Source: Planctomycetes bacterium syqfu
GTDB taxonomy: Bacteria; Planctomycetota; Phycisphaerae; Phycisphaerales; Phycisphaeraceae
DNA: 64,000 bases
Assembly (NCBI GenBank): GCA_020974905.1
Contig: CP087563.1
Location: forward strand, 62,001-126,000
Direction: 5' to 3'
The translations under genes and the position numbers were made by a program. This document shows, in pieces, positions 1-64,000 of the stretch. A model generated the notes under the pieces. That model ran no database searches, was not told the origin of the DNA, and was given only the letters and a program-made list of their open reading frames with translations. The stretch's first letter is position 1; the number at the start of each line of letters is the position of its first letter.

Positions 1-188
1 ACACCACTGCCACCGCTGCCGAATGCCGATTTGTTGGCTGACAGCGCGACAACTGCGGGTGCAACATAGGCTGCACGCTTGGCCATGCGAGTGACAAACT
101 GACGACGGGACTGCTTGGCATCCTCCGCCTTCGTCTGGTCCGGCTCGTTGGCCTTGGGCTGGTTGTCTTGCGGTTGTTTCTGATTCAT
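1..188 (-). CDS. Small peptide with SRRQFV motif and YVAP core, possible RiPP precursor or Tat-exported peptide (3' end off window)
   Basis: An ATG at 188 opens a frame that runs off the left edge, so only about 62 residues are visible. The first 26 residues are hydrophilic and rich in Q, K, D and N. They are followed by SRRQFV, a short Ala/Val-rich stretch containing AAYVAPAVVAL, and then a Gly/Ser-rich part (SAFGSGGSG). SRRxFV resembles a twin-arginine signal. Y-x-x-P followed by aliphatic residues resembles the leader motif bound by RRE proteins in lasso-type RiPP clusters. The gene lies 72 bases downstream of, and in line with, a nucleotidyltransferase gene of a kind known from such clusters. 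No strong ribosome-binding site is visible. Both readings of the peptide are inference; the stop codon and the next genes are needed to decide. Confidence 0.5.
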   Translation of the reverse strand, partial: MNQKQPQDNQPKANEPDQTKAEDAKQSRRQFVTRMAKRAAYVAPAVVALSANKSAFGSGGSG

Positions 189-260
189 CGTGCTTTTAGT
201 CTTTCCCTATGTTAATTACATCGTCAAATAGTCGGTCTGTATTGAGTATGCGGATTAAAA

Positions 261-1604
261 CTATGCTGCTTTTTGTAGGGTTTGCTCGGTTGTCCGGGGT
301 TTGCGTCCGGTAACCTTGCTTGCCCGTTCAACTCCGACGGTGATCACGTCTTCTTTGCGGATGCGTTTGATAGCAACGATGCGATAGCCGTCGAATTTGG
401 CGTTGGGCTTATCGCTTGATCCGATAAAACGCATTTTGCCTTTGATGGACAGATGCATGCTTTCGCCATGCGGGTCGGTCATAATCACGCTGGCTTTGGC
501 TTGGCCGTCCCATGCGCGTACCGTGAAGTGACCGATGGTCTTGCCAGCATCAATGTCTCTGGCAGCGGTGAGTTGAGGCCTTCCGGATTCATCGCGCATA
601 ATGCGCGTCCGGCTGAAGATCGACCATAAACCATCGAAATATTTCGTCACCGGTCGAAGCAGACGGCAGACATGGGCGATGGGTAACCAGCCAGCATGTT
701 CGTGGCCGTACCATTCACGCATGTGTTCCTTGCCGGGGATAATCGCCGCATAGAGATAACCGAGCACAAAGAAAATACCCGGAGTCACCAGGGCATTGAC
801 CAGCACATGAGCCGTGGGGTGATCATCGTCACGCGGGGCTTGACGCAGACACAACCGATCCCGCCAATTCACCGGTGAATCCAGCAGTTTTTCAAAGACA
901 AGCTGCGGGACAATCCAACGTTGATGCCCGACCTGTGCGGCTTCAATGCCTGCGATGACGGGTAATGTCAAACGCCACTTCTGCGTCATTTCCACGAAGT
1001 GTTGCCAGTTGAGTTGGTCTGCAAATTGTTCGGACCAGCGGCAGATATCCTCACGCCATTTGCGATTGGAATCACCATGCACCGCCAGGTGTGCTGTCAT
1101 GTGAATCAGCATTTCCTCGGGACATGGCAAGTAAACAAAGGCGTCACCGATCTGCACCTTCTGTGCATTTTCCCACAGCGCGTCATCCGGCATGAACTGC
1201 ACATATCGCAGCGGACGCAACGGGCGGATATGTACATCCATCACCACCGGCATGATATCGCCCACGGTGTATTCAGCTTCGTAGTAGTACTTGGGGAAGA
1301 AGTCTTCGCGCATCAAGACCTGGCTGCGATATGCTCCCAGTGATTCGAGCACCGCAAAGGCGCGGTCGATGTCGCATGGTTTGATCAGTAAATCCAGATC
1401 GCACATCTGGCGATCCGTTGGATGCTCGTAGACAGTCAATTGCAGGGCAGCGCCCTTGAGTACCATCAATGGAACATCCGCATCGTTAAACGCCTTGGCC
1501 AAACGAGCAAGGAAATGCATGGTGCGAATGTTCTGAGTCGCCACCGCCAAACCCGCGCGATCCGTCGCTAATCGGCAGTCAGTTGCTCGGGTGAGCACTG
1601 TCAT
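261..1604 (-). CDS. Nucleotidyltransferase family protein (NTP_transf_5-like)
   Basis: A 447-residue protein. Residues about 30-90 carry the pattern of the uncharacterised nucleotidyltransferase family PF14907: VLKGAAL, then a Tyr, then DRQMCDLDLLI, where the DxD pair is the expected metal site. The C-terminal third includes a hydrophobic stretch (TPGIFFVLGYLYAAII) and a basic tail. The start at 1604 was chosen over an in-frame ATG at 1649 because a strong AAGGAGG (complement of 1610-1616) lies five bases upstream of it. Family members often sit in lasso-peptide or related RiPP clusters beside HPr-kinase-like and PqqD-like genes. Here the next gene in the same direction encodes a small YxxP peptide, so the two are probably co-transcribed. 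The substrate is unknown. Divergent from tatD. Confidence 0.7.
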   Translation of the reverse strand: MTVLTRATDCRLATDRAGLAVATQNIRTMHFLARLAKAFNDADVPLMVLKGAALQLTVYEHPTDRQMCDLDLLIKPCDIDRAFAVLESLGAYRSQVLMREDFFPKYYYEAEYTVGDIMPVVMDVHIRPLRPLRYVQFMPDDALWENAQKVQIGDAFVYLPCPEEMLIHMTAHLAVHGDSNRKWREDICRWSEQFADQLNWQHFVEMTQKWRLTLPVIAGIEAAQVGHQRWIVPQLVFEKLLDSPVNWRDRLCLRQAPRDDDHPTAHVLVNALVTPGIFFVLGYLYAAIIPGKEHMREWYGHEHAGWLPIAHVCRLLRPVTKYFDGLWSIFSRTRIMRDESGRPQLTAARDIDAGKTIGHFTVRAWDGQAKASVIMTDPHGESMHLSIKGKMRFIGSSDKPNAKFDGYRIVAIKRIRKEDVITVGVERASKVTGRKPRTTEQTLQKAA

Positions 1605-1794
1605 ATCAACCTCCTTGAACACGAGACGTACAGCCTGCGCAGACTGCATCCTTTGTCCTATCGGCTAAAGGCTTACGACATCGACAATCTGTTTGATTGA
1701 GACCGATAAAAACATCAGTAGAGTTCAATTGGATAATTCCTCATGTGATCCGCAGGTTTCCCTTTCACTTCCGGGGGCTGTTATACTGCCTGCC

Positions 1795-2589
1795 ATGATT
1801 GATACGCATTGCCATCTGACTTATGACCCGTTACACGAACGCGTAGAGGAAGTGATTGCCAACGCCGCATTGGACGGCGTGGATCGCATGATCACTGTTG
1901 GGACAACGCCAACTGATGCCCGTAAAGGCCTGGAACTCACGCGCCGATTTGAGAACATTTATTCGACTGTGGGGGTGCACCCGCACTATGCTGATCAGTG
2001 TCAGGACAAGCAGGTCGTGCTCGACACCATGAAAGAACTCGCTGCTGATCCCAAGGTGGTCGCGCTGGGTGAGATGGGGCTTGATCGTCACTATCCAGAT
2101 CCGCCGATTGAGATGCAAAAAACACTGCTGGATTGGCAACTGGAAGTCTGTCACGAACTCTCGGACATGCCCATCATCATTCATAACCGTGAAGCGACCG
2201 ACGAAACCATCGCTCAGCTTTCGGCCTCGGGTATTGATCCGACGCGTTTTGTGTTCCACTGTTTTACCGGGCAACTGGATGAGCTGGAAAAAATCCTGGC
2301 ATTCGGTGCCATGGTCAGTTTCACCGGGATCACCACTTTCAAGAGTGCACCGTACCTGGCTGAAGCTGCCAAGATCATGCCCGCGGATCGCATCATGATC
2401 GAGACGGATTCACCGTACCTCACACCCGCGCCGCATCGTAAAGTCCGACCCAATGAGCCACGTTATGTCGCTTGTGTCGCTGCATTTATTGCTCAAGTCC
2501 GTGAGATGTCCCCGGCAGATTTCGTCGAATTGGTGGATGCCAATGCTCAGCGATTTTTCAAATTGCCCCCAAAGCCAACCTCGGCTTGA
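1795..2589 (+). CDS. tatD: TatD family metal-dependent deoxyribonuclease
   Basis: A 264-residue TIM-barrel hydrolase. The visible family motifs are MIDTHCHL at the N terminus (HxH metal site), GEMGLDRHYP (metal-bridging Glu), a His in PIIIHNREA, HCFTG, and ETDSPYLTP near the C terminus. TatD proteins are Mg-dependent 3'-5' exonucleases/endonucleases in the cytoplasm, with roles in DNA repair or turnover. An upstream in-frame ATG at 1693 would add 34 residues without family similarity, so the start is placed at the usual MIDTH. No ribosome-binding site precedes it. Instead TATACT (1782-1787) ends seven bases before the ATG, which suggests a leaderless transcript. Divergent from the nucleotidyltransferase gene. 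Confidence 0.9.
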   Translation: MIDTHCHLTYDPLHERVEEVIANAALDGVDRMITVGTTPTDARKGLELTRRFENIYSTVGVHPHYADQCQDKQVVLDTMKELAADPKVVALGEMGLDRHYPDPPIEMQKTLLDWQLEVCHELSDMPIIIHNREATDETIAQLSASGIDPTRFVFHCFTGQLDELEKILAFGAMVSFTGITTFKSAPYLAEAAKIMPADRIMIETDSPYLTPAPHRKVRPNEPRYVACVAAFIAQVREMSPADFVELVDANAQRFFKLPPKPTSA

Positions 2590-2745
2590 CCTGCCCGGAT
2601 TATTGCGTATCATACATGGCTCAAATTGATTCACGGCCACAATGCAACTTGCCGATGAAACAATTGGCTTGCCCACGATCAACTGATCTGAAGCATGATA
2701 AAATGATATTTACCGGTTAGATGGATCCGGTCAATAAAATCCGGC

Positions 2746-2817
2746 GATTGGGTAGCTCAATGGTAGAGCATCGGCCTTTTAAGCCGCTGGTTGTGGGTTC
2801 GAGTCCCACCCCGATCA
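2746..2817 (+). tRNA. tRNA-Lys (anticodon UUU)
   Basis: The cloverleaf can be folded by eye. The acceptor stem GATTGGG (2746-2752) pairs with CCCGATC (2810-2816) with one G-T wobble, and A2817 is the discriminator. The D arm is GCTC/GAGC. The anticodon stem CGGC/GCCG closes the loop CTTTTAA with anticodon TTT at 2778-2780. The T arm is GTGGG-TTCGAGT-CCCAC. CCA is not encoded. A strong hairpin terminator follows directly. Confidence 0.96.
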
Positions 2818-2821
2818 TTCA

Positions 2822-2856
2822 AACGCTCGTGTTCAATCGAACAGGAGCGTTTTTTT
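2822..2856 (+). terminator. Rho-independent terminator of tRNA-Lys
   Basis: AACGCTC (2822-2828) pairs with GAGCGTT (2845-2851). Inside it TGTTC (2830-2834) pairs with GAACA (2839-2843) around a four-base loop. A run of seven T (2850-2856) follows. Confidence 0.9.
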
Positions 2857-2875
2857 GTACACATTCAGTTTTGAA

Positions 2876-3781
2876 TCATTGAGATGAACCCTGGGTTCTG
2901 AATCCACTGGGCGTGATGCCGTGTTCCTGCTTAAAGAGTCGGGAGAAATAATACACATCGGCATAGCCACACAGGCGCGCGATCTCCGTGATCTGCAGAT
3001 TCACATCCGACAGCAAGTCTCGCGCGTACGCCATCCGTAATCGCATCACCAGGTTGATCGGCGTGACTTTGTAATACTGTTTGAACCGCGTACAGAAATA
3101 ACGCGGACTCAAATGGATTTGCTCAGCCAAGGCATCGAGTTTGATGTTCTCCCGGTAGTGATCCGTGATGAACCGATAGGCTTGTCGAAAAACATCCGGG
3201 ATGGCCGCCTGTGTCTGATTGGCCTTGGCTTGAGTGGCAATTTTCATTAACCAACATTCCAGTAACCGTGACACGCAACGAATGTCAACCTGCTGGGCTT
3301 GATGCATTTCGCGATGGAGTATCGATAACCAGTGATCCGATAGTTTGGCTGTATCAAAGCCAATGGGTTGGTTGATCGGCACGCCGGATTGGTAAATGAG
3401 TTGGTCGGCAGTCTGACCACTGATGCGAAGCCAGCTGTGTTGCCAACGTTTGTCGCGACTGCCATAGGACGTAGGCACGTCCGGTGGGAAGATCATCACA
3501 CTATGAGGCTTGATATCCATCTGCTGGTTCTCAACTGTCAATGGGACAGCATGGTGAAACATCATGATCCGCCATGCGGGTATCCCCCACGGGTTCAAGA
3601 CCACATGCCGATGTTGGACGTGGTAGCCAATCACATCAACCCATAGTGATGGATAACCATGCCCGACTCGCTTCTGGATAGCCATTCCTGAAGTTGATGC
3701 AGACCGGGGTTGAGTAAACGTGTGTCGACTGTTCTTTTGCATGACAGGAATATAATGCAAAAGAAAGTGAGATTCATCCAT
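2876..3781 (-). CDS. AraC family transcriptional regulator
   Basis: A 301-residue protein with an N-terminal cupin-like sugar-sensing half (roughly residues 35-190, including FPPDVPTSYGS) and a C-terminal AraC/XylS double helix-turn-helix. The latter includes LAEQIHLSPRYFCTRFKQYY and, in the second helix-turn-helix, IARLCGYADVYYFSRLFKQ. It is divergent from a sulfatase gene with only 65 bases between the two starts, so it probably controls that sulfatase and itself. The start is uncertain: ATG at 3781, 3742 and 3685 are all possible and none has a good ribosome-binding site. On the minus strand TATATT lies six bases before the 3742 ATG. The specific ligand cannot be told from sequence. Confidence 0.88.
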   Translation of the reverse strand: MDESHFLLHYIPVMQKNSRHTFTQPRSASTSGMAIQKRVGHGYPSLWVDVIGYHVQHRHVVLNPWGIPAWRIMMFHHAVPLTVENQQMDIKPHSVMIFPPDVPTSYGSRDKRWQHSWLRISGQTADQLIYQSGVPINQPIGFDTAKLSDHWLSILHREMHQAQQVDIRCVSRLLECWLMKIATQAKANQTQAAIPDVFRQAYRFITDHYRENIKLDALAEQIHLSPRYFCTRFKQYYKVTPINLVMRLRMAYARDLLSDVNLQITEIARLCGYADVYYFSRLFKQEHGITPSGFRTQGSSQ

Positions 3782-3846
3782 TTTGATCTGTGTTTTCGAG
3801 ATTATGATTGGATCTTAGCGGATAAATATCAAAAAGGAGACAAGCG

Positions 3847-5559
3847 GTGTCTGAAGCCAAACAGGTCAATGTTGTGTTGATTCTCACGGATGATCAAGGG
3901 TGGGGCGATCTGAGTCGCAGTGGTAACACACAGATTCACACCCCGCATATCGACAAGTTGGCTGCTGACGGCGTGACCATGGATAACTTTCATGTCCAAC
4001 CGCTTTGCGCCCCGACCCGCGCGGAAATTCTCACCGGCAGATACTTCCCCTGGACAGGCGTCCGTGGTGTGACACGCTGTGCGGAACGTTTGGATCTCAA
4101 CGAGACGACGATGGCTGACTGTTTCAAACAGGCAGGCTATGCCACCGGTTGCTTTGGCAAATGGCATAGCGGGATGCAGTATCCGTATCATCCCAATGGA
4201 CGTGGGTTTGACGAGTTTTATGGTTACTGCTGCGGGCATTGGAGTCACTACTTTGACTCCACCATTGAACACAACGGCGTTGAAGTACAGGCGCCCGGTT
4301 ATCTCACCGATGCGTTAACCTCGAAGGCCATCGAGTTTATACAGAGGCATCAAGACAAACCGTTTTTCTGCTATGTCCCGTTAAATACACCGCATTCACC
4401 GTTTCAAGTTCCTGATAGATGGTTTGATAAATTCGCTGATGCCGAGTTGCCACAGCGTGCGACATTCCCTGAAAATGAAAATCTCATGGAGACCCGCAGT
4501 GCACTGGCCATGTGTGAAAACATCGACTGGAATGTCGGCCGGATTCGTCAAGCACTCCAGGCATCTCAACTCACCGAGAACACAGTGATCATTTATCTCT
4601 CCGACAACGGCCCAAACACATGGCGTTACAACGGTCAAATGCGTGGCAAGAAGGGCGGTTGCGAAGAGGGGGGTGTGCGCAGTCCCTGTTCCATCACATG
4701 CCCGGGACTTCTTGCTGGCCAACAGGTCATCAAGTGTGTTGCAGGTGCCATCGACCTGTTACCGACGCTTGCAGAATTAACGGGAATCAAACTTTCGACC
4801 AACAAGCCCCTGGATGGCAAGAGTCTGGTCCCGTTACTCAAAGGTGATGATTCAGATTGGCCCGACCGTAACATCTTTGCCCAGAAAGTTGCTGGTTACA
4901 ATCAGCCTTTCGCCGAAGCCAGTGTCCGCAGCGATCGCTATCGTGCATATGAGGATGGCAGTATGTTTGATCTCACAACGGATATCGGTGAAACACATGA
5001 TTTGGCTGGCGAGTTGCCAGAGATTTCAGACAAGTTTAAAGCCATGTTGGCTGATTGGCGAAAGCGTTTACCTGACCATCGTTTTGATCAGGCTTTGCCG
5101 GTGGGCTACAGAGATTTTCCGATGACCTACCTGCCAGTTCAGGATGCACAGCCCGGTGGCGAGATCAAGTTCAGTAGTGTCCATCCCAACTGCTCATGGA
5201 TGACCAACTGGCATCAGATGGATGATCAGATCACCTGGCATATCAAAGTGAATACAGCGGGGCGCTATCGGGTAACACTGATGTATGCCTGTTCAGCGGA
5301 GAATGTCGGAAGTCATCTTGAATTGTCTTATGCCGATGACAGTCTGAGTTGCCAAATCACTGAGCCCTTTGATTCCGAGCCCAAGACGGGGTTTGACCGT
5401 GTACCACGACAGGAGTCCTATGATCGCGCCTTTACGCCACTTGAAATGGGCGAGTTGAATTTGGTCTCAGGGGAAGGCACATTGACCTTGCGATGCACAC
5501 ACCTTGCAGGACAGGAAGTCGGTGACATCCGTACATTGAGACTGGAACTTCTTGTTTGA
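3847..5559 (+). CDS. Family S1 sulfatase with C-terminal carbohydrate-binding-like domain
   Basis: A 570-residue arylsulfatase-type enzyme that hydrolyses sulfate esters, probably on a glycan. The core starts at once with VVLILTDDQGWGD (metal-binding Asp pair near residue 15). The formylglycine site CAPTR has its Cys at residue 54, followed by the GR of LTGR. Other core motifs are GKWHSG and LSDNGPNTW. Residues about 430-570 form a beta-rich extension (GRYRVTLMYAC, then an all-beta tail) resembling CBM6-like modules. The GTG start has an AAGGAG seven bases upstream. No signal peptide is visible, which is unusual because most sulfatases act outside the cytoplasm. Activity needs a formylglycine-generating enzyme, not seen in the window. 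Divergent from an AraC regulator. Confidence 0.92.
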   Translation: MSEAKQVNVVLILTDDQGWGDLSRSGNTQIHTPHIDKLAADGVTMDNFHVQPLCAPTRAEILTGRYFPWTGVRGVTRCAERLDLNETTMADCFKQAGYATGCFGKWHSGMQYPYHPNGRGFDEFYGYCCGHWSHYFDSTIEHNGVEVQAPGYLTDALTSKAIEFIQRHQDKPFFCYVPLNTPHSPFQVPDRWFDKFADAELPQRATFPENENLMETRSALAMCENIDWNVGRIRQALQASQLTENTVIIYLSDNGPNTWRYNGQMRGKKGGCEEGGVRSPCSITCPGLLAGQQVIKCVAGAIDLLPTLAELTGIKLSTNKPLDGKSLVPLLKGDDSDWPDRNIFAQKVAGYNQPFAEASVRSDRYRAYEDGSMFDLTTDIGETHDLAGELPEISDKFKAMLADWRKRLPDHRFDQALPVGYRDFPMTYLPVQDAQPGGEIKFSSVHPNCSWMTNWHQMDDQITWHIKVNTAGRYRVTLMYACSAENVGSHLELSYADDSLSCQITEPFDSEPKTGFDRVPRQESYDRAFTPLEMGELNLVSGEGTLTLRCTHLAGQEVGDIRTLRLELLV

Positions 5560-5560
5560 T

Positions 5561-6487
5561 TTAGTGATTGTCAGACGATTGTCTTTGAGCATGTTGCTTA
5601 CGCCATTGATGTGGCGCATGACTGTATTCATGACGATAAAGTCGCGTGAAATAACTCGATGATCCAAAGCCGCACATGTCTGCGATCTGTGCAATGGTCA
5701 ACGTGGGGTTGGTCAGCAGGGCATGGGCACGAACCAGTCTCGCTTTGATCAGATGCTCGTTGAAACTGAGTTTTGAAAATTGTTTGAACAGACGCGATAC
5801 GTGCGTCTGATTGATTTGCAAGGCCGTTGCGACATCCTGGCGTGAGATGTTTTGGCAGCAGTGCTCATCAATGTAACTACACGCTGCGTTAAACGTGTTG
5901 TAGGCTTTACCACCCGTCTGAGGATCATCCGGTTCCTTCAAGGCATCTAGCATGCAGTGGATCAAGCTGTGTGCCAGATTAACGAGTAATGGATCGTGCG
6001 TGTCTTTGGGGCTGCAACAACTCAACGCATCAAGTAGATGGGGGACACAGCTTTGCCTTTTGGATTTGCAGAACAGATAGGGTGTTTTGTGCAAGTCTAC
6101 AAACTGGGGTTTGGCTGTTCTTTTTCGCCGGGCTCGGATGGGTTGGGAGAAAAAGAAGCGAAACTGATCGATTTCAAACCGCCCGCCCAGTGAAAGATAA
6201 TCTTCCGTGGGTTGGAGAGTGATCCATGTATGTCTTAGTCTCAGAAGCATGTCGCCAGGGACGAGTTGAACACTGGTGAGTTTGCGTTTTTGGATGATTT
6301 GATACGTTGCCCTGCCACGCGCCACAGTGACGAATGAACCGGGGCAGGAGAGTATGCTGGTGTGCAGCCCTGGTACCGTGCCACCCTCCTCTGCTGCCCA
6401 ATAGACACGTCCTGTTGCCTTGGTGTTAAGCAGGTTCTCCAGTGTTTGCATTACCAGTGAAGATTCGGTTGTGTCTAAAAATGTCAC
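5561..6487 (-). CDS. AraC family transcriptional regulator
   Basis: A 308-residue regulator. Its N-terminal half is probably a cupin-type sensor (GDMLLRLRHTWITL, LGGRFEIDQFRFFF). Its C-terminal AraC double helix-turn-helix contains DVATALQINQTHVSRLFKQF and IADMCGFGSSSYFTRLYRHE. The GTG start at 6487 has AGGA eight bases upstream. Its stop lies one base from the stop of the convergent sulfatase gene. Its promoter faces the FAD oxidoreductase-sialidase gene across 168 bases, which is its most likely target. It is a different protein from the AraC regulator at 2876, not a close duplicate. Confidence 0.88.
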   Translation of the reverse strand: MTFLDTTESSLVMQTLENLLNTKATGRVYWAAEEGGTVPGLHTSILSCPGSFVTVARGRATYQIIQKRKLTSVQLVPGDMLLRLRHTWITLQPTEDYLSLGGRFEIDQFRFFFSQPIRARRKRTAKPQFVDLHKTPYLFCKSKRQSCVPHLLDALSCCSPKDTHDPLLVNLAHSLIHCMLDALKEPDDPQTGGKAYNTFNAACSYIDEHCCQNISRQDVATALQINQTHVSRLFKQFSKLSFNEHLIKARLVRAHALLTNPTLTIAQIADMCGFGSSSYFTRLYRHEYSHAPHQWRKQHAQRQSSDNH

Positions 6488-6597
6488 GATTTTATCCTAA
6501 ATGGCTCAAATGTATCGTGGTGGATGATGTTGCTTGCGCTATCATAGATTAAATGTTGCATGCTGAATAGATGTTTGGCGTCAGTTTGTCGGCTTGC

Positions 6598-6634
6598 GAC
6601 ATTTTTCTGAAAATGGGTTTCAGTATGAAATGTC
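6598..6634. promoter_or_regulatory. Nested inverted repeat before the FAD-sialidase gene
   Basis: GACATTT (6598-6604) and AAATGTC (6628-6634) flank CTGAAA (6607-6612), ATGGG and TTTCAG (6618-6623). Both arms are perfect. The element ends nine bases before the AGGA ribosome-binding site at 6643. It could be the operator of the divergent AraC regulator or a leader hairpin; which one is not decidable from sequence. Confidence 0.4.
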
Positions 6635-6655
6635 ATGAATTTAGGATAGCGAGAT

Positions 6656-8953
6656 ATGCGTAAAAAACAGGATGCGTTTGATGTTCTGGTTGCCGGTGGT
6701 GGAATGGCTGGGGTTTTTGCCGCCATCGCTGCTGCAGAATCGGGTCGTAAAGTCTGTTTGATTGAACCGTCCAACATGCTTGGTGGGCAGGGGACGACAG
6801 GTGGGGTGGCAGGATTTTGTGGTGATACCCATACGGTGAATCGCGTTTTTGACGTGCTTGTTGATCAACTCAAGCAGCTTGATGCCATCAGTGATTTTCA
6901 TCCCTGTCATGATCGCCGTGCATACGATCTGGAACTCTGTGGATTCGTGTTGCAGGAGATGGTGCGTCAGGCAGGTGTCGCAGTGCTGCTGCACAGTCGG
7001 GTGATTGATGTCACCGCTGAAGAGGGGCGGATCACGGATGTTGCCGTGTCGACTGCTGGTGGTGTGATGCACATCAAGCCCTATGTGGTAATTGATGCCA
7101 GCGGGATTTGTGTGATGGCCAAGCAGGCAGGTATGCCGGTGATCCACCTGGGAGCCAATAAGCAGCTTCCCATGAGTCTTTACTTTACATTATGGGATAC
7201 GGGTAAACCGGTCACGCCCAAGTTACCCCAAGGTTGCCCGACTTGGGACAAGGATGAAGATTTACCCATGACGACTTTGCATCCATTTGGCAGTGGCAAG
7301 GTTGAAGTGAAAATGAAAGTCGTCGGCTTTGATGCAGCGGGTGGTCTGAGTCTGTCTGAAGCGGAAATGCATGCACGACAGCAAATGATGGGTTTGATTT
7401 ATTACCTGCAAACCAAGGGGTATCAGGGGAAAAAGCTTGATCAACATGTCCTTGCCAGCGTGTCACGCATGATCGGTATTCGGGAAGCTTGTCGGATTGA
7501 AGGTGAGTACATCCTCACACAAGATGAGGTGATGCATGAAGCGGTCTTCGATGACGCTGTCGCGGTAGGGACCTATCACCTGGATTATCACTGGCCGGAT
7601 CGTGTGCAACGCGCAGGCACCGGTATCACCACCATGGTCATGCCATACCACATCCCACTGCGGAGTTTAATCCCACATGGCAGCCGGAACATGCTTGTTC
7701 CCGGTCGCAGTGCATCAGGTGATCAGATGGCGATGAGTTCGTTCCGCGTGATGGCAACGTGTATCCAAATGGGCTACGCAGCAGGTAAAGCAGCCAGTCT
7801 TGCGGTGACACAGAACTGTGATGTGCCTGATATCCCCATCGCAACCCTGCAGGATCAACTTGAGAAAGATGGCCAATCACTCAACCTCACGGACTATGGC
7901 CTGTTTCTACGGAACCTGTTATTGCAGCATGAAACGGTCACACCCGATCAACCACCGTTTAAAAACTGTCACGCATCAACTTTATTGCAACTAGCCAATG
8001 GTCGAATACTCTGTGCTTATTTTGCTGGATCAGAGGAAGGTAAAGACGACGTGCGCATTTGGCTGAGTGTCCGCGAACAAGGATGCTGGCAAGAACCACG
8101 TTGCGTTGCTTCAGTCGAAAACGCACCGCATTGGAATCCGGTCCTCTTTGCAGATGAACAGGGCAAGGTGCATCTGTATTTCAAAGTCGGTAAGCACATC
8201 CGTGATTGGCAGACTTGGCAGATCACATCGAAAGATGAAGGCCAAAACTGGTCGAAGCCAACCCTGTTGGTTGACGATGGCAGTCACAGTCGCGGACCGG
8301 TCAAGAATAAGCCCATCATCCTCAGCAATGGTGATTGGTTGACGCCGTCAAGTGTCGAACCATCTGGTGATGCATGGCAGGTTTTCTGTGATCGGTCCAG
8401 TGATCAAGGTAAAACATGGCAGGCAACGCCACTGCTTCCCTTTTCTGATGAGATTGATTGTGAGCAACAAGGTGCCATCCAACCTACGCTCTGGGAGTCA
8501 GAGCCCGGTCATGTTCACATGCTCACGCGCAGTATATGTGGCTGGATTCTACGCAGTGACTCGTCGGACTTTGGCAAGACATGGTGTCCGCTTTATCCGA
8601 CATCAATAGCGAATAATAACAGTGGGGTTGATCTGGCCAAGTTGGATGATGGGAGCCTTGCCCTGGTATGTAATCCAATTCAAAACGCTGACTGTAGTCT
8701 GGATCAACGCAGCGTGTTGACCGTGTTTCGTTCCACTGACAATGGCAGGACATGGCAGAGCAGTTTGAAACTCGAAGATGAACCTGGCGAATTTTCCTAT
8801 CCCGCGATTATCCCCACACGCGTCGGAATGGCGATCAGTTACACTGCCAAACGCACGGCCATCAAGTATTGGCATGGTTCGATAGAACAGCTTCAATCCC
8901 TGACGGATCAACAGCCCGATGTGCAATGTCATGAACCGGTGACGGCAAAGTAA
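6656..8953 (+). CDS. Fusion of FAD-dependent oxidoreductase (N) and sialidase-like BNR propeller (C)
   Basis: A 765-residue two-part protein. Residues 1 to about 420 are an FAD-dependent oxidoreductase of the PF12831 type. They show the Rossmann motif VAGGGMAGVFAAIAAAESG, then IEPSNMLGGQGTTGG, and near the end LVPGRSASGDQMAMSSFRV. From about 425 to the end is a sialidase-like (BNR_2) six-blade propeller. Four clear Asp-boxes (S/T-x-D-x-G-x-x-W) appear near residues 525, 581, 636 and 693: SKDEGQNW, SSDQGKTW, SSDFGKTW and STDNGRTW. No signal peptide is visible, so it is probably cytoplasmic. An AGGA lies nine bases before the ATG. The reading frame is continuous with no sign of a sequencing join. 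The substrate is unknown. Divergent from an AraC regulator. Confidence 0.85.
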   Translation: MRKKQDAFDVLVAGGGMAGVFAAIAAAESGRKVCLIEPSNMLGGQGTTGGVAGFCGDTHTVNRVFDVLVDQLKQLDAISDFHPCHDRRAYDLELCGFVLQEMVRQAGVAVLLHSRVIDVTAEEGRITDVAVSTAGGVMHIKPYVVIDASGICVMAKQAGMPVIHLGANKQLPMSLYFTLWDTGKPVTPKLPQGCPTWDKDEDLPMTTLHPFGSGKVEVKMKVVGFDAAGGLSLSEAEMHARQQMMGLIYYLQTKGYQGKKLDQHVLASVSRMIGIREACRIEGEYILTQDEVMHEAVFDDAVAVGTYHLDYHWPDRVQRAGTGITTMVMPYHIPLRSLIPHGSRNMLVPGRSASGDQMAMSSFRVMATCIQMGYAAGKAASLAVTQNCDVPDIPIATLQDQLEKDGQSLNLTDYGLFLRNLLLQHETVTPDQPPFKNCHASTLLQLANGRILCAYFAGSEEGKDDVRIWLSVREQGCWQEPRCVASVENAPHWNPVLFADEQGKVHLYFKVGKHIRDWQTWQITSKDEGQNWSKPTLLVDDGSHSRGPVKNKPIILSNGDWLTPSSVEPSGDAWQVFCDRSSDQGKTWQATPLLPFSDEIDCEQQGAIQPTLWESEPGHVHMLTRSICGWILRSDSSDFGKTWCPLYPTSIANNNSGVDLAKLDDGSLALVCNPIQNADCSLDQRSVLTVFRSTDNGRTWQSSLKLEDEPGEFSYPAIIPTRVGMAISYTAKRTAIKYWHGSIEQLQSLTDQQPDVQCHEPVTAK

Positions 8954-8983
8954 GTCGGCCTTGAATTCTTCCGATGACCGTGT

Positions 8984-11900
8984 TTACTCATATGCACCGG
9001 AAAATGCCGTATAACTCAGGGCAAAGAGCATCGGGTCCATATGCGGATTCTGAGCGGTGATTAATTCGATGCTGGCGATTTTCTTTTCCGGTGACGGGTT
9101 TTCCCAAGAGTAAATGCCGATTGCCATCAGTTCGCCGTCACCATTTTTCGGGTTCAGGAACTGCGTGCCCATGAGCAGGTGACGCTGGTCCGTGTAGGTT
9201 TTGCGCGTGTCCTGAATCTCATTTTTGAGTTTGATACTGATCGTGGCATCCGTCCCATCGTAGTAGTTGATGCGGTATTGACAGACGTTATTACCTTGCC
9301 CCCATGTCTTGATTTTATAGTTGAACGTAGTGGCATGGGCGAAGTGAATTTTAGATGCGTGAATGCGATCCAAGGTGATCTTGATACGGATTGGAGTGGT
9401 CTGCGTGAAGTTGTCGATGGGGGTGTCGGACATGAAGGCTTTGCCTTCATAGGCTGTTCCCATACGTGAATTCAGACGGATCATTGTTGCGGGTTGGTTT
9501 GTGGTTGCCTTGGCAAAGTCGAAGGTGATTCCATGCAGGTCCACGAGTCCGCTGGGCATGTTGGGGCCCAGATATTGTTCGGCTGAGACGTTGCAGAATG
9601 GTTTGAGATTGACGGTGTGAATCGTGCTGTCGGAACCTGAACGAATCGTCTTGCCAGCAAGGGCGATCCCCATTTGCGTGCTGATACTACAGAGCATTCG
9701 CATGCGCTGTTCATCATTGTCGACAACCTGGTTCCATTGCGAAACGTCCGCGAGAATGGTGCGGCCTTGATGTCGGTTAATGGCCATGATGCCCGGGTGC
9801 ATTGGAACGATCCAGTGATCATCAGCTTTAAACGTGACGGATTGGATAAGTGGTTTGGTAAACCAGTTCATGTCCGTACTGCTGACTCCGTCAAAAAGGA
9901 CATCACGCTGAACAAAGGCTGTGAGTAATGCAGTCGGCGTTTTCTTTTGGGACTTGCTGTCTGTTGGTAATTCATGCAGAGTGATAGGTTGACTTCCCAA
10001 AGCAGCGGTGAGTTGTTTGAGAGTGCTTTGATCCGTGACATGCAGGTGAATAAATCGAGCACGCTTGGCGATGCTGATGACCTTCTCAATGCCATGATGT
10101 TTAACGGCTTGATCGTCAACATACAAACCTGCGAAGTCCGCAGTGTCTTGCGCGTGCGTTTCCCAGCCCAGCTTATCCAGTAACTCCGCTGCATAGGTGT
10201 CCGTGCCGGAAAGATAATTGCCTTTGCCCCATTGCATGTTGTTTGTCGAACTCTGCGTCACATAGGCGATGAGATTAAACAAAACCTTGGCCGCAGCAGG
10301 GGATTGATCCGCCTTATCAAGCAGGAGTTGGCTGATAAGGTACTTGCCCTTGCCATGAATCATTTCAATGAGAATGCCGTCATTCAGTTCACGCCCGCCA
10401 TCAACAAGCACGTGAAAATTCCCACTCATTGGCTTGTAGCAGTTGGCATCACTGATCTGCATGCCTTGACCCCAGTAGGCAAAATCCAACTGGTCCATGG
10501 GGAGAATGGCATTGGTGAAAAAACTGTGATGTGGACTGCGAATAAAGCCGTTGGTTGCACCATTGAGTAGGCCATGTTTCAAGGCAATGCCCGATGGGAA
10601 AATATCCGGTAAATCCTCACGATCCAGCATCAACAAACGGCCACCCGCTGCAACGAACTGGCTGATCATCATCGCATGACTGAGCAATTGATCCGACGGT
10701 GTTTGCTTGCCAATGATCAACGCAGACTGGGCGTCGAGTTGGGACATGTCCGCAATCTTCTGGATTGGTTTGATCTGGATTTGCCATTGTTCAAGCAGTT
10801 TTACGATCTTTTCGGGGATAGCCAGGCCATACACAACACGGTTTGCCAGTTCGCGTGAATTAATCGGGGGATGGATTTTGACCGGGCGATTCATGGTGTA
10901 GACCTGCTTGCCTGCATGGTCAAAAAGCGTGGCGGTTAACGCGACGGTTTGCTCGCGTTCCAGAGTCTCAATTTGAATGTCAATCAATTGGCTACGGGAC
11001 TCAGATGCATTGAGACTTACGGGAATACGTGAATGCCAGTAATGTTTCTTGTCAGCTTGAACTGTCAGTTGGACATGCCCTTCAAAGGGATGGCCTGAGT
11101 GTTCAAAGAGTTGTAGTTCACACGTGTTCCTGCCTGTGGTCATTGCTGGGTTCAGCGATTTCCAGTAGACGGTTTGGGGTTTGAGTTCATTGGAAAGTTC
11201 TTTGACGAACGGGGAGTTGATGGCCGAGTCCAGGTACATGAAGTTAGGACTGAGCAATGCAACATTTTGTTCGCGGTAGCTGCGCACCGCCTGACGCCAA
11301 AGTTGTGCCAGGTAGTATTGGTACTTGGCATTGTTGGTTGGATCGCCATTTCGCAGGAATGTCATCTTGTCACCGAAGATGTACTCCAATTTCAGGCGAC
11401 TGTTGGGTGTGAGATGTTCGCCGATCCCAAGAGGCTTGACACCATCGGGCGGGAAATTTGTGTAGTTATCTGAGTACAGATGATTGTATTGTTCTGTTCG
11501 TCCTTTCCATTGCAGACTCAGGGGGAACTCCGGGCCACTGTCGGGATAGTGGATGTTGTAGATGTCGATCTTGCCTTGAGCATCACCGTAGCCAGAGTGC
11601 ATGACCAGACGTGACGGATCGTATTGCTTGTGTGTTTTTTGCACCTCAACCATAAAGGCCTCAGTCGCCTGGGGGCGGGGCGTGATCCAATGTTCAAACT
11701 CATTGGAGCCTGACCAGATGATGATGGAAGGATGATTACGCAGTTGCAACGTCATGGCCTTGACATGGTCCAGAGCAAATTTATTTTTTGGCCGGTGATT
11801 CAAACCCGTCTCAGCAACAATGAGAAACCCCGCTTCATCAGCAGCTTCGTAAAAAATCCGGTCGAAGACCTGACAGTGAAAGCGCCCGTAGTTGATACCA

Positions 11901-14062
11901 TGGCTGAGCATGGTTTTGAACACGTTGATCAGATCAGCCTTGTAACTGTCACCTGCTTCAACCCAGCTACGGCTGCGGGTCCATTCACCGATGTGCGCCC
12001 AAGGGCCGATGAGTTGGACTTTTCGGCCATTAAGCAGAATGTCTTCGCCACGTGCTTGGATGTCACGGTAGCCGAAGGTGGTCTCTAATTGGTCGATCAC
12101 CTGATTGTCAGCCAGTAGACGAAAGCGACATTGATACAGATTCGGTTGATCGATGTCCCACATCGCCAGTTTGTTGTTCACATCCAACGTGGCCGCTTGC
12201 TGTGCGTCGCGCTGATTGATGGTGACGATTTTCTCAAGGACCGTTCGGTTCTGTTTGTCGAGGATTTGGATTTGAAGTTTGTCTGCGTTTTTTGAGGCTT
12301 GGGTGAGTTGGACACTGGTGTACAGTTTCTGTTCGTTGACATCAGACCAGACAAACGGCTGGGCAAGAGATACGACAGGTCGGCGTTCGAGCATTGGGGC
12401 ACGGGCAAAACCGCGACGATACCGATACTGAGCGCCGATGGGCAGGATGACTTTGCCACCCTTTAGCGCTGCGTAGTAATTGCGGACTTTGATGAGTAAC
12501 TCGTGTTGACCTACTGATTGAATATGGTCCGTGAGATCCACTTCGGTGTAGGCCATGCCTTGTCGATCCGTCGCAACGGGTTTGCCATTGAGATAGACAT
12601 CGAGCACGAAGAATGTTTGCGGGAAAATCAGGACGATACTGTCTTGGATATCCTTTGCTTTGATATCAAGTGGCATGCGATACAGGGCACATTTGGCTTT
12701 CTCTTCTTGATTTTCAACCTGCCAACGCACACCGTAGTAGGAGTGTTCTGCGATGTCTGCTTTCTGCCAGCTCAGTTGATTCGTGTCGATTTGATTGACG
12801 TTGACATCTTCATCGACAAAGGTCATGCCCTGCATCAGTGTCAGTACTTCAGGTTGACGATAGGCAGCGGGAATCAAGTACGTTGGTTGGTCATAGGTCT
12901 GGCTTTGCTGCGTTTGGGGTTTCGTTTTTTCAGCAGGTTTATCTGCCATGATAGGAACAAAATCACTGAGTGGTGATTGGCTGAGCAGTAACTTGGTCAG
13001 ACCGATATGCCATGCGCTGGAGACTTTTTCCAGGTGAACGCGAATGTACCGAAATGGCTCGGATGCGTTGGCTAAGCGCAGGTAAACCAGTGATCGACCA
13101 CTGGGGACGGATTTGATTTTCGCGCTTGCGATGCTCGGCTGGATGCGGTAATTCACACCGTCAGCTGAAGTCTCGATGATGCAGTATTCACTGAGTTTTG
13201 ACCATGTGTTGGAAAACCCGTAAACCGCTAATTGCATGTCAGAAACATGCTCAGCCGTCGTGAGTCTTTGCACATCAAAAATCACATGACTGTCTTGGCT
13301 GACCTGTTTAAATCGGATGCGTGTGGCATCATCGTCATAGCGCTCTGCCTGATAGTCCGACCAGTTGGCATTGGAATAAGTGACAGGTAGATGCTTTTCA
13401 AAATCAATCAGCCACTGACCTTCGTCATGCGAAACGACACCCTTGGGCATTGACTGAGTTTTCTTGGCGACAGGTTTGGGGGCTGACTTTTTCCTGGCAG
13501 GTTCCGGCTTGGGCTGTTCAATCACCGGCATGGGGTCAGCAGTCATACGCATCTGGCCGATGACGACCTGCCATGTTGATTTGAGATTTTCCATGTGCAG
13601 TCGAACATAACGAAACACTGGTGCGTCGGGCTTGGTACGATAGACCTGCGAAGTGCGATTGCCCGGGAACTTGCCCAGCGGGGCGCTTTTAACCAACTCA
13701 ATTTTCTGATAGGACTCGGGCTTATCCTCCATGGCGACTTCAAGAACCAACGGCATGACATCCAGTGACTTGGTAGCTCCAAACGAATAAGTCAGGCATT
13801 CAAAGCCACGCACTTGATCGAGACCGACACATTGTTTGGCATCGAGGACGACATAACTTTTCTCATCAACGGGTTGAAACTGCAATCGCGTGGTATCACC
13901 GTCAAACTTCTCGGGCGTGTACTTGGGCCATTCCACATTCTCATGCCGGAGTGTGTTGGCCGGTGTGCAGTCAATGATGGATGTGTCTTTGTCCTGCGCG
14001 TGAAGTTGGGGAGCGCAGAGAGTCAGTGTGATCAGAAAACAAGTTGCCAGGCGCAGAATCAT
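8984..14062 (-). CDS. Secreted glycoside hydrolase family 2 protein, very large, with two discoidin-like N-terminal domains
   Basis: A 1692-residue protein with a signal peptide (residues 1-22, ending in HAQ). Two related beta-sandwich repeats of the F5/8 discoidin kind follow (about 35-175 and 215-375), each with a W-x-x-Y, an FDGDTTRLQF-like segment and an FRYIRVHLE-like end. Residues about 405-900 are the GH2 sugar-binding, Ig-like and TIM-barrel domains. NHPSIIIWSGSNEFEHW holds the expected acid/base Glu near residue 788, and the Glu of LGIGEHL near 881 is a candidate nucleophile. The remaining 800 residues include a flavodoxin/glutamine-amidotransferase-like region (SALIIGKQTPSD, AAGGRLLMLDRED) and a beta-rich end. 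GH2 members cleave beta-galactosides, mannosides or glucuronides; which one is not visible. It is the last gene after GntR and pseudopilin genes in the same direction. Confidence 0.85.
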   Translation of the reverse strand: MILRLATCFLITLTLCAPQLHAQDKDTSIIDCTPANTLRHENVEWPKYTPEKFDGDTTRLQFQPVDEKSYVVLDAKQCVGLDQVRGFECLTYSFGATKSLDVMPLVLEVAMEDKPESYQKIELVKSAPLGKFPGNRTSQVYRTKPDAPVFRYVRLHMENLKSTWQVVIGQMRMTADPMPVIEQPKPEPARKKSAPKPVAKKTQSMPKGVVSHDEGQWLIDFEKHLPVTYSNANWSDYQAERYDDDATRIRFKQVSQDSHVIFDVQRLTTAEHVSDMQLAVYGFSNTWSKLSEYCIIETSADGVNYRIQPSIASAKIKSVPSGRSLVYLRLANASEPFRYIRVHLEKVSSAWHIGLTKLLLSQSPLSDFVPIMADKPAEKTKPQTQQSQTYDQPTYLIPAAYRQPEVLTLMQGMTFVDEDVNVNQIDTNQLSWQKADIAEHSYYGVRWQVENQEEKAKCALYRMPLDIKAKDIQDSIVLIFPQTFFVLDVYLNGKPVATDRQGMAYTEVDLTDHIQSVGQHELLIKVRNYYAALKGGKVILPIGAQYRYRRGFARAPMLERRPVVSLAQPFVWSDVNEQKLYTSVQLTQASKNADKLQIQILDKQNRTVLEKIVTINQRDAQQAATLDVNNKLAMWDIDQPNLYQCRFRLLADNQVIDQLETTFGYRDIQARGEDILLNGRKVQLIGPWAHIGEWTRSRSWVEAGDSYKADLINVFKTMLSHGINYGRFHCQVFDRIFYEAADEAGFLIVAETGLNHRPKNKFALDHVKAMTLQLRNHPSIIIWSGSNEFEHWITPRPQATEAFMVEVQKTHKQYDPSRLVMHSGYGDAQGKIDIYNIHYPDSGPEFPLSLQWKGRTEQYNHLYSDNYTNFPPDGVKPLGIGEHLTPNSRLKLEYIFGDKMTFLRNGDPTNNAKYQYYLAQLWRQAVRSYREQNVALLSPNFMYLDSAINSPFVKELSNELKPQTVYWKSLNPAMTTGRNTCELQLFEHSGHPFEGHVQLTVQADKKHYWHSRIPVSLNASESRSQLIDIQIETLEREQTVALTATLFDHAGKQVYTMNRPVKIHPPINSRELANRVVYGLAIPEKIVKLLEQWQIQIKPIQKIADMSQLDAQSALIIGKQTPSDQLLSHAMMISQFVAAGGRLLMLDREDLPDIFPSGIALKHGLLNGATNGFIRSPHHSFFTNAILPMDQLDFAYWGQGMQISDANCYKPMSGNFHVLVDGGRELNDGILIEMIHGKGKYLISQLLLDKADQSPAAAKVLFNLIAYVTQSSTNNMQWGKGNYLSGTDTYAAELLDKLGWETHAQDTADFAGLYVDDQAVKHHGIEKVISIAKRARFIHLHVTDQSTLKQLTAALGSQPITLHELPTDSKSQKKTPTALLTAFVQRDVLFDGVSSTDMNWFTKPLIQSVTFKADDHWIVPMHPGIMAINRHQGRTILADVSQWNQVVDNDEQRMRMLCSISTQMGIALAGKTIRSGSDSTIHTVNLKPFCNVSAEQYLGPNMPSGLVDLHGITFDFAKATTNQPATMIRLNSRMGTAYEGKAFMSDTPIDNFTQTTPIRIKITLDRIHASKIHFAHATTFNYKIKTWGQGNNVCQYRINYYDGTDATISIKLKNEIQDTRKTYTDQRHLLMGTQFLNPKNGDGELMAIGIYSWENPSPEKKIASIELITAQNPHMDPMLFALSYTAFSGAYE

Positions 14063-14140
14063 GCGTTGCCTTTCAGTCGAATCGGTGCGATAAATAAATG
14101 GCGTCGTGAAATGTCAGGATGGAATTGATCGAATTCGCTA

Positions 14141-14857
14141 TCAGGGCTTGTTGAAGTACCAACGGTTGTAGTATTCATCACTGGCATAGACCAGTTCGAT
14201 TTCTTCCTTGCTCAGGACCACGTGTCCGTCGACATGGCTGAAGACCGCGCCGCCGGGATGAGTTTCAATGTCGGGGACGCGACGCGAGCTGTCATTAATA
14301 CTGGTTGCAGATGTCGGGAAGGTTCGCCATGCCCAACGTGAGATACCACTGGTGGGACGCTTGTTGGCATCCATGGTGACATAGGTCTTCGACGGATTGA
14401 TGACGGCATCAGTGTGTTGGACATAGTGTGAATCTGCACCACTACTGGAACTGATGGCACCGGCAAAACGGTTCATGCCATAGCTTTTTTCCGTACTCCC
14501 CGATGCGCCCAGTACCTTGGCCGGGCAGATCATGAAATTGTTGGGGTTCTCCGGTTGGTAGACTTGTGCAAACTTGCCGTGGTTGGCCAGAAGGCGGGGC
14601 CACCAACTAGCATTGGAGTTACCGTCCCCGCAATACGTCGGTAAATATGCGTTGTAATCATTTTCATAAACCAACCATGCTGTGATGATCTGTTTGTGAT
14701 TGTTGGCACATTTGATCTGCACGGACGACGCTTTCGCCTTTTGCAGAGCCGGTAACAAAATGGAGATCAGCAATGCGATGATGGAAATGACCACCAGCAA
14801 TTCGATGAGTGTAAAAGCGTTTTGATTGATCGTATTTTGTCGAGGTGTGGTTTGCAT
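14141..14857 (-). CDS. Pseudopilin-like protein with H-X9-DG motif
   Basis: A 238-residue protein with a type IV prepilin N terminus: 14 hydrophilic residues, then [19 protein letters not shown] and a long hydrophobic helix ending in [11 protein letters not shown]. Near the C terminus [14 protein letters not shown] matches the H-X9-DG signature of planctomycete DUF1559-type pseudopilins. Cleavage would leave Ala, not the usual Gly, at position -1. The longer open frame to 15094 overlaps the regulator gene, so the start is placed at the ATG at 14857, with AAAGG about eight bases upstream. It is 37 bases downstream of a GntR regulator and 78 bases before the GH2 gene. Likely anchored in the cytoplasmic membrane; function unknown. 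Confidence 0.9.
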
Positions 14858-14894
14858 GGCGTAGCCTTTTCTCACTGGAGAACCGATCCTTGAT

Positions 14895-16043
14895 TCACGT
14901 GGTGTGTCCCCATGTGATCTGCCCACACACCGTCTGGCAGACCGGGGATTTAAGTTTGCCACCCACCAATGCCTGGGCCAGCAATGTAGCGTTGACACCT
15001 TTCTGGTAGGCGGAAATGTCGACAGTGGTAATGCCGAGCTTGATTGCTTTGGGATGTCCGTCAAAGCCTGTGATGGCAAGTTCGTTGGGGACATCCAATC
15101 CGGCTTTGTTGGCTTGTTCGAGTAATGCCATCGCCCGAAAGTCGTTGTAGCAGAACATCAACTCCGGCCGCTTGGATGCAGGCAGTTCGACAATCTGTTT
15201 GGCAACTAGATCGATCGATGCTGTACTGTCATCTGCAGCAAAGAACCAGTCTGCGTTTAAAGGAAGGTTGTGATCTTCATGCACATCACGCCAGGCGCGG
15301 TGACGCCCCTTGTAGCGATCCGGCGCACCAAAGCAACCAAGTTTCCGATAGCCTTTGTCGATCAGCGATTCAAGCAATTGATACGTGCTGTAATACGTGT
15401 CTTTGATCACGACGTTCAAGGGGGACATGGGGTGATTTTCAAATGACAGAAACACTACCGGGCAGGAGACCTGTTCAATGATCCATCGACCCTGTTCCAC
15501 GTCGAGTTTGTCGCATGCGAGCATGATTGCCTGAGAATGCGCCTGGGCCATCTCAAGGGTGTGGCTGACCTGTGGATCACGGTTGGCAAATTGGCTTTGG
15601 GGAATGATTGCCATGTGATGACGGATGCCCAGCATGGCGGAGGCTTCCTGGATGCCGGTGACCATCTGCTGTTTGATGCCTTCGATGTAAAGTGCAGCTT
15701 CGTCAACGCGGATGTTGGTCATCATGTCCTGTGTCCGACTGACAAAGAGCGTGGTAACCTGCTTGAGCCCGGTATCCATGGGCGTGAGACCAGGGCGGAG
15801 TTGGCTGGACGATTGACTGACAAAAATACCACTGCCGGATCGCGTCTCAAGGACACCCTCGGTTTTGAGTTGGTTAACAGCTTTGACAATGGTCACCGGT
15901 GAGACACCGTAGACCTTGCCAAGGTCCACGGTGGTGGGCAGGCGTTGCCCCGGGTCATAGACCTGCTGGCGTATTTTCTGTCGCAGGTCTCCGGCAATGT
16001 CGTTACAGATGGGTTTTCGGCCTGGTTTACGTGTGAGTGTCAT
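14895..16043 (-). CDS. GntR-type regulator with LacI-like sugar-binding domain
   Basis: A 382-residue protein. Residues about 12-80 are a GntR winged helix-turn-helix ([21 protein letters not shown], then [19 protein letters not shown] and RSGSGIFVS). The remainder looks like a periplasmic-binding-protein/LacI effector domain ([33 protein letters not shown]). This architecture is known from AraR-like sugar regulators. It is the first gene of a run that continues with a pseudopilin and a GH2 enzyme, so it probably controls that operon including itself. No convincing ribosome-binding site precedes the ATG. Confidence 0.88.
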
Positions 16044-16099
16044 GTTGGTTCAAATGTGTAATGATTTTGTTTTCAGTACACATAACCGTAGGCAACACA

Positions 16100-16138
16100 T
16101 TGAAATAATCAATATTTCTCAACGATTATTGTTGAAAT
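16100..16138. promoter_or_regulatory. Dyad-rich region upstream of the GntR gene
   Basis: TTGAAAT occurs at 16100-16106 and 16132-16138, with an inverted ATTTC-T-CAA between them (16114-16122) and the dyad CAAC-GATTATT-GTTG at 16120-16134. The block lies 57-95 bases upstream of the GntR start, a plausible place for an autoregulatory operator. No protein assignment can be made. Confidence 0.3.
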
Positions 16139-16188
16139 GTAGGCGAATTGTGCATTAAAAATATAATGATTATAGAAATGTGTCGCTG

Positions 16189-16212
16189 ATTACACGTGAT
16201 ATTACACGTGAT
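16189..16212. repeat. Perfect tandem 12-mer repeat
   Basis: ATTACACGTGAT occurs twice without spacer (16189-16200 and 16201-16212), directly followed by the palindrome overlap GATCGATC. It sits 17 bases beyond the stop of the GH112 gene and about 145-170 bases upstream of the GntR start. It could be a regulator site or a small expansion. Confidence 0.6.
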
Positions 16213-16228
16213 CGATCACATCGTTTAT

Positions 16229-18409
16229 TCATCCAATCGACAGCCATTTCCAGGCATAGGCTTGAAGCTGTTCCTGTCGTTTCTTGCCTTTCTCATCCAG
16301 AAACTTGACGGTTTGTACCTGGTCAGAACTATTGGTCATGGCCAGATGATTGGTCTGTGGATAGCAAGCCAGATCAACCATCGGGTTGTCAGAGACAAAT
16401 GGCAAGTGAACCTGCTCCTGTTTGAGAAGCCAGATCAGCACATGTTCAAGCAGCCATGCATTGTGCATGCTAAATGGGAGACTGCTGATATAGACACTAC
16501 GCCCATCGCCGTATTGGTTCGCTGACAGAGCAATGTGCTGCCCATGTGCAGCGATGACATCGAGCGTCTGACTTTGAGGGTAGACATAGCTGGGGTTACC
16601 CAGGTCGATATCTTGGGTGACAAATGCGTAGAGATAGTGTTCGGTGTTCTTTTGAATCGGACTTGCGACGCGACCCATGGTCAATGATGTTTCTTTCTCC
16701 AGGCCGAAGATATCACCAAGCTGGAAATACCGTCCATCAGACTGATAAGCAGAAGGCTCACCGATGCCCAGGAGTCCGCCGCCATTGCCGACAAACTCAC
16801 GGAGCTTGACGATCACTTGCGGGTCAGCCCAGCAGTCTCCGCCGGACCATGCAGTGTTGGCATCACCCATGTTGATGATGGCTTTGACATCGGGATCAAT
16901 GCCATGATTGAGGATGTCATCAAAGCTGATGAACTGGATGTCGAACGGCAAACCTGCCAGACATTCCAGCGGGTTACTGCCAACCAGTTCCATGACATCG
17001 GGGCGGGGCGGGATATAAAAGCGTTGGTCCCGAACCTGCTGCTGAAGCCAAGCACGGGGTTGGCCCCATGCATTGAGGATGGCAATCTTACCGGGCACCT
17101 TGATACTTGGGGTCCGACGAGTCATCTCAAGGTATTCACCGAACTGTTTGGAAATCTCCGTAACATGATCAATGAAGTCAGGGAACTGATTGGCCAATGA
17201 TAGATAACCGCCGTAGCCGATACGATCCAGCGGTTTTCTGAGCATGGCACGACGGATCTTGGTCCAGTTTTTCATCGACTCAGCAACCGGATCATTGCCC
17301 GGCTTAAAGACATCCGGGAAGAAGTAGGGGTAGAACCGCGCTTCACGAACATGTTCACCGGGGGAGTCCGTTAAACGACGCAAGGCTACGCCGTCTTCAA
17401 CCGCACCAATGTTAATGTCGATACCGATCTTCTCGTAGCAAGGCAAGAACGGTTCTGTACCGATCCAGTGATCTCCTTGGAACATGGCAGTGCGTTTACC
17501 AGCCTGATGTGCCATATCACAGAGTTCAGACGCGAAGTCAACGACGACGTTCTGCACGAAAGTCATCCAGTCTTTGTAACGGTTCGAGGGGACTTTGTAC
17601 GTGCCGTTGTAGTAGCCAGCATCGACGAAGTCTTCGGGAGTTAATGCATAGCCGAACTGTTTTTTAAATTCAGTGAGTGCCTGAGGGCTGACAGTTTCAC
17701 CATAGCCGGTCCAGTCGCGATAGATATCCTGATTGTTTTCACCGCTGTCAATGACAAAAAGATAAGCAAAGGTGGTAAAGCGCACCACGGTGGTGTCGGG
17801 ATGTGTCTTAAGCCAATTGGCAAAGTAGTTTTTCAGATGCGCCCGAACCTGGGAGTGGTACGGATCAACACTCTTGATACGCGGTCCCTGCCAGTCATTG
17901 GTCAGGGCGTTGTACATTGACACGCTGTCCCAGATTTGTTTTGCAAGAAAACTGACGGTGTATTCGTGGTAGGGCGTGGTCTGAATCAGGTGGACTTGTC
18001 GTGTCTGCGGGTCATAGTGCCAATGTGATGGGGGGACGACGCAGCCTGCCGTGCGGTCTCGGACTTCCCACCACGTTTGCGGGTCGGATATTTCATCAAG
18101 TTCGTACTTGTCTTTGCTGTACCCGTCCAAAGGAATGATTGTCAGTTGACGATCCTGGGCAGTGACGGGAAAAGACATGAGATACTTGCGATGCAGATAT
18201 TCGGGGTGTGCGTTGGCAAAGTCCTGATCCGCGCGGACTAAGCACATGATGGCGTACACATCGTGATCACCTTGAGCTAAAGTATCTGGCATGGACGTGC
18301 CATCGCTATCACGCAGGGCGTCGGCTTGCCAACGTTCAAATAGATCTGCAACAACTGATTCCTGACCGGCTTCCACGGGTAACGTCATATGACCGCGTTG
18401 TGTATACAT
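16229..18409 (-). CDS. GH112 phosphorylase (galacto-N-biose/lacto-N-biose phosphorylase type)
   Basis: A 726-residue enzyme that would split beta-1,3-galactosyl-N-acetylhexosamine with phosphate to galactose 1-phosphate and the free hexosamine, in the cytoplasm. A sister activity on galactosyl-1,4-rhamnose exists in the family and cannot be excluded. The family blocks, as I recall them from the Bifidobacterium enzyme, are: ADALRDSDGT, TWWEVRDRTAG, YHEYTVSFLA followed by DSVSMYNALTNDW, VVRFTTFAYLF, and GDHWIGTEP. With the start at 18409 the Asp of GDHW is residue 313, the number I recall for the catalytic acid of the B. longum enzyme. This supports the choice over the upstream ATG at 18448; AAGG also lies about ten bases before it. 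The promoter carries a LacI-type operator. It is downstream of two LacI genes. Confidence 0.9.
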   Translation of the reverse strand: MYTQRGHMTLPVEAGQESVVADLFERWQADALRDSDGTSMPDTLAQGDHDVYAIMCLVRADQDFANAHPEYLHRKYLMSFPVTAQDRQLTIIPLDGYSKDKYELDEISDPQTWWEVRDRTAGCVVPPSHWHYDPQTRQVHLIQTTPYHEYTVSFLAKQIWDSVSMYNALTNDWQGPRIKSVDPYHSQVRAHLKNYFANWLKTHPDTTVVRFTTFAYLFVIDSGENNQDIYRDWTGYGETVSPQALTEFKKQFGYALTPEDFVDAGYYNGTYKVPSNRYKDWMTFVQNVVVDFASELCDMAHQAGKRTAMFQGDHWIGTEPFLPCYEKIGIDINIGAVEDGVALRRLTDSPGEHVREARFYPYFFPDVFKPGNDPVAESMKNWTKIRRAMLRKPLDRIGYGGYLSLANQFPDFIDHVTEISKQFGEYLEMTRRTPSIKVPGKIAILNAWGQPRAWLQQQVRDQRFYIPPRPDVMELVGSNPLECLAGLPFDIQFISFDDILNHGIDPDVKAIINMGDANTAWSGGDCWADPQVIVKLREFVGNGGGLLGIGEPSAYQSDGRYFQLGDIFGLEKETSLTMGRVASPIQKNTEHYLYAFVTQDIDLGNPSYVYPQSQTLDVIAAHGQHIALSANQYGDGRSVYISSLPFSMHNAWLLEHVLIWLLKQEQVHLPFVSDNPMVDLACYPQTNHLAMTNSSDQVQTVKFLDEKGKKRQEQLQAYAWKWLSIG

Positions 18410-18513
18410 GGTTGTTATACCTTGTCGAACAGATACCCCATTGGCCATGGGGAGTTAGGATTCGTTGAATTGATGAGATGGGGTTGTATTCTCAGATTGG
18501 GTTAAATATTTCA

Positions 18514-18568
18514 TGATTTCACGGGAAATCATTTTGAATATTCTAGAATCCAACAGCTTTCAGATCAA
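18514..18568 (-). promoter_or_regulatory. GH112 promoter with 18-bp LacI-type operator
   Basis: Read on the minus strand, -35 TTGATC (18568-18563), a 17-base spacer and -10 TAGAAT (18545-18540) are followed eight bases later by TGATTTCCCGTGAAATCA (18531-18514). The operator's two 7-base arms (TGATTTC/GAAATCA) are perfectly symmetric around a CG-containing centre. It would cover the transcription start, about 104 bases before the GH112 start codon. The same operator with the same placement occurs at two other promoters in this block. Confidence 0.75.
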
Positions 18569-18603
18569 GCTGCCCGTCAATGATCGTTGCAGAAAATGTC
18601 AGC

Positions 18604-19674
18604 TCAGGCTGAGTCGCGGACGATGATGCGGGGCGTAATGAGTTTATGGTTGAGTGACTCTGGAAGGGGGTGGTCATTAATCTTGGCAATGAGCATTTGC
18701 ATTGCCGTTCGCGTTAACTCTCGCTCGCACAGATCCACCGTGGTGATCGACGGGGAAATGATATCGGTCAGTGGCAGGTTGTCATACCCTGTCACGGCAA
18801 TGTCCTTGGGAACGTCATAGCCTAGTAGCGTCAGGACGCGGATGATGTGCACTGCATATGTGTCATTGTTTGAGACGATCGCATCTATGGCATGTTCCTT
18901 GATCATGGCAGAGAGATATCGGCTGAGTCTGTCAGAATCCAACTTGCCTTGATCATCATGAACTTGTTCTGCCCAATCCAAATCGAGTTTGGCATCGTAC
19001 TTGATGTTGTTGGCTTTCAACGCATCCTTGTACCCCTTACGGCGGTCCTGTGTGCTGCGATGATTGCCTTGTCCAATACACAGGGCGATGCGCTTGCGCC
19101 CTGTGTTTAGCAGGTGTTCAACCAATTGCTCTGTGGCAGTACGGTGATTCAGGCAGACCCAGCTGGCAGTGTTTTGTTGGACCTGGGGCTTACCCAGGAA
19201 GACCACGTTGGGGAACTGGAGAAAAGTCTTGGCAATTTTTTTGCCGATCTCAGGGTAGTCATGTGAAATGCAGAGTACCCCGTCAATCCGATTGGCCATG
19301 AAGTCCGCTGCATAAGCTTTGATTTTGTCCAACTCACCATGAGATTGGCCGATCATTACGCGGTATCCGTTTTCGTCAGCAAAACGCTCCATCTCCGAAA
19401 GCTGACGATAGCTTGGGGCGGGGGCGTAGGTGTCGATGATGGTGCCGATGATTTTGCTTTGCTTACCTGCAAGACGCTGAGCCATGGCGTTGGGGCGGTA
19501 TCCCAATTCGGTTGCAACTTTGAGAATCCGATCCGCCGTCTCTTTGCTGACACGCACATTGCTGCCTGCACTCTGCAGGATCACACTGGCAACGGTAGTG
19601 CGTGAGACACCAGCTTTGGCAGCAATGTCGACTAAACGCACGGGTTGGTTGGATGTGTCCTGTTTCTTAGCCAT
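18604..19674 (-). CDS. LacI family transcriptional regulator (paralog 1)
   Basis: A 356-residue LacI repressor. The N-terminal helix-turn-helix reads VRLVDIAAKAGVSRTTVASVI and is followed by a hinge region (ELGYRPNAMAQRLAGKQSKIIG). The effector domain contains YAPAPSYRQLSEMERFADE and ends with IAVTGYDNLPLTDIISPSITTVD. It is a clear paralog of the gene just upstream (19753), with near-identical stretches such as RLAGKQSKIIG and VTGYDNLP. The start has GAGG five bases upstream. It lies between that paralog and the GH112 gene, probably in an operon starting at the pseudopilin gene. The duplicated regulators may bind the shared operator with different ligands. Confidence 0.93.
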   Translation of the reverse strand: MAKKQDTSNQPVRLVDIAAKAGVSRTTVASVILQSAGSNVRVSKETADRILKVATELGYRPNAMAQRLAGKQSKIIGTIIDTYAPAPSYRQLSEMERFADENGYRVMIGQSHGELDKIKAYAADFMANRIDGVLCISHDYPEIGKKIAKTFLQFPNVVFLGKPQVQQNTASWVCLNHRTATEQLVEHLLNTGRKRIALCIGQGNHRSTQDRRKGYKDALKANNIKYDAKLDLDWAEQVHDDQGKLDSDRLSRYLSAMIKEHAIDAIVSNNDTYAVHIIRVLTLLGYDVPKDIAVTGYDNLPLTDIISPSITTVDLCERELTRTAMQMLIAKINDHPLPESLNHKLITPRIIVRDSA

Positions 19675-19752
19675 AGCCCCTCGTCCTCAATTCGCGTTAA
19701 AGATGAACAATCATAGCGAGTCGGGGGTAATTAAGACAGAAACAGAGGGCAC

Positions 19753-20832
19753 TCAGGTCGATTGCCTGATAACGAGCTTGGGGACGATATTGTGGTGTTT
19801 GGCTTTACCGCGGATGGGCTCGCCTTGAATCTGACGGATCAGCAGATCGATGCTGGCTTGGGCCAGTTCATGATTACACAGGTCTACTGTTGTGATTGCC
19901 GGGCGTGTGAGGTGCGTCATCGGTAGATTGTCATAGCCTGTCACCGCGACATCATCAGGGACACGTAACCCCATCGCTTCAATTGCGCGGATCAGATACA
20001 ACGCGATGACATCGTTGGTCGCAATGATGGCATCGAATTTCAGTTGGTCCCATTTCTCCCGAAGGTACATTGTCAAAGGGGATTGCCTGTCAGGTTGTGG
20101 CTGCCCGTCACAAGCATCTGCCAGATTGAATACCAGGTCTGGGTCATAGGGAATCTCATGGGCTTCAAGACCGTCACGGTATCCCTGTCGGCGTTCGATG
20201 TAACTGCGATGCTGAGTATTGCCAATGCCGAGAATGATGCGTTTTTTACCACGCTCAATCAGATGTTTGACGATGTTGGATTGTGCTTCTCTGTGATCAG
20301 GTGACGCCCAGCAGACCTTGCTGCGATCGACCGCGGTTTTGCCAACAAAGACCACGTTCTCAAAGCCCTGCATCATACGTACGATGTCACGATGTATGCC
20401 CGGATAGTCGTGTGAGATGCAGATCACACCATCGACGCCGCTGGATTTAAAGTCGAGCATGTAATCATTGAGTTTGGAGATGTCATCATGCATTTGGCCG
20501 ACCATGACACGGTATCCCGCTTCGGTTGCACAACGTTCCATTTCAGCCAGTTGCTGATAACTGGGGGTTGGTGCGTAGGTGTCGATGGTGATGCCGATGA
20601 TCTTGCTTTGCTTACCCGCCAGACGTTGGGCGGTGAGATTGGGACGGTAACCCATCTCGTCAGCAACCTTGCGGACGCGCATGGCTGTCTTCGTGCTCAC
20701 GCGTGCGTTTTCACCTGCACTTTGCAGAATCACCTTCGCGACCGTGGTCCGCGAGACGTTGGCTCGTCGGGCGATATCCACCAAGCGAACAGGGGCAGGT
20801 GAGAGAGTTGGTGTGTTGAGTTCTTGCGTCAT
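19753..20832 (-). CDS. LacI family transcriptional regulator (paralog 2)
   Basis: A 359-residue LacI repressor with helix-turn-helix VRLVDIARRANVSRTTVAKVI, hinge EMGYRPNLTAQRLAGKQSK and an effector domain ending IAVTGYDNLPMT. It parallels paralog 1 over its whole length but differs in the recognition-helix flank and in the ligand-pocket region, so the two may respond to different sugars. The ATG at 20832 is preferred; a TTG at 20853 in the same frame is possible, and neither has a good ribosome-binding site. It follows a pseudopilin gene by 91 bases and is followed by paralog 1 after 78 bases. Confidence 0.92.
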   Translation of the reverse strand: MTQELNTPTLSPAPVRLVDIARRANVSRTTVAKVILQSAGENARVSTKTAMRVRKVADEMGYRPNLTAQRLAGKQSKIIGITIDTYAPTPSYQQLAEMERCATEAGYRVMVGQMHDDISKLNDYMLDFKSSGVDGVICISHDYPGIHRDIVRMMQGFENVVFVGKTAVDRSKVCWASPDHREAQSNIVKHLIERGKKRIILGIGNTQHRSYIERRQGYRDGLEAHEIPYDPDLVFNLADACDGQPQPDRQSPLTMYLREKWDQLKFDAIIATNDVIALYLIRAIEAMGLRVPDDVAVTGYDNLPMTHLTRPAITTVDLCNHELAQASIDLLIRQIQGEPIRGKAKHHNIVPKLVIRQST

Positions 20833-20923
20833 GATCAGCAGAAATCTGACCAATTCGACATGGCCGTGATCATCACACAGCCATGTCGAGCAGGTTACTA
20901 AATTGTTAATGAAGGTTGGGGGA

Positions 20924-21754
20924 TTATTCCCAGGTCATATCACGCCAAGCCGAGAATAATGGGCGGAATGTTTTTGAGTTACCTCCACGATTTTCCGCAT
21001 CGCGGGCATTGATAGTCCTGGCATGGCCGTCAAGGAATGCGACATTCATGACACTGTTGCTTGAATGACGGAATCGCAAACGGGTGTTGGTGCGGTATTC
21101 CATCTGCTCACCATTTTCCAGGAAGATCCATGAGGCATCCATGTAAATGCCCAGCTCGGACATGGATTTGGCAGCATGATTCTCAATCGTCGCTGCATCA
21201 TGGAACGGTCTGTTGCGCCAGGTTGGCAGCTTGGCAGCCAGTTCTGTAGCAAGTGACGTATCGTAGTACCCCCAGTACTTGACAACGGTGAACATCTCCG
21301 GGTTATAGCCATAGCTATGATGCGTGAAGTTCGGGGGCCATTTGGCGGGGTCGGGGAACTTGGGATGCGGGTTGTCCTGATCCCGGTACCAGTCGTCATA
21401 ACCCATGCCGTCAGGATTGCTCGGGCAATGCCAGACGCCGTAGGATTTGATGTATTCCATTTGGCGAAGTCGATTGGGAACCCACCACATGTTGTTGGCC
21501 GAGCTGCCATCGTAAAACTGAGTTGGGTAGTAATGATTGTCATTGACATAGTACTGCGTGGAGATCGTGATCTGACGCAGGTTCGAAGAACAATTAATTG
21601 CCTGGGCAGCCTGTCTGGCGCCTGCCAGAGCTGGGAGTAGTATGGCAATTAACAGGGAAATGATCGAAATGACAACCAATAGCTCAATGAGTGTAAACGC
21701 ACGGGCGGCATTGCCTGTGTCTTGCACGGATGCATGATTGGGGTTGTTATTCAT
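20924..21754 (-). CDS. Pseudopilin-like protein
   Basis: A 276-residue protein with the prepilin signature [19 protein letters not shown] after a short polar leader, and LLPALAGARQAAQAINC at the end of the helix. The C-terminal part has HSSNSVMNVAFLDGHART, a variant of the H-X9-DG motif with eleven residues between His and Asp-Gly. Trp- and Tyr-rich middle segments (NNMWWVPNRL, GYDDWYRDQD) suggest an exposed beta-rich head. Starts at 21754 and 21766 are both possible. It heads a run with two LacI genes, and its promoter carries the same operator as GH112 and the first DUF4091 gene. Function unknown; probably membrane-anchored with the head outside. Confidence 0.88.
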   Translation of the reverse strand: MNNNPNHASVQDTGNAARAFTLIELLVVISIISLLIAILLPALAGARQAAQAINCSSNLRQITISTQYYVNDNHYYPTQFYDGSSANNMWWVPNRLRQMEYIKSYGVWHCPSNPDGMGYDDWYRDQDNPHPKFPDPAKWPPNFTHHSYGYNPEMFTVVKYWGYYDTSLATELAAKLPTWRNRPFHDAATIENHAAKSMSELGIYMDASWIFLENGEQMEYRTNTRLRFRHSSNSVMNVAFLDGHARTINARDAENRGGNSKTFRPLFSAWRDMTWE

Positions 21755-21920
21755 AATGCAATCCATTCTTTATTCTATGATTTAACCTGCTAAATCAAAA
21801 CAGGTTTGCAAACGCAATCTCTGCATTACCGTGACAGGTCGCATTCGACACCTGAGCAGAGAGGTCGTATCCATGAATGCCGTTGGAACAAATGGTGATC
21901 TCGCATGCACACGAATTACA

Positions 21921-21969
21921 TGATTTCGCGTGACATCACTTATCTTACCGGTCTTCTGAACAATGTAAA
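21921..21969 (-). promoter_or_regulatory. Pseudopilin-LacI operon promoter with LacI-type operator
   Basis: On the minus strand, TTTACA (21969-21964), a 16-base spacer and TAAGAT (21947-21942) are followed three bases later by TGATGTCACGCGAAATCA (21938-21921). The right arm GAAATCA and the CG centre are the same as in the GH112 and DUF4091 operators. The expected transcript would have a leader of roughly 180 bases. Control of a LacI-encoding operon by this site suggests autoregulation. Confidence 0.65.
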
Positions 21970-22205
21970 TGATCAATTGCAAAATTTTTTTGTCAGGTTG
22001 GTTTTGTCAGGGGTTGTCCGAATGGCATGATTGAGAATGCCTGACAAACGTCAATCAACACGCGCAGTTGATAGTTAATATTGAATTGACAATTGGATAG
22101 CCGATTCTGACAGGCATCAGTTTCATACTCGCAAAGGGAGCAATCAAGACGTTGTGGACGGCTGTAAAGAATATCTGAACTTATTTGATAATTCATTGAA
22201 AATAT

Positions 22206-22258
22206 TTGACCTGATTCTGGTGAGGGGCTAGAATGGCCTGTGATCCCGCGTGAAATCA
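22206..22258 (+). promoter_or_regulatory. DUF4091 operon promoter with LacI-type operator
   Basis: TTGACC (22206-22211), a 17-base spacer and TAGAAT (22229-22234) form a good sigma-70-type promoter. Six bases later TGATCCCGCGTGAAATCA (22241-22258) overlaps the predicted start of transcription. The leader to the ATG at 22301 would be about 60 bases. Confidence 0.75.
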
Positions 22259-22300
22259 AGTCTAATTTTCTAAAAACTTGCCCCTATGCAAGGATGTGTG

Positions 22301-24742
22301 ATGAAACAATGTTTATTGGTATCCGCCCTGATCTTAATCTGTTCAACGGTTTCTCATGCCGGTTATCTGCTTTATGACTTTGCCCAACCTTGGCAGTACG
22401 AGGAATGGCAAACGGCTGATTCGGCAACGCAGCGCTGCTTCCCCTCAACAAAATATGCTGTCGAAGGTGACAACAGTCTCGGTTTTATCGGGACCAGGAG
22501 CGATCGCAAATGCCTTCTCACCGGTCTGGTTTGGGACAACGACTGGAGTCATTTTGAATATGTCTCGCTGGTCATCACCAACCCAACTTCACAGACGATT
22601 CCATTGACCATTTCGATGGCCAATGAGCAGGGTTATCTGACCTGGATCACACTTGAGCCTATGTCCAGCAAGGAATATGTCGTCCGCATCAAGTTCCCCA
22701 AGTATGCCCGCATCAACAATATTCTCACGCTCAATCTCCAAACCGAAGAGCCGATGGATGCTGAGTTTTACGTGGATAAAATTCAACTTCACAAAAAGGA
22801 TCAGGAACCCAAGGTCGAAGGTGAGAAACGTAAACGTGATGTCACCGGCTATCCGGTCCCGTCGATTAACAAGCAACTTGATGTGCAACTCAAAAAGATG
22901 GTTGTTGAAAACTGCAAAGACATTGGTACTTATTTCGATGGTCTGAAACTCGACATGCCTGCCGCACGTGAAGCATTGGTCAATCGTGCTGCAGATCTTG
23001 AGCAAGCTATCGGTAAAGACGAACTGAGCAAAGATGAGAAGATTGCCATTCTCCGAGAGTCTGAACAACTGACCCTGTCAGCGGATCGTTTTTTGCAGAT
23101 CAAGCAATATGCTTCAGAAGCAGGGGCTGATAAGTCCGATGGCTTTTTCATTGGCTTTGCTGATTCAATGGTCAAGGTCATGCCCCGCGATGTGAAAGTG
23201 GATCTTGACTTGGTTGATGAGGTTTCCATCAGTCTTGCAGGCAACGAAAAGGAATCCGTGCAGTTGGCTGTCGTGCCGTTTGCTAAGGATGCTAAACAGG
23301 TGTCCGTCGTTGCCAGTGATCTCAAGGATGATAAAGGCAACATAATTCCCGCCAAGCAGGTGGAAATCGACCTGGTCAGTTTTGTGAAAACCCATGCTAA
23401 TTCAGACCGGTATCCCCGTTATATTGGCTGGTATCCCGAGCCGTTGATCGCTAATCCCAAGCCGGTGGATGTGGCTGTGGGTGACATTCAAACATGGTGG
23501 ATTCGTGTGCGCGCTTTGGAAGATCAGAAGCCCGGTCTCTACCATGGCAAGCTCACAGTCAACAGCCAGAGCGCTAAGCCAAAGACCATTAAGCTTAACG
23601 TGGAAGTCTATGACTTTAACATGCCACGCACCGCGCCGATTCCCACCGCCATCAGCTACGATGCTTACAAGCATCCGAGCATCGGTGGCAAGGAGTCCGA
23701 GAAATGGCAGACGCTCAAATACAAGCATGCTGATTTTCTGGCTGACTACATGCTCAATTTTGACAACATTTACATTGGCAAAGAAAAACTGCTGGAATGG
23801 GATGTCCTCAAGTACAATGCTGACAAGGGCCAGCTTTCCGCAATCAACCTGGGGTATTTTTATTCTTCGTCTGACAAGCGTGTCGCTCAGTTCAAACCCA
23901 ATTATGACAAAGCCAAGGAACTGGGACTGCTGGATTACTGCTATATCTACGGTTTGGATGAAGCAGGATACGGTTCATACAAGACCTTGGAAGAAGCAGC
24001 ACAGAAATTTAAAAAAGCTTATCCCGAGGTGATGGTCATGACCACTGCCCAGGATCACTCCTATGGTTTTGACGGTGAAGCTCCCACAGTGACTGCCTGG
24101 TGTCCGATCATCAACCGTTACAATCCCACGCTTGCCAAAAAGGCTAATAAAGCCGGTCGTCGTGTTTGGTGGTATACCTGCAATTGGCCCAAGGCACCGT
24201 ACCCTAATGTCTACGTGGATTATCCCACGATTGATCTGCGTGTGCTGCTCGGACTCTTTCATGCCAAGTATCAGCCCGATGGTTTTCTCTACTTTCACAC
24301 GTCGATCTTTGGTAAGACCAATGATGAAGGAATCAGCACCTATCCCTTTACCAATTGGGATCCATATAACTTCGTTGATACCAATGGTGACGGGCAGCTT
24401 TACTGCATCGATAATCAGGGCATGCTGGTTCCGACCCTGCGCGTGGAAAATTATCGTGATGGTTTGGAGGATTTGGCTTACTACATGATTCTCCAACACC
24501 AGGTAAAAGCCTACGAACTGCAGGGTGGCAAAGAGACCACTTGGTATCGCACTGCCCGTCAATTGCTCGATCAACCCAACGAGTTGGTCAAGACACGTTA
24601 TCAGTTCACCACTGATCCTGACGTCGTTCGTGATTACCGCAAGGCATTGGCCGACGCCATCCAGGAAAGTCCCATCAAGGACACCAATCCCTGGAAGAAC
24701 GGCCTGACGATCTGGGGGCTTGAAGGTCGTCCGAAAAACTGA
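22301..24742 (+). CDS. Secreted DUF4091 (glycoside hydrolase-like) protein
   Basis: An 813-residue protein with a signal peptide (LLVSALILICSTVSHAG). Residues about 20-165 form a beta-sandwich carbohydrate-binding-like domain. A helical linker follows to about 270, then a beta domain (EVSISLAGNEKESVQLAVVP). Residues about 390-810 are a DUF4091-type TIM-barrel region (YIYGLDEAGYGSYKTLEEA, VWWYTCNWPKAPYPNVYVDY, FPFTNWDPYNF-like segments, and ESPIKDTNPW near the end). Family members are thought to be glycan-active, but the reaction is not established. The start at 22301 has AAGGA six bases upstream. It is followed by a hairpin terminator and then a longer paralog, and is preceded by a LacI-type operator, so it is probably induced by the same sugar as GH112. 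Confidence 0.85.
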   Translation: MKQCLLVSALILICSTVSHAGYLLYDFAQPWQYEEWQTADSATQRCFPSTKYAVEGDNSLGFIGTRSDRKCLLTGLVWDNDWSHFEYVSLVITNPTSQTIPLTISMANEQGYLTWITLEPMSSKEYVVRIKFPKYARINNILTLNLQTEEPMDAEFYVDKIQLHKKDQEPKVEGEKRKRDVTGYPVPSINKQLDVQLKKMVVENCKDIGTYFDGLKLDMPAAREALVNRAADLEQAIGKDELSKDEKIAILRESEQLTLSADRFLQIKQYASEAGADKSDGFFIGFADSMVKVMPRDVKVDLDLVDEVSISLAGNEKESVQLAVVPFAKDAKQVSVVASDLKDDKGNIIPAKQVEIDLVSFVKTHANSDRYPRYIGWYPEPLIANPKPVDVAVGDIQTWWIRVRALEDQKPGLYHGKLTVNSQSAKPKTIKLNVEVYDFNMPRTAPIPTAISYDAYKHPSIGGKESEKWQTLKYKHADFLADYMLNFDNIYIGKEKLLEWDVLKYNADKGQLSAINLGYFYSSSDKRVAQFKPNYDKAKELGLLDYCYIYGLDEAGYGSYKTLEEAAQKFKKAYPEVMVMTTAQDHSYGFDGEAPTVTAWCPIINRYNPTLAKKANKAGRRVWWYTCNWPKAPYPNVYVDYPTIDLRVLLGLFHAKYQPDGFLYFHTSIFGKTNDEGISTYPFTNWDPYNFVDTNGDGQLYCIDNQGMLVPTLRVENYRDGLEDLAYYMILQHQVKAYELQGGKETTWYRTARQLLDQPNELVKTRYQFTTDPDVVRDYRKALADAIQESPIKDTNPWKNGLTIWGLEGRPKN

Positions 24743-24765
24743 TTGACGTGATCAGGAGTCAAAGT

Positions 24766-24804
24766 GGTGTTGGCAATGGAGGTTCTGTTGCCGACACCTT
24801 TTTT
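24766..24804 (+). terminator. Hairpin terminator between the two DUF4091 genes
   Basis: GGTGTTGGCAA (24766-24776) pairs with TTGCCGACACC (24788-24798) over eleven positions with one G-T wobble. The loop is eleven bases and a run of six T follows (24799-24804). It lies 24 bases after one stop and 36 bases before the next start, so it would reduce read-through into the paralog. Confidence 0.85.
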
Positions 24805-24840
24805 AAAGTAGAGACAATATCACCATCAAAGGTTTTTGGT

Positions 24841-27800
24841 ATGAAATCCATTTATACACTGCTGATCATTCTTGGTCTGATGACCATGCCGGTCCTTGCC
24901 CAGGACGAGAAGGTCATGATCGATTTTGAAGATGACAGTCAATACACCGTCTGGCAACTGGATAAACCAGCCAGCTATGAAGTGACCAACCAATTTGCCA
25001 GCACAGGTCAAAAGGCATTGAAACTGCATTTTCCCAAGTGGGAAGAGGGCATGCCCGAACGGCATTACATTGAAATTCGCCCCACGGAGAAAGACTGGTC
25101 AGGCTACAGATACATCGCTTTTGATATGACCAATCCCACGGAGCATGATTGGAAATTCGAGCTTTACATTACCGATGACCGCGAGAAAGTCAGTGAAGCT
25201 TGTCACTTCCGGATTGAAGTGCCGATGCTCAGTACTCGACAGATTTCCCGGGATTTCAAGTTCCGCAGTGAGGATAAGGTTGATAAGAAAAACATCACGC
25301 GCATCGCTTTCTATGCCAAGGAATCCAATGTGCCGATCCAAGCCATTTTAGATTCGATTCGTCTTCTCAAGAAGAAGCCGGACAAGCAGGACTATAGCAA
25401 GGAGATTGCCGAAGAACTCAGGCCTTTGCGTCTGCGTGTGATTCGTGAGAATCTTGAATCCGCCCGCCGCGAAGCACGCAAGCAGGATATCCTTCCGCAG
25501 TATGTTCGTGTGGTTGATGATGAAGCACAATCCATTCTCAATCGCGCGATGGACCCGGATGTCAGTTATGAAGATTTGATTCTGTGTCTGCGTGATTCAC
25601 TCAACGTGCAGACATCGCTCAAGCGGTATGCCCAGTTCAAAGAATTGTACACGGACTACCGTAAGTTTGGTAAGCCTTTGACCGGTTACATGGTTGGCTT
25701 TGCCTCATCGATGCGCAAGGTGATGCCTAAGCATTTGCCGGTGAATATGTCGATTAAAAATGAAGTTGAGATTTCGCTTGCTGCCAACGAGGAAGAATCT
25801 TTCCAGTTAGCCGTGGTTCCGTTTGGTGAATCGCTCAAGGATGTGAGAGTCTCTGCCGGTGATCTGCATGGTGCCAATGGCCAGGTAATCAAGGCTCAAA
25901 ATATTGCCTGTGATCTGGTTGCCTTTACTCAGACGCGCGATGTGAAAAGCTACATCAAGGATGATGATGTGCATTATGTCGGCTGGTGGCCGGACCCGAT
26001 TATCCAGAATCCCGAGCCGGTGGATGTCGCGTTGGGGGATGTTCAACCGTGGTGGGTTCGCGTGCATGTTCCCAAGGGGCAGAAGCCGGGCGTGTACAGC
26101 GGGCAGGTGACGGTGACACAGAACCATGGCACGCCGGTGTCATTCGATCTGAAGGTTGAGGTTTATGATTTTGCCATGCCCGATCACGCACCTTTTCCGA
26201 TCATGCTCAATACTTACCCGGACATGAACAAGGGGTTGTTGACGACTGAAGACTGGAAGACACTCAAGTGGGATTGGACTGATTTTCTCAGTGACTATTA
26301 CATGATTCTGGATGACATCTACCGCGGGCCGAGTCCGGATCGCGATGATTCTTTGGACTTTGAAATTCTTGCCTATCTCAAAAAGCAAGGCAAGCTCGCG
26401 CCGTTTAATCTCGGTCTGTTCTACAGTGGTGAAGATAAATACATTGATCCGTTGCAGCAGAACTACGATAAAGTCAAAGAAATGGGATTGCTTGAATATG
26501 CCTATATTTACGGGTTCGATGAGCAACCATCATGGGCATTTCCTGATATTGAAAAAGCGACCATGAAGTTTCAGAAGCGCTTCCCCGAAGTCTTTAACCT
26601 GACGACGACCAATGACGGCCAAAGCGGCAACAATCCTGCCATGCCGCATCTCAAGGGATATTGCCCGATCATTGCTGGCTACAATCAAGGTGCTTCTGAC
26701 AGGGCACGCAAGAGCCTTGGCAAATATGTCTGGTGGTACACCTGTGTCTGGCCGCCGCATCCATATCCCAATATTTTCATTGAATACCCGCCGATCGATA
26801 CGCGAACACTGTTGGGCTTTAATGCCACGCGTCATGAAGTCGACGGATTCCTTTACTATGCGACCATGATCTTTGGTGAGAACAACAACGACGGGATCAG
26901 CACCTATCCCTATACCAACTGGGATTCGATCTCCTTTATGAACACGCATGGTGACGGACGATTGATGTATGTCAACGACAAGAAACAACTCGTCCCCAGC
27001 ATGGTCCTTGAAAACTATCGTGATGGCCTGGAAGACATGGCTTATCACATGATTCTCAAACACCAGGTCCGTGAGTTATACAAGCAGAATAGCGGTTGGA
27101 TTCGTCTCGTCCGTAAAGGCAAAACCATCACTGCTTATCGCAGTGGTGATGGCAAGGCCTGGCAGACCTATGGCAAGCACAATGTCGAGATGGGTGGTGA
27201 TGTCTACATCGGGCTGGCAACCACGTCCAAGCGAGATGATGTCACTGGACGCACGGTCTATGACAATGTCGATGTCTATGCTCACCAACTCAGTGATCAA
27301 TGGGAAACCGCAGCCATCGGCATTAACGATGACGAAGGTAATGTTCAGATTGATGGCAATCAGATCACTGTGACTGCCAAAGGTGGTGACATCTGGAACC
27401 GCAGTGACAAGTTCTATTTTGTCTACCGAAAACTCTCCGGCGATGGGCAGATCACCGCACAGATCACCGACATGGATGATACCAACGAATGGGCCAAGTC
27501 CGGGGTGATGATCCGTCAGTCGCTTGAAGACAACAGTCCCTATGCCATCATGCTCAATGTCCCGGCATTCTCGTGGGACTTGCCATCGCGCTGCCCGACA
27601 CGTGGCACAGGTTTCCAGGGACGTTCCAAACAGAATTGGCAAAGTGGCAGTTGGGGTAACAAAAAGGCTGAACCCCAGTGGTACTTCGATGCGGTCAAGG
27701 CTTTGAACTCGACCGACGGTGTGGTCGACGGTTTGTCGAAATACACCAATGATCCTGCGGTGCTCTATGCCTATCGCGATAAGCTTGCGAAGCTGATTCA

Positions 27801-27936
27801 ACGATCACCGATCAAAGACACCAACCCATGGGGCGACCGTGGTGGCATTCCCGTCCGTGGCTTATGGCGGACCTGGCAGGATGATCTGGACGGATACCAA
27901 TCACCATTCAGAGAAGCCAATAAGCCAAAGAACTAA
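24841..27936 (+). CDS. Secreted DUF4091 protein with an inserted, apparently permuted beta-sandwich domain
   Basis: A 1031-residue paralog of the preceding gene. The signal peptide (MKSIYTLLIILGLMTMPVLAQ) fixes the start at 24841, with AAAGG eight bases upstream; the longer frame from 24748 would run through the terminator. Domain order matches the shorter paralog up to about residue 750 (DMAYHMILKHQVREL), and the DUF4091 tail resumes near 935 (QWYFDAVKAL, QRSPIKDTNPW). The roughly 185 residues between them resemble a DUF1349-like beta-sandwich in swapped order. The segment normally near its C terminus (WIRLVRKGKTITAYRSGDG, then DVYIGLATTS) comes first. The segment normally N-terminal (GDIWNRSDKFYFVYRKLSGD, then WAKSGVMIRQSLED) comes second. 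The frame is intact throughout. Confidence 0.85.
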   Translation: MKSIYTLLIILGLMTMPVLAQDEKVMIDFEDDSQYTVWQLDKPASYEVTNQFASTGQKALKLHFPKWEEGMPERHYIEIRPTEKDWSGYRYIAFDMTNPTEHDWKFELYITDDREKVSEACHFRIEVPMLSTRQISRDFKFRSEDKVDKKNITRIAFYAKESNVPIQAILDSIRLLKKKPDKQDYSKEIAEELRPLRLRVIRENLESARREARKQDILPQYVRVVDDEAQSILNRAMDPDVSYEDLILCLRDSLNVQTSLKRYAQFKELYTDYRKFGKPLTGYMVGFASSMRKVMPKHLPVNMSIKNEVEISLAANEEESFQLAVVPFGESLKDVRVSAGDLHGANGQVIKAQNIACDLVAFTQTRDVKSYIKDDDVHYVGWWPDPIIQNPEPVDVALGDVQPWWVRVHVPKGQKPGVYSGQVTVTQNHGTPVSFDLKVEVYDFAMPDHAPFPIMLNTYPDMNKGLLTTEDWKTLKWDWTDFLSDYYMILDDIYRGPSPDRDDSLDFEILAYLKKQGKLAPFNLGLFYSGEDKYIDPLQQNYDKVKEMGLLEYAYIYGFDEQPSWAFPDIEKATMKFQKRFPEVFNLTTTNDGQSGNNPAMPHLKGYCPIIAGYNQGASDRARKSLGKYVWWYTCVWPPHPYPNIFIEYPPIDTRTLLGFNATRHEVDGFLYYATMIFGENNNDGISTYPYTNWDSISFMNTHGDGRLMYVNDKKQLVPSMVLENYRDGLEDMAYHMILKHQVRELYKQNSGWIRLVRKGKTITAYRSGDGKAWQTYGKHNVEMGGDVYIGLATTSKRDDVTGRTVYDNVDVYAHQLSDQWETAAIGINDDEGNVQIDGNQITVTAKGGDIWNRSDKFYFVYRKLSGDGQITAQITDMDDTNEWAKSGVMIRQSLEDNSPYAIMLNVPAFSWDLPSRCPTRGTGFQGRSKQNWQSGSWGNKKAEPQWYFDAVKALNSTDGVVDGLSKYTNDPAVLYAYRDKLAKLIQRSPIKDTNPWGDRGGIPVRGLWRTWQDDLDGYQSPFREANKPKN

Positions 27937-27948
27937 ACCAACCCCTTC

Positions 27949-28009
27949 ACCAACGAGATACGTCATCGGCTTGAGTGACACTTGAGCCGATGACTTCTCA
28001 TTGGTTTTT
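27949..28009 (+). terminator. Long-stem terminator after the DUF4091 genes
   Basis: ACCAACGAGA (27949-27958) pairs with TCTCATTGGT (27996-28005) with one mismatch. Inside it GTCATCGGCT (27962-27971) pairs perfectly with AGCCGATGAC (27985-27994). Five T follow (28005-28009). It separates the plus-strand DUF4091 genes from the convergent GH130 gene. Confidence 0.88.
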
Positions 28010-28028
28010 ACTATTTGATGTGATCGCT

Positions 28029-29090
28029 TTACTCAAGGTCTAGCGTTGAAAGAATCTCACGGATGCTCAACCGCGCACCACATACCACGGTATCCGCTGC
28101 ACCGTAGTAAACCGTCACCGTGTCGCCATCAACCGTGTGCCCATTGGTGAAGATACATTGGCTGTAAAACCCGTCTTTCTCTTCGGGCGCGGTCGGCTCC
28201 ATGATCGGTTCATCACTGCGTGCAAGGACTTTGCTGGGGTCATTCAGGTCAAGCAGCAGGGCGCCCAGGCAATAGCGTCCGTTCTCATCTGCACCATGGT
28301 AAATCTCAAGCCAACCTTTGTCGGTGCGAATTGGTGCACAACCGCCACCTACGCGTTGACTGTCCCATTGCCCCGCTCTTGAACGTGCAATGCATTGATG
28401 GTTGCCCCAATGTACAGTGTCGGGGGAACTGGCTAGCCAGATGTAATTGCCACCGAGATCTTTGCTGCTTGGACGATGTAGTGCAAAGTACTGATCGTTG
28501 ATTTTCTCTTCAAAGATGGCAACGTCTTTATTATGCGGTGGCAGGATCAAACCCTTGCGGTCAACCGTCTGCCAATCTTTCGTGGTGGCATACCCGACCG
28601 CAACCCCATTACTTGAGACTGCCGTGAATGTCAGGTGATACGTGTCACCGATCTGTGATGTACGGCAGTCTTCAATGCCGTAGGCTTCGTACTTGCCTTG
28701 TCCAATCATGAACGGCTTATCTTCAACGGTGAAATGCTCTCCGTCCTCACTCCATGCCAATCTCAGGTGAGAGACGGTGGTGAGTAAGTCATTACCTTTG
28801 TACGTGATCACACGCGGGTCTTCAGCCTGAAGTTCCGGATCATTGCGATCCAGTTGGAGAATTTTCATCCCCGTTGGTTCGGATGCATCAAGCAGGGGGA
28901 CGTTGATCGTGGATGCCGTTGCAGGGGCGTTCTCCGCGATACGTAGCAGTAAACCTGTCTTCCCATTGAAGACAAATGCACCGGGATTCAAAACGCATTC
29001 AACGATCAGCCCCTCTTGTGACGGTTTGACATCTGCGGGTTTGATGATCGGGTTATGTGTAAAACGCTTGGCAAGGTCAGCCATATTCAT
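28029..29090 (-). CDS. GH130 family beta-mannoside phosphorylase/hydrolase
   Basis: A 353-residue five-blade propeller enzyme without signal peptide, hence cytoplasmic. GH130 motifs are: HNPIIKPAD near the N terminus; YGIEDCRTSQIGDTYHLTFT, with the presumed catalytic Asp at residue 141; HNKDVAIFEEKINDQYFALHRP; QRVGGGCAPIRTDKGWLEIYHG; and VYYGAADTVV. Most members phosphorolyse beta-1,4- or beta-1,2-mannosides, including mannosyl-glucose and mannosyl-N-acetylglucosamine; some are hydrolases. The exact linkage is not visible. It is the last gene of a run with the large CBM9/NHL protein and the SGNH hydrolase, 53 bases after the latter. On the minus strand TATAAT ends seven bases before the ATG, so a separate leaderless transcript is possible. 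Confidence 0.9.
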   Translation of the reverse strand: MNMADLAKRFTHNPIIKPADVKPSQEGLIVECVLNPGAFVFNGKTGLLLRIAENAPATASTINVPLLDASEPTGMKILQLDRNDPELQAEDPRVITYKGNDLLTTVSHLRLAWSEDGEHFTVEDKPFMIGQGKYEAYGIEDCRTSQIGDTYHLTFTAVSSNGVAVGYATTKDWQTVDRKGLILPPHNKDVAIFEEKINDQYFALHRPSSKDLGGNYIWLASSPDTVHWGNHQCIARSRAGQWDSQRVGGGCAPIRTDKGWLEIYHGADENGRYCLGALLLDLNDPSKVLARSDEPIMEPTAPEEKDGFYSQCIFTNGHTVDGDTVTVYYGAADTVVCGARLSIREILSTLDLE

Positions 29091-29143
29091 ACTTTCAATT
29101 ATAGGATATCAGTGGTAATTTCTACGCGACATCATCTTATCAA

Positions 29144-31303
29144 TCACGGCCAGATTTGCACGAGAAGCGGCAGGCTTTCAGAAGGGGATGAAACCCGACG
29201 CAGCACGCCATAATGCATGGCATTCCACGGATGTCCGCGGTCGGACCACTGCAAATGCGTCGTGCCTTGCTCATTTTTGTGTTGCCACCAGATGGATAAC
29301 CCCATGTCTTCTGATGTCGGCCAACTGGTGTGTTTGAAAGTCGCATACGGGATGAACATCTCAATGGTGGTTAAATCACCATCCTTCTTGATGGCAGATT
29401 CAATGCGTATGTGGGGTGAGGTTTCGCCGCGCGATGCAGTAAACTTACCGTTCTTGAATCCAGCGTTGATCCAGTAATACCCACCGGGTTGGCCGAGTTG
29501 TTCAGCAGGGCGAGGATCAAAGAAAACCGTCAAGCGATCGTTATCGATCTGACCGGTCACCTTGATTGCCATGTACAAGCCTTCGTCATCAGACTTGAAT
29601 GCAAATGATGGATTGCACGCATCGATGCTCTCACGAAGATCAGCCGGACCGCGCACCCAGCAGGCCTGTGAGGGTTGGCCCAATGGATTGAAGGTGTGTT
29701 CCTGCCACTCATCGAGTTCACCATCGATCTTCGCTTTACCAATGATCGCTTGAGCAAGTTGCGTGAAACTCAGCGTGGCAGTTGCGGTTTGGTTTTGATG
29801 CGATGTGACCAACGGCATGACGCCGACCGGTTGGTTTTCAGGTAAGTCAATACTTTGGATCACACGAGTGTTCCCATCGCGTAATTGGATGTGAAAGGTT
29901 GCGCTATCCGTGACGATGCGTTGCGGTGGGTAATGCAGTTGACCTGCCCGCTGTGTTTGCACAGCCTGAATGGCGAGTTGGTTATTCGCATAATCCGCAA
30001 TTGCGAGAAATGGTTGGTCATGCGTGATAAAAGCCGATGCTGCCAAATTCAGCAAGTCCGTCGGATACTTAAGTGTTGGCCATGTGACGGACAGTTGCTC
30101 CGACGCCTGAGGGGCAAGGCTATAGGCAAGTTGCGATGTCAGTGGCTGAGCAAAGTCATCTGCAGAAAACACATCAAGGTAGCCAATACGATGCGTGTTA
30201 GACGTGTTTGTAAGCTGCAGTTTTGTCACCATGCCCGCATCTGTCCATGCGTTTTGAGCCTTGATTTGCAGGGCTTTTTGCTGACGCGGTTGTCCAATGA
30301 TGGTGTTGAACACCGCCTTGGCCATCGCCAGATGACCGAGGATGTTGGGATGAATCGTGTCACCTTTGCCTTGTGTTTCCAGAAGACTCTGCCATGTTTT
30401 GCTGTAGTGCGGTGGGTACAGTGCCCAGAGACGTTGCATGCTTTGGGATAGTGTCGACCCGCCTTCACCCCAGATCGCATCGAATGTCGGGGCGACTGGC
30501 AATGACAGATTCTCGCCCAGATTTCGCAACGCTTGAGCATAGGCAATCGTACGAAACGCAGTCTGCTCAGTGTCAATATGCGGGGTGGGTTCGAGCAGGA
30601 TCATGTCGGTTTTGAACGCTGATTGGAGTTGCTCGCAGATCCATTGGGTCTGCTGCAAATAGACATCCATCGCGCCGCCCGCGCCTTGGTCGTTCAAGCC
30701 ATACATCAATAACCCAATGTTCGGCTTGAGCGGTTTAATGTCCGTATCAAATGTCCGAACGGTGGCATCGACGGACTTGCCCGAGTGAGCTTTGACATGC
30801 AGGGTGATCTGATCGTTACCCGTCGCTTCTCGGAGCATCATCACAAGCAGTTTGTGATAGATACCCGTTGCGGTCACCGAGTCACCCATGGCGAGAATCG
30901 TGATCGGTATACCTGCCAGCAGGTCTTTACCATGATTCGGTAAGGTTTTGAGCACGGCGTCGGCTGACACCTTGGCTGGGGCATTGACAGCGAGCATTTT
31001 CACTGTCACAGCTTTGCCATTAATCGTCGAGGTGATCGCGTATAACCCCTCTGTCAAAGGCGTAAACGACACGACACCGTTGTGATCAGCTTGCAGAGAT
31101 TGCTGTTGACTGGCAGACCAACCATCACGTGTCAGAACGCTGACGGAGCATTTCTGTGATTGGTTTTCCAAGCCAGCAAACTTGAGTGGATTAGGGCGAC
31201 CGACAAAGCCGATCGCATCCTGTGCATGGGTGAACTGCGTTGTGATCAACAGACAGATCACCCATGCCAAGGTTGAAAGTGCGATACGTTGGAACTTATT
31301 CAA
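29144..31303 (-). CDS. Secreted SGNH/GDSL hydrolase with C-terminal CBM9-like domain
   Basis: A 719-residue protein. A signal peptide (LSTLAWVICLLITTQFTHAQ) is followed by a short beta domain. The SGNH hydrolase domain then shows all blocks: ILAMGDSVTATG (Ser), YGLNDQG (Asn) and DTIHPNILGH (Asp and His). A middle beta region leads to a CBM9-like end with AKIDGELDEWQE and LTVFFDPRP. Such enzymes often remove acetyl or other acyl groups from glycans. The frame is open to 31444 but that overlaps the upstream gene widely. A TTG at 31303 with GGGGAG nine bases upstream overlaps the upstream stop by eight bases and fits a coupled start. An ATG at 31324 in the same frame lacks a ribosome-binding site. 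Confidence 0.83.
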   Translation of the reverse strand: MNKFQRIALSTLAWVICLLITTQFTHAQDAIGFVGRPNPLKFAGLENQSQKCSVSVLTRDGWSASQQQSLQADHNGVVSFTPLTEGLYAITSTINGKAVTVKMLAVNAPAKVSADAVLKTLPNHGKDLLAGIPITILAMGDSVTATGIYHKLLVMMLREATGNDQITLHVKAHSGKSVDATVRTFDTDIKPLKPNIGLLMYGLNDQGAGGAMDVYLQQTQWICEQLQSAFKTDMILLEPTPHIDTEQTAFRTIAYAQALRNLGENLSLPVAPTFDAIWGEGGSTLSQSMQRLWALYPPHYSKTWQSLLETQGKGDTIHPNILGHLAMAKAVFNTIIGQPRQQKALQIKAQNAWTDAGMVTKLQLTNTSNTHRIGYLDVFSADDFAQPLTSQLAYSLAPQASEQLSVTWPTLKYPTDLLNLAASAFITHDQPFLAIADYANNQLAIQAVQTQRAGQLHYPPQRIVTDSATFHIQLRDGNTRVIQSIDLPENQPVGVMPLVTSHQNQTATATLSFTQLAQAIIGKAKIDGELDEWQEHTFNPLGQPSQACWVRGPADLRESIDACNPSFAFKSDDEGLYMAIKVTGQIDNDRLTVFFDPRPAEQLGQPGGYYWINAGFKNGKFTASRGETSPHIRIESAIKKDGDLTTIEMFIPYATFKHTSWPTSEDMGLSIWWQHKNEQGTTHLQWSDRGHPWNAMHYGVLRRVSSPSESLPLLVQIWP

Positions 31304-34300
31304 AAACCAATTCTCCCCAGGCATTCGGTGAGAGCCATGACTCCTGCGGCAGGTCGTTGACCAGGTTCGTATTGGGATTGGCCCAATACGTCCGAGCGAT
31401 ATTGATTTGACCTGCTGGATCCGAGGAAATGAATCCGACATCACCGCGGACCTTCAAATCCTTGCCGGGGTTCAGACCAATGGCCTTAAGCGGGATGGCC
31501 GCTTCGACCGTGTAGCTTGCCCCAGCAGCTCGGACTTTCACCACAGCATCTGAGATGATCTGGACATTGTCAAAGTGCTTGGGTTGCACGGGTGACGTGT
31601 AAGTAATCTCGTGTTCTTTGGAAGCGGTCGGATCCACAGGCTTCATGAGGATCGCGACCGGCTTGCCGTTGAGTTGGCTGATGAGTACGCGAACATCACT
31701 TGCGTTGGGATCCCGACGCTTGTCATTCTGCTCGCCACCGACGGACATTTGCAGGTCGACAGCATCGCCGGTCTTAAACAGCCGCGTAAAGTCCTTGCCT
31801 TCGTTGGCCCAGGGGGATGGGTCTTCAATGTTGTAGAACAGGTAGAGATTTTCATCGTCATAGATCATGCGTGCCGAACCCTTTTGCGGGAATCCGGTGC
31901 GCTCGATTTCCATGCGTGGTTGTTGAGGCCATTCACGATCCGACCCGTCGATGCGCAGCTTGTTGACTGCTGGTGTCACCACGTAATGCTTGGGTTTGGC
32001 ATCACGTTGAGCGCGAGCCTGGTTGTCTTTGTCAGCCTGGGCAAGAACCGTGTCGTTGACGGAAATCGTCTGTTTTTCAAGGCGTTTGATGGTGTCCAGG
32101 CCGGTGACGGTGAGGATCATGGCAGCCTGGCGTGGGAAGCCGGTGGTCATGCGAATCTTGCCATCAGCTTGCTTGCCAAACCAACCGTTGAAGGGTTCAC
32201 CGCCATTGGAGAAGCCGCCCATGGGACGTCCGATGAGTTGACTTTCCTTGGCAGGTAATGTCTCAGCAGGGATGCGTCCGTCACGGAACATCGAGCCGAC
32301 GAAAAGTCCGTCGGTGGTCATGATGAAGTCCTGACCGAGGTTGCCACGAATGACAAACACGCGACCAATCTCATCGTTGACCTTGGCAACGCCGGTGATC
32401 TTGAGCGGGCCGATGACCATGCCGGGCTTGGGCATGGTGGCTTTGTGCGAACCGTGAACACCGGGATAGGGGTTGGGGTAATCCCAGAGTGTTTCGTACG
32501 TCTTCATATCAACGCCTGCGATGCGTGAAGCCGAAGCATAATTTTTGTAGCTGAGATTCAGCAGAATGTTTTCAGCATCGACAGGGACATAGTCTGCTGA
32601 GTCATCATACAACGGACCGGAGAGACTTTCGGGTCCGAAGATTGGAGCACCTTCGTCGGTGTAACCCAATGGGGTGTATTTGTAGGTTCCCTTGTTATTG
32701 CCGACATAAAACGACAGATCATTGCTGCAACGTTGACCCCATCGGCTAAACAGAGGCAAGCCCTGACGCACGCGACGGTCCTGTTTTTTGGCTTCTGCGA
32801 AAGGTGCGATGATGCATTCGCTGCGCTGGACCTTGGCGTCCTTGTTGACATCATGCCAGTAGACACCGTCGAAGGGATCGCAGTCTTTAAATTCATCCCA
32901 GAGTCCGCCTGTGACTTTACCATTGTGTGCGATGATATCGCAGATGCGACCGACAGTTGTGACCGCCGAGACTGGGACCATGCTCGGGCCGCGTTTGAGG
33001 TAAAAGACATGGCCGTTAAAGCTGCGGTAGCTGGGTTGATAGTAGTAACTGCGGGTCTGGCCGTTGATGTTGGAAGTGAAGTGTTCGCCCAGAACATGCG
33101 ATCCGGGACTGATAATAAAACTTTCGTGTTTGGTTTGGTCGGGTACCCAGAGGATGTTGGTGACTTTCCACGTGCGGTCCTGTTTATTCAGAGAAAGTTG
33201 AATCGGGCCGACGTAGGCAATGTTGGGATTGGTTTCGTCGAGTGTACAACCGGTGCCTGCATAGCCGGTGTTTCCGATGTAGTCCTTGATGAGTTTGCCA
33301 TCCGCCGGATTCCAGACGGAGACACGGCGTGGGTAATCCCAGTTTTCGACGGTCCAGACTTTGCCGGTCTGATCGACTGCGACACTGGTCATGTTGTACA
33401 TGGCCTGCTCGTTGAACAGTCCGCGGATGGGGCGGGAGCCTTTGACGCCACAGGTGTAGACCAGCTTGCCGGACGTGTTGAAGGCTTTGAGTTGCATGTC
33501 CGGGCCGAGGTCGGTGATGAGCAGATTGCCTTGCTTATCCGTGGTGATGGATGAGGGCTTGTCAACACCTGCAAGATTCAGTTTGACGAGCTTGTCATTT
33601 TTGAGTTGATAGACGTTGTGATCGTCAATGGTGTAAATCGTGCCATCGGCCGCTTCGGTGATGCCGGTGCAGGCTGCGATGTCGACGGACTTGACGAGTT
33701 TGCCGGTCTGTTTGTCGATCCATGCGATCTTGCCTTTGCCGGAGAGCTCAGGGCCGTCATGATTGAGATGTTGCGGTGACGTTGCGTTTTCACTGGCACG
33801 CACTTTTTCGCTGACCAGTAGCAGGAGATGTTTGCCATGAGCGTCCATGCCTGCCGGTGTCCAATTGTCAGAACCGACGATGTCTTCGATGGGCAGTTCC
33901 AATGGGCGTTCCTGACCGTCGATGACGAAGGGCTTGTAAGCACCATCATCACGATTCATGCGAACCAGCACATCCTTCTTGATATGCCAACCGGCGGGGA
34001 CAGCAAAGACACTGTTTTCGTCAGCTGCCAAATGCAACGCGCCGCGCTTTTCACCCCATTTTTTAAGGCCATCCGGGCCAAGACCGATGATGCCATGACC
34101 ACCTTCAGCAAACTGCCATGAGAGAATCATCCAGTCACCAGCAGCGGCTGCGCGAAGCGGCGCACAGTGGTCAGCACCCCATGCGCCGGTGCCTGCCTGG
34201 ACATCCCATGGCGGTGTGCCGGGGTTGTAGAAACACATTTCATACTCGGCATTCAAACCATCCTGTGTCAGACCGATGGCCTGATATTGGCCGGGTTTGA

Positions 34301-35384
34301 CCATCATGCCTTTGTCATCAAGTAAGTCCCATTTGACTTCGATGGTGCGCGTGGTGTCGGTGGTGGCAACGGTGTATTCCTGTACATCCATGTCGCCTGC
34401 GAGATTGCGAACACGCTTGCCGTTGGCATCATTGATGGCAATGGTGAATCGTGCAGCGGACTTGGGGATGGTGACACGAATGGGCAGCGTGCCTTCGAGT
34501 TTGGCTTCATCGCTGATGTACTTGCGCAGGGCAATGTTGTTCTCACCGATGAGTTTAAGATCGCCCCATGATTTGCGTGCGGTCCAGAAAAACTCGCGTG
34601 ATGTCGCGCCAGGTTGCATGTTGTCCGCATAGCGATGGATCGGCCAGACTTCGCCGGTCGGATCGCCCCAGAGAAACTCCATGCCCATTTGCATGACTTT
34701 GCCCGCGTGAGGCGTTGCGTCGTTTTGTGGGTTGTTGCGGTAAAGCAGTTGCCAGGGGATTTTGATTTCCTGAACGTAACCTTTGCCGTCATCATGTTGA
34801 CGGTATGCCATGGATGCGCCTTCACCCAGTTCCGTTTGACCAGGCTTGGCGATGAGCAGCAGTTGGTCCTGTCCATCCTTATCTCGGTTGGCGCTTTGCC
34901 AATAGGAGAAGTGCAGCACCGGTTGCTTGCGCGCGGTGTAATACCACGTGGTGATCCACAATGGTTTGTCACCGACCTTCACACGCAACTGCACCGAGTC
35001 GGACTTCCAGCCGGAGTTGGGATTGAATGCCGGGTCGATGTTGCTGAACATCGGCGTGGGGTCTTTCCAGTCGATGGCCAGGTAGAGATTGTCCTTGTCC
35101 CACATGGTGGAGACTTGCGTGGAATAGTCGTTGCGAATGTCCTTGTCCGCAAAAATCCAGATGCGCCCGGAGGTGTCCCAATCATCAAGCTTGCCATCAA
35201 TTTGGACCGACTGCCCATCGGGAACAGGCACCGCATTAATGCCTTCATTCTGACTCTGGCGGCCGATCATATTGCTTGCTGCCAGGAGGGGGGTAGCAAG
35301 CAATCCCATTGTCATCAATGCCAAAGCTGTGTATTTGAACTTGGATGATAGTCGTTGACTAAAGGTGCGTCTGGAGTGGATCAT
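31296..35384 (-). CDS. Giant secreted CBM9 - FlgD-like - NHL propeller - CBM9 protein
   Basis: A 1362-residue protein with a signal peptide (ALALMTMGLLATPLLAA, about residues 20-36). Residues about 45-270 are a CBM9-like sugar-binding domain (VQIDGKLDDWDTSG, DNLYLAIDWKDPTP). Residues about 295-375 resemble a FlgD Ig-like fold (NDANGKRVRNLAGD, GQYQAIGLTQDG). A long NHL-type beta-propeller region follows to about 1130 (ITTDKQGNLLITDLGPD, VAVDQTGKVWTVENWDYPR). A second CBM9-like domain ends the protein (LRIDGSDREWPQQ, SPWANEGKDFTRLFKTGDAV). It is paralogous to the 1216-residue protein on the other arm of this divergent locus. No catalytic residues are evident; a surface glycan-binding or scaffold role is inference. 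Confidence 0.82.
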   Translation of the reverse strand: MIHSRRTFSQRLSSKFKYTALALMTMGLLATPLLAASNMIGRQSQNEGINAVPVPDGQSVQIDGKLDDWDTSGRIWIFADKDIRNDYSTQVSTMWDKDNLYLAIDWKDPTPMFSNIDPAFNPNSGWKSDSVQLRVKVGDKPLWITTWYYTARKQPVLHFSYWQSANRDKDGQDQLLLIAKPGQTELGEGASMAYRQHDDGKGYVQEIKIPWQLLYRNNPQNDATPHAGKVMQMGMEFLWGDPTGEVWPIHRYADNMQPGATSREFFWTARKSWGDLKLIGENNIALRKYISDEAKLEGTLPIRVTIPKSAARFTIAINDANGKRVRNLAGDMDVQEYTVATTDTTRTIEVKWDLLDDKGMMVKPGQYQAIGLTQDGLNAEYEMCFYNPGTPPWDVQAGTGAWGADHCAPLRAAAAGDWMILSWQFAEGGHGIIGLGPDGLKKWGEKRGALHLAADENSVFAVPAGWHIKKDVLVRMNRDDGAYKPFVIDGQERPLELPIEDIVGSDNWTPAGMDAHGKHLLLLVSEKVRASENATSPQHLNHDGPELSGKGKIAWIDKQTGKLVKSVDIAACTGITEAADGTIYTIDDHNVYQLKNDKLVKLNLAGVDKPSSITTDKQGNLLITDLGPDMQLKAFNTSGKLVYTCGVKGSRPIRGLFNEQAMYNMTSVAVDQTGKVWTVENWDYPRRVSVWNPADGKLIKDYIGNTGYAGTGCTLDETNPNIAYVGPIQLSLNKQDRTWKVTNILWVPDQTKHESFIISPGSHVLGEHFTSNINGQTRSYYYQPSYRSFNGHVFYLKRGPSMVPVSAVTTVGRICDIIAHNGKVTGGLWDEFKDCDPFDGVYWHDVNKDAKVQRSECIIAPFAEAKKQDRRVRQGLPLFSRWGQRCSNDLSFYVGNNKGTYKYTPLGYTDEGAPIFGPESLSGPLYDDSADYVPVDAENILLNLSYKNYASASRIAGVDMKTYETLWDYPNPYPGVHGSHKATMPKPGMVIGPLKITGVAKVNDEIGRVFVIRGNLGQDFIMTTDGLFVGSMFRDGRIPAETLPAKESQLIGRPMGGFSNGGEPFNGWFGKQADGKIRMTTGFPRQAAMILTVTGLDTIKRLEKQTISVNDTVLAQADKDNQARAQRDAKPKHYVVTPAVNKLRIDGSDREWPQQPRMEIERTGFPQKGSARMIYDDENLYLFYNIEDPSPWANEGKDFTRLFKTGDAVDLQMSVGGEQNDKRRDPNASDVRVLISQLNGKPVAILMKPVDPTASKEHEITYTSPVQPKHFDNVQIISDAVVKVRAAGASYTVEAAIPLKAIGLNPGKDLKVRGDVGFISSDPAGQINIARTYWANPNTNLVNDLPQESWLSPNAWGELVFE

Positions 35385-35491
35385 GGGGGCAAAACCTCAA
35401 AAATTTCTTGTTGTAACTTCTTGTTGGACCGTCTGTAGTGATTTTTAATCTTATGTTTATTGGTAGGGAAGGAAGATTTATTACTTCGATT

Positions 35492-35541
35492 GATTGACTT
35501 AACTATCGGTAATAATAGAATTGAGTAGTAGTAAGTCAATC
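35492..35541. promoter_or_regulatory. Inverted repeat in the GntR/NHL divergent promoter
   Basis: GATTGACTTA (35492-35501) and TAAGTCAATC (35532-35541) form a perfect 10-base inverted repeat with 30 bases between. The repeat sits between the starts of the minus-strand NHL operon (35384) and the plus-strand GntR gene (35572). It is well placed as the operator of that regulator for both directions. Confidence 0.55.
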
Positions 35542-35571
35542 TTTTGAGATATCTTTTTTAGTGAGTCTTCC

Positions 35572-36633
35572 ATGGCTTCGCGATACGACGAAATTCGAGA
35601 TGACCTTCGCAGTGAGATCATCAGTGGCAAGATCAGCCCGGGGCAGACGATCCCCACACGCGTTGCCATCCAACAGCAATATGGCGCGGGACCCATGACG
35701 GTTAATCGTGCTTTGACCGACTTACAAGATGACGGCTTTGTCGAAGCCCGGCGTGGGCAGGGGACGCGCGTGGTCCAACACCCGCCGCATCTCTACAACT
35801 ATCAATTGGCCTTTGGCAATCACCCGCATGTCTCCGAAGAACTTTGGCCTCGGTTTTACACCGTGCTTGTCCAGGCGGCAGCAGGCATTGATGCGCAAGG
35901 TCCCAAGCGACTCAAGTGCCTCTATGGTGTTGACGGTCACGTGGACTCTGAAGGTATGGGCCAACTCAGTCGCCTCATTGAATCGCGTCGAACCGCAGGC
36001 ATTATCTTTGCATCATCACCGCACAAGCTTGCAGAGACCGGCATCCTTGAAAATCGTCAAATCCCCAAGATTGCGTTCCGCACGCAGCGTGGCCTGGATG
36101 GTTACTACTCAACCATTTCGTTGAACATGCATGGCTTTGTGGATCGTGCTCTGGAACGGTTAGCTAAACTCCAATGCAAGCGCATCGCAGTACTGACCGT
36201 CGGTGGTTTGATGGAACGGGAAACACAACACCTGATTCATGGCGCCAAAGCATTAGGCATGGAGATCAAGCCATATTGGAATCTGTTGATCTCTCAGAAA
36301 GAAGCCAACAGTGCTGCCAACATCACGCATCTTTTGTTTAATCCACACCAGACCGTTCGTCCCGATGGCATGATCATCATGGACGACAACCTGGTTGAAC
36401 ATGCCACTTCCGGACTCATTGCTGCAGGCGTGACCGACCAGGTCAAGGTCATTGCGCATTGCAACTTCCCATGGCCTGCGCCCAGTCCCATTTCCATTCA
36501 CCGGCTGGGTTTTGACGCACCGCAGGCTTTGGAGATTGCCTTGAAAAAATTGGACCAATTACGGGAAAACAACGAATTGAGTCACACGGAGTTGACGCCG
36601 GTTTTTGAAGAAGAGATTGCTGCTGCACGGTAA
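35572..36633 (+). CDS. GntR-type regulator with LacI-like sugar-binding domain
   Basis: A 353-residue regulator. The winged helix-turn-helix spans about residues 4-70 ([50 protein letters not shown]). The C-terminal domain resembles LacI effector domains ([42 protein letters not shown]). It is divergent from the giant CBM9/NHL gene across 187 bases and is followed 59 bases later by a pseudopilin gene in the same direction. It probably controls both arms of the locus through the inverted repeat at 35492-35541. The ligand is unknown. Confidence 0.87.
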
Positions 36634-36692
36634 CGTTGCATGCAGGTGATATGTGTCTTTTGCACACATATCCGAACAGTTTGGAGAACACC

Positions 36693-37616
36693 ATGTCCAC
36701 GTCATCCACACGCACGAAGGCCTTTACACTCATCGAACTGCTCGTGGTGATTTCGATCATTGCGCTGTTAATTTCGATCCTCTTGCCTGCTTTAGGTAAG
36801 GCTCGTGATTCGGCTCGCAAAGTGCAATGTCTGTCGAATCTCAGGCAACTGAATATTGCCAGCTTCAGCTACCTTGCTGACAACAAGGATGTCTGGTTGC
36901 GCGGCTCCTATTCAGGTTACAACACACAAGGTAGCTTCAGTTACAACCCCGACTTCTATACGCTGTATAGTCATTACTTGGGTGGGGACCTGCAACTGAC
37001 ATCCAACATCGGCGGTCCTGATGGGCAAACGCATGGCACCAACGGCTTGCGCTTTAACACCATCAGTGTCTTCATGTGCCCCAACAATATCCGCCGAACA
37101 AGCAATCCCAACGATCCCGGACCTTACAACTACTACCGCAACAGCTATGCACTTTGGCCTGCAAGTACATCTGATTTCAAGATGACACAGGAACGACTCT
37201 TGCTCGCGGGGCAGTATCGTGGTTATCAGCAAATTCGTAATCCTGCGACGTGGTCAGATCGTTGTAACGTCTCAATCACCAGCCAGGGCAACAATGGTGG
37301 TTATGCTGAAACCAATCACTGGAACCCGCAAGGCAGCAATGACTGGTCTTCATCCTTCACCGGCAATCCTGAAGGTGGCAATGTCGCGCGTGCAGATGGG
37401 TCAGCAATCTGGTTCAGCTATGAATCAGACAACACCAGTAACAATGCCTTCATTCGCAATGGCGGTGCAGTTGGTGGGCATGTTGCCATCCCCTCCAATG
37501 CCATCTATCTGGCATTCAACAAGTATGCCCTGAGCACCAGCTACAGTGACCACCGTGCCATTCTCGGACGCTACACCGCTCAAGGCAGTAATTTTGGTAT
37601 CGCGATGGGGCAATAA
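36693..37616 (+). CDS. Pseudopilin-like protein
   Basis: A 307-residue protein with leader [17 protein letters not shown], a hydrophobic helix ending [17 protein letters not shown] and an Asn/Ser/Gly-rich head. Instead of H-X9-DG it ends with [14 protein letters not shown], a motif nearly shared with the pseudopilin at 51766 ([13 protein letters not shown]). The start at 36693 has TGGAGA six bases upstream; the longer frame from 36636 lacks this. It follows a GntR regulator and precedes the second giant NHL/CBM9 gene. Membrane-anchored, surface-exposed head expected; function unknown. Confidence 0.9.
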
Positions 37617-37738
37617 TTCGAGCACACACGTTAAAACAGCTCAAATGATCTGAAGAACCACGGTTTGTACCTCTTTTTACCCTTTTTTGACCCTAAATAC
37701 CCTTCATGCAGCTATCACTGCAATCACGGAGTGAATTG

Positions 37739-40700
37739 ATGTCCCAACGCACCATCGGAAGCAGTCTCCTGCTGCTGTTGATGATCCTTACGCCCAGACT
37801 TTTCGCTCAGCCGTCCTTTCTCATAGGGCCTGATCCGACATGGGTATCGCTGACGGACCCGTTGCAGATGCCAGTTGACATTGCCTTTGATCAAGGCGCA
37901 GACATCCTTGGCGTGCGCGTCCGTGTGACACAATCCGATGACACCGCCAAGCTCAATCTCCAGCTTGGTCTTGCTGGCACATCACATGTCTTACTCACCG
38001 ATCAAGACGCCACCATCAAGCAGTCCGGCCAGCATCTGATTTATCACTTCCAGATTCCCACCAGCAAGTTCATCACCGACGCCAACGATTGGTCGCATTT
38101 CGCTTTTGGCTTGCAAGTCTCACGAACGACCACCGGCTCCAACGCCAGCACACACATCACGCGCTATCACCATGCCGACCACCGCGCCCGATTTGCTCCC
38201 ATGTCCACCAAGCCATCAGACTGGGCAACATTCGACATCAAGGCATACCAGAAAGCCATCGACCAACAACACAGCCTCATCACCATCGACTTTGAACAAC
38301 CCACCGACGGCAAAGCATCCATCCTCATCGAAGATGCCAACGGCAACCCGGTTCGCAACCTGGTCTCCGGCTATGACTTCAAAGCTGGATCGCAACGCGT
38401 CCTCTGGGATGGGCTTGATCACAACGGCAAACTCGTCAGCCCCGGAACCTACCGCTGGCGGGGTGTCACCCATGCAGGCATCCAGGCGCATTACCTGATG
38501 CGCTTTGCAAATGGTGATGACAACACATGGCATAGCTGGGGACCCAATCACTCGACCTTTCAAGAGGCGACTACCAACGGCAAGAACATCTTCCTGGCTG
38601 CCCCTATCACCGAAGGCGGTGAATCACTCGTCAAACTCGACACCGATGGCAAGTTCCTGCAAGGCTATCGACACATGCACGGTCTGGGCATCCAACGATC
38701 TCTCATCGCTGCAGATGACCAATACCTCTACGTCGTTCAGGACGGACGTGCCTGGGGACAGAAAACCGAGAAGGGTGATTGGGCTTTCGACCAGGTCGTC
38801 AGCCTCGTGCGCTACGACATCGATTCAGGCAAACCCGTCAACTTCCCCAACGCCTCAAGCAATGTCGGTCACAACGATCGATTCATCACCGTTGACACGG
38901 TCAATATCGGTCCTGTATCAAAAAACCCTGATTTTAAAGGCCTAAATCTCATCGGCATAGCATTGATTGGTGATAAACTCTACATAGCGACTCAACACAA
39001 ACAAGCCATCTTCATTCACGACACCAAGACAGGTAAACAACTCGGCAGCATCAAACTCCCGGGGGTTGGACGCACGGCATCCACGCCCGATGGCAAACTC
39101 GTTGCAGTCGTCGATGAGAACCAACTCGTCACCATCGACAGTGATCAAAACATCAAAGCATTGACCACCCTGCCTAACGTGCAAGTCCAGAACATCACCG
39201 TCGGACCCGATCGCCGTATCTATATCTCTGACCAGTTGTCGCATCAAGTACTCGTACTCAATGCCAACGGTCAACTCGTTAAACGCATCGGACATCCCGG
39301 CGGGAAATACAAGGGCAAGTTTGATATCCAGCGCATGGTCAATCCCAATGGTTTAACCGTCGCACCGGATGGCAAACTCTGGGTCGTCGAATCACGCTGG
39401 AATCCCAAACGTGTTCTCGCATGGGACAGCAAACTTCAGAAGGTAGCAATCGAAAAATTCGGTTCCCCCAAGTACGGCGGCCCCGGGACCGGCTTTGACC
39501 CGCAGCAGCATACGCACATCATTGCTGACCAATGTCTCTGGGAAGTTGATCCTCAAACCAAGACCAGTCGACTGCTGAGTATTTTCCAGGAAGACCCGGG
39601 CATGATCGATGGCCGCATCCGAACACCCCTGTATTTCAGGCATTTTCGCGCTAACGGTCGCACGTTCCTCATCGGTTCATCCAAGGCAAGTTTCGTCTGT
39701 GAACTGCTTGATGATGGCACACTCAAAGACGTTGCAGCATTAAGCAGCACCACCATGTTTGCCTACGCCTGTCATTGGACTCCGCCACAGAGTTATGTCG
39801 ATGCGTACTACAAACAGTTCCCGCAAATTAAACCCAGGAACGCAGACGATCCACTGGTTGGCAGAAACTCACCGATCAACACGCGCGATCTGGGTGGCGT
39901 TCTCTGGGTTGACCGCAACGGTGATGGTCAAACGCAGGAAGACGAATACAGCTTCTACCCGCAAGCTGAAAAACTCTCCATGGGTTACTGGGGCACCGCA
40001 TCACGCAATCTCACACTCCATGCCTTTGTGCAGCAGGATAACCGTTGGCAGATTCTCCGAATCACACCCAATGGTTTTGATGCCAAAGGCACACCCAATT
40101 ACCCGACACTCGGCCAAGCCATTGAGCAGGGGCTTACACCCATTGCTGCAAACATGCGTGGTTTTCAATCCGCCATCATTGATCGCTTTGATCGCGTGAT
40201 CATCAACAGTGACCCGGACATGCTCGGCATCGCACCCGATGGCAGCAAACTTTGGCAGATGGATAACCCATGGTTAGGCGTCCACGGATCACATAAAGCA
40301 CCGCTCCCCGAAGTCGGTGTCATGCAGGGCAATCTCTATTTCCTCGGTGCTGCAGCTTTGGATAACAAAGCTGACCTGCTGATGACCAACGGCAATCACG
40401 GGCGCTTTTTCCTCATGACCTCAGACGGTGTTTATGTTGATGAACTCTTCCGTGATGTCCGACAAAGCCGCGTCTTTGATAACCAAACCATCGGCGGTGA
40501 ACCCTTCGGCGGATACTTCGGGAAAGCTGAAGACAACGGGAAATACTACCTGCACGCAGGCAATTACCGACTCTATGAAATTCAAAACGTTGATACCATC
40601 CATCGCATCGCAGGCAGCATGGATGTCACCGTCGAAAAACTCAAAGTCGCTGCACAACGCCAACGCGAAAAAATGCAGCAGGAAAAACAGGACAATCTGG

Positions 40701-41389
40701 CTAACGTCACATGGATGAATAAGCCGCCCAAAATTGATGGCATGGATCGTGAATGGTCCAAGCAGCAGATCAGTTGGGATAATGCGGGTCAATACAAGAC
40801 CGAAATCAAACTCGGTTATGACGCGGAAAATCTGTATGTCCATGCTGCCATCCGTTCGGATATCTCGCCTTGGATTAACGGCGGGAAAGACTGGACGAAT
40901 CTCTTTAAAACAGGCGATTCACTGAATATTGAATTGGCTTTGGACCCGCAGGCCGACCCCAAACGTCGGACCTCTGCCAAGGGTGATGTGCGACTGCTCA
41001 TTGCCCCGATGGATGACAAGAACATCGCTGTCCTTTACCGCTACAAGGCCGACAGCAAAGAGAACGCAGTGGAGTTCGCATCGCCTTGGCGGAGTGTGAT
41101 CGTTGATAGTTGCACGCAGCTTGATGATGTGCAGATCGCTGTCCGCAAGGAAAATTCGCGATATCAAATCGAACTGGCCATCCCCTTTAAAACACTGCAA
41201 ATCAAGGCACCAATCGGCCAGACGATTCGTGGTGACTTTGGGATTAACTACGGTGATGCGCAAGGCCAGGTCACCCGCCTGCGATCGTATTGGTCCAACA
41301 AGGCGACCGCGTTGGTCAATGATGTCCCCGGTGAAATCATGCAGCATCCCGACATGTGGAGCAGCATTCGTTTTGAGGAACGCCCATGA
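37739..41389 (+). CDS. Giant secreted NHL propeller - CBM9 protein (paralog)
   Basis: A 1216-residue protein. A signal peptide (SSLLLLLMILTPRLFAQ) is followed by a beta-rich N-terminal domain. A FlgD-like segment comes next (IEDANGNPVRNLVSGYDF, LVSPGTYRWRGVTHAG), then a long NHL-type propeller region (LVAVVDENQLVTIDSDQN, PNGLTVAPDGKLWVVESRW) and a C-terminal CBM9-like domain (PKIDGMDREWSKQQ, SPWINGGKDWTNLFKTGDSL). The last 220 residues align by eye with the end of the 1362-residue protein, down to the shared ALVNDVPGE/NLVNDLPQE close. The start at 37739 has GGAG seven bases upstream. It overlaps the next gene by ATGA. A glycan-binding scaffold role is inference. Confidence 0.82.
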   Translation: MSQRTIGSSLLLLLMILTPRLFAQPSFLIGPDPTWVSLTDPLQMPVDIAFDQGADILGVRVRVTQSDDTAKLNLQLGLAGTSHVLLTDQDATIKQSGQHLIYHFQIPTSKFITDANDWSHFAFGLQVSRTTTGSNASTHITRYHHADHRARFAPMSTKPSDWATFDIKAYQKAIDQQHSLITIDFEQPTDGKASILIEDANGNPVRNLVSGYDFKAGSQRVLWDGLDHNGKLVSPGTYRWRGVTHAGIQAHYLMRFANGDDNTWHSWGPNHSTFQEATTNGKNIFLAAPITEGGESLVKLDTDGKFLQGYRHMHGLGIQRSLIAADDQYLYVVQDGRAWGQKTEKGDWAFDQVVSLVRYDIDSGKPVNFPNASSNVGHNDRFITVDTVNIGPVSKNPDFKGLNLIGIALIGDKLYIATQHKQAIFIHDTKTGKQLGSIKLPGVGRTASTPDGKLVAVVDENQLVTIDSDQNIKALTTLPNVQVQNITVGPDRRIYISDQLSHQVLVLNANGQLVKRIGHPGGKYKGKFDIQRMVNPNGLTVAPDGKLWVVESRWNPKRVLAWDSKLQKVAIEKFGSPKYGGPGTGFDPQQHTHIIADQCLWEVDPQTKTSRLLSIFQEDPGMIDGRIRTPLYFRHFRANGRTFLIGSSKASFVCELLDDGTLKDVAALSSTTMFAYACHWTPPQSYVDAYYKQFPQIKPRNADDPLVGRNSPINTRDLGGVLWVDRNGDGQTQEDEYSFYPQAEKLSMGYWGTASRNLTLHAFVQQDNRWQILRITPNGFDAKGTPNYPTLGQAIEQGLTPIAANMRGFQSAIIDRFDRVIINSDPDMLGIAPDGSKLWQMDNPWLGVHGSHKAPLPEVGVMQGNLYFLGAAALDNKADLLMTNGNHGRFFLMTSDGVYVDELFRDVRQSRVFDNQTIGGEPFGGYFGKAEDNGKYYLHAGNYRLYEIQNVDTIHRIAGSMDVTVEKLKVAAQRQREKMQQEKQDNLANVTWMNKPPKIDGMDREWSKQQISWDNAGQYKTEIKLGYDAENLYVHAAIRSDISPWINGGKDWTNLFKTGDSLNIELALDPQADPKRRTSAKGDVRLLIAPMDDKNIAVLYRYKADSKENAVEFASPWRSVIVDSCTQLDDVQIAVRKENSRYQIELAIPFKTLQIKAPIGQTIRGDFGINYGDAQGQVTRLRSYWSNKATALVNDVPGEIMQHPDMWSSIRFEERP

Positions 41390-43146
41390 TCATGCGTAAT
41401 GGATTGATTTTAGTTTTGGCCGTATTGCTCAGTCTTACGACGACCCAAGCAGACGAGCTTCGATTCTCTGGCATACTCGCCAACTCCGGCGAAGCAGGGC
41501 AGACACTTGTCACCTTTGGGGAGATGGTTCGACGCAGCGGCAACGGCCTGACGCAGGATCGCCTGGGGCGGCTTTGGACCCGTGCAGGACGCGGCATACT
41601 CAACTGCTATGAGCTGGATGGGCGCCTGGTCAACCAATACAAAATCGAGCGAAACTACACGGGCAATGACCGCATCGCTGCGACGGATGATCTGATTGTC
41701 ATGTTCATTCGTGGCTGGATTTATACCTTGCCCATCAACGCACCGTCGGACACCAAGCCGACGCGTTTATTGGGCAATGTCACCAACATGGCGACGGACA
41801 GCTTTGCAAACCGCGTGCTCATTTCCAAGTCCGACAACAGCATCGGTTGGCTTGACCCGATGGATGGTAAGTTCGAAACGTTGAAGCTTGACCCGATGCC
41901 CAGTGGGCGCATGGAGTTGATCGTTGGTCCAGCGGGGAATGTCTTTGTGGACTACGACAAGAAAGTGCATCGTTTTGATGCATCAGGTAAAGAGATCATC
42001 AATGAACCATGGCCGGCAGCGGCGACCTCCGAGCGACTGCAGTTTTTCGGAGACAGTTGGTACGGGCATGCATGGCATGGCACGATCAAACGCTATGACG
42101 CGGACCTCAAGCCATCACCGGGCGTGGTGCTTGGCGGGGCGTCGGGGAGTTTTATCGGCTTTTTACCGGAGAACCCTGAGATTGAAAATGGGCGTGCAAT
42201 GCTGCGATTGGATGATCAGACCTATGCGATTGCCGGGATGGATGGGGTGATTCATTTGCTGTATTACGATGCTGCCGCCCAGCGCATGCAACTGATTCGA
42301 CGTATCGGCAGTCTCACGCAATGCCCGACCTTGGCGATCAATGAGCAAGGCGTGATCTGGGCAGCAGGCGGCACTTGGGATTGGGATGGTTTGCCCGATA
42401 CCCCGATGCCTGAAGGGGATCGTGCAGGTGAACCGATCAGTCAGATGAGTATCATGCCCAATGGTTATGCGGTGTGTTATTCAACACGATATGGCAAGCC
42501 GGCGGTTTCCTATGGACCTTATATTCAGGATGGCATGACACGCATCGGTGTTCGCAGCATCAACACCAAGCAGCTTCAATCACCGTTGGAGAAAAACTAT
42601 CCCGCAGCAGCTAGCGTGAAGTATGACAGGAAACACGTCCTGCTGTTGATCTCCGATACCGGTAAGCCGCGTATGCTTCGCATCTCGGATCGTGGTCAGT
42701 TTTATGGTGACGAAGGTGAGCCGAAGCTGGGACTCTCCAAACCCATCAAACACTGCACGTCATTGGCGACAGTTGATGAAGACACACTCCTGCTCGCAGC
42801 AGACGGCGCGGTGATCACGCTCAAACAGCAGGCCGGTAAGGATTGGAAAGAAGTTGGCCGATTCACGAAATGGGGAGACACAAAGGCGGACTCCTTCGGC
42901 AGTGACATCACCATTGCAACTTCGGAAAACCGCCTGTGGGTTAGCGATACCAACCGACATCGCGTGTTGGTTTTTGATGTGCACACACAAAAACAATTAG
43001 CCAGCTTTGGCCAGTTGGATGACAACGGCAACGAAATCACCCAACTGCATTTCCCGACTTCCATCGCAGCCTCCGGCAGACGCGGCGTGGTCTACGACAT
43101 GAAAAATCAGCGACTGGTTCGGTTGACGTTGGATATATCGCAGTAA
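41386..43146 (+). CDS. Secreted NHL/beta-propeller protein
   Basis: A 586-residue protein with a signal peptide (GLILVLAVLLSLTTTQADE). It has repeating propeller-like segments (GLTQDRLGRLWTRAGRGILN, SNSIGWLDP-like turns, TLAINEQGVIWAAGGTWDWD, and near the end ENRLWVSDTNRHRVLVFDVH). It lacks the CBM9 end of its larger neighbour. The start codon overlaps the upstream stop as ATGA, so the two are translationally coupled and probably act together. Function unknown; no catalytic motif seen. Confidence 0.78.
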   Translation: MIMRNGLILVLAVLLSLTTTQADELRFSGILANSGEAGQTLVTFGEMVRRSGNGLTQDRLGRLWTRAGRGILNCYELDGRLVNQYKIERNYTGNDRIAATDDLIVMFIRGWIYTLPINAPSDTKPTRLLGNVTNMATDSFANRVLISKSDNSIGWLDPMDGKFETLKLDPMPSGRMELIVGPAGNVFVDYDKKVHRFDASGKEIINEPWPAAATSERLQFFGDSWYGHAWHGTIKRYDADLKPSPGVVLGGASGSFIGFLPENPEIENGRAMLRLDDQTYAIAGMDGVIHLLYYDAAAQRMQLIRRIGSLTQCPTLAINEQGVIWAAGGTWDWDGLPDTPMPEGDRAGEPISQMSIMPNGYAVCYSTRYGKPAVSYGPYIQDGMTRIGVRSINTKQLQSPLEKNYPAAASVKYDRKHVLLLISDTGKPRMLRISDRGQFYGDEGEPKLGLSKPIKHCTSLATVDEDTLLLAADGAVITLKQQAGKDWKEVGRFTKWGDTKADSFGSDITIATSENRLWVSDTNRHRVLVFDVHTQKQLASFGQLDDNGNEITQLHFPTSIAASGRRGVVYDMKNQRLVRLTLDISQ

Positions 43147-43468
43147 TCGCACGTATTTCGTACGATGAATCTCTCTGGCAGTCATCTGCAAAAATCATTC
43201 GTCACTCCCGCTCCCCTGGAAGGCCCGAATCCAGTGGCATTCTGTGAACACTTGCAAGGTCCACTGGACTCCCGCCTTCCAGGGGTGCGGGAGTGACGAA
43301 CAAATACGATGACATGGAGATTAATTTTTGAGCTGCTTTAATTCCGAGAAGAGTGACGGAAGGTGGTGATTGCTGTCAAGACGATTTTGAGCACGAACCA
43401 AGTCGATTGTTCAATGCGATGAATCTGGCGGGTCATCCAAAATGCTTTTATAGACAGATGTCCACCAT
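43147..43468. other. Intergenic stretch holding one large palindrome
   Basis: These 322 bases between convergent genes hold no gene I can support. The only clear element is the 103-base palindrome at 43198-43300. The remainder (43301-43468) shows nothing. Confidence 0.6.
43198..43300. repeat. REP/BIME-like 40-bp inverted repeat
   Basis: The left arm 43198-43237 and right arm 43261-43300 match as reverse complements at 36 of 40 positions, around a 23-base centre. The right arm has a nested hairpin, CTCCCGC to GCGGGAG. The arm sequence (CACTCCCGC, CCTGGA, GGATTC-like and GAGTGACG pieces) resembles the dispersed CTGGATTCCCGC/GCGGGAATGACG palindromes of many bacterial genomes. It lies between convergent genes, so it may also end transcription. 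No second copy is seen in the window. Confidence 0.8.
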
Positions 43469-44506
43469 TTACCGAATCAACATCCCATGGTGATCCGCGA
43501 TGACTTCGTCGGTGGCATGGCGTGCGATGCGGGTGACTTCCAAAGCGTCTTCCGGGCTACAGAGATTGCCCAGTTCGCCGGTGATCAAGGCTTCACGAAA
43601 GGCTGCATACATGCCGTGGAAGTTTTTCTCGCCATGGAATTCCAGTTGATAAGTGCCATGTTCATTGCGCAGTTCAAAGTGATTGAAGTTGCGGTCGTAG
43701 CGAATCATCCCACGCGTGCCGATGACTTCGTAGATGAAGTGACTGATTTTATCTTTGGTGGTGTGGCCGAAGGAGTAACTCATTTCGACCATGGTGTGAC
43801 AGCCGTTGTCGTGGTCCATGTGACACCAGACGTGGTCGGGGGCTTCGTACTCATCGACCCAGGCTCCGTGACTTTGGAAGCGGACGATGTTTGAGCCAGT
43901 CCACCAACGCGCCAGGTCAATCTGGTGCGTCCCGCAGTCCACCATGGGACCGCCTTCATCCATGCGACCTTTACGGCGCGGGTCTTCCACCCAGTGATTG
44001 GGTTGGTTCAGTGGGTCGGGACGGTAGAACTTGCCATGACAGTCCCAGTTGTAGACCAGTCGCATGGAGCGCACCTCGCCGATGGCATCCTGGCTGATGA
44101 GTTCCTTGATCTTCAAAGCACAGGGACTGAACCGATAGCAGAATCCCACTGCCATCAGCAGGTCCGCGTCATCCATGATCTCGATCATCTGGCGGCCTTC
44201 GTGCTCGTTCATCGCCAAAGGCTTTTCACAGAGGACAGGCAGGCCGTAGGCAGCACAGTCGATCACGTTCTGGATATGTGCCGGTGCCGGGGAGCAGATG
44301 GCGACCGCGTCAATTCCACAGTTGAAAAAGGATTCGACATCGGTGTAAGCATGGGGGACCGAGTAACGATGAGCTTCACGGTGCAGATTCTGTTCATTGG
44401 GGTCATACAGCGCATGGATGGTCAGCCCGTCGGTATCCATGATAGCCGGCAGGTGACCCCAGGAAGCGATGACGCCACAACCCATCAGACCAATTTTGAA
44501 ATTCAT
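43469..44506 (-). CDS. Gfo/Idh/MocA family NAD(P)-dependent oxidoreductase
   Basis: A 345-residue protein with the Rossmann start IGLMGCGVIASWGHLPAIMD, ALYDPN after the second strand, the signature CEKPLA near residue 95 and the DCGTHQIDLARWW motif (conserved D-x-x-x-H) in the substrate domain. Members oxidise or reduce sugars, inositols or sugar acids in the cytoplasm; some open glycosides by an oxidative route. The start at 44506 has GGAG nine bases upstream; the frame is open to 44605 without signal. It is divergent from the second sulfatase gene across a long spacer. The substrate is unknown. Confidence 0.9.
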   Translation of the reverse strand: MNFKIGLMGCGVIASWGHLPAIMDTDGLTIHALYDPNEQNLHREAHRYSVPHAYTDVESFFNCGIDAVAICSPAPAHIQNVIDCAAYGLPVLCEKPLAMNEHEGRQMIEIMDDADLLMAVGFCYRFSPCALKIKELISQDAIGEVRSMRLVYNWDCHGKFYRPDPLNQPNHWVEDPRRKGRMDEGGPMVDCGTHQIDLARWWTGSNIVRFQSHGAWVDEYEAPDHVWCHMDHDNGCHTMVEMSYSFGHTTKDKISHFIYEVIGTRGMIRYDRNFNHFELRNEHGTYQLEFHGEKNFHGMYAAFREALITGELGNLCSPEDALEVTRIARHATDEVIADHHGMLIR

Positions 44507-44789
44507 CACTACTACTCCACCTGTCTCCCCAACACAGCCCGGGGAGTTCATTTGGTGTGTCTCGAGTCCAGCCTCGCAAGTCCGATGGCTTGACTCTAAA
44601 ACCATCGGTCATATTTGCTGACGCAGCCATCAGAAAGTCGATTTTTCGGCTTATTGCGCCTTCAAAGTCAACCATTGTAAGCAAATGATTCAGAATGCCA
44701 ATGTGCCAATCTCTTTTTTTAACAAGTATCAAGCTGCATTTAGACTTACAGCAGTTTGCATCAATGAAAAAATACAATTTTTGGATTGT

Positions 44790-44803
44790 TACAAACGTTT
44801 GTA
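44790..44803. promoter_or_regulatory. Perfect palindrome TACAAACGTTTGTA, LacI-type operator candidate
   Basis: A perfect 14-base palindrome with a central CG, the form typical of LacI/GalR-family operators. A related half site, TTTGTAAACA, lies eleven bases downstream (44813-44822). It is 284 bases upstream of the Gfo/Idh start and differs from the 18-bp operator of the 16-27 kb block, so it probably belongs to another regulator. Confidence 0.45.
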
Positions 44804-45161
44804 TTTTGGCGGTTTGTAAACAGTATTTCAACTTTATGATCGGTCTTGACGGCTTGCCAAACGATGACAAAAAAGTCTGAAAAAAAATTCATTTAACCTC
44901 CGTTTTTTTCACCAAGCGATCCGATTCGGCCCCCAAAACGCCCAATCCAGACCTTCGATTGCTCATGGCTGAAATGTGAAAACAATCCCTAGGGCCGAAT
45001 ACCCGTTCTGGATACACCAGCGGAGAACCAGACTGATTTCATCAGCGTAAGCATGATCTCACGCCAAATAAACAATCAGACCTTTTGCCGGGTGTGACGA
45101 GAGTGTGAAAAGAGAAAGTTTCGAAAACGCTATTATGCATGAATGCGATAAAATGCTGCCA

Positions 45162-45189
45162 TTGTCTGCGAAAATACTTTTGTTATGAT
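45162..45189 (+). promoter_or_regulatory. Candidate promoter of the second sulfatase gene
   Basis: TTGTCT (45162-45167), a 16-base spacer and TATGAT (45184-45189) give a reasonable sigma-70-type match about 140 bases before the sulfatase start. Confidence 0.4.
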
Positions 45190-45327
45190 CGGTTTAAAGA
45201 TTGCTTGTTCGGGCATGACTGTTGTGAAGTATCAAATATGCAATGTTCATGCGTTGTGCCAGGCGATTAAACATTCTGATCATTGATGACGTCATCATTC
45301 ACCAATTTACTTGCCGGAAAGTATGCC

Positions 45328-46716
45328 ATGCCCAAACTCAATGTCCTGTTGATCACCGCAGATGATATGAATTGTGATACCGTGGGAGCGTTTGGTTGCC
45401 CGATCGCTGGCACGACCCCCAATCTGGATCAACTGGCAGCAGAGGGTGTCTGTTTTGATCATGCGCATGTGGCGATCGCGGTCTGCCAACCCAGTCGATC
45501 CACCATGATGACCGGGTGTTACTCGCACATCACCGGCGGGGAAGGGTTTTACAATCTGCGGAAACCCGGCATCCCCATCCTCCCAGCGATACTCCGCGAC
45601 GCCGGCTATGATGTCGGTATCCTCGGTAAGGTCGGGCATTCAACTCCCTATGCCGACTTTCAGTGGGACACCTGTTGCGACCAGAAAGCGTTGGGGTATG
45701 GGCGCAACCCATCTGTCTATGCCAAGCACACCCAGGCTTTCATTGATCAAGCCTGTGATGCAGGGCGACCATTCTTCCTGATGCTCAATTCCCATGACCC
45801 GCACCGGCCGTTTTATGGCAATGATCCGGCCGAGTGGTACGAAGACGAGATTCCTGCTGTTAAGCCCTCACGCGTGTTCACACCCGAGGAGTCTTTCGTC
45901 CCCGGATTCCTGCCCGACTTGCCGGAAGTCCGGCTGGAGATATCGGAGTATCTCAGTTCAGTGCGCCGTTGTGATGACACGATTGGTGCGGTGTTGAATG
46001 TCCTGAAGCAGACAGGGCAGATGGACAATACGTTGATTCTTTTTCTCTCCGACAACGGCATGGCTTTCCCGTTTGCCAAGACCAATTGCTATCTGCATAG
46101 CACACGCACCCCCATGATTGCCCGTTATCCCAAATCGCAAGTATCAGGCAAACGCGACTCGGAGCATTTCGTTTCAGGTATTGACCTGATGCCAACGATT
46201 CTGGATGCTGCAGGAGTTGATATCCCCGGACATGTCAATGGCAAGACATTTTTACCGCTTCTCAAAGGTGAAACACAGGACGGGCGCGAGAACGTCTTCA
46301 CGCAATTCCATCAGACATCAGCCCGTCGCAACTATCCGATGCGCTGTGTCCAGAACAAACGCTTTGGCTACATCTTCAACGCATGGTCCGATGGCAAAGC
46401 CCAGTTCAAAAATGAATCCATGTCAGGGCGAACCTTCAACGCGATGTCCGAAGCTGCTGCCAATGATCCAGCTGTCAAAGCGCGCGTGGATCTGTTTGTC
46501 CAGCGTGTCCCTGAAGAACTCTACGACTTTGAGAATGACCCCGACGCGCTGAACAATCTCATCGCCGATCCACAATACCAGAATGTGCTCGATGAACTCC
46601 GAAACCAACTCAGAGACTGGATGGTCCAAACCGATGATCCGGCATTGGCCTTCTTTGAGAACCCAACGGACGAAACCTTGCGGTCCGAATTGCTGAGCTT
46701 GTTCACAAGTCCATAA
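45328..46716 (+). CDS. Family S1 sulfatase
   Basis: A 462-residue sulfatase. It begins directly with LNVLLITADDMNCDT (metal-binding Asp pair). The formylglycine site CQPSR has its Cys at residue 53, in VCQPSRSTMMTGCYSH. Other core parts are NSHDPHRPF, LSDNGMAFPFAKTN and DLMPTILDAAGVD. The overall pattern is closest, as I recall, to heparan N-sulfatase/SGSH-type members, but the substrate cannot be fixed. No signal peptide is visible. The start at 45328 has GGAAAG about seven bases upstream; an in-frame ATG at 45283 has none. It lacks the C-terminal binding module of the first sulfatase. A lectin-like gene follows in the same direction after 134 bases. Confidence 0.92.
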   Translation: MPKLNVLLITADDMNCDTVGAFGCPIAGTTPNLDQLAAEGVCFDHAHVAIAVCQPSRSTMMTGCYSHITGGEGFYNLRKPGIPILPAILRDAGYDVGILGKVGHSTPYADFQWDTCCDQKALGYGRNPSVYAKHTQAFIDQACDAGRPFFLMLNSHDPHRPFYGNDPAEWYEDEIPAVKPSRVFTPEESFVPGFLPDLPEVRLEISEYLSSVRRCDDTIGAVLNVLKQTGQMDNTLILFLSDNGMAFPFAKTNCYLHSTRTPMIARYPKSQVSGKRDSEHFVSGIDLMPTILDAAGVDIPGHVNGKTFLPLLKGETQDGRENVFTQFHQTSARRNYPMRCVQNKRFGYIFNAWSDGKAQFKNESMSGRTFNAMSEAAANDPAVKARVDLFVQRVPEELYDFENDPDALNNLIADPQYQNVLDELRNQLRDWMVQTDDPALAFFENPTDETLRSELLSLFTSP

Positions 46717-46850
46717 TGCTTTCGTCAATGACAATTGCTTAGAGTTTGTTGATAAAAAATGAAGTCTGCATACCGCGGCAAGCATCATTTGATTACACTA
46801 TGAATAGGCTGATCTGAGCCATTTGAAATGCTATTTTTCCGGAGGATACC

Positions 46851-47552
46851 ATGCACACACGTTCTGGCCTTTTGTCCTGTTTGGTTTGCCTGATGGGGCT
46901 GACCAGTTTCGCCACACTTGATGCTCAAACGCTGCAAAACGAGGCGAAACAAGATGTCGGTGAGTTGAAGGAAGGTGTCAAACTTTCCCGTCAGATTTCA
47001 GTCCCCAATCGTCTGTCGGTTGACTTTCCCGATGCACCGCCAACCAGGCAGATCAAGATTCTTGGCAACTGCGAGTACGTCCCGTTTAACACCTGGGTCT
47101 ACACCGGCCTGACAGTCAAAAAGAACGACACGCTTTACATCAAGGCCCAGGGCATCGTCGGGTATGTCGGTAAGTCAGGCAGTCAACCCGATGGTCTTGG
47201 CCGGACCTATAGCCCAAGTCTCATGCCCCGACTTTCGTTTGTCTCACTGGTCGGACGAGCAGGTGACGAACTGTTAACCAACGAAATGATCCTGCGTGAT
47301 GGTGATCCGCAAAGTCAACATGACGAACTTTTCGGTCGCGGTTTTGTCGGCAGTGAATTTCGCTGGACCAAGAAGCGATCCAACTGGGGCCGCCTGTTCC
47401 TGGCAGTCAACGACAGTGCTGACGGCGATAACTCCGGCGCCTATGACGTGAGTATCTGGATCGTCCGCGATGGCAAAGTTCTCACCGAAGCCGACATGCC
47501 CAAACCAAAAGCCAAGACACCGACTCAACCCAATGACAATGACAGTCACTGA
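46851..47552 (+). CDS. Secreted LecA/PA-IL-like lectin domain protein
   Basis: A 233-residue protein with a signal peptide (LLSCLVCLMGLTSFATLDAQ). Residues about 60-215 resemble the galactose-binding PA-IL (LecA) fold: VPFNTWVYTGLTVKKNDTLY, then SQPDGLGRTY, then LSFVSLVGRAGDELL, and finally FLAVNDSADGDNSGAYDVSI. The last carries the Asp/Asn residues expected to hold the calcium ion at the sugar site. The tail is Lys/Pro/Thr-rich. GGAGG lies five bases before the ATG. It follows the second sulfatase gene, so galactose-containing glycans are a reasonable guess. Ends 28 bases before the convergent GH43 gene. Confidence 0.75.
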   Translation: MHTRSGLLSCLVCLMGLTSFATLDAQTLQNEAKQDVGELKEGVKLSRQISVPNRLSVDFPDAPPTRQIKILGNCEYVPFNTWVYTGLTVKKNDTLYIKAQGIVGYVGKSGSQPDGLGRTYSPSLMPRLSFVSLVGRAGDELLTNEMILRDGDPQSQHDELFGRGFVGSEFRWTKKRSNWGRLFLAVNDSADGDNSGAYDVSIWIVRDGKVLTEADMPKPKAKTPTQPNDNDSH

Positions 47553-47579
47553 TGTGAAGTGGTGTGATGCGTGGCTGGT

Positions 47580-49241
47580 TCAATCCATTGGTTTAACAAC
47601 GCCTTCACTCACACCCGCTTCATTGAAACTGTCGATGCGGAACCAGTAGTTTTTGCCTTGGTCCAAGGCGCCAATCTTCAAATCATTTTGGCTGTAGACA
47701 GTGTGGCATTGGTAGAGCTTGTCCGCAGCGATGCCCCAGAGCACATTGAAGCCGGTGGCTTTGTCGTCTGCTTGCCAGGTGAGTTGGGCATCCATGTCTA
47801 GGTTGTCGCGTTGGACGGTGACGGATTGGACCTGATCAGGTAACGGAATATCCGCTTTGCCAAAGACACGGAGACCGGCGATGGCAAACTTGCCTGCTGC
47901 AGCGGTGTGTTGGCTTTGGATGCGCACGAAGCGTCCGCGGTGCGGCGTGTCCCAAGTCAGGTAATCGTGGGGTTGGTCCAGCGTGTTGTTTCGCTTGTCG
48001 CTTAGCGTTTGCCAACGTTGACCATCGTTAGAAATCTCAAGTAGGTAACGGTGTGCAAGGTCACCTTGCTCGATGGCATCCCATTGGCAATCCTGCTCTG
48101 CGAAATTGATCTGGATGGCATGGATGTCACAGTGATGTTTTAAATCCACCATCAGCCAAGGGGTTTGATCGTCATCGGTCGCGGACCACCAGTTCTGAAT
48201 ATTCTCATTGACCGATAGTTCCGGAGAGTGTCCGTCGAGTGTTGATGAGGCGGTCACCGGCTTGTCATAGGAGAGGAGCATCCAACCTGTAAACGGGTCG
48301 GACATCGGGTCCCATTGGCTGTTGGGGATGTGCGTGGGATAGTCTGCAAAACGGGTGTTGCAGTGGAGCATGCCATCGTCATCAAAGCCTGCGGGGAAGA
48401 GTCCGATGCGACGTTCGAAGGCATGTTTGACGCTGATGCGCATGGTGGAGATATGCCAGAGATTGTCATGTGAATCGTGGAAGGTACTGCCATGCCCTGC
48501 ACCGGGGATAAAGCCGCCGGGCTTGTAGGAGTAGGGATTGTTGGCTGCATAGGTGAAGGGGCCGAGGGGAGAATCGGCTTCGTAGACACCGTCTGCGTAC
48601 ACGTTCCATTCCGTGCCAGGGCCTGCGTATTGCAGGTAATAGCGACCGTTGTGTTTGGTCATCCAGGCACCTTCGATAAACGGCGCCTGGTTGGGCAAGC
48701 TGTGATGTTCCCCGCAGCGTTCAAAGCCATGTTCACCGGGCAAGCCACCGAATAATTTCACCGGCTCACCGATCGGCAGCATTGTATCCCGATCCATTTT
48801 CACGCCCTGGATGGGAACCTTGTTGGAGCAGCCCCAGTACAGATAAACCTGCCCGTCTTCATCCTCAAACAGGTTCGGGTCCCAGTAGGCAAACGGTGCG
48901 GAGACTTTCTCCCATTGATCGGCCTTGGGATTTTGTGATCGGTAAATCGCACAGGGCTTGTCGTGGTCCGAAGCCGTGAAGTACAACCAACCACCGATCA
49001 CCCGGACATCCGGCGCATAATCATCCACCGGCAAGGCAGTCGACTTCACAAAAACCCAATCATGCAGGTCCGTCGAATACCAATACCCGCCGGACTTGGA
49101 GGCAAAGAGCCAATAGCAATCGTCAAACAAAACCACCGACGGGTCAGCCGCTTCACGATATAACTCCGGCGCGCGATCCGGTGTCTGAAAACGGTAGGGC
49201 AGGTTCAGCGGGTTGCAATACGTCTTGGTGGATGTGGGCAT
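47580..49241 (-). CDS. GH43-like glycosidase with discoidin and Fn3-like domains
   Basis: A 553-residue protein without signal peptide. Residues about 25-320 are a five-blade GH43-type propeller: EAADPSVVLFDDCYWLFAS (general base Asp 33), AYWDPNLFEDEDGQVYLYWG (pKa-modulating Asp) and PFIEGAWMTKHNGRYYLQYA (acid Glu). Residues about 325-470 look like an F5/8 discoidin domain (KPVTASSTLDGHSPELSVNE, RFVRIQSQHTA). The last 80 residues resemble fibronectin type III (AQLTWQADDKATGFNVLWG, NYWFRIDSFNEAG). Family members cleave arabinose, xylose or galactose residues from side chains. It is divergent from the esterase gene. Confidence 0.85.
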   Translation of the reverse strand: MPTSTKTYCNPLNLPYRFQTPDRAPELYREAADPSVVLFDDCYWLFASKSGGYWYSTDLHDWVFVKSTALPVDDYAPDVRVIGGWLYFTASDHDKPCAIYRSQNPKADQWEKVSAPFAYWDPNLFEDEDGQVYLYWGCSNKVPIQGVKMDRDTMLPIGEPVKLFGGLPGEHGFERCGEHHSLPNQAPFIEGAWMTKHNGRYYLQYAGPGTEWNVYADGVYEADSPLGPFTYAANNPYSYKPGGFIPGAGHGSTFHDSHDNLWHISTMRISVKHAFERRIGLFPAGFDDDGMLHCNTRFADYPTHIPNSQWDPMSDPFTGWMLLSYDKPVTASSTLDGHSPELSVNENIQNWWSATDDDQTPWLMVDLKHHCDIHAIQINFAEQDCQWDAIEQGDLAHRYLLEISNDGQRWQTLSDKRNNTLDQPHDYLTWDTPHRGRFVRIQSQHTAAAGKFAIAGLRVFGKADIPLPDQVQSVTVQRDNLDMDAQLTWQADDKATGFNVLWGIAADKLYQCHTVYSQNDLKIGALDQGKNYWFRIDSFNEAGVSEGVVKPMD

Positions 49242-49465
49242 GGTGATTCACTTCAATAGAGAGTACGGTCGCGATCAATACATCATCGAGCCACTTAATT
49301 TAGCGATTGAGCAACAGTTTCTCAAATGTCTGTTGGTCTGTCCTGGATCACATGAGCGTGATCCATGATACGCCAATGAGACTTCGTGTTATATTGAAGT
49401 GAGATCGGGGGAGTGAATTGTCTTGATGAAGCTGCCATGATTTATTACAGATGAAAAGGTGACAG

Positions 49466-50305
49466 ATGAAAACGGTTGTTTTAGCGGTGTTGATGATTGC
49501 GTTTGGTGGTCAGGCTGTTGTGATGGGAGCAGAGAGTGATAAAAGCGTTGAGCCTGATGCGGTGCATACCTTCAAGCAGGTGGGGGATGTGACGCTTGAA
49601 CTCAATGTCTATCAACCCAAGGATCATAAGGTGACGGACAAGCGTCCTGCCATCGTGTTGTTCTTTGGTGGCGGTTGGGTCGGCGGTGACAAGAATCATT
49701 TCAAGCGTCAGGCGATTCGCTATGCCGAGCTTGGGATGGTTGCGATCACACCGGACTATCGCACGAAAAAGAAAAACGGGACCACGCCGTTTGAGTCTGT
49801 TGCGGATGCCAAGTCGGCGATGCGCTGGGTCTATCAGAATGCGGGCAAACTCGGCATCGACCCCGCGATGATTGCAGCAGGGGGTGGCTCAGCAGGCGGA
49901 CACCTTGCAGCAGCCACCGCGTTGGTCAAAGCCTTTGACGATCCGCAGGATGACACGTCCATCAGTCCGGTTCCATCATTGCTGGTGCTGTTTAACCCCG
50001 TGATCGACAATGGTCCGGGTGGGTATGGCTACGATCGTGTCAAAGACAAATTTGAGCAGTTCTCGCCGATGCATAACATCGTCAAAGGTGCCCCGCCGAC
50101 GCTGTTCATGCTCGGTGACAAGGACAAACTCATCCCCGTTGCCACCGGCGAAGCCTACAAAAAGAAGATGGAAGAGGTCGGCAGCGAATGCGAACTGATC
50201 ATCTACAAAGACCAGGGACACGGCTTTTTCAATCGTGGTGAGAGTTTCACGCAGACGCTCGATGCCTCCATCGCATTCCTGAAAAAGCATGGGTATATCA
50301 AGTAA
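49466..50305 (+). CDS. Secreted alpha/beta hydrolase (esterase/lipase-like)
   Basis: A 279-residue protein with a signal peptide (VVLAVLMIAFGGQAVVMGAE). The oxyanion-hole motif FFGGGWVGGD replaces the usual HGGG. The nucleophile elbow GGSAGG has Ser142, and the acid and base are probably the Asp in LGDKDKLIPV and the His in DQGHGFFN. This is the BD-FAE/acetyl-esterase type, which commonly removes acetyl or feruloyl groups from glycans. AAGGTG lies about five bases before the ATG. A strong terminator follows. Divergent from GH43, so the two may work on the same decorated glycan. Confidence 0.85.
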   Translation: MKTVVLAVLMIAFGGQAVVMGAESDKSVEPDAVHTFKQVGDVTLELNVYQPKDHKVTDKRPAIVLFFGGGWVGGDKNHFKRQAIRYAELGMVAITPDYRTKKKNGTTPFESVADAKSAMRWVYQNAGKLGIDPAMIAAGGGSAGGHLAAATALVKAFDDPQDDTSISPVPSLLVLFNPVIDNGPGGYGYDRVKDKFEQFSPMHNIVKGAPPTLFMLGDKDKLIPVATGEAYKKKMEEVGSECELIIYKDQGHGFFNRGESFTQTLDASIAFLKKHGYIK

Positions 50306-50331
50306 GATCATTCTGACATTGAATTGCGCAT

Positions 50332-50366
50332 AAACACCTTTCACCGCAGACGTGAAAGGTGTTTTT
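50332..50366 (+). terminator. Rho-independent terminator of the esterase gene
   Basis: AAACACCTTTCAC (50332-50344) pairs perfectly over 13 bases with GTGAAAGGTGTTT (50352-50364) around a seven-base loop, followed by a T run to 50366. Confidence 0.95.
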
Positions 50367-50443
50367 ATTTAAGGTTCCTGTCTCTAAACATGACGACTCT
50401 GCATTTATTGATTGCGATAGATTGAAATAGATTGCTTTTTGTC

Positions 50444-50471
50444 TTGACTCTGATTGGATGGTGCCTAAGAT
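50444..50471 (+). promoter_or_regulatory. Candidate promoter of the GntR-pseudopilin pair
   Basis: TTGACT (50444-50449), a 16-base spacer and TAAGAT (50466-50471) precede the GntR start by about 57 bases. Just upstream ATAGATTG occurs twice ten bases apart (50417 and 50427), a spacing that fits a regulator binding one face of the helix. Confidence 0.5.
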
Positions 50472-50527
50472 CATGGTGTCCAATCTGTAAATTTGTTCCA
50501 AAATCAATCAATGACTAGCAGGTGTTT

Positions 50528-51739
50528 ATGAGTCCATCATCTGGCAGGAAAGTTGTGCGCGATACCACGGCCTCGTCACGCTTGATCACGCGGCTTCGAG
50601 ATTCAATTGAGTCCGGGGAACTGCGTGCTGGTGACAAGTTGGCCACGATCCGAAATTTAGCGCATCAGTATGACATCACCTTTGATGCAGCACGAAGCGC
50701 GGTGGCTCGGTTGGAGTCGATGGGGTATGTGATCCGTAAGCGCCGCAGTGGCACATTTGTGGATGACACATGGCAGATGCGTACGCCAAGTCAACCTCAT
50801 ACAGCTGCACCTGCCTCAAAATCACAGCAGCAATATGTGGCTTTGATTCTCGACTCCAAAGTGCATCACTATGGCCGCTTTTTCGACAAGCTGGTCCTTG
50901 GACTTCAGGAAGCCGGTTACATCCCATCACTGTTCCGCTGGCGAATGGGTTGGGGGGATCAGGAGATGCAGCCGATCCTGGATTACTTTGAGAACACGCC
51001 ACCCCATGCGGTGGTCATTCAGCAACTCAACGGCGGGCGCTACGATCGGCAGATTCAGGCTGTTGCAAAGAAGCACAATGTCCGTGTGATCAGCGGTTTT
51101 CTGGGGAATATGTTGATCCCGGATAATTGGCATAAAGTCCATGCTGACGAACAGGCCGCAGCGGCAATCGCAGCCCAATATCTCATGGACAAGGGGCACA
51201 AACGCATCGGGTTGATCGTGCATGATCGCAACATCCTCGATTCTGATCCCGCATCATTGCGCAAACGCGCGTATGGACATACACGATTGATTCTCGGTGC
51301 CGGTCATGCCCTTCGTGATGCAGGCATTCATGACGGTTTGCAGATCTATTACCAGAAGCGGATCAGCATTCCCGAAGGTGCCAACCCGATGACAAACAGC
51401 AACAAGCAACAGGCCCTGGATTGGCTGAGGTCACCGGATCGACCCGATGCATTTATCGGTGAAGACTACCGGATTGCAGCGCTCTTGCGTGTCGCATTCG
51501 AAAACAACATCAAGCTGCCTGAGAACTTTCAGGTCGTGGGCATCGGCAACACACCCTGGGCGAAGTTGATGGGATTCCCAAGTGTCTGGTTGCGCGAAGA
51601 CCTGGCTGCAGAACATGTGATGAATCTGATCCAGATGAAAGACGTGCTGTTTAACAGCTTCTCACATCAAGTGATGATCAAGCCCAAGCTCGTGGAACAT
51701 CACATGGCTGAGTTGGATGATTGTGTTGATATTTTCTAA
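50528..51739 (+). CDS. GntR-type regulator with LacI-like sugar-binding domain
   Basis: A 403-residue regulator. The winged helix-turn-helix (about residues 15-85) reads [40 protein letters not shown] and [11 protein letters not shown]. The C-terminal part resembles LacI effector domains ([48 protein letters not shown]). The ATG at 50528 has AGG five bases upstream; a GTG at 50522 is also possible. It is followed 26 bases later by a pseudopilin gene. The operon holds no enzyme, so its target may lie elsewhere or be the pseudopilin itself. Confidence 0.86.
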
Positions 51740-51765
51740 CCCGAACAATGAATTGTGAGGACAAC

Positions 51766-52641
51766 GTGAGACGAACCCAACATTGTGCTTTTACGCTGAT
51801 CGAACTGCTCGTTGTTATCAGCATCATTGCTCTGCTGGTCGCGATTTTATTACCGGCATTAGCCAGTGCACGTGAGGCTGCAAGACGGGCAATTTGTTTA
51901 TCCAATCTCAAGCAGCAATACATCGGCTTTGCATCGTATGCGACGGACTTTAAAAACCGATTGCCCAGTTCGCCCAGGGTCCCACACATCACAGGAGCCA
52001 TGGGCAATTACTCCGAGTACACCAACAGCTACACATTTTATGCCAACAACTATCTGAATATCAAAACCGAGAAGGGCTGGCATGGCAACGATTGGCGCGT
52101 GTCACTGGACGGTGATGCACTGGTCTGCCCGTCCAACAGTTTGATCGCACAGAAAGACTACACTTTCGGCAGTGATACATATTGGTCGAATGTACTTTAT
52201 ACCGTCCAACTCGGTGCCAAGTCGTCTGCAACAATTCCCGGTGATAGTGCTTTGATGGCTAAATACACCTTCATCTCACTGGATGCGGTGGGGCAGTCTG
52301 GCCCCTATGGAATGAAGGCGCTGGTTTTTGATTGTGTTGCTGCCAACCCCGGGACCAACCCGAGTATGTCCATTGTGTGGAACGCGCGAAATAACCATAA
52401 ATCCAAGGGCAAAGTGCAAGGCGGTAACGTGCTGCGTGGTGATGGCAGCGCTGTCTGGACAGATGTCGAGCGTTTCTCGCCGGTGCTTTATCCCGGTGAA
52501 GGGACGTCGATTCCCATCTATGACTATTACATTTTCAAAGGCCCGCACTGGTCAGGGGCAGACTGGGGGTGGATCGGCCCCAACGGTTCAGGCGGTTGGC
52601 AGAGTTATAACCAATCCACCGTGCCAAGTATGTGGTTTTGA
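51766..52641 (+). CDS. Pseudopilin-like protein
   Basis: A 291-residue protein with a very short leader before [19 protein letters not shown], a helix ending [17 protein letters not shown] and a head with [13 protein letters not shown] near the C terminus, like the pseudopilin at 36693. The GTG at 51766 is preferred because GAGG lies five bases upstream and the leader then has the usual basic form (MRRTQHCAF); an ATG at 51748 has no ribosome-binding site. It is directly downstream of a GntR regulator and ends at a shared terminator. Function unknown. Confidence 0.88.
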
Positions 52642-52669
52642 TCGCTCTTGATCCTGCTAAAACGCAATC

Positions 52670-52716
52670 AAAAAAAACAGCCGTCACCCGTTTTAAACCA
52701 GTGACGGCTGTTGTTA
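52670..52716. terminator. Bidirectional terminator between pseudopilin and PEPCK-like genes
   Basis: AACAGCCGTCAC (52676-52687) pairs perfectly with GTGACGGCTGTT (52701-52712). On the minus strand the hairpin is followed by a run of T (complement of the A run at 52670-52677), giving a strong terminator for the PEPCK-like gene. On the plus strand the T-rich tail (TGTTATTT) is weaker. Confidence 0.9.
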
Positions 52717-52741
52717 TTTACGATTCAAGGGTCAATGTGAA

Positions 52742-54637
52742 TCAGGCGTTGTCATCAACGATCGGAACACTGTTGATCAGAGCGAAGTAGTCGTCGACAT
52801 TGCCACCGGCTTTGAAGCAGTCGATGATCTTCTGGCCCAGTGCATCAAGGTCAGGATCACCATCGAACTTGCTCAGTTCCTTGGCAAAGAATTCCTTGAG
52901 GATGCCCGCGCCCTGATCGTAGGCTTCTTCGCCGACTTCGGGTTGAGCTTCGACACGCAGGAACCATGAGCCGATAGTCTGACCTTCGACCATGAGTTTA
53001 TGCAGTGTGTACCCCAGCAACGGGCAACGGGCTTCGTCGAGCATGCCGGGGCTGAACGGGGCACCGCCACGACGGGCCAGGTATTCGCGGACAATCCACT
53101 GTGGCATGAAGCCGACTTCCCACGCACCAACGTGCTGGTTGGGCAGCAGGACATAACGAACGCCGGGCGTGCGGACGATCTGGTCGAGCAGCAGGTTGGC
53201 CTGGTCGACGCGACGACCGGTGGCAAAGGGCCAGTACGAACCGACACCTTCCGATGCCATGCCTTCGGTGCTGACGATGGACGGGTTGCCATGACCACGC
53301 GGGGCAACGAGGCGCCACAGCCATGCCAAAGCAGGCGGGAGGATGTGACACATGCCCATGATGCCGTAGGTCGGATTTTCACGGGTACACGGAGGACAAC
53401 GGACACCGAAGCTTCGGATGTCGACGTTGATTGAGCCGTTGATGATATTGGGGACGATTTCACGTGGGACGATGACGCGCGGGTTGGGGCAGGGTTTGCC
53501 CGGTTCGTCTTCGATGTGATCCCAGATCAGGGCGGTGCCACCGGGGACAGCCTTGATATTGAGGAACAGCAGGGGCATTGGCGGTTCAATGGTGGTGCGT
53601 TCCAGGTCGGGATCCGTGCCGTAGTGTTCGATGTGGTTCACACGCAGGAACCAGGCGTCTTCGGCGTCCATCAGTTGCAGACGGCCGTCTTCGCGTTGGA
53701 TCGACGGGTGACACAGCGCCATGTCGTCAGTGACCGGGCGGAGTTCGCAGGTACGCGGCAGGGTGACGTGACGACGTTCGTCGTTGACGACATTGCGGCC
53801 GATGAGCAGTGAACCGTCACGTTCACGATGAACGCCTTCGATCATTTCACTCTTACCACCACCGGATGCACCTTCGTGCATGATGACGGTTTTATTGTCA
53901 TAGGGGGTGACGATCTGGACGGTGGAGCAGTGAGCGGTGAGCCAGTCTTCCTTTTCACCAGCAGCAAGCAACATCCCGTAGACACCCTTTTTGGCCGACG
54001 GGCCGGGGTAGAGGTTGTAGCTGAAGAGTTCGTGAAGACCATCGGTTCGGTTGTGGACGACGACCTGCTTGCCTTCAAAGTGCGTATGACGGAAGGGCGG
54101 GGCGACGTAAACCACGGCCTTGGGATTGAAGTTCTCAGGCATCTGGTCAGCGGTGATCATGCCTTGAAGCATGGCAAGACCGACCGCAAAGAACGCGGCA
54201 TTCCGGGGCACCACGGCGACGGCATGAAGACCATGGCCCAAATGACCAGCAGCGAACGGCAGGACGATCAGGTCCTGTGACTTAAGCCACTCAAAGGTTT
54301 CCTGACGAAGACCTTCAAACGGTTCGCCAAAGCGATCGGTAAACTTGGTTTTGTTGGTCGGTTTTTCGTCACCGATAACCATACAGTTGGGGTCACGACG
54401 ACGCATGTACGGTTCGATGTAGTTTGCGGCATAGCCGTTGGTCACTTGACAGACCTTGGCTTCTTCGATGAAGCCTTTGCCCGCGACATCATAGCCGACG
54501 GTGTGCCAGCCTGCTTCGTCTTTGTCGGCGATCGCCAGATCACAAAGCTGCTCAAGAGACTCGGCAAACGTAACCGAGGGACAAGATTCGATGACCTGAG
54601 CTAATGCTTCAGGCACGACGTAGGGAATGGTTTGCAT
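52742..54637 (-). CDS. PEPCK-like P-loop protein, probably DUF4914 family
   Basis: A 631-residue cytoplasmic protein. A P-loop-like EGASGGGKSEMIEGVH lies near residue 255. Acidic and Arg-rich segments follow (NDERRHVTLPRTCELRP, QLMDAEDAWFLRVNHIEHYG), then EGMASEGVGSYWPFATGRRVDQA. The arrangement recalls the PEP carboxykinase/HPr kinase superfamily, and length and pattern fit what I recall of DUF4914. The canonical GTP-PEPCK P-loop (CGKTN) and the substrate motif GGNSLL are absent, so I do not call it pckG. The ATG has GAGG eight bases upstream. It stands alone with its own strong terminator. A phosphotransfer reaction is plausible but unproven. Confidence 0.7.
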   Translation of the reverse strand: MQTIPYVVPEALAQVIESCPSVTFAESLEQLCDLAIADKDEAGWHTVGYDVAGKGFIEEAKVCQVTNGYAANYIEPYMRRRDPNCMVIGDEKPTNKTKFTDRFGEPFEGLRQETFEWLKSQDLIVLPFAAGHLGHGLHAVAVVPRNAAFFAVGLAMLQGMITADQMPENFNPKAVVYVAPPFRHTHFEGKQVVVHNRTDGLHELFSYNLYPGPSAKKGVYGMLLAAGEKEDWLTAHCSTVQIVTPYDNKTVIMHEGASGGGKSEMIEGVHRERDGSLLIGRNVVNDERRHVTLPRTCELRPVTDDMALCHPSIQREDGRLQLMDAEDAWFLRVNHIEHYGTDPDLERTTIEPPMPLLFLNIKAVPGGTALIWDHIEDEPGKPCPNPRVIVPREIVPNIINGSINVDIRSFGVRCPPCTRENPTYGIMGMCHILPPALAWLWRLVAPRGHGNPSIVSTEGMASEGVGSYWPFATGRRVDQANLLLDQIVRTPGVRYVLLPNQHVGAWEVGFMPQWIVREYLARRGGAPFSPGMLDEARCPLLGYTLHKLMVEGQTIGSWFLRVEAQPEVGEEAYDQGAGILKEFFAKELSKFDGDPDLDALGQKIIDCFKAGGNVDDYFALINSVPIVDDNA

Positions 54638-54995
54638 TTTGGGTCCTCATTGGTGGTGGGTGGCTGATATCCGTGCTTGATCAACCATCACCATTGATTC
54701 ATAACACACGTATATTCTAACAAAAAGTTGAGATTTTTTTTATCCACATTCAGACAAAGCGTTCTTTATCGTTTGATATACGGAGAATTAAGTCTATACA
54801 TCAAATAAAACCCTGTTTTTCAGGGGTAAAACAGTGTGTCGTTGTTTTTATATATTCACCGTAAATAGTCTTGTTAATACTCTACTCATGATATGTCTTT
54901 TCTGATTGGCGTCAGGGCCTTGAAGCGTTTACGATTCAATGATCTGTTACAATGGTTTGAAACATCAGAAGCTTAACCCTACAGGAGCCTTGAAA
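54638..54995. other. AT-rich divergent intergenic region
   Basis: These 358 bases lie between the starts of the PEPCK-like gene and osmC and hold no gene I can support. Weak -10-like sequences are TACAAT (54948-54953, plus strand, toward osmC) and TAGAAT (54719-54714, minus strand, toward the PEPCK-like gene); neither has a good -35 box. A short CCCTG-TTTTT-CAGGG hairpin lies at about 54811-54825. Confidence 0.45.
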
Positions 54996-55421
54996 ATGAA
55001 ACGTAAAGCATCCGCAGTCTGGACCGGTGGTTTGAAAGACGGTAAAGGCCAATTGACTTCCGACAGTGGTGTCCTCAAGGAGACGCAGTACTCCTTTAAC
55101 ACTCGTTTTGAAGACGGTGTTGGTACCAATCCCGAAGAACTCATCGCAGCCGCCCATGCCGGTTGTTTCTCCATGGCCTTATCCAAGATTCTTGGCCTGG
55201 AAGAAATTGTTGGCAAGATTGAAACCTCGGCAACCGTGACCATGGAACCGGTCGACGGCGCCCCGACGATCACCAACATTCATCTGGACACCACCATCAC
55301 CGCCGAAGGTGCCGACAGCGCCAAGGTCGTGGAGTGTGCTGAAAAAGCCAAGGCCGGCTGCCCGATCAGCAAGGTCCTTGCCGCCACCGAGATCACCATG
55401 GAAGCCAAGCACGTTGGCTAA
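54996..55421 (+). CDS. osmC: OsmC family peroxiredoxin
   Basis: A 141-residue protein that reduces organic hydroperoxides and related oxidants using a Cys pair. The peroxidatic Cys57 lies in HAGCFSMAL and the resolving Cys122 in KAGCPISKVL, the usual OsmC spacing. Cys114 is an extra cysteine. The start at 54996 has AGGAG eight bases upstream. It is a single gene with its own strong terminator. OsmC fits better than the Ohr branch by the KRKASAVWTGGLKDGKG start. Confidence 0.93.
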   Translation: MKRKASAVWTGGLKDGKGQLTSDSGVLKETQYSFNTRFEDGVGTNPEELIAAAHAGCFSMALSKILGLEEIVGKIETSATVTMEPVDGAPTITNIHLDTTITAEGADSAKVVECAEKAKAGCPISKVLAATEITMEAKHVG

Positions 55422-55470
55422 GTGACTCGCAGGCATACGCGTCATGACTTTGACGTGAGATGAACCATAA

Positions 55471-55512
55471 AAAACACACGCTCGTGGTTGCCCATGAGCG
55501 TGTGTTTTTATT
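55471..55512 (+). terminator. Rho-independent terminator of osmC
   Basis: AAAACACACGCTC (55471-55483) pairs with GAGCGTGTGTTTT (55496-55508). The stem continues inward as CTCGTGG/CCATGAG around a TTGC loop. A T-rich tail follows. The A run on the left may also serve the convergent gene. Confidence 0.92.
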
Positions 55513-55536
55513 TTGTGTTGTGAGAGGGGGGAAAGG

Positions 55537-55887
55537 TTAGCGGCGTTCAGCCCAGAGTTCGGCTTCGGCTTCCTTCCAGTTTTCATGATCCAGGCCATGC
55601 GGGCGACCCTTGCGGACCCAGATGTCATACGCACGTGCAGCGATTTCGTCGAACGTCGGTGCAACCGGTGCGGGCTTGGGGGCAGCAGGCTTGGGAGCGA
55701 CCTTCTTGGTCGTCGTCTTCTTGGTGGCAACTTTCTTGGTCGCCGTCTTCTTGGTCGCAGCTTTCTTCTTCACGGCCTTTTTCTTGACCGGCGCTTCAAC
55801 CTTGGGCACGGGGCTGCTGGCAGTTTCGGTTACCTTCCGTGTGGCTTTCTTCTTGGTTGCCTTCTTTTTTGCGGCTTTCTTGGCCAT
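55537..55887 (-). CDS. Lys/Ala-rich histone-like tail fused to DUF2934
   Basis: A 116-residue protein. Residues 1 to about 80 are a low-complexity basic tail of KKA/TKK repeats broken by a short TETASSPVPKVEAPV segment, like the tails of eukaryotic H1 and bacterial HC1-type proteins. The last 36 residues (EIAARAYDIWVRKGRPHG, then a Trp- and Glu-rich end) fit the DUF2934 module. The ATG at 55887 is preferred, with AAAGGA about nine bases upstream; an in-frame ATG at 55911 is possible. A DNA-binding, nucleoid-associated role is inferred from the basic tail. Confidence 0.8.
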   Translation of the reverse strand: MAKKAAKKKATKKKATRKVTETASSPVPKVEAPVKKKAVKKKAATKKTATKKVATKKTTTKKVAPKPAAPKPAPVAPTFDEIAARAYDIWVRKGRPHGLDHENWKEAEAELWAERR

Positions 55888-56204
55888 CCTCGAGCTTCCT
55901 TTCGTTTTCAATCCCGGTCAAATTGTGTTGCATCCTTGCATACCCGGGTAGTAACGCAATTCTAGATCCGTTTTATGGCAATCCTGTTTGGATGCCGTTG
56001 ATTCTTGATCAAAAGAGTTCATCCGGTGAATTGTCGCACGTCGTCTATTGTATCAAGTCCTGTGATTTTCCAAGTATCAAATTGCATGCCAGAAACAAAT
56101 ATCCCGAATCAGTGACCATCGTCTGGGCAACCGGGTGACTTATGTGTGACTGTTGCATATTTGTCGTGCACCATATCACGCGATGAACACCGTTGCATGC
56201 ACGA
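55888..56204. other. Intergenic region between bcp and the Lys-rich protein gene
   Basis: These 317 bases hold no gene I can support. They should contain the promoter of the Lys-rich protein on the minus strand, but no convincing -35/-10 pair stands out and no terminator for bcp is visible. Confidence 0.4.
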
Positions 56205-56696
56205 TTAACTCTGGACCTCGTTGAGCGCGTCGAGCACTTCGTCCATATGCTTGGCAACCTTGACCTTGTCCCATCGTTTGGCGACTTTGCCCTGCGGGTC
56301 GATCAGGTATGTTGTCCGTACAACCCCCATGAACTTGCGGCCGTACATCGACTTTTCCTGCCAGACGCCGTACTTCTCCAATGCCATGTGCTCAGGGTCC
56401 GCCAACAGCGTGAAGGGCAGTTCATGCTTGTCCGCGAACCTGGCATGCGACTTTTCGTCATCCGGACTCACGCCCAACACCACTGCATCCAGCTTGCCCA
56501 GGTCCGGCAGGTGATCTCTGAATGCGCATGCCTGTTTGGTGCAGCCTGACGTGTTGTCCTTTGGATAAAAGTAGAGCACCACCCACTGACCTTGGTACGC
56601 CGAGAGACGATGAAGCTTGCCATCCTTGTCTTTCAACGCGATCGCAGGCGCCTTCTTGCCCGGTTCGATGAGTTGACTGTCATTTGCCTTAGCCAT
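56205..56696 (-). CDS. bcp: Bcp-type thioredoxin-dependent peroxiredoxin
   Basis: A 163-residue AhpC/TSA-family protein that reduces peroxides with electrons from thioredoxin. The active segment is YPKDNTSGCTKQACAFRD, with peroxidatic Cys52 and a second Cys57 five residues on, as in atypical two-Cys Bcp proteins. VVRTTYLIDPQGKV is the usual late strand. The frame is open to 56960, but GGGAGG a few bases before the ATG at 56696 and the family N terminus fix the start. It is divergent from the Bat-like operon across about 114 bases. Confidence 0.93.
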   Translation of the reverse strand: MAKANDSQLIEPGKKAPAIALKDKDGKLHRLSAYQGQWVVLYFYPKDNTSGCTKQACAFRDHLPDLGKLDAVVLGVSPDDEKSHARFADKHELPFTLLADPEHMALEKYGVWQEKSMYGRKFMGVVRTTYLIDPQGKVAKRWDKVKVAKHMDEVLDALNEVQS

Positions 56697-56719
56697 GTGT
56701 CCTCCCAATGAATGTCCAT

Positions 56720-56755
56720 TTGTAAACATTGTTAAACGCAGATGCAAGTTTACAA
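56720..56755. promoter_or_regulatory. Inverted repeat in the bcp/Bat divergent promoter
   Basis: TTGTAAAC (56720-56727) and GTTTACAA (56748-56755) are perfect 8-base inverted arms with 20 bases between; a further GTTAAAC half site lies at 56731-56737. It is placed to act on bcp, on the Bat-like operon, or on both. Confidence 0.4.
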
Positions 56756-56810
56756 TTTGATGAGCATGGCGTGTGAGACGCGATGCGTTAACAATGACCG
56801 ATGGGGCCGC

Positions 56811-58787
56811 ATGCTCGAATTCCTCCAACCCAACTGGTTCTTCCTGGCTTTGCCTGTTGGGCTGCTGCTTCTGTGGATCCATCGCTCCAATCAAAGCCAG
56901 TTGCCGATCATCCAGTTCGGCGCGATGCGGTTTATCCAGCAGGTTTTGCACCGTCAACAAACTTCAACCCGTTGGCAGGATTGGCTGTTGCTTCTCTTGC
57001 GGATGTTCATGATGCTGTTCCTGATCACCGCCTTTGCCAACCCGATCTGGCATCACAGCAAGACAGGTCAAAAGACAACCTGCGTCGGCATTGTACTCGA
57101 CCGCACTGCGTCGATGTACCGCAGGACCAATCATCAAAACCAGTATCCCAGCAACCTTGTCGATCACGTGCAGGTTCAGGTCGATCGCATGCTGCAACGT
57201 CTGCCTGACGACGTGCCGGTGATGGTGTATGTGTTGACCGATCAGCTTTATCCTGTCACCCCCGAACCATCGCTCAACCACATCCAACTTCGAAATGAAA
57301 TGATGCCTGTCCCCGGCAATATCTTTGCTTCCGGTTCACTCAACCAACTCTCCGCCATGAAGCATTGGCAGGATATCACCGAGGTTCATGTGTTCACCGA
57401 CACGCAATCTGCCCACTTCCCCAATGCCGACGATTGGGAAAAACAATTGGCAGGCAAACGCTGCATCATCCACGATGTCTCCAAGGCTACCTTACCCAAC
57501 ATGGCCATCACCGACATCCACTGGCAGGATCAAAGCACACCCCAATCTCGGCAAGGCCAATTGCATCTCACCGTCCAATCCGATTCACCCCAACTCATGC
57601 AACGCGAATTGGCGATCAAACTCAATGACACCCTTCTCCAAAAGCAAATCATCCAACTCACTGCCAATAAGCCTTTGTCGTTGACCTTCCCGTTGACGTT
57701 ACCCGCAGGCAAGTTGGCAATTGGAGCCCAACTTATCGCCCCCGACGCACTACAGTGGGATGACAGTCGGTATGTGGTTCTCCAACCGTGGAACTTGCCG
57801 GATGTGCATGCCATGGACTCCTCGGATTTTGCACAGCAGATGGCCACGCTGTTTCGAACATGGGGCATGGATGCAGGTAAACATTCAATCTCAAAACAAT
57901 CACTCATTTTCACTGGTAATCTCACCACGCAAACATCAGCTAACCTCAATAACGCCTTAAAACATGGGGCAACGGTCCTCTGGCTTCTCGGAGATAACAC
58001 ACAAGCCAAGCAGTTTAACCAGTGGGCTGCATCACGAACTCTTGGCTTCACCACATCACCTTGGCAAGCACTCCCCAACAAACCATCCCAACCCTGGCAA
58101 TGGATGCGTGACGATCCCTGGCTGGATGTCTATGCAGGCAGTTACAGCGCAACACTGAATCAGATATCCAGTTCAAGTTACTTGCCATTAGCCGGGGATT
58201 TTTCGACTTGGCGTGTGCTTGCTACATCAGCGGATCACCCCGTCATCGCATCGCGACCCATTGACCGTGGGCAGTTGGTGATCCTTGCGATCGAACATGA
58301 ACACATGCAGCGAATGCTGCGCGAGCCCGACACCGCAGGTTTGCTCTTGCATCTGGGCACGCAGGCTCTCGAAGCCAATCGTGAACCCCTCACGCAACAA
58401 CCCATGCAAATCGGTGATCACTGGCAACCACAAAACCAAACCGAAACCACGTCATTGCACTACCCATATCACCAGGGCATGTTCAACCCCATCGGTGATC
58501 CAAACGCAACAGGCATCACGCTGACTGCCCCCGGTCTGTATGCCTTGATCGACAGTCAAACAATGACATTTGTCGATGCTGCATACGTTGCGATGACTGA
58601 CTCGGAATTAAGCCTCCCAAAGATTGATCCCGATCAATACACCATCCACAACACTGCTGAAAAAACGCTGGCAACACAGCAGCAAACCCGACTTTGGCCG
58701 TGGCTGATTGTAATCGCATTGCTTCTGTCCATCGTTGAAGAGATCTATGCCAACCGACTTTCCCGGAAGCGAGGCAGCCATGTTTGA
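56811..58787 (+). CDS. BatA-like membrane protein with von Willebrand A domain
   Basis: A 658-residue membrane protein. The N terminus MLEFLQPNWFFLALPVGLLL is the BatA-type hydrophobic start, followed by a second membrane segment (LLLLLRMFMMLFLITAFANP, about residues 60-80). A VWA-like domain begins with VGIVLDRTASM, close to the MIDAS pattern D-x-S-x-S but with Thr and Ala substitutions. A last membrane helix (LWPWLIVIALLLSIVEEIYA) is near the end. The start at 56811 matches the family N terminus; the frame is open from 56742. It overlaps the next gene by eight bases. In related genomes such genes follow moxR and DUF58 genes, which are absent here. Confidence 0.83.
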   Translation: MLEFLQPNWFFLALPVGLLLLWIHRSNQSQLPIIQFGAMRFIQQVLHRQQTSTRWQDWLLLLLRMFMMLFLITAFANPIWHHSKTGQKTTCVGIVLDRTASMYRRTNHQNQYPSNLVDHVQVQVDRMLQRLPDDVPVMVYVLTDQLYPVTPEPSLNHIQLRNEMMPVPGNIFASGSLNQLSAMKHWQDITEVHVFTDTQSAHFPNADDWEKQLAGKRCIIHDVSKATLPNMAITDIHWQDQSTPQSRQGQLHLTVQSDSPQLMQRELAIKLNDTLLQKQIIQLTANKPLSLTFPLTLPAGKLAIGAQLIAPDALQWDDSRYVVLQPWNLPDVHAMDSSDFAQQMATLFRTWGMDAGKHSISKQSLIFTGNLTTQTSANLNNALKHGATVLWLLGDNTQAKQFNQWAASRTLGFTTSPWQALPNKPSQPWQWMRDDPWLDVYAGSYSATLNQISSSSYLPLAGDFSTWRVLATSADHPVIASRPIDRGQLVILAIEHEHMQRMLREPDTAGLLLHLGTQALEANREPLTQQPMQIGDHWQPQNQTETTSLHYPYHQGMFNPIGDPNATGITLTAPGLYALIDSQTMTFVDAAYVAMTDSELSLPKIDPDQYTIHNTAEKTLATQQQTRLWPWLIVIALLLSIVEEIYANRLSRKRGSHV

Positions 58788-60741
58788 TCAATGGTCCTTG
58801 CCACTGGGAATCGGGGCGGTCGTGTGTCTGACGGTGATCACATTGTTCGTTTGCTTCTGGTTCAAACAGCGAATGGGTTGGCTCATGCACATCCTCGCCA
58901 TCGGCTTGGCGGGTCTCATGCTCATGGGTCCACAGCAAAATCTCCGCCGATCATCGCAAACCGATATCACCCACTGTCACGGCATGGTCGACATCTCTCA
59001 AAGCATGGCTCAAACCGATGGCAAAGAACACACGCGTCTGCAACAACTCCAGCAGGACGTTCTCAACACACAAGCAATTCACCCAAACATATCTGACATG
59101 AAATGGAATTGGTCGACATTCGGCAATCAACCTGCCTTCACGTCGCTTGATTCACTTTCAGCTTTGACGCCTGAAGATCAAGCCACCAACCTGCTGCAAA
59201 CACTCAGCCAACTGGATCAACAACTCCCCAAAGACCAGCCCATCATCGTGTTCTCCGATGGTAATTCGACGGAAACCAGACAGACCTTAACCGTCATCGA
59301 TCAACTCAAAAACAACCATCGCGTCGTGCATGCGTTCGCGGTTGGCAAGCCTGCAACGCAGCCGGAGATCAAGGCCTTCGCATGGGCTCAGCCATCCGTC
59401 ATCCAGAAGGACACGCAGACAACGCTGTATGCTCAACTTCACGGACTCTCTTCGCTTGATGGCGTGTCCGATATCACGGCCAAACTTTATGACCAGCAAA
59501 CCATCATCGCTGAAACGACGCAAACCTCGGATTCACTTAATGCCATGCAGTTTGATTTCCCGTTGACCGATCTGGATGTCGGGTTACATGTGTATCGCAT
59601 CCAGATCACCGATGCTCAATCACGCGAGATGGCAACCGCCACGGCATCGGTGAATGTGCTTGATCAACCGATCAAAGTGTTCCTGCTTGAGTCTTCACCG
59701 CATTGGGTGTCGCGGAATGCCGCACGTGCGATTCAGATGGACCCGCATATTCAATTCACCGCACGGTACGGCCTGGGAGAACGCCGCCAATTGCAGATCG
59801 GTCAAGCAAAACAGCAGATCTCCGACCATGACATTGCCATGGATCAGTGGGATGTTTTACTTTTGGGTAAAGACACGCAAACGCAGTTGGATGAGCAGGC
59901 ACGTGAGCATTTGGCGAAATGGGTGGATCAAGGCGGGGGACTGTTGTGGCTTCGTGGTTTGCCGGAGAACCAACGCGATTGGCCTGCACGATTGATTCCG
60001 AACACGGTGATGCCATCGGAGACGGTTAATGCACTCTTGGCAGATTTGAACTTACCCATCGAAGTCAGGCAACAACTTGCCATCAAGATCAAACGCACAG
60101 CTTCCGGGGGGCAGGTTTGGGCAATTGATCTGGATGCTTTGAATCTCCCTGCGATTCAATCACCAGCAATGGATCAGTTGATCCTGCGATTGGTTAATCG
60201 TCTTGCCAAGCCGATGTCCGTTGAGACGGGTAGTTGGGCAAGGATGACATTGGATCGTCATGCAGCCGTGATGGATGAGCAGGTTCACATCAACGTGTTG
60301 GTGTTGGATCAGCAGCAGCCGATGCTGCAGGTGACGTTACCAGACGGTGAAACGCTGACGGTGACGTTGACAGCCGATACCGCCAACCCATTGCATTACA
60401 CTGTGACATATGAACCAACTCAAACAGGAGCCTATGTCTTTCATCTGGCATCGCACACGTTACCCGCTCAGGCGATGCATGTCCGACCTGTGGGGATGGA
60501 ATCCCAACACCTCGCTGCCAATCACGGTTTACTCCAATTAATCACCGAGCAGACCGGCGGACATCTCTGGCATGACCACGAACAAATGATCAACGACCTG
60601 AAGCTGGATCACCAACGTCGCCTTGCGCCCCAGCCCACACGCGTGTGGCAGGACCGTTTCAATCATCCTGCCTTGGTCATCCTGCTTCTGAGTCTCTGGT
60701 TGGGCGGTTGGTATCTGAATCGTCGGAAGGGGGGCGTATGA
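58780..60741 (+). CDS. Membrane protein with VWA-like and glutamine-amidotransferase-like regions
   Basis: A 653-residue protein with two N-terminal membrane helices (IGAVVCLTVITLFVCFW and MHILAIGLAGLMLMGP). A VWA-like segment follows (HGMVDISQSMAQTDG, then PIIVFSDGNSTE). A class-I-amidotransferase-like region (QWDVLLLGKDTQTQLDE, WVDQGGGLLWLRGLP) has no visible catalytic Cys triad. A C-terminal helix (HPALVILLLSLWLGGWYL) ends it. The ATG at 58780 has GAGG about six bases upstream and overlaps the previous stop, indicating coupled translation. Role unknown; Bat proteins are linked to envelope stress and aerotolerance. Confidence 0.8.
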   Translation: MFDQWSLPLGIGAVVCLTVITLFVCFWFKQRMGWLMHILAIGLAGLMLMGPQQNLRRSSQTDITHCHGMVDISQSMAQTDGKEHTRLQQLQQDVLNTQAIHPNISDMKWNWSTFGNQPAFTSLDSLSALTPEDQATNLLQTLSQLDQQLPKDQPIIVFSDGNSTETRQTLTVIDQLKNNHRVVHAFAVGKPATQPEIKAFAWAQPSVIQKDTQTTLYAQLHGLSSLDGVSDITAKLYDQQTIIAETTQTSDSLNAMQFDFPLTDLDVGLHVYRIQITDAQSREMATATASVNVLDQPIKVFLLESSPHWVSRNAARAIQMDPHIQFTARYGLGERRQLQIGQAKQQISDHDIAMDQWDVLLLGKDTQTQLDEQAREHLAKWVDQGGGLLWLRGLPENQRDWPARLIPNTVMPSETVNALLADLNLPIEVRQQLAIKIKRTASGGQVWAIDLDALNLPAIQSPAMDQLILRLVNRLAKPMSVETGSWARMTLDRHAAVMDEQVHINVLVLDQQQPMLQVTLPDGETLTVTLTADTANPLHYTVTYEPTQTGAYVFHLASHTLPAQAMHVRPVGMESQHLAANHGLLQLITEQTGGHLWHDHEQMINDLKLDHQRRLAPQPTRVWQDRFNHPALVILLLSLWLGGWYLNRRKGGV

Positions 60742-61817
60742 GTTTGGTTGCACTTGAAATCAAGCAGTGTTTTGAGAGATATGCCAAACGCATGGCTTTG
60801 ATCCTTTTGTGTTCATTGAACATGATGATATTTACTGCTGCTTGCACGTTTTCTTTTCCAATGAGTCTGTGGCTTGTTGTCTTTGTATTGGCGATTTTGC
60901 CGACTTGTTTGCTGCTAATGATTTTTCGTATTGAAATGAAAAACCCAATTGGTTTTTATGCACGACGACTCAAGTTGACCGAGGAACAAACCCAGGAACT
61001 ACGCTTGGCAATGGGATTGCTTAACTGGGAATCGGAGAATGCCAACGCGTTTGAAGATACATTGCGCGATCGCGTTCTGACCCGTTGGCAAGAATCCTTG
61101 ACCAGGGCATGCAAAGTCGGCTGGGTTCCCAAAGTGTTATTGCTCTTGCATGGTGTTTTACTCTTGAGCATGATCGTGTTCCACCTTTCCAAGCAAAGAG
61201 ATACACCGCCGGATTTGCCGATTGTGATTGCCTCTGAAAATGCAGTCGAATCGTCTACGGATGTCCAGCAGGGGCCAACACGAATCGACGCGATTGCATC
61301 AGCGTTGTTACGCATGCAGCAGCAGTTGGAGATGATCTCTGAATCGACTTCAGATGAGCAATTCCAAGAACTTCAGGAACAACTCAACCAACTCTGGCAG
61401 GGCATCCACGCTATGGACTCGGATGCAGCAGCGGAGATACCGGTGCAATCGCAGCTTCAAACCGCATCACACATGCCACTGTCTGGTTCACGATCATTGC
61501 AGTCTCAGGCATTGCGCGAATCGTTATCCGAGTCTCTCGCTCAGGACATTCAGACATTAGCAAGGATGGGTGCACGCTTTGGCGGTCCGGGGAAGATGTC
61601 ACGAGGACAGTCACATCAAATCCAAACTCCTGCAGCCAATCCTGCCGAAGGTCGGTATCATGAGTACACTGGCAAGCTCACCCCAGGTTTGTCAGACACG
61701 GTGATAAGACGGATCGAACAAGTCCCGCCACGTTACCGGCAGGCCGTCGCCCGATACCTGGCAGATCTGCAAGAGGATGCTCAGAACGAAAAGGCCCGTA
61801 AAGGAGTCAAGCCTTGA
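60738..61817 (+). CDS. Unrecognised membrane protein of the Bat-like operon
   Basis: A 359-residue protein I do not recognise. Two membrane helices lie at about residues 16-37 and 42-62 and a third (VLLLLHGVLLLSMIVFHL) at about 134-152. A long, largely helical Gln- and Ser-rich region follows (coiled-coil-like near DAIASALLRMQQQLEMISE), ending with QVPPRYRQAVARYLADLQ. It resembles in outline the DUF4175-like proteins of planctomycete Bat operons but is much shorter. The start overlaps the upstream stop as ATGA, after a GGGGG ribosome-binding site. Confidence 0.7.
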   Translation: MSLVALEIKQCFERYAKRMALILLCSLNMMIFTAACTFSFPMSLWLVVFVLAILPTCLLLMIFRIEMKNPIGFYARRLKLTEEQTQELRLAMGLLNWESENANAFEDTLRDRVLTRWQESLTRACKVGWVPKVLLLLHGVLLLSMIVFHLSKQRDTPPDLPIVIASENAVESSTDVQQGPTRIDAIASALLRMQQQLEMISESTSDEQFQELQEQLNQLWQGIHAMDSDAAAEIPVQSQLQTASHMPLSGSRSLQSQALRESLSESLAQDIQTLARMGARFGGPGKMSRGQSHQIQTPAANPAEGRYHEYTGKLTPGLSDTVIRRIEQVPPRYRQAVARYLADLQEDAQNEKARKGVKP

Positions 61818-62476
61818 AAATCAAACTCGCCATGATGTTGCTTCTGACGCTGTGTCTTACTTTGCCAACTTTGGCACAGGATAAATCAGACAAGCTCATT
61901 GAAGTTCCCTTGCTGACATACAACCGCGGGAAGACCGCAGCCTGCTTTGCTTCCAAGTTTCTGGATCTGGCAGCACGCAAAGGGGAACTGAATGTCAGTC
62001 GGTCACTTCTTAAAATCCCGTTGGAGACTTCCGAACTCAAGTCGTACCCGATGGTGATTTTCTCCGGTGACCTGCGTTTCAAACTCTCCAAAGAAGAGAT
62101 GGACAAACTCAAAAGTTACATCGATGCTGGCGGTTTTGTGCTGGCTTCAGCAGGATGTTCCAATGAAATCTGGAATGCCAGTTTCAAGAAAATGATCAAA
62201 GCTGTTTACCCTGACAGTGAACTCCAGTCGTTAAGTTTGAAGCACCCGATTTTTCATACGCTTTATGATCTGAATCAGCTTAACTCCACCAAGCCCGGTC
62301 GCGTGCCGATTCTGTATGGCCTTGAGATCAAGGGGCGGTTGGCGATGGTGTATTCACCCATCGGCATCAACGACACCGCTCATGCAGGTGGTGAGTGCTG
62401 CTGCTGTGGCGGTGAGGAGATCATGCAGGCCCCACTGGTCAACGCCAATATCCTGGCCTATGTGTTGACGCATTGA
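61814..62476 (+). CDS. DUF4159 domain protein
   Basis: A 220-residue protein with a signal peptide (AMMLLLTLCLTLPTLAQ). The DUF4159 pattern is visible: MVIFSGDLRFKLSKEEMDKL, then YIDAGGFVLASAGCSNE, then VYSPIGIND, and NILAYVLTH at the end. A tetracysteine GGECCCCGGEE lies at about residues 192-202, where other members carry a shorter Cys-containing loop. The TTG start at 61814 has AAAGGAG seven bases upstream and overlaps the preceding stop (TTGA). It is the last gene of the four-gene overlapping operon; presumably exported. Confidence 0.85.
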   Translation: MKIKLAMMLLLTLCLTLPTLAQDKSDKLIEVPLLTYNRGKTAACFASKFLDLAARKGELNVSRSLLKIPLETSELKSYPMVIFSGDLRFKLSKEEMDKLKSYIDAGGFVLASAGCSNEIWNASFKKMIKAVYPDSELQSLSLKHPIFHTLYDLNQLNSTKPGRVPILYGLEIKGRLAMVYSPIGINDTAHAGGECCCCGGEEIMQAPLVNANILAYVLTH

Positions 62477-62582
62477 ACGTATTGAACGGATTGTCGCGTT
62501 CTCGGACTTTGTTGGCCAACGTCTGCTTTGAGTTATCAGCAAAGCTAAACCTTTGTCGAGAATGTGCCGACAGTACAAATGA

Positions 62583-63665
<1,083 letters not shown>

Positions 63666-63672
63666 AACAATC

Positions 63673-64000
63673 ATGCTTGATCTGACCCAACAAAAAATTT
63701 GTATCACAGGCGGCGCAGGTTTTCTAGGTCGTCATGTCGTTGAAGAACTCAAAACACGTGGCGTGACGGATAACCAATTATTTATCCCTCGTCGCAAGGA
63801 TTTTGATTTGACGGTTGAAGCGGATGTGGCACGACTGTATGAGCAGGTCAAGCCGGATGTGGTGATTCATCTTGCAGCAGAAGTCGGTGGGATTGGTGCC
63901 AATCGTGAGCATCCGGGTCGGTTCTTTTACGCGAATATGGCCATGGGGATGCATCTGGTGGAGTATGCCCGTCGTCATGCGATCACCAAATTTGTGCACA
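63673..64000 (+). CDS. fcl: GDP-L-fucose synthase, N-terminal part (runs off window)
   Basis: 109 codons are visible. The Rossmann motif ICITGGAGFLGRHVVEEL, PDVVIHLAAEVGGIGANREH and FFYANMAMGMHLVEYA are typical of the GDP-4-keto-6-deoxymannose 3,5-epimerase-4-reductase (WcaG). The ATG lies seven bases after the gmd stop. The enzyme completes GDP-L-fucose synthesis. Confidence 0.93.
   Translation, partial: MLDLTQQKICITGGAGFLGRHVVEELKTRGVTDNQLFIPRRKDFDLTVEADVARLYEQVKPDVVIHLAAEVGGIGANREHPGRFFYANMAMGMHLVEYARRHAITKFVH

Follow-up and report, generated by a model that had tools for sequence, protein, structure and literature searches.

A single gene of a planctomycete joins a flavin-dependent oxidoreductase of the PF12831 (FAD_oxidored) family to a propeller that, as modelled, has the GH33 sialidase fold. 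The same gene is present in a second species and both of its halves are under purifying selection, i.e. the fusion is real and selected. This is a rare fusion of known parts and in itself of modest interest; more interesting is the family to which the propeller belongs, whose sialidase labels in public records are probably wrong and whose members have a changed catalytic pair.

The fused gene and its surroundings

The window (i.e. the whole stretch of 64,000 nucleotides that was analysed) contains an uninterrupted frame of 765 codons, from ATG to stop, at 6656-8953 on the forward strand (P0001). A Pfam scan placed PF12831 FAD_oxidored at residues 9-402 (profile positions 1-416 of 416, E 3.7e-85) and PF13088 BNR_2 at residues 449-724 (profile positions 1-273 of 277, E 1.1e-74). 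The respective scores of 287.2 and 251.8 bits exceed the gathering cut-offs of 27 and 31.4, so that the protein belongs to the first family over the whole of its profile and also to the second, whilst an NCBIfam scan gave nothing above cut-off among the matches listed (25 of 60). Four Asp-boxes were read from the translation at residues 525-532, 581-588, 636-643 and 693-700, the first having N in place of T. No leader peptide was visible by eye and the Rossmann motif of the FAD half starts at about residue 8; from its sequence the protein looks cytoplasmic. The preliminary description, which had proposed one intact frame joining a PF12831 enzyme to a four-Asp-box propeller with no signal peptide, was borne out on both points. 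The features of the locus are as follows.

3847..5559, + strand: sulfatase (PF00884, Pfam) without a visible leader; same order in the genus mate G001 (L043)
5561..6487, - strand: AraC-family regulator (Pfam), divergent from the fusion across a 168-base gap; putative local regulator
6656..8953, + strand: fused gene, 765 aa; same frame in L020 at 8001-10295
6680..7861, + strand: FAD_oxidored domain PF12831, residues 9-402, with GxGxxG at residues 14-19 (Pfam; conserved alignment columns)
7862..7942, + strand: join, residues 403-429, without a stop or frameshift (translation; comparison with the genus mate)
7913..8893, + strand: sialidase-fold propeller, residues 420-746, with PF13088 at 449-724 (Pfam and structure model)
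7970..7972, + strand: His439, aligned with the first triad Arg of sialidases (RIP motif)
8228..8251, + strand: Asp-box 1 (read from the translation)
8357..8359, + strand: Glu568, invariant in the 100 sequences that have a letter there (family alignment)
8396..8419, + strand: Asp-box 2 (read from the translation)
8480..8482, + strand: Gln609, in the place of the GH33 catalytic Glu (alignment)
8528..8530, + strand: Arg625, second triad Arg (alignment)
8561..8584, + strand: Asp-box 3 (read from the translation)
8708..8710, + strand: Arg685, third triad Arg, with the register taken from the profile-profile alignment and not from the sialidase B alignment
8732..8755, + strand: Asp-box 4 (read from the translation)
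8798..8800, + strand: Tyr715, nucleophile Tyr position by the HMMER alignment, shifted by two in the profile-profile alignment
8984..14062, - strand: 1692-aa protein with GH2 domains (Pfam) and an apparent leader (by eye), convergent neighbour

In both the window and G001 (L043) the genes run AraC, sulfatase, AraC, fusion and GH2 protein; in G001 the last of these is cut by the contig end. An AraC gene had been described as adjacent to the fusion and regulating it; a divergent gene of this type does lie directly upstream, and its control of the fusion is plausible from position, promoter and terminator scans of the locus having given matches at chance level.

The FAD-binding motifs of the flavin half were conserved in 13 aligned rows. 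A structure prediction for the full-length fusion had a mean pLDDT of 33.7 and yielded no usable model of this half, and a search of solved structures with the FAD profile returned, among the matches listed, mainly the Rossmann part, with no substrate indicated. The substrate of the flavoenzyme may be a small soluble sugar or acid. Elsewhere in the same genome, L005 encodes a PF12831 protein with a different C-terminal extension that has no Pfam match at E 0.001.

The join is conserved between two species

The window lies in a 7.38 Mb genome assembled as a single contig (G000). A genus mate (G001) carries the same 765-codon fusion on contig 138 (i.e. PAIY01000120.1; L020, a Phycisphaeraceae MAG), and the two proteins align along all 765 residues with 91.6% identity and no gap. 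Because the genome is a single contig and the same frame recurs in the genus-mate MAG, the fusion is not an assembly accident; an assembly error or frameshift at the join was ruled out by this second assembly. The join is thus not unique to one assembly, a doubt that the preliminary description had raised. Comparison of the window with G001 gave dN/dS values of 0.055 for residues 1-402, 0.088 for residues 403-448 (the join), 0.058 for residues 449-745, 0.183 for the last 20 residues and 0.063 overall.

Another genus mate (G003) has the two halves as adjacent separate genes in the reverse order as compared to the fusion. Its propeller gene, 51% identical to that of the window, ends 47 bases before its FAD gene, whose product at ~67-68% identity is the closest unfused FAD homologue among the matches listed. 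The next nearest flavin protein (54%) belongs to G056, an 88% complete genome with no propeller relative at E <= 1e-3, indicating that the flavoenzyme is not tied to a propeller and can work alone. G000 itself also holds an unfused propeller paralogue (53% identical), which adjoins a LacI-like gene and a gene for a 939-aa protein, as in G003, without an FAD gene; LacI, prepilin and leader assignments lacking a Pfam row were made by eye. In G002, the fourth member of the genus, whose genome is 78% complete, neither half was matched strongly (best E 2.4e-16).

The fusion is rare

Among the matches listed for 41 relatives, 392 genomes of the phylum and 397 of the class (overlapping sets), G000 and G001 were the sole carriers of the full-length fusion. 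For the phylum and class sets, two candidates were scored in each genome under thresholds of E 1e-30 and 1e-35, and distant fusions may have escaped these scans. A scan of 84,980 species, each represented by a single genome, used exact peptide patterns and may omit near relatives of the window; it returned three loci, and only L020 was the fusion. None of the 406 plasmid records with a match covered 80% of the query. Searching for both domains in the same order, as the preliminary description had advised, hence yielded a second member in the genus and no further fusion in the phylum, class or plasmid scans. Viral-contig scans produced one FAD locus and a pair of phage loci that, by eye, encode the same protein, two further such scans found nothing, and a phage collection held, among the matches listed, two distant relatives that were 33.6% and 23.7% identical to the L066 protein. 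Literature searches found no description of the fusion or of the neighbours of the propeller family.

Gene neighbours were examined for 99 propeller-family loci in flanks of at most 4 kb, some stretches stopping at contig ends. These loci form a non-random sample of 89 from planctomycetes (including several close relatives and, once, the fusion as L043), nine from plasmid records and one from a Clostridiaceae genome. An FAD_oxidored gene was present within 4 kb of three of them, namely the G001 fusion, the adjacent genes of G003 and a locus of G163 with a 28% identical FAD gene, and a general association of FAD genes with the propeller was rejected on this count. Since PF12831-like candidates are so common (up to 47 per genome at first look), the G163 neighbour may be there by chance and only G003 was counted.

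The propeller has a modelled sialidase fold and its family a changed active site

As modelled, the propeller has the GH33 sialidase fold. The AlphaFold2 model, built from four sequences, had a pLDDT of 84.8 and a pTM of 0.87; VIA-align gave a Z of 35.8 with both NanI (rmsd 2.5, 317 aligned) and the Micromonospora sialidase (rmsd 2.4, 307 aligned), and Foldseek agreed with this fold (best E 1.6e-14).

Active-site positions were located by two alignments, the aligned residues being assigned the roles of their counterparts in sialidases. In a HMMER alignment of a profile of 28 propeller members with sialidases A, B and C, Gln609 was aligned to the catalytic Glu in all five printed alignments, Arg625 fell at the second triad Arg and Tyr715 at the nucleophile Tyr, whilst the third triad Arg was not lined up in the sialidase B alignment. 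In the second, a profile-profile alignment (probability 99.9) against 11 sialidase-like proteins from the phylum, His439 matched the RIP-motif Arg and Arg685 the third triad Arg, with the Glu loop gapped and the Tyr shifted by two. This control set is sialidase-like by sequence alone and began as 12 loci; L099 was dropped for having no RIP motif, so that the remaining 11 were chosen on that motif. Two propeller genes of G000 (L084 and L085) were considered as possible sialidase controls and set aside, the RIP motif being absent by eye.

Conservation was then scored in 101 sequences, which had been selected on profile score and comprise the 99 loci together with the window and L066. The catalytic-Glu position was Gln in every one of the 101, and the first triad Arg was His in 98 of the 98 with a letter there, L113, L134 and L155 being truncated. 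Arg625 was kept in 101 of 101, and Arg685 and Tyr715, like Glu568, each in 100 of 100 with a letter. In the loop at the GH33 Asp acid/base, where the register is uncertain, Glu461 was present in 98 of 98 sequences with a letter and Asp465 in 90 of 98. The GH33 arginine triad is therefore incomplete, its second and third members being kept, and the Tyr nucleophile is present with Gln in the place of its Glu partner. Judged from the alignment, the altered residues are a distinct conserved set and not the product of decay.

A canonical sialidase was rejected on the Glu to Gln and first Arg to His changes across the family, and Gln for the catalytic Glu argues against the normal retaining mechanism, so that hydrolysis by the propeller is itself putative. 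The check for an Arg triad and nucleophile Tyr proposed in the preliminary description accordingly found the Tyr and two of the Arg, with His for the first. Sialidase or sialate specificity finds no support in view of the same two substitutions and of the neighbours of relatives, which point to Kdo-like acids with rhamnose, and pure glycan recognition appears less likely given the invariance of the putative active-site residues.

Some relatives of the propeller lie beside or within enzymes of glycan breakdown

The propeller's relatives are annotated as exo-alpha-sialidase or sialidase family protein in public records; NCBIfam at 1e-5 gave no match for the Klebsiella and Clostridiaceae propellers. 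A DHDPS-family gene was found within 4 kb in nine of the 99 loci, and within 100 bases in seven of these, using a model seeded partly with loci that were counted (six of the nine were known beforehand); no such gene was detected within 4 kb in the other 90. The positive loci comprise five of the 89 planctomycete loci and four of the ten others, namely those of Clostridiaceae, Martelella, Klebsiella and Proteus. DHDPS was not seen in the loci of Monoglobus, Bacteroides, Rufibacter, Croceibacterium and Paraburkholderia, nor in the 17 kb of Pandoraea, from the same proteobacterial group. The DHDPS-type aldolases of Clostridiaceae, Klebsiella and Martelella are 46-60% identical to each other. The propeller operons of Klebsiella and Proteus also encode an FGGY pentulose kinase (above the NCBIfam cut-off), and the Klebsiella protein between kinase and aldolase has a weak fucose-isomerase C-terminal match (E 3.7e-5) that at 23.8 bits falls below the cut-off of 29.3. 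The Klebsiella aldolase-propeller DNA had no match in an E. coli collection.

Reading of the window genes revealed neither a DHDPS nor a pentulose kinase beside the fusion. Elsewhere in the genomes, G000 has no close DHDPS orthologue (best 24%, E 9e-13) and G001, which is 88% complete, seemingly lacks one (best E 1.4e-8); G003 has an orthologue (37%) on a different contig from its propeller genes. Relatives of the FGGY kinase are distant, the best being 32% identical in G000, 25% in G001 and 31% in G003.

Enzymes acting on other sugars are also associated with the family. Clostridiaceae and Monoglobus have GH106 genes after that of the propeller, and the G116 stretch includes a heparinase II/III-like protein ~3 kb away. 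In Bacteroides finegoldii the propeller, 30% identical to that of the window, is the C-terminal part of a GH78 rhamnosidase encoded beside an apiosidase-family gene, and the planctomycete G741 also has a GH78 fused to the propeller. Altogether, the seven other propeller fusions that were scanned carry a sulfatase (L105), GH78 (L079, L114), an esterase-like domain (L111), FG-GAP repeats (L103, L106) or laminin G (L109), and no oxidoreductase domain was found in them. Sulfatases near 13 of the 99 loci were not counted as evidence, as sulfatases are abundant in the planctomycete phylum.

In a quick tree the window propeller fell in a 16-row clade (SH-aLRT 99) that includes the Clostridiaceae, Monoglobus, Klebsiella, Proteus and Martelella copies. 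The other large clade contains the GH78 fusions of Bacteroides and G741 as well as the fusion with a sulfatase. Four planctomycete DHDPS neighbours also fall outside the 16-row clade.

A candidate function and its alternatives

The reading that we favour, tentatively and with somewhat less than even confidence, is that the propeller acts as a ketosidase and releases a 3-deoxy-ulosonic acid, which may be Kdo, whilst the flavoenzyme attached to it works on the same substrate or product. An acidic, sulfated oligosaccharide would be imported into the cytoplasm and perhaps desulfated by the neighbouring sulfatase. The propeller, as a sialidase-fold ketosidase of a distinct family, would release a Kdo-type acid (possibly from rhamnose-Kdo) and not sialic acid, and the PF12831 flavoenzyme would oxidise either the freed ulosonic acid or the remaining partner sugar. 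In other bacteria this oxidation may be replaced by, or run beside, a DHDPS-type aldolase. Kdo as the substrate, hydrolysis as the reaction, the target of the flavoenzyme, the cytoplasmic location and control by the divergent AraC gene are all inferred.

The preliminary description had proposed sequential steps on one intracellular substrate, and that part of it stands as the best reading, because other propeller members are fused to, or lie beside, rhamnosidase, sulfatase, esterase and aldolase; sialate, which it had listed among the compounds to be assayed, finds no support. The sulfatase, rhamnosidase and esterase-like fusions fit partners working on the same substrate. A pyruvate aldolase splits Kdo into pyruvate and D-arabinose, and use of the latter could proceed through an isomerase followed by a pentulose kinase; cleavage of a C8 ulosonic acid in this way leaves a pentose, where sialic acid would leave a hexosamine. 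The pentulose kinase of the Klebsiella and Proteus operons fits a C8 ulosonic acid for this reason. Rhamnose-Kdo is a side chain of RG-II, and the GH78-propeller fusion and apiosidase-family gene of Bacteroides finegoldii resemble RG-II loci. A GH33 Kdo hydrolase is listed among RG-II breakdown enzymes in a passage of PMC11214529. The aldolase partner expected for Kdo is lacking at the fusion and present in the nine family loci described above.

Elimination in place of hydrolysis is unlikely, yet carries an appreciable chance. The propeller would then be an eliminase (lyase) or other non-GH33 enzyme acting on a rhamnose-uronate linkage, with the flavoenzyme first forming a ketone that eases elimination, i.e. 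oxidation followed by cleavage. The family-wide loss of the catalytic Glu and first Arg suits such an enzyme, the invariant His, Tyr and Glu could do acid-base chemistry, and the FAD half precedes the propeller in the fusion; the rhamnosidase neighbours of relatives and the heparinase II/III-like protein of G116 are also in keeping with it, and DHDPS could accept 2-keto-3-deoxy acids derived from uronates. It is opposed by the retention of two carboxylate-binding triad Arg and the Tyr, by the pentulose kinase, which suits a C8 rather than a C6 acid, and by the absence of an FAD_oxidored gene within 4 kb in 96 of the 99 loci. That the propeller is a non-catalytic sugar-binding domain delivering an acidic glycan to the flavoenzyme seems improbable: residues of the putative catalytic face are nearly or fully invariant in the 101 sequences and several members are free-standing and tightly packed with an aldolase gene, although the sialidase catalytic pair is altered and partners as varied as sulfatase, GH78, esterase, FG-GAP and laminin G are frequent for binding modules.

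A near-neutral join of two activities on different compounds would explain why the fusion is confined to two species among the matches listed and why G056 has an FAD relative without a propeller. The low dN/dS over the whole gene (0.06) and the adjacency of the closest unfused homologues in a third species (G003) make this quite improbable. The view that the propeller is a true sialidase or trans-sialidase attached to a redox enzyme has the fold match (VIA Z 35.8), the Asp-boxes and the annotation of relatives in its favour; it is nevertheless very improbable in view of the uniform Gln (101/101) and His (98/98 with a letter) and of the Klebsiella and Proteus operons, which encode a pentulose kinase where sialic acid use should call for a hexosamine route.

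A bolder extension of the ketosidase reading is doubtful. The family may be the entry enzyme of a Kdo pathway consisting of the ketosidase, working by a Gln-for-Glu mechanism, a DHDPS-type Kdo aldolase, a D-arabinose isomerase and a pentulose kinase, in which these Phycisphaeraceae would have swapped the aldolase branch for the fused flavin oxidation; literature searches turned up no such bacterial Kdo pathway. If Kdo-type acids are indeed cleaved, the family would provide a route for using Kdo, which occurs in plant RG-II, algae and bacterial envelopes, and the fusion would add an oxidation step. The altered catalytic pair, lying in a well-studied fold, is directly testable.

Comparison with known systems

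The window propeller shares with GH33 sialidases (i.e. NanI, the Micromonospora viridifaciens sialidase and human Neu2) its modelled fold, the Asp-boxes, the Tyr and two triad Arg, whereas its family differs in the Glu to Gln and first Arg to His changes and in having relatives whose neighbours are unlike those of sialic acid use. Compared by description and not by sequence, the RG-II Kdo hydrolase is alike in its GH33-type assignment, and the passage that lists it mentions no FAD partner (PMC11214529); the RG-II-like Bacteroides finegoldii relative sits in a different clade from the window propeller. With PF12831 FAD_oxidored proteins the window member has in common the full-length profile match and the FAD-binding motifs, and it differs from them by carrying a propeller. 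The other fusions of the propeller family likewise join BNR_2 to a glycan-related or accessory domain, but it is in the window protein that the partner is an oxidoreductase.

Partners of the propeller family in planctomycetes and on viral contigs

Fusions of the family propeller to other enzymes were found in other planctomycetes, as follows:
L105 2692-5511 (-), sulfatase and family propeller
L111 3846-5729 (-), esterase-like alpha/beta hydrolase and family propeller
L114 3-2834 (+), GH78 rhamnosidase and family propeller

A propeller relative was also observed on two IMG/VR viral contigs (L065 1-1047; L066 2887-3933), the two copies being, by eye, the same protein. This relative retains both the His and the Gln of the family, starts with an apparent leader peptide and is adjoined by genes resembling phage tail genes.

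Gene rows with propeller proteins

On Klebsiella pneumoniae plasmid pRHBSTW-00867_2, typed as conjugative, a gene row putatively for an acidic sugar (L069 3723-11624) encodes a pentulose kinase, an isomerase-like protein, DHDPS, a propeller, an MFS transporter and LacI. Transposase genes (IS5 and IS110) flank the row on both sides, and a similar row was present in Proteus mirabilis (L080).

The window's own genome contains two further clusters of sugar-acid type genes with other Asp-box propeller proteins, whose propellers are of a different type:
L084 7427-11333 (-), DHDPS among the genes
L085 7546-10372 (+)

Prepilin-leader proteins

Judged by eye, the window encodes four proteins whose leader is of the prepilin type (12 residues, not shown), and each of their genes adjoins a GntR- or LacI-like regulator gene:
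14141-15094
20924-21766
36636-37616
51748-52641

A comparable pairing, with an XylR-like regulator, was seen in L044 and apparently in L042.

FAD oxidoreductases elsewhere

A further PF12831 protein is encoded in the window's genome (L005 919-3228, -). Pfam matched none of its ~310 C-terminal residues at E 0.001, and its gene is adjoined by an AraC-like one, identified by eye, in divergent orientation. In another genome, G163 (L180 10422-12986, -), a propeller gene is immediately preceded by a FAD_oxidored gene. The FAD product carries a twin-arginine-like leader (by eye), and a leader is present on the propeller product. The FAD-then-propeller order is common to this pair and the fusion, whereas the G163 products are apparently exported and identity in the FAD gene is only 28%.
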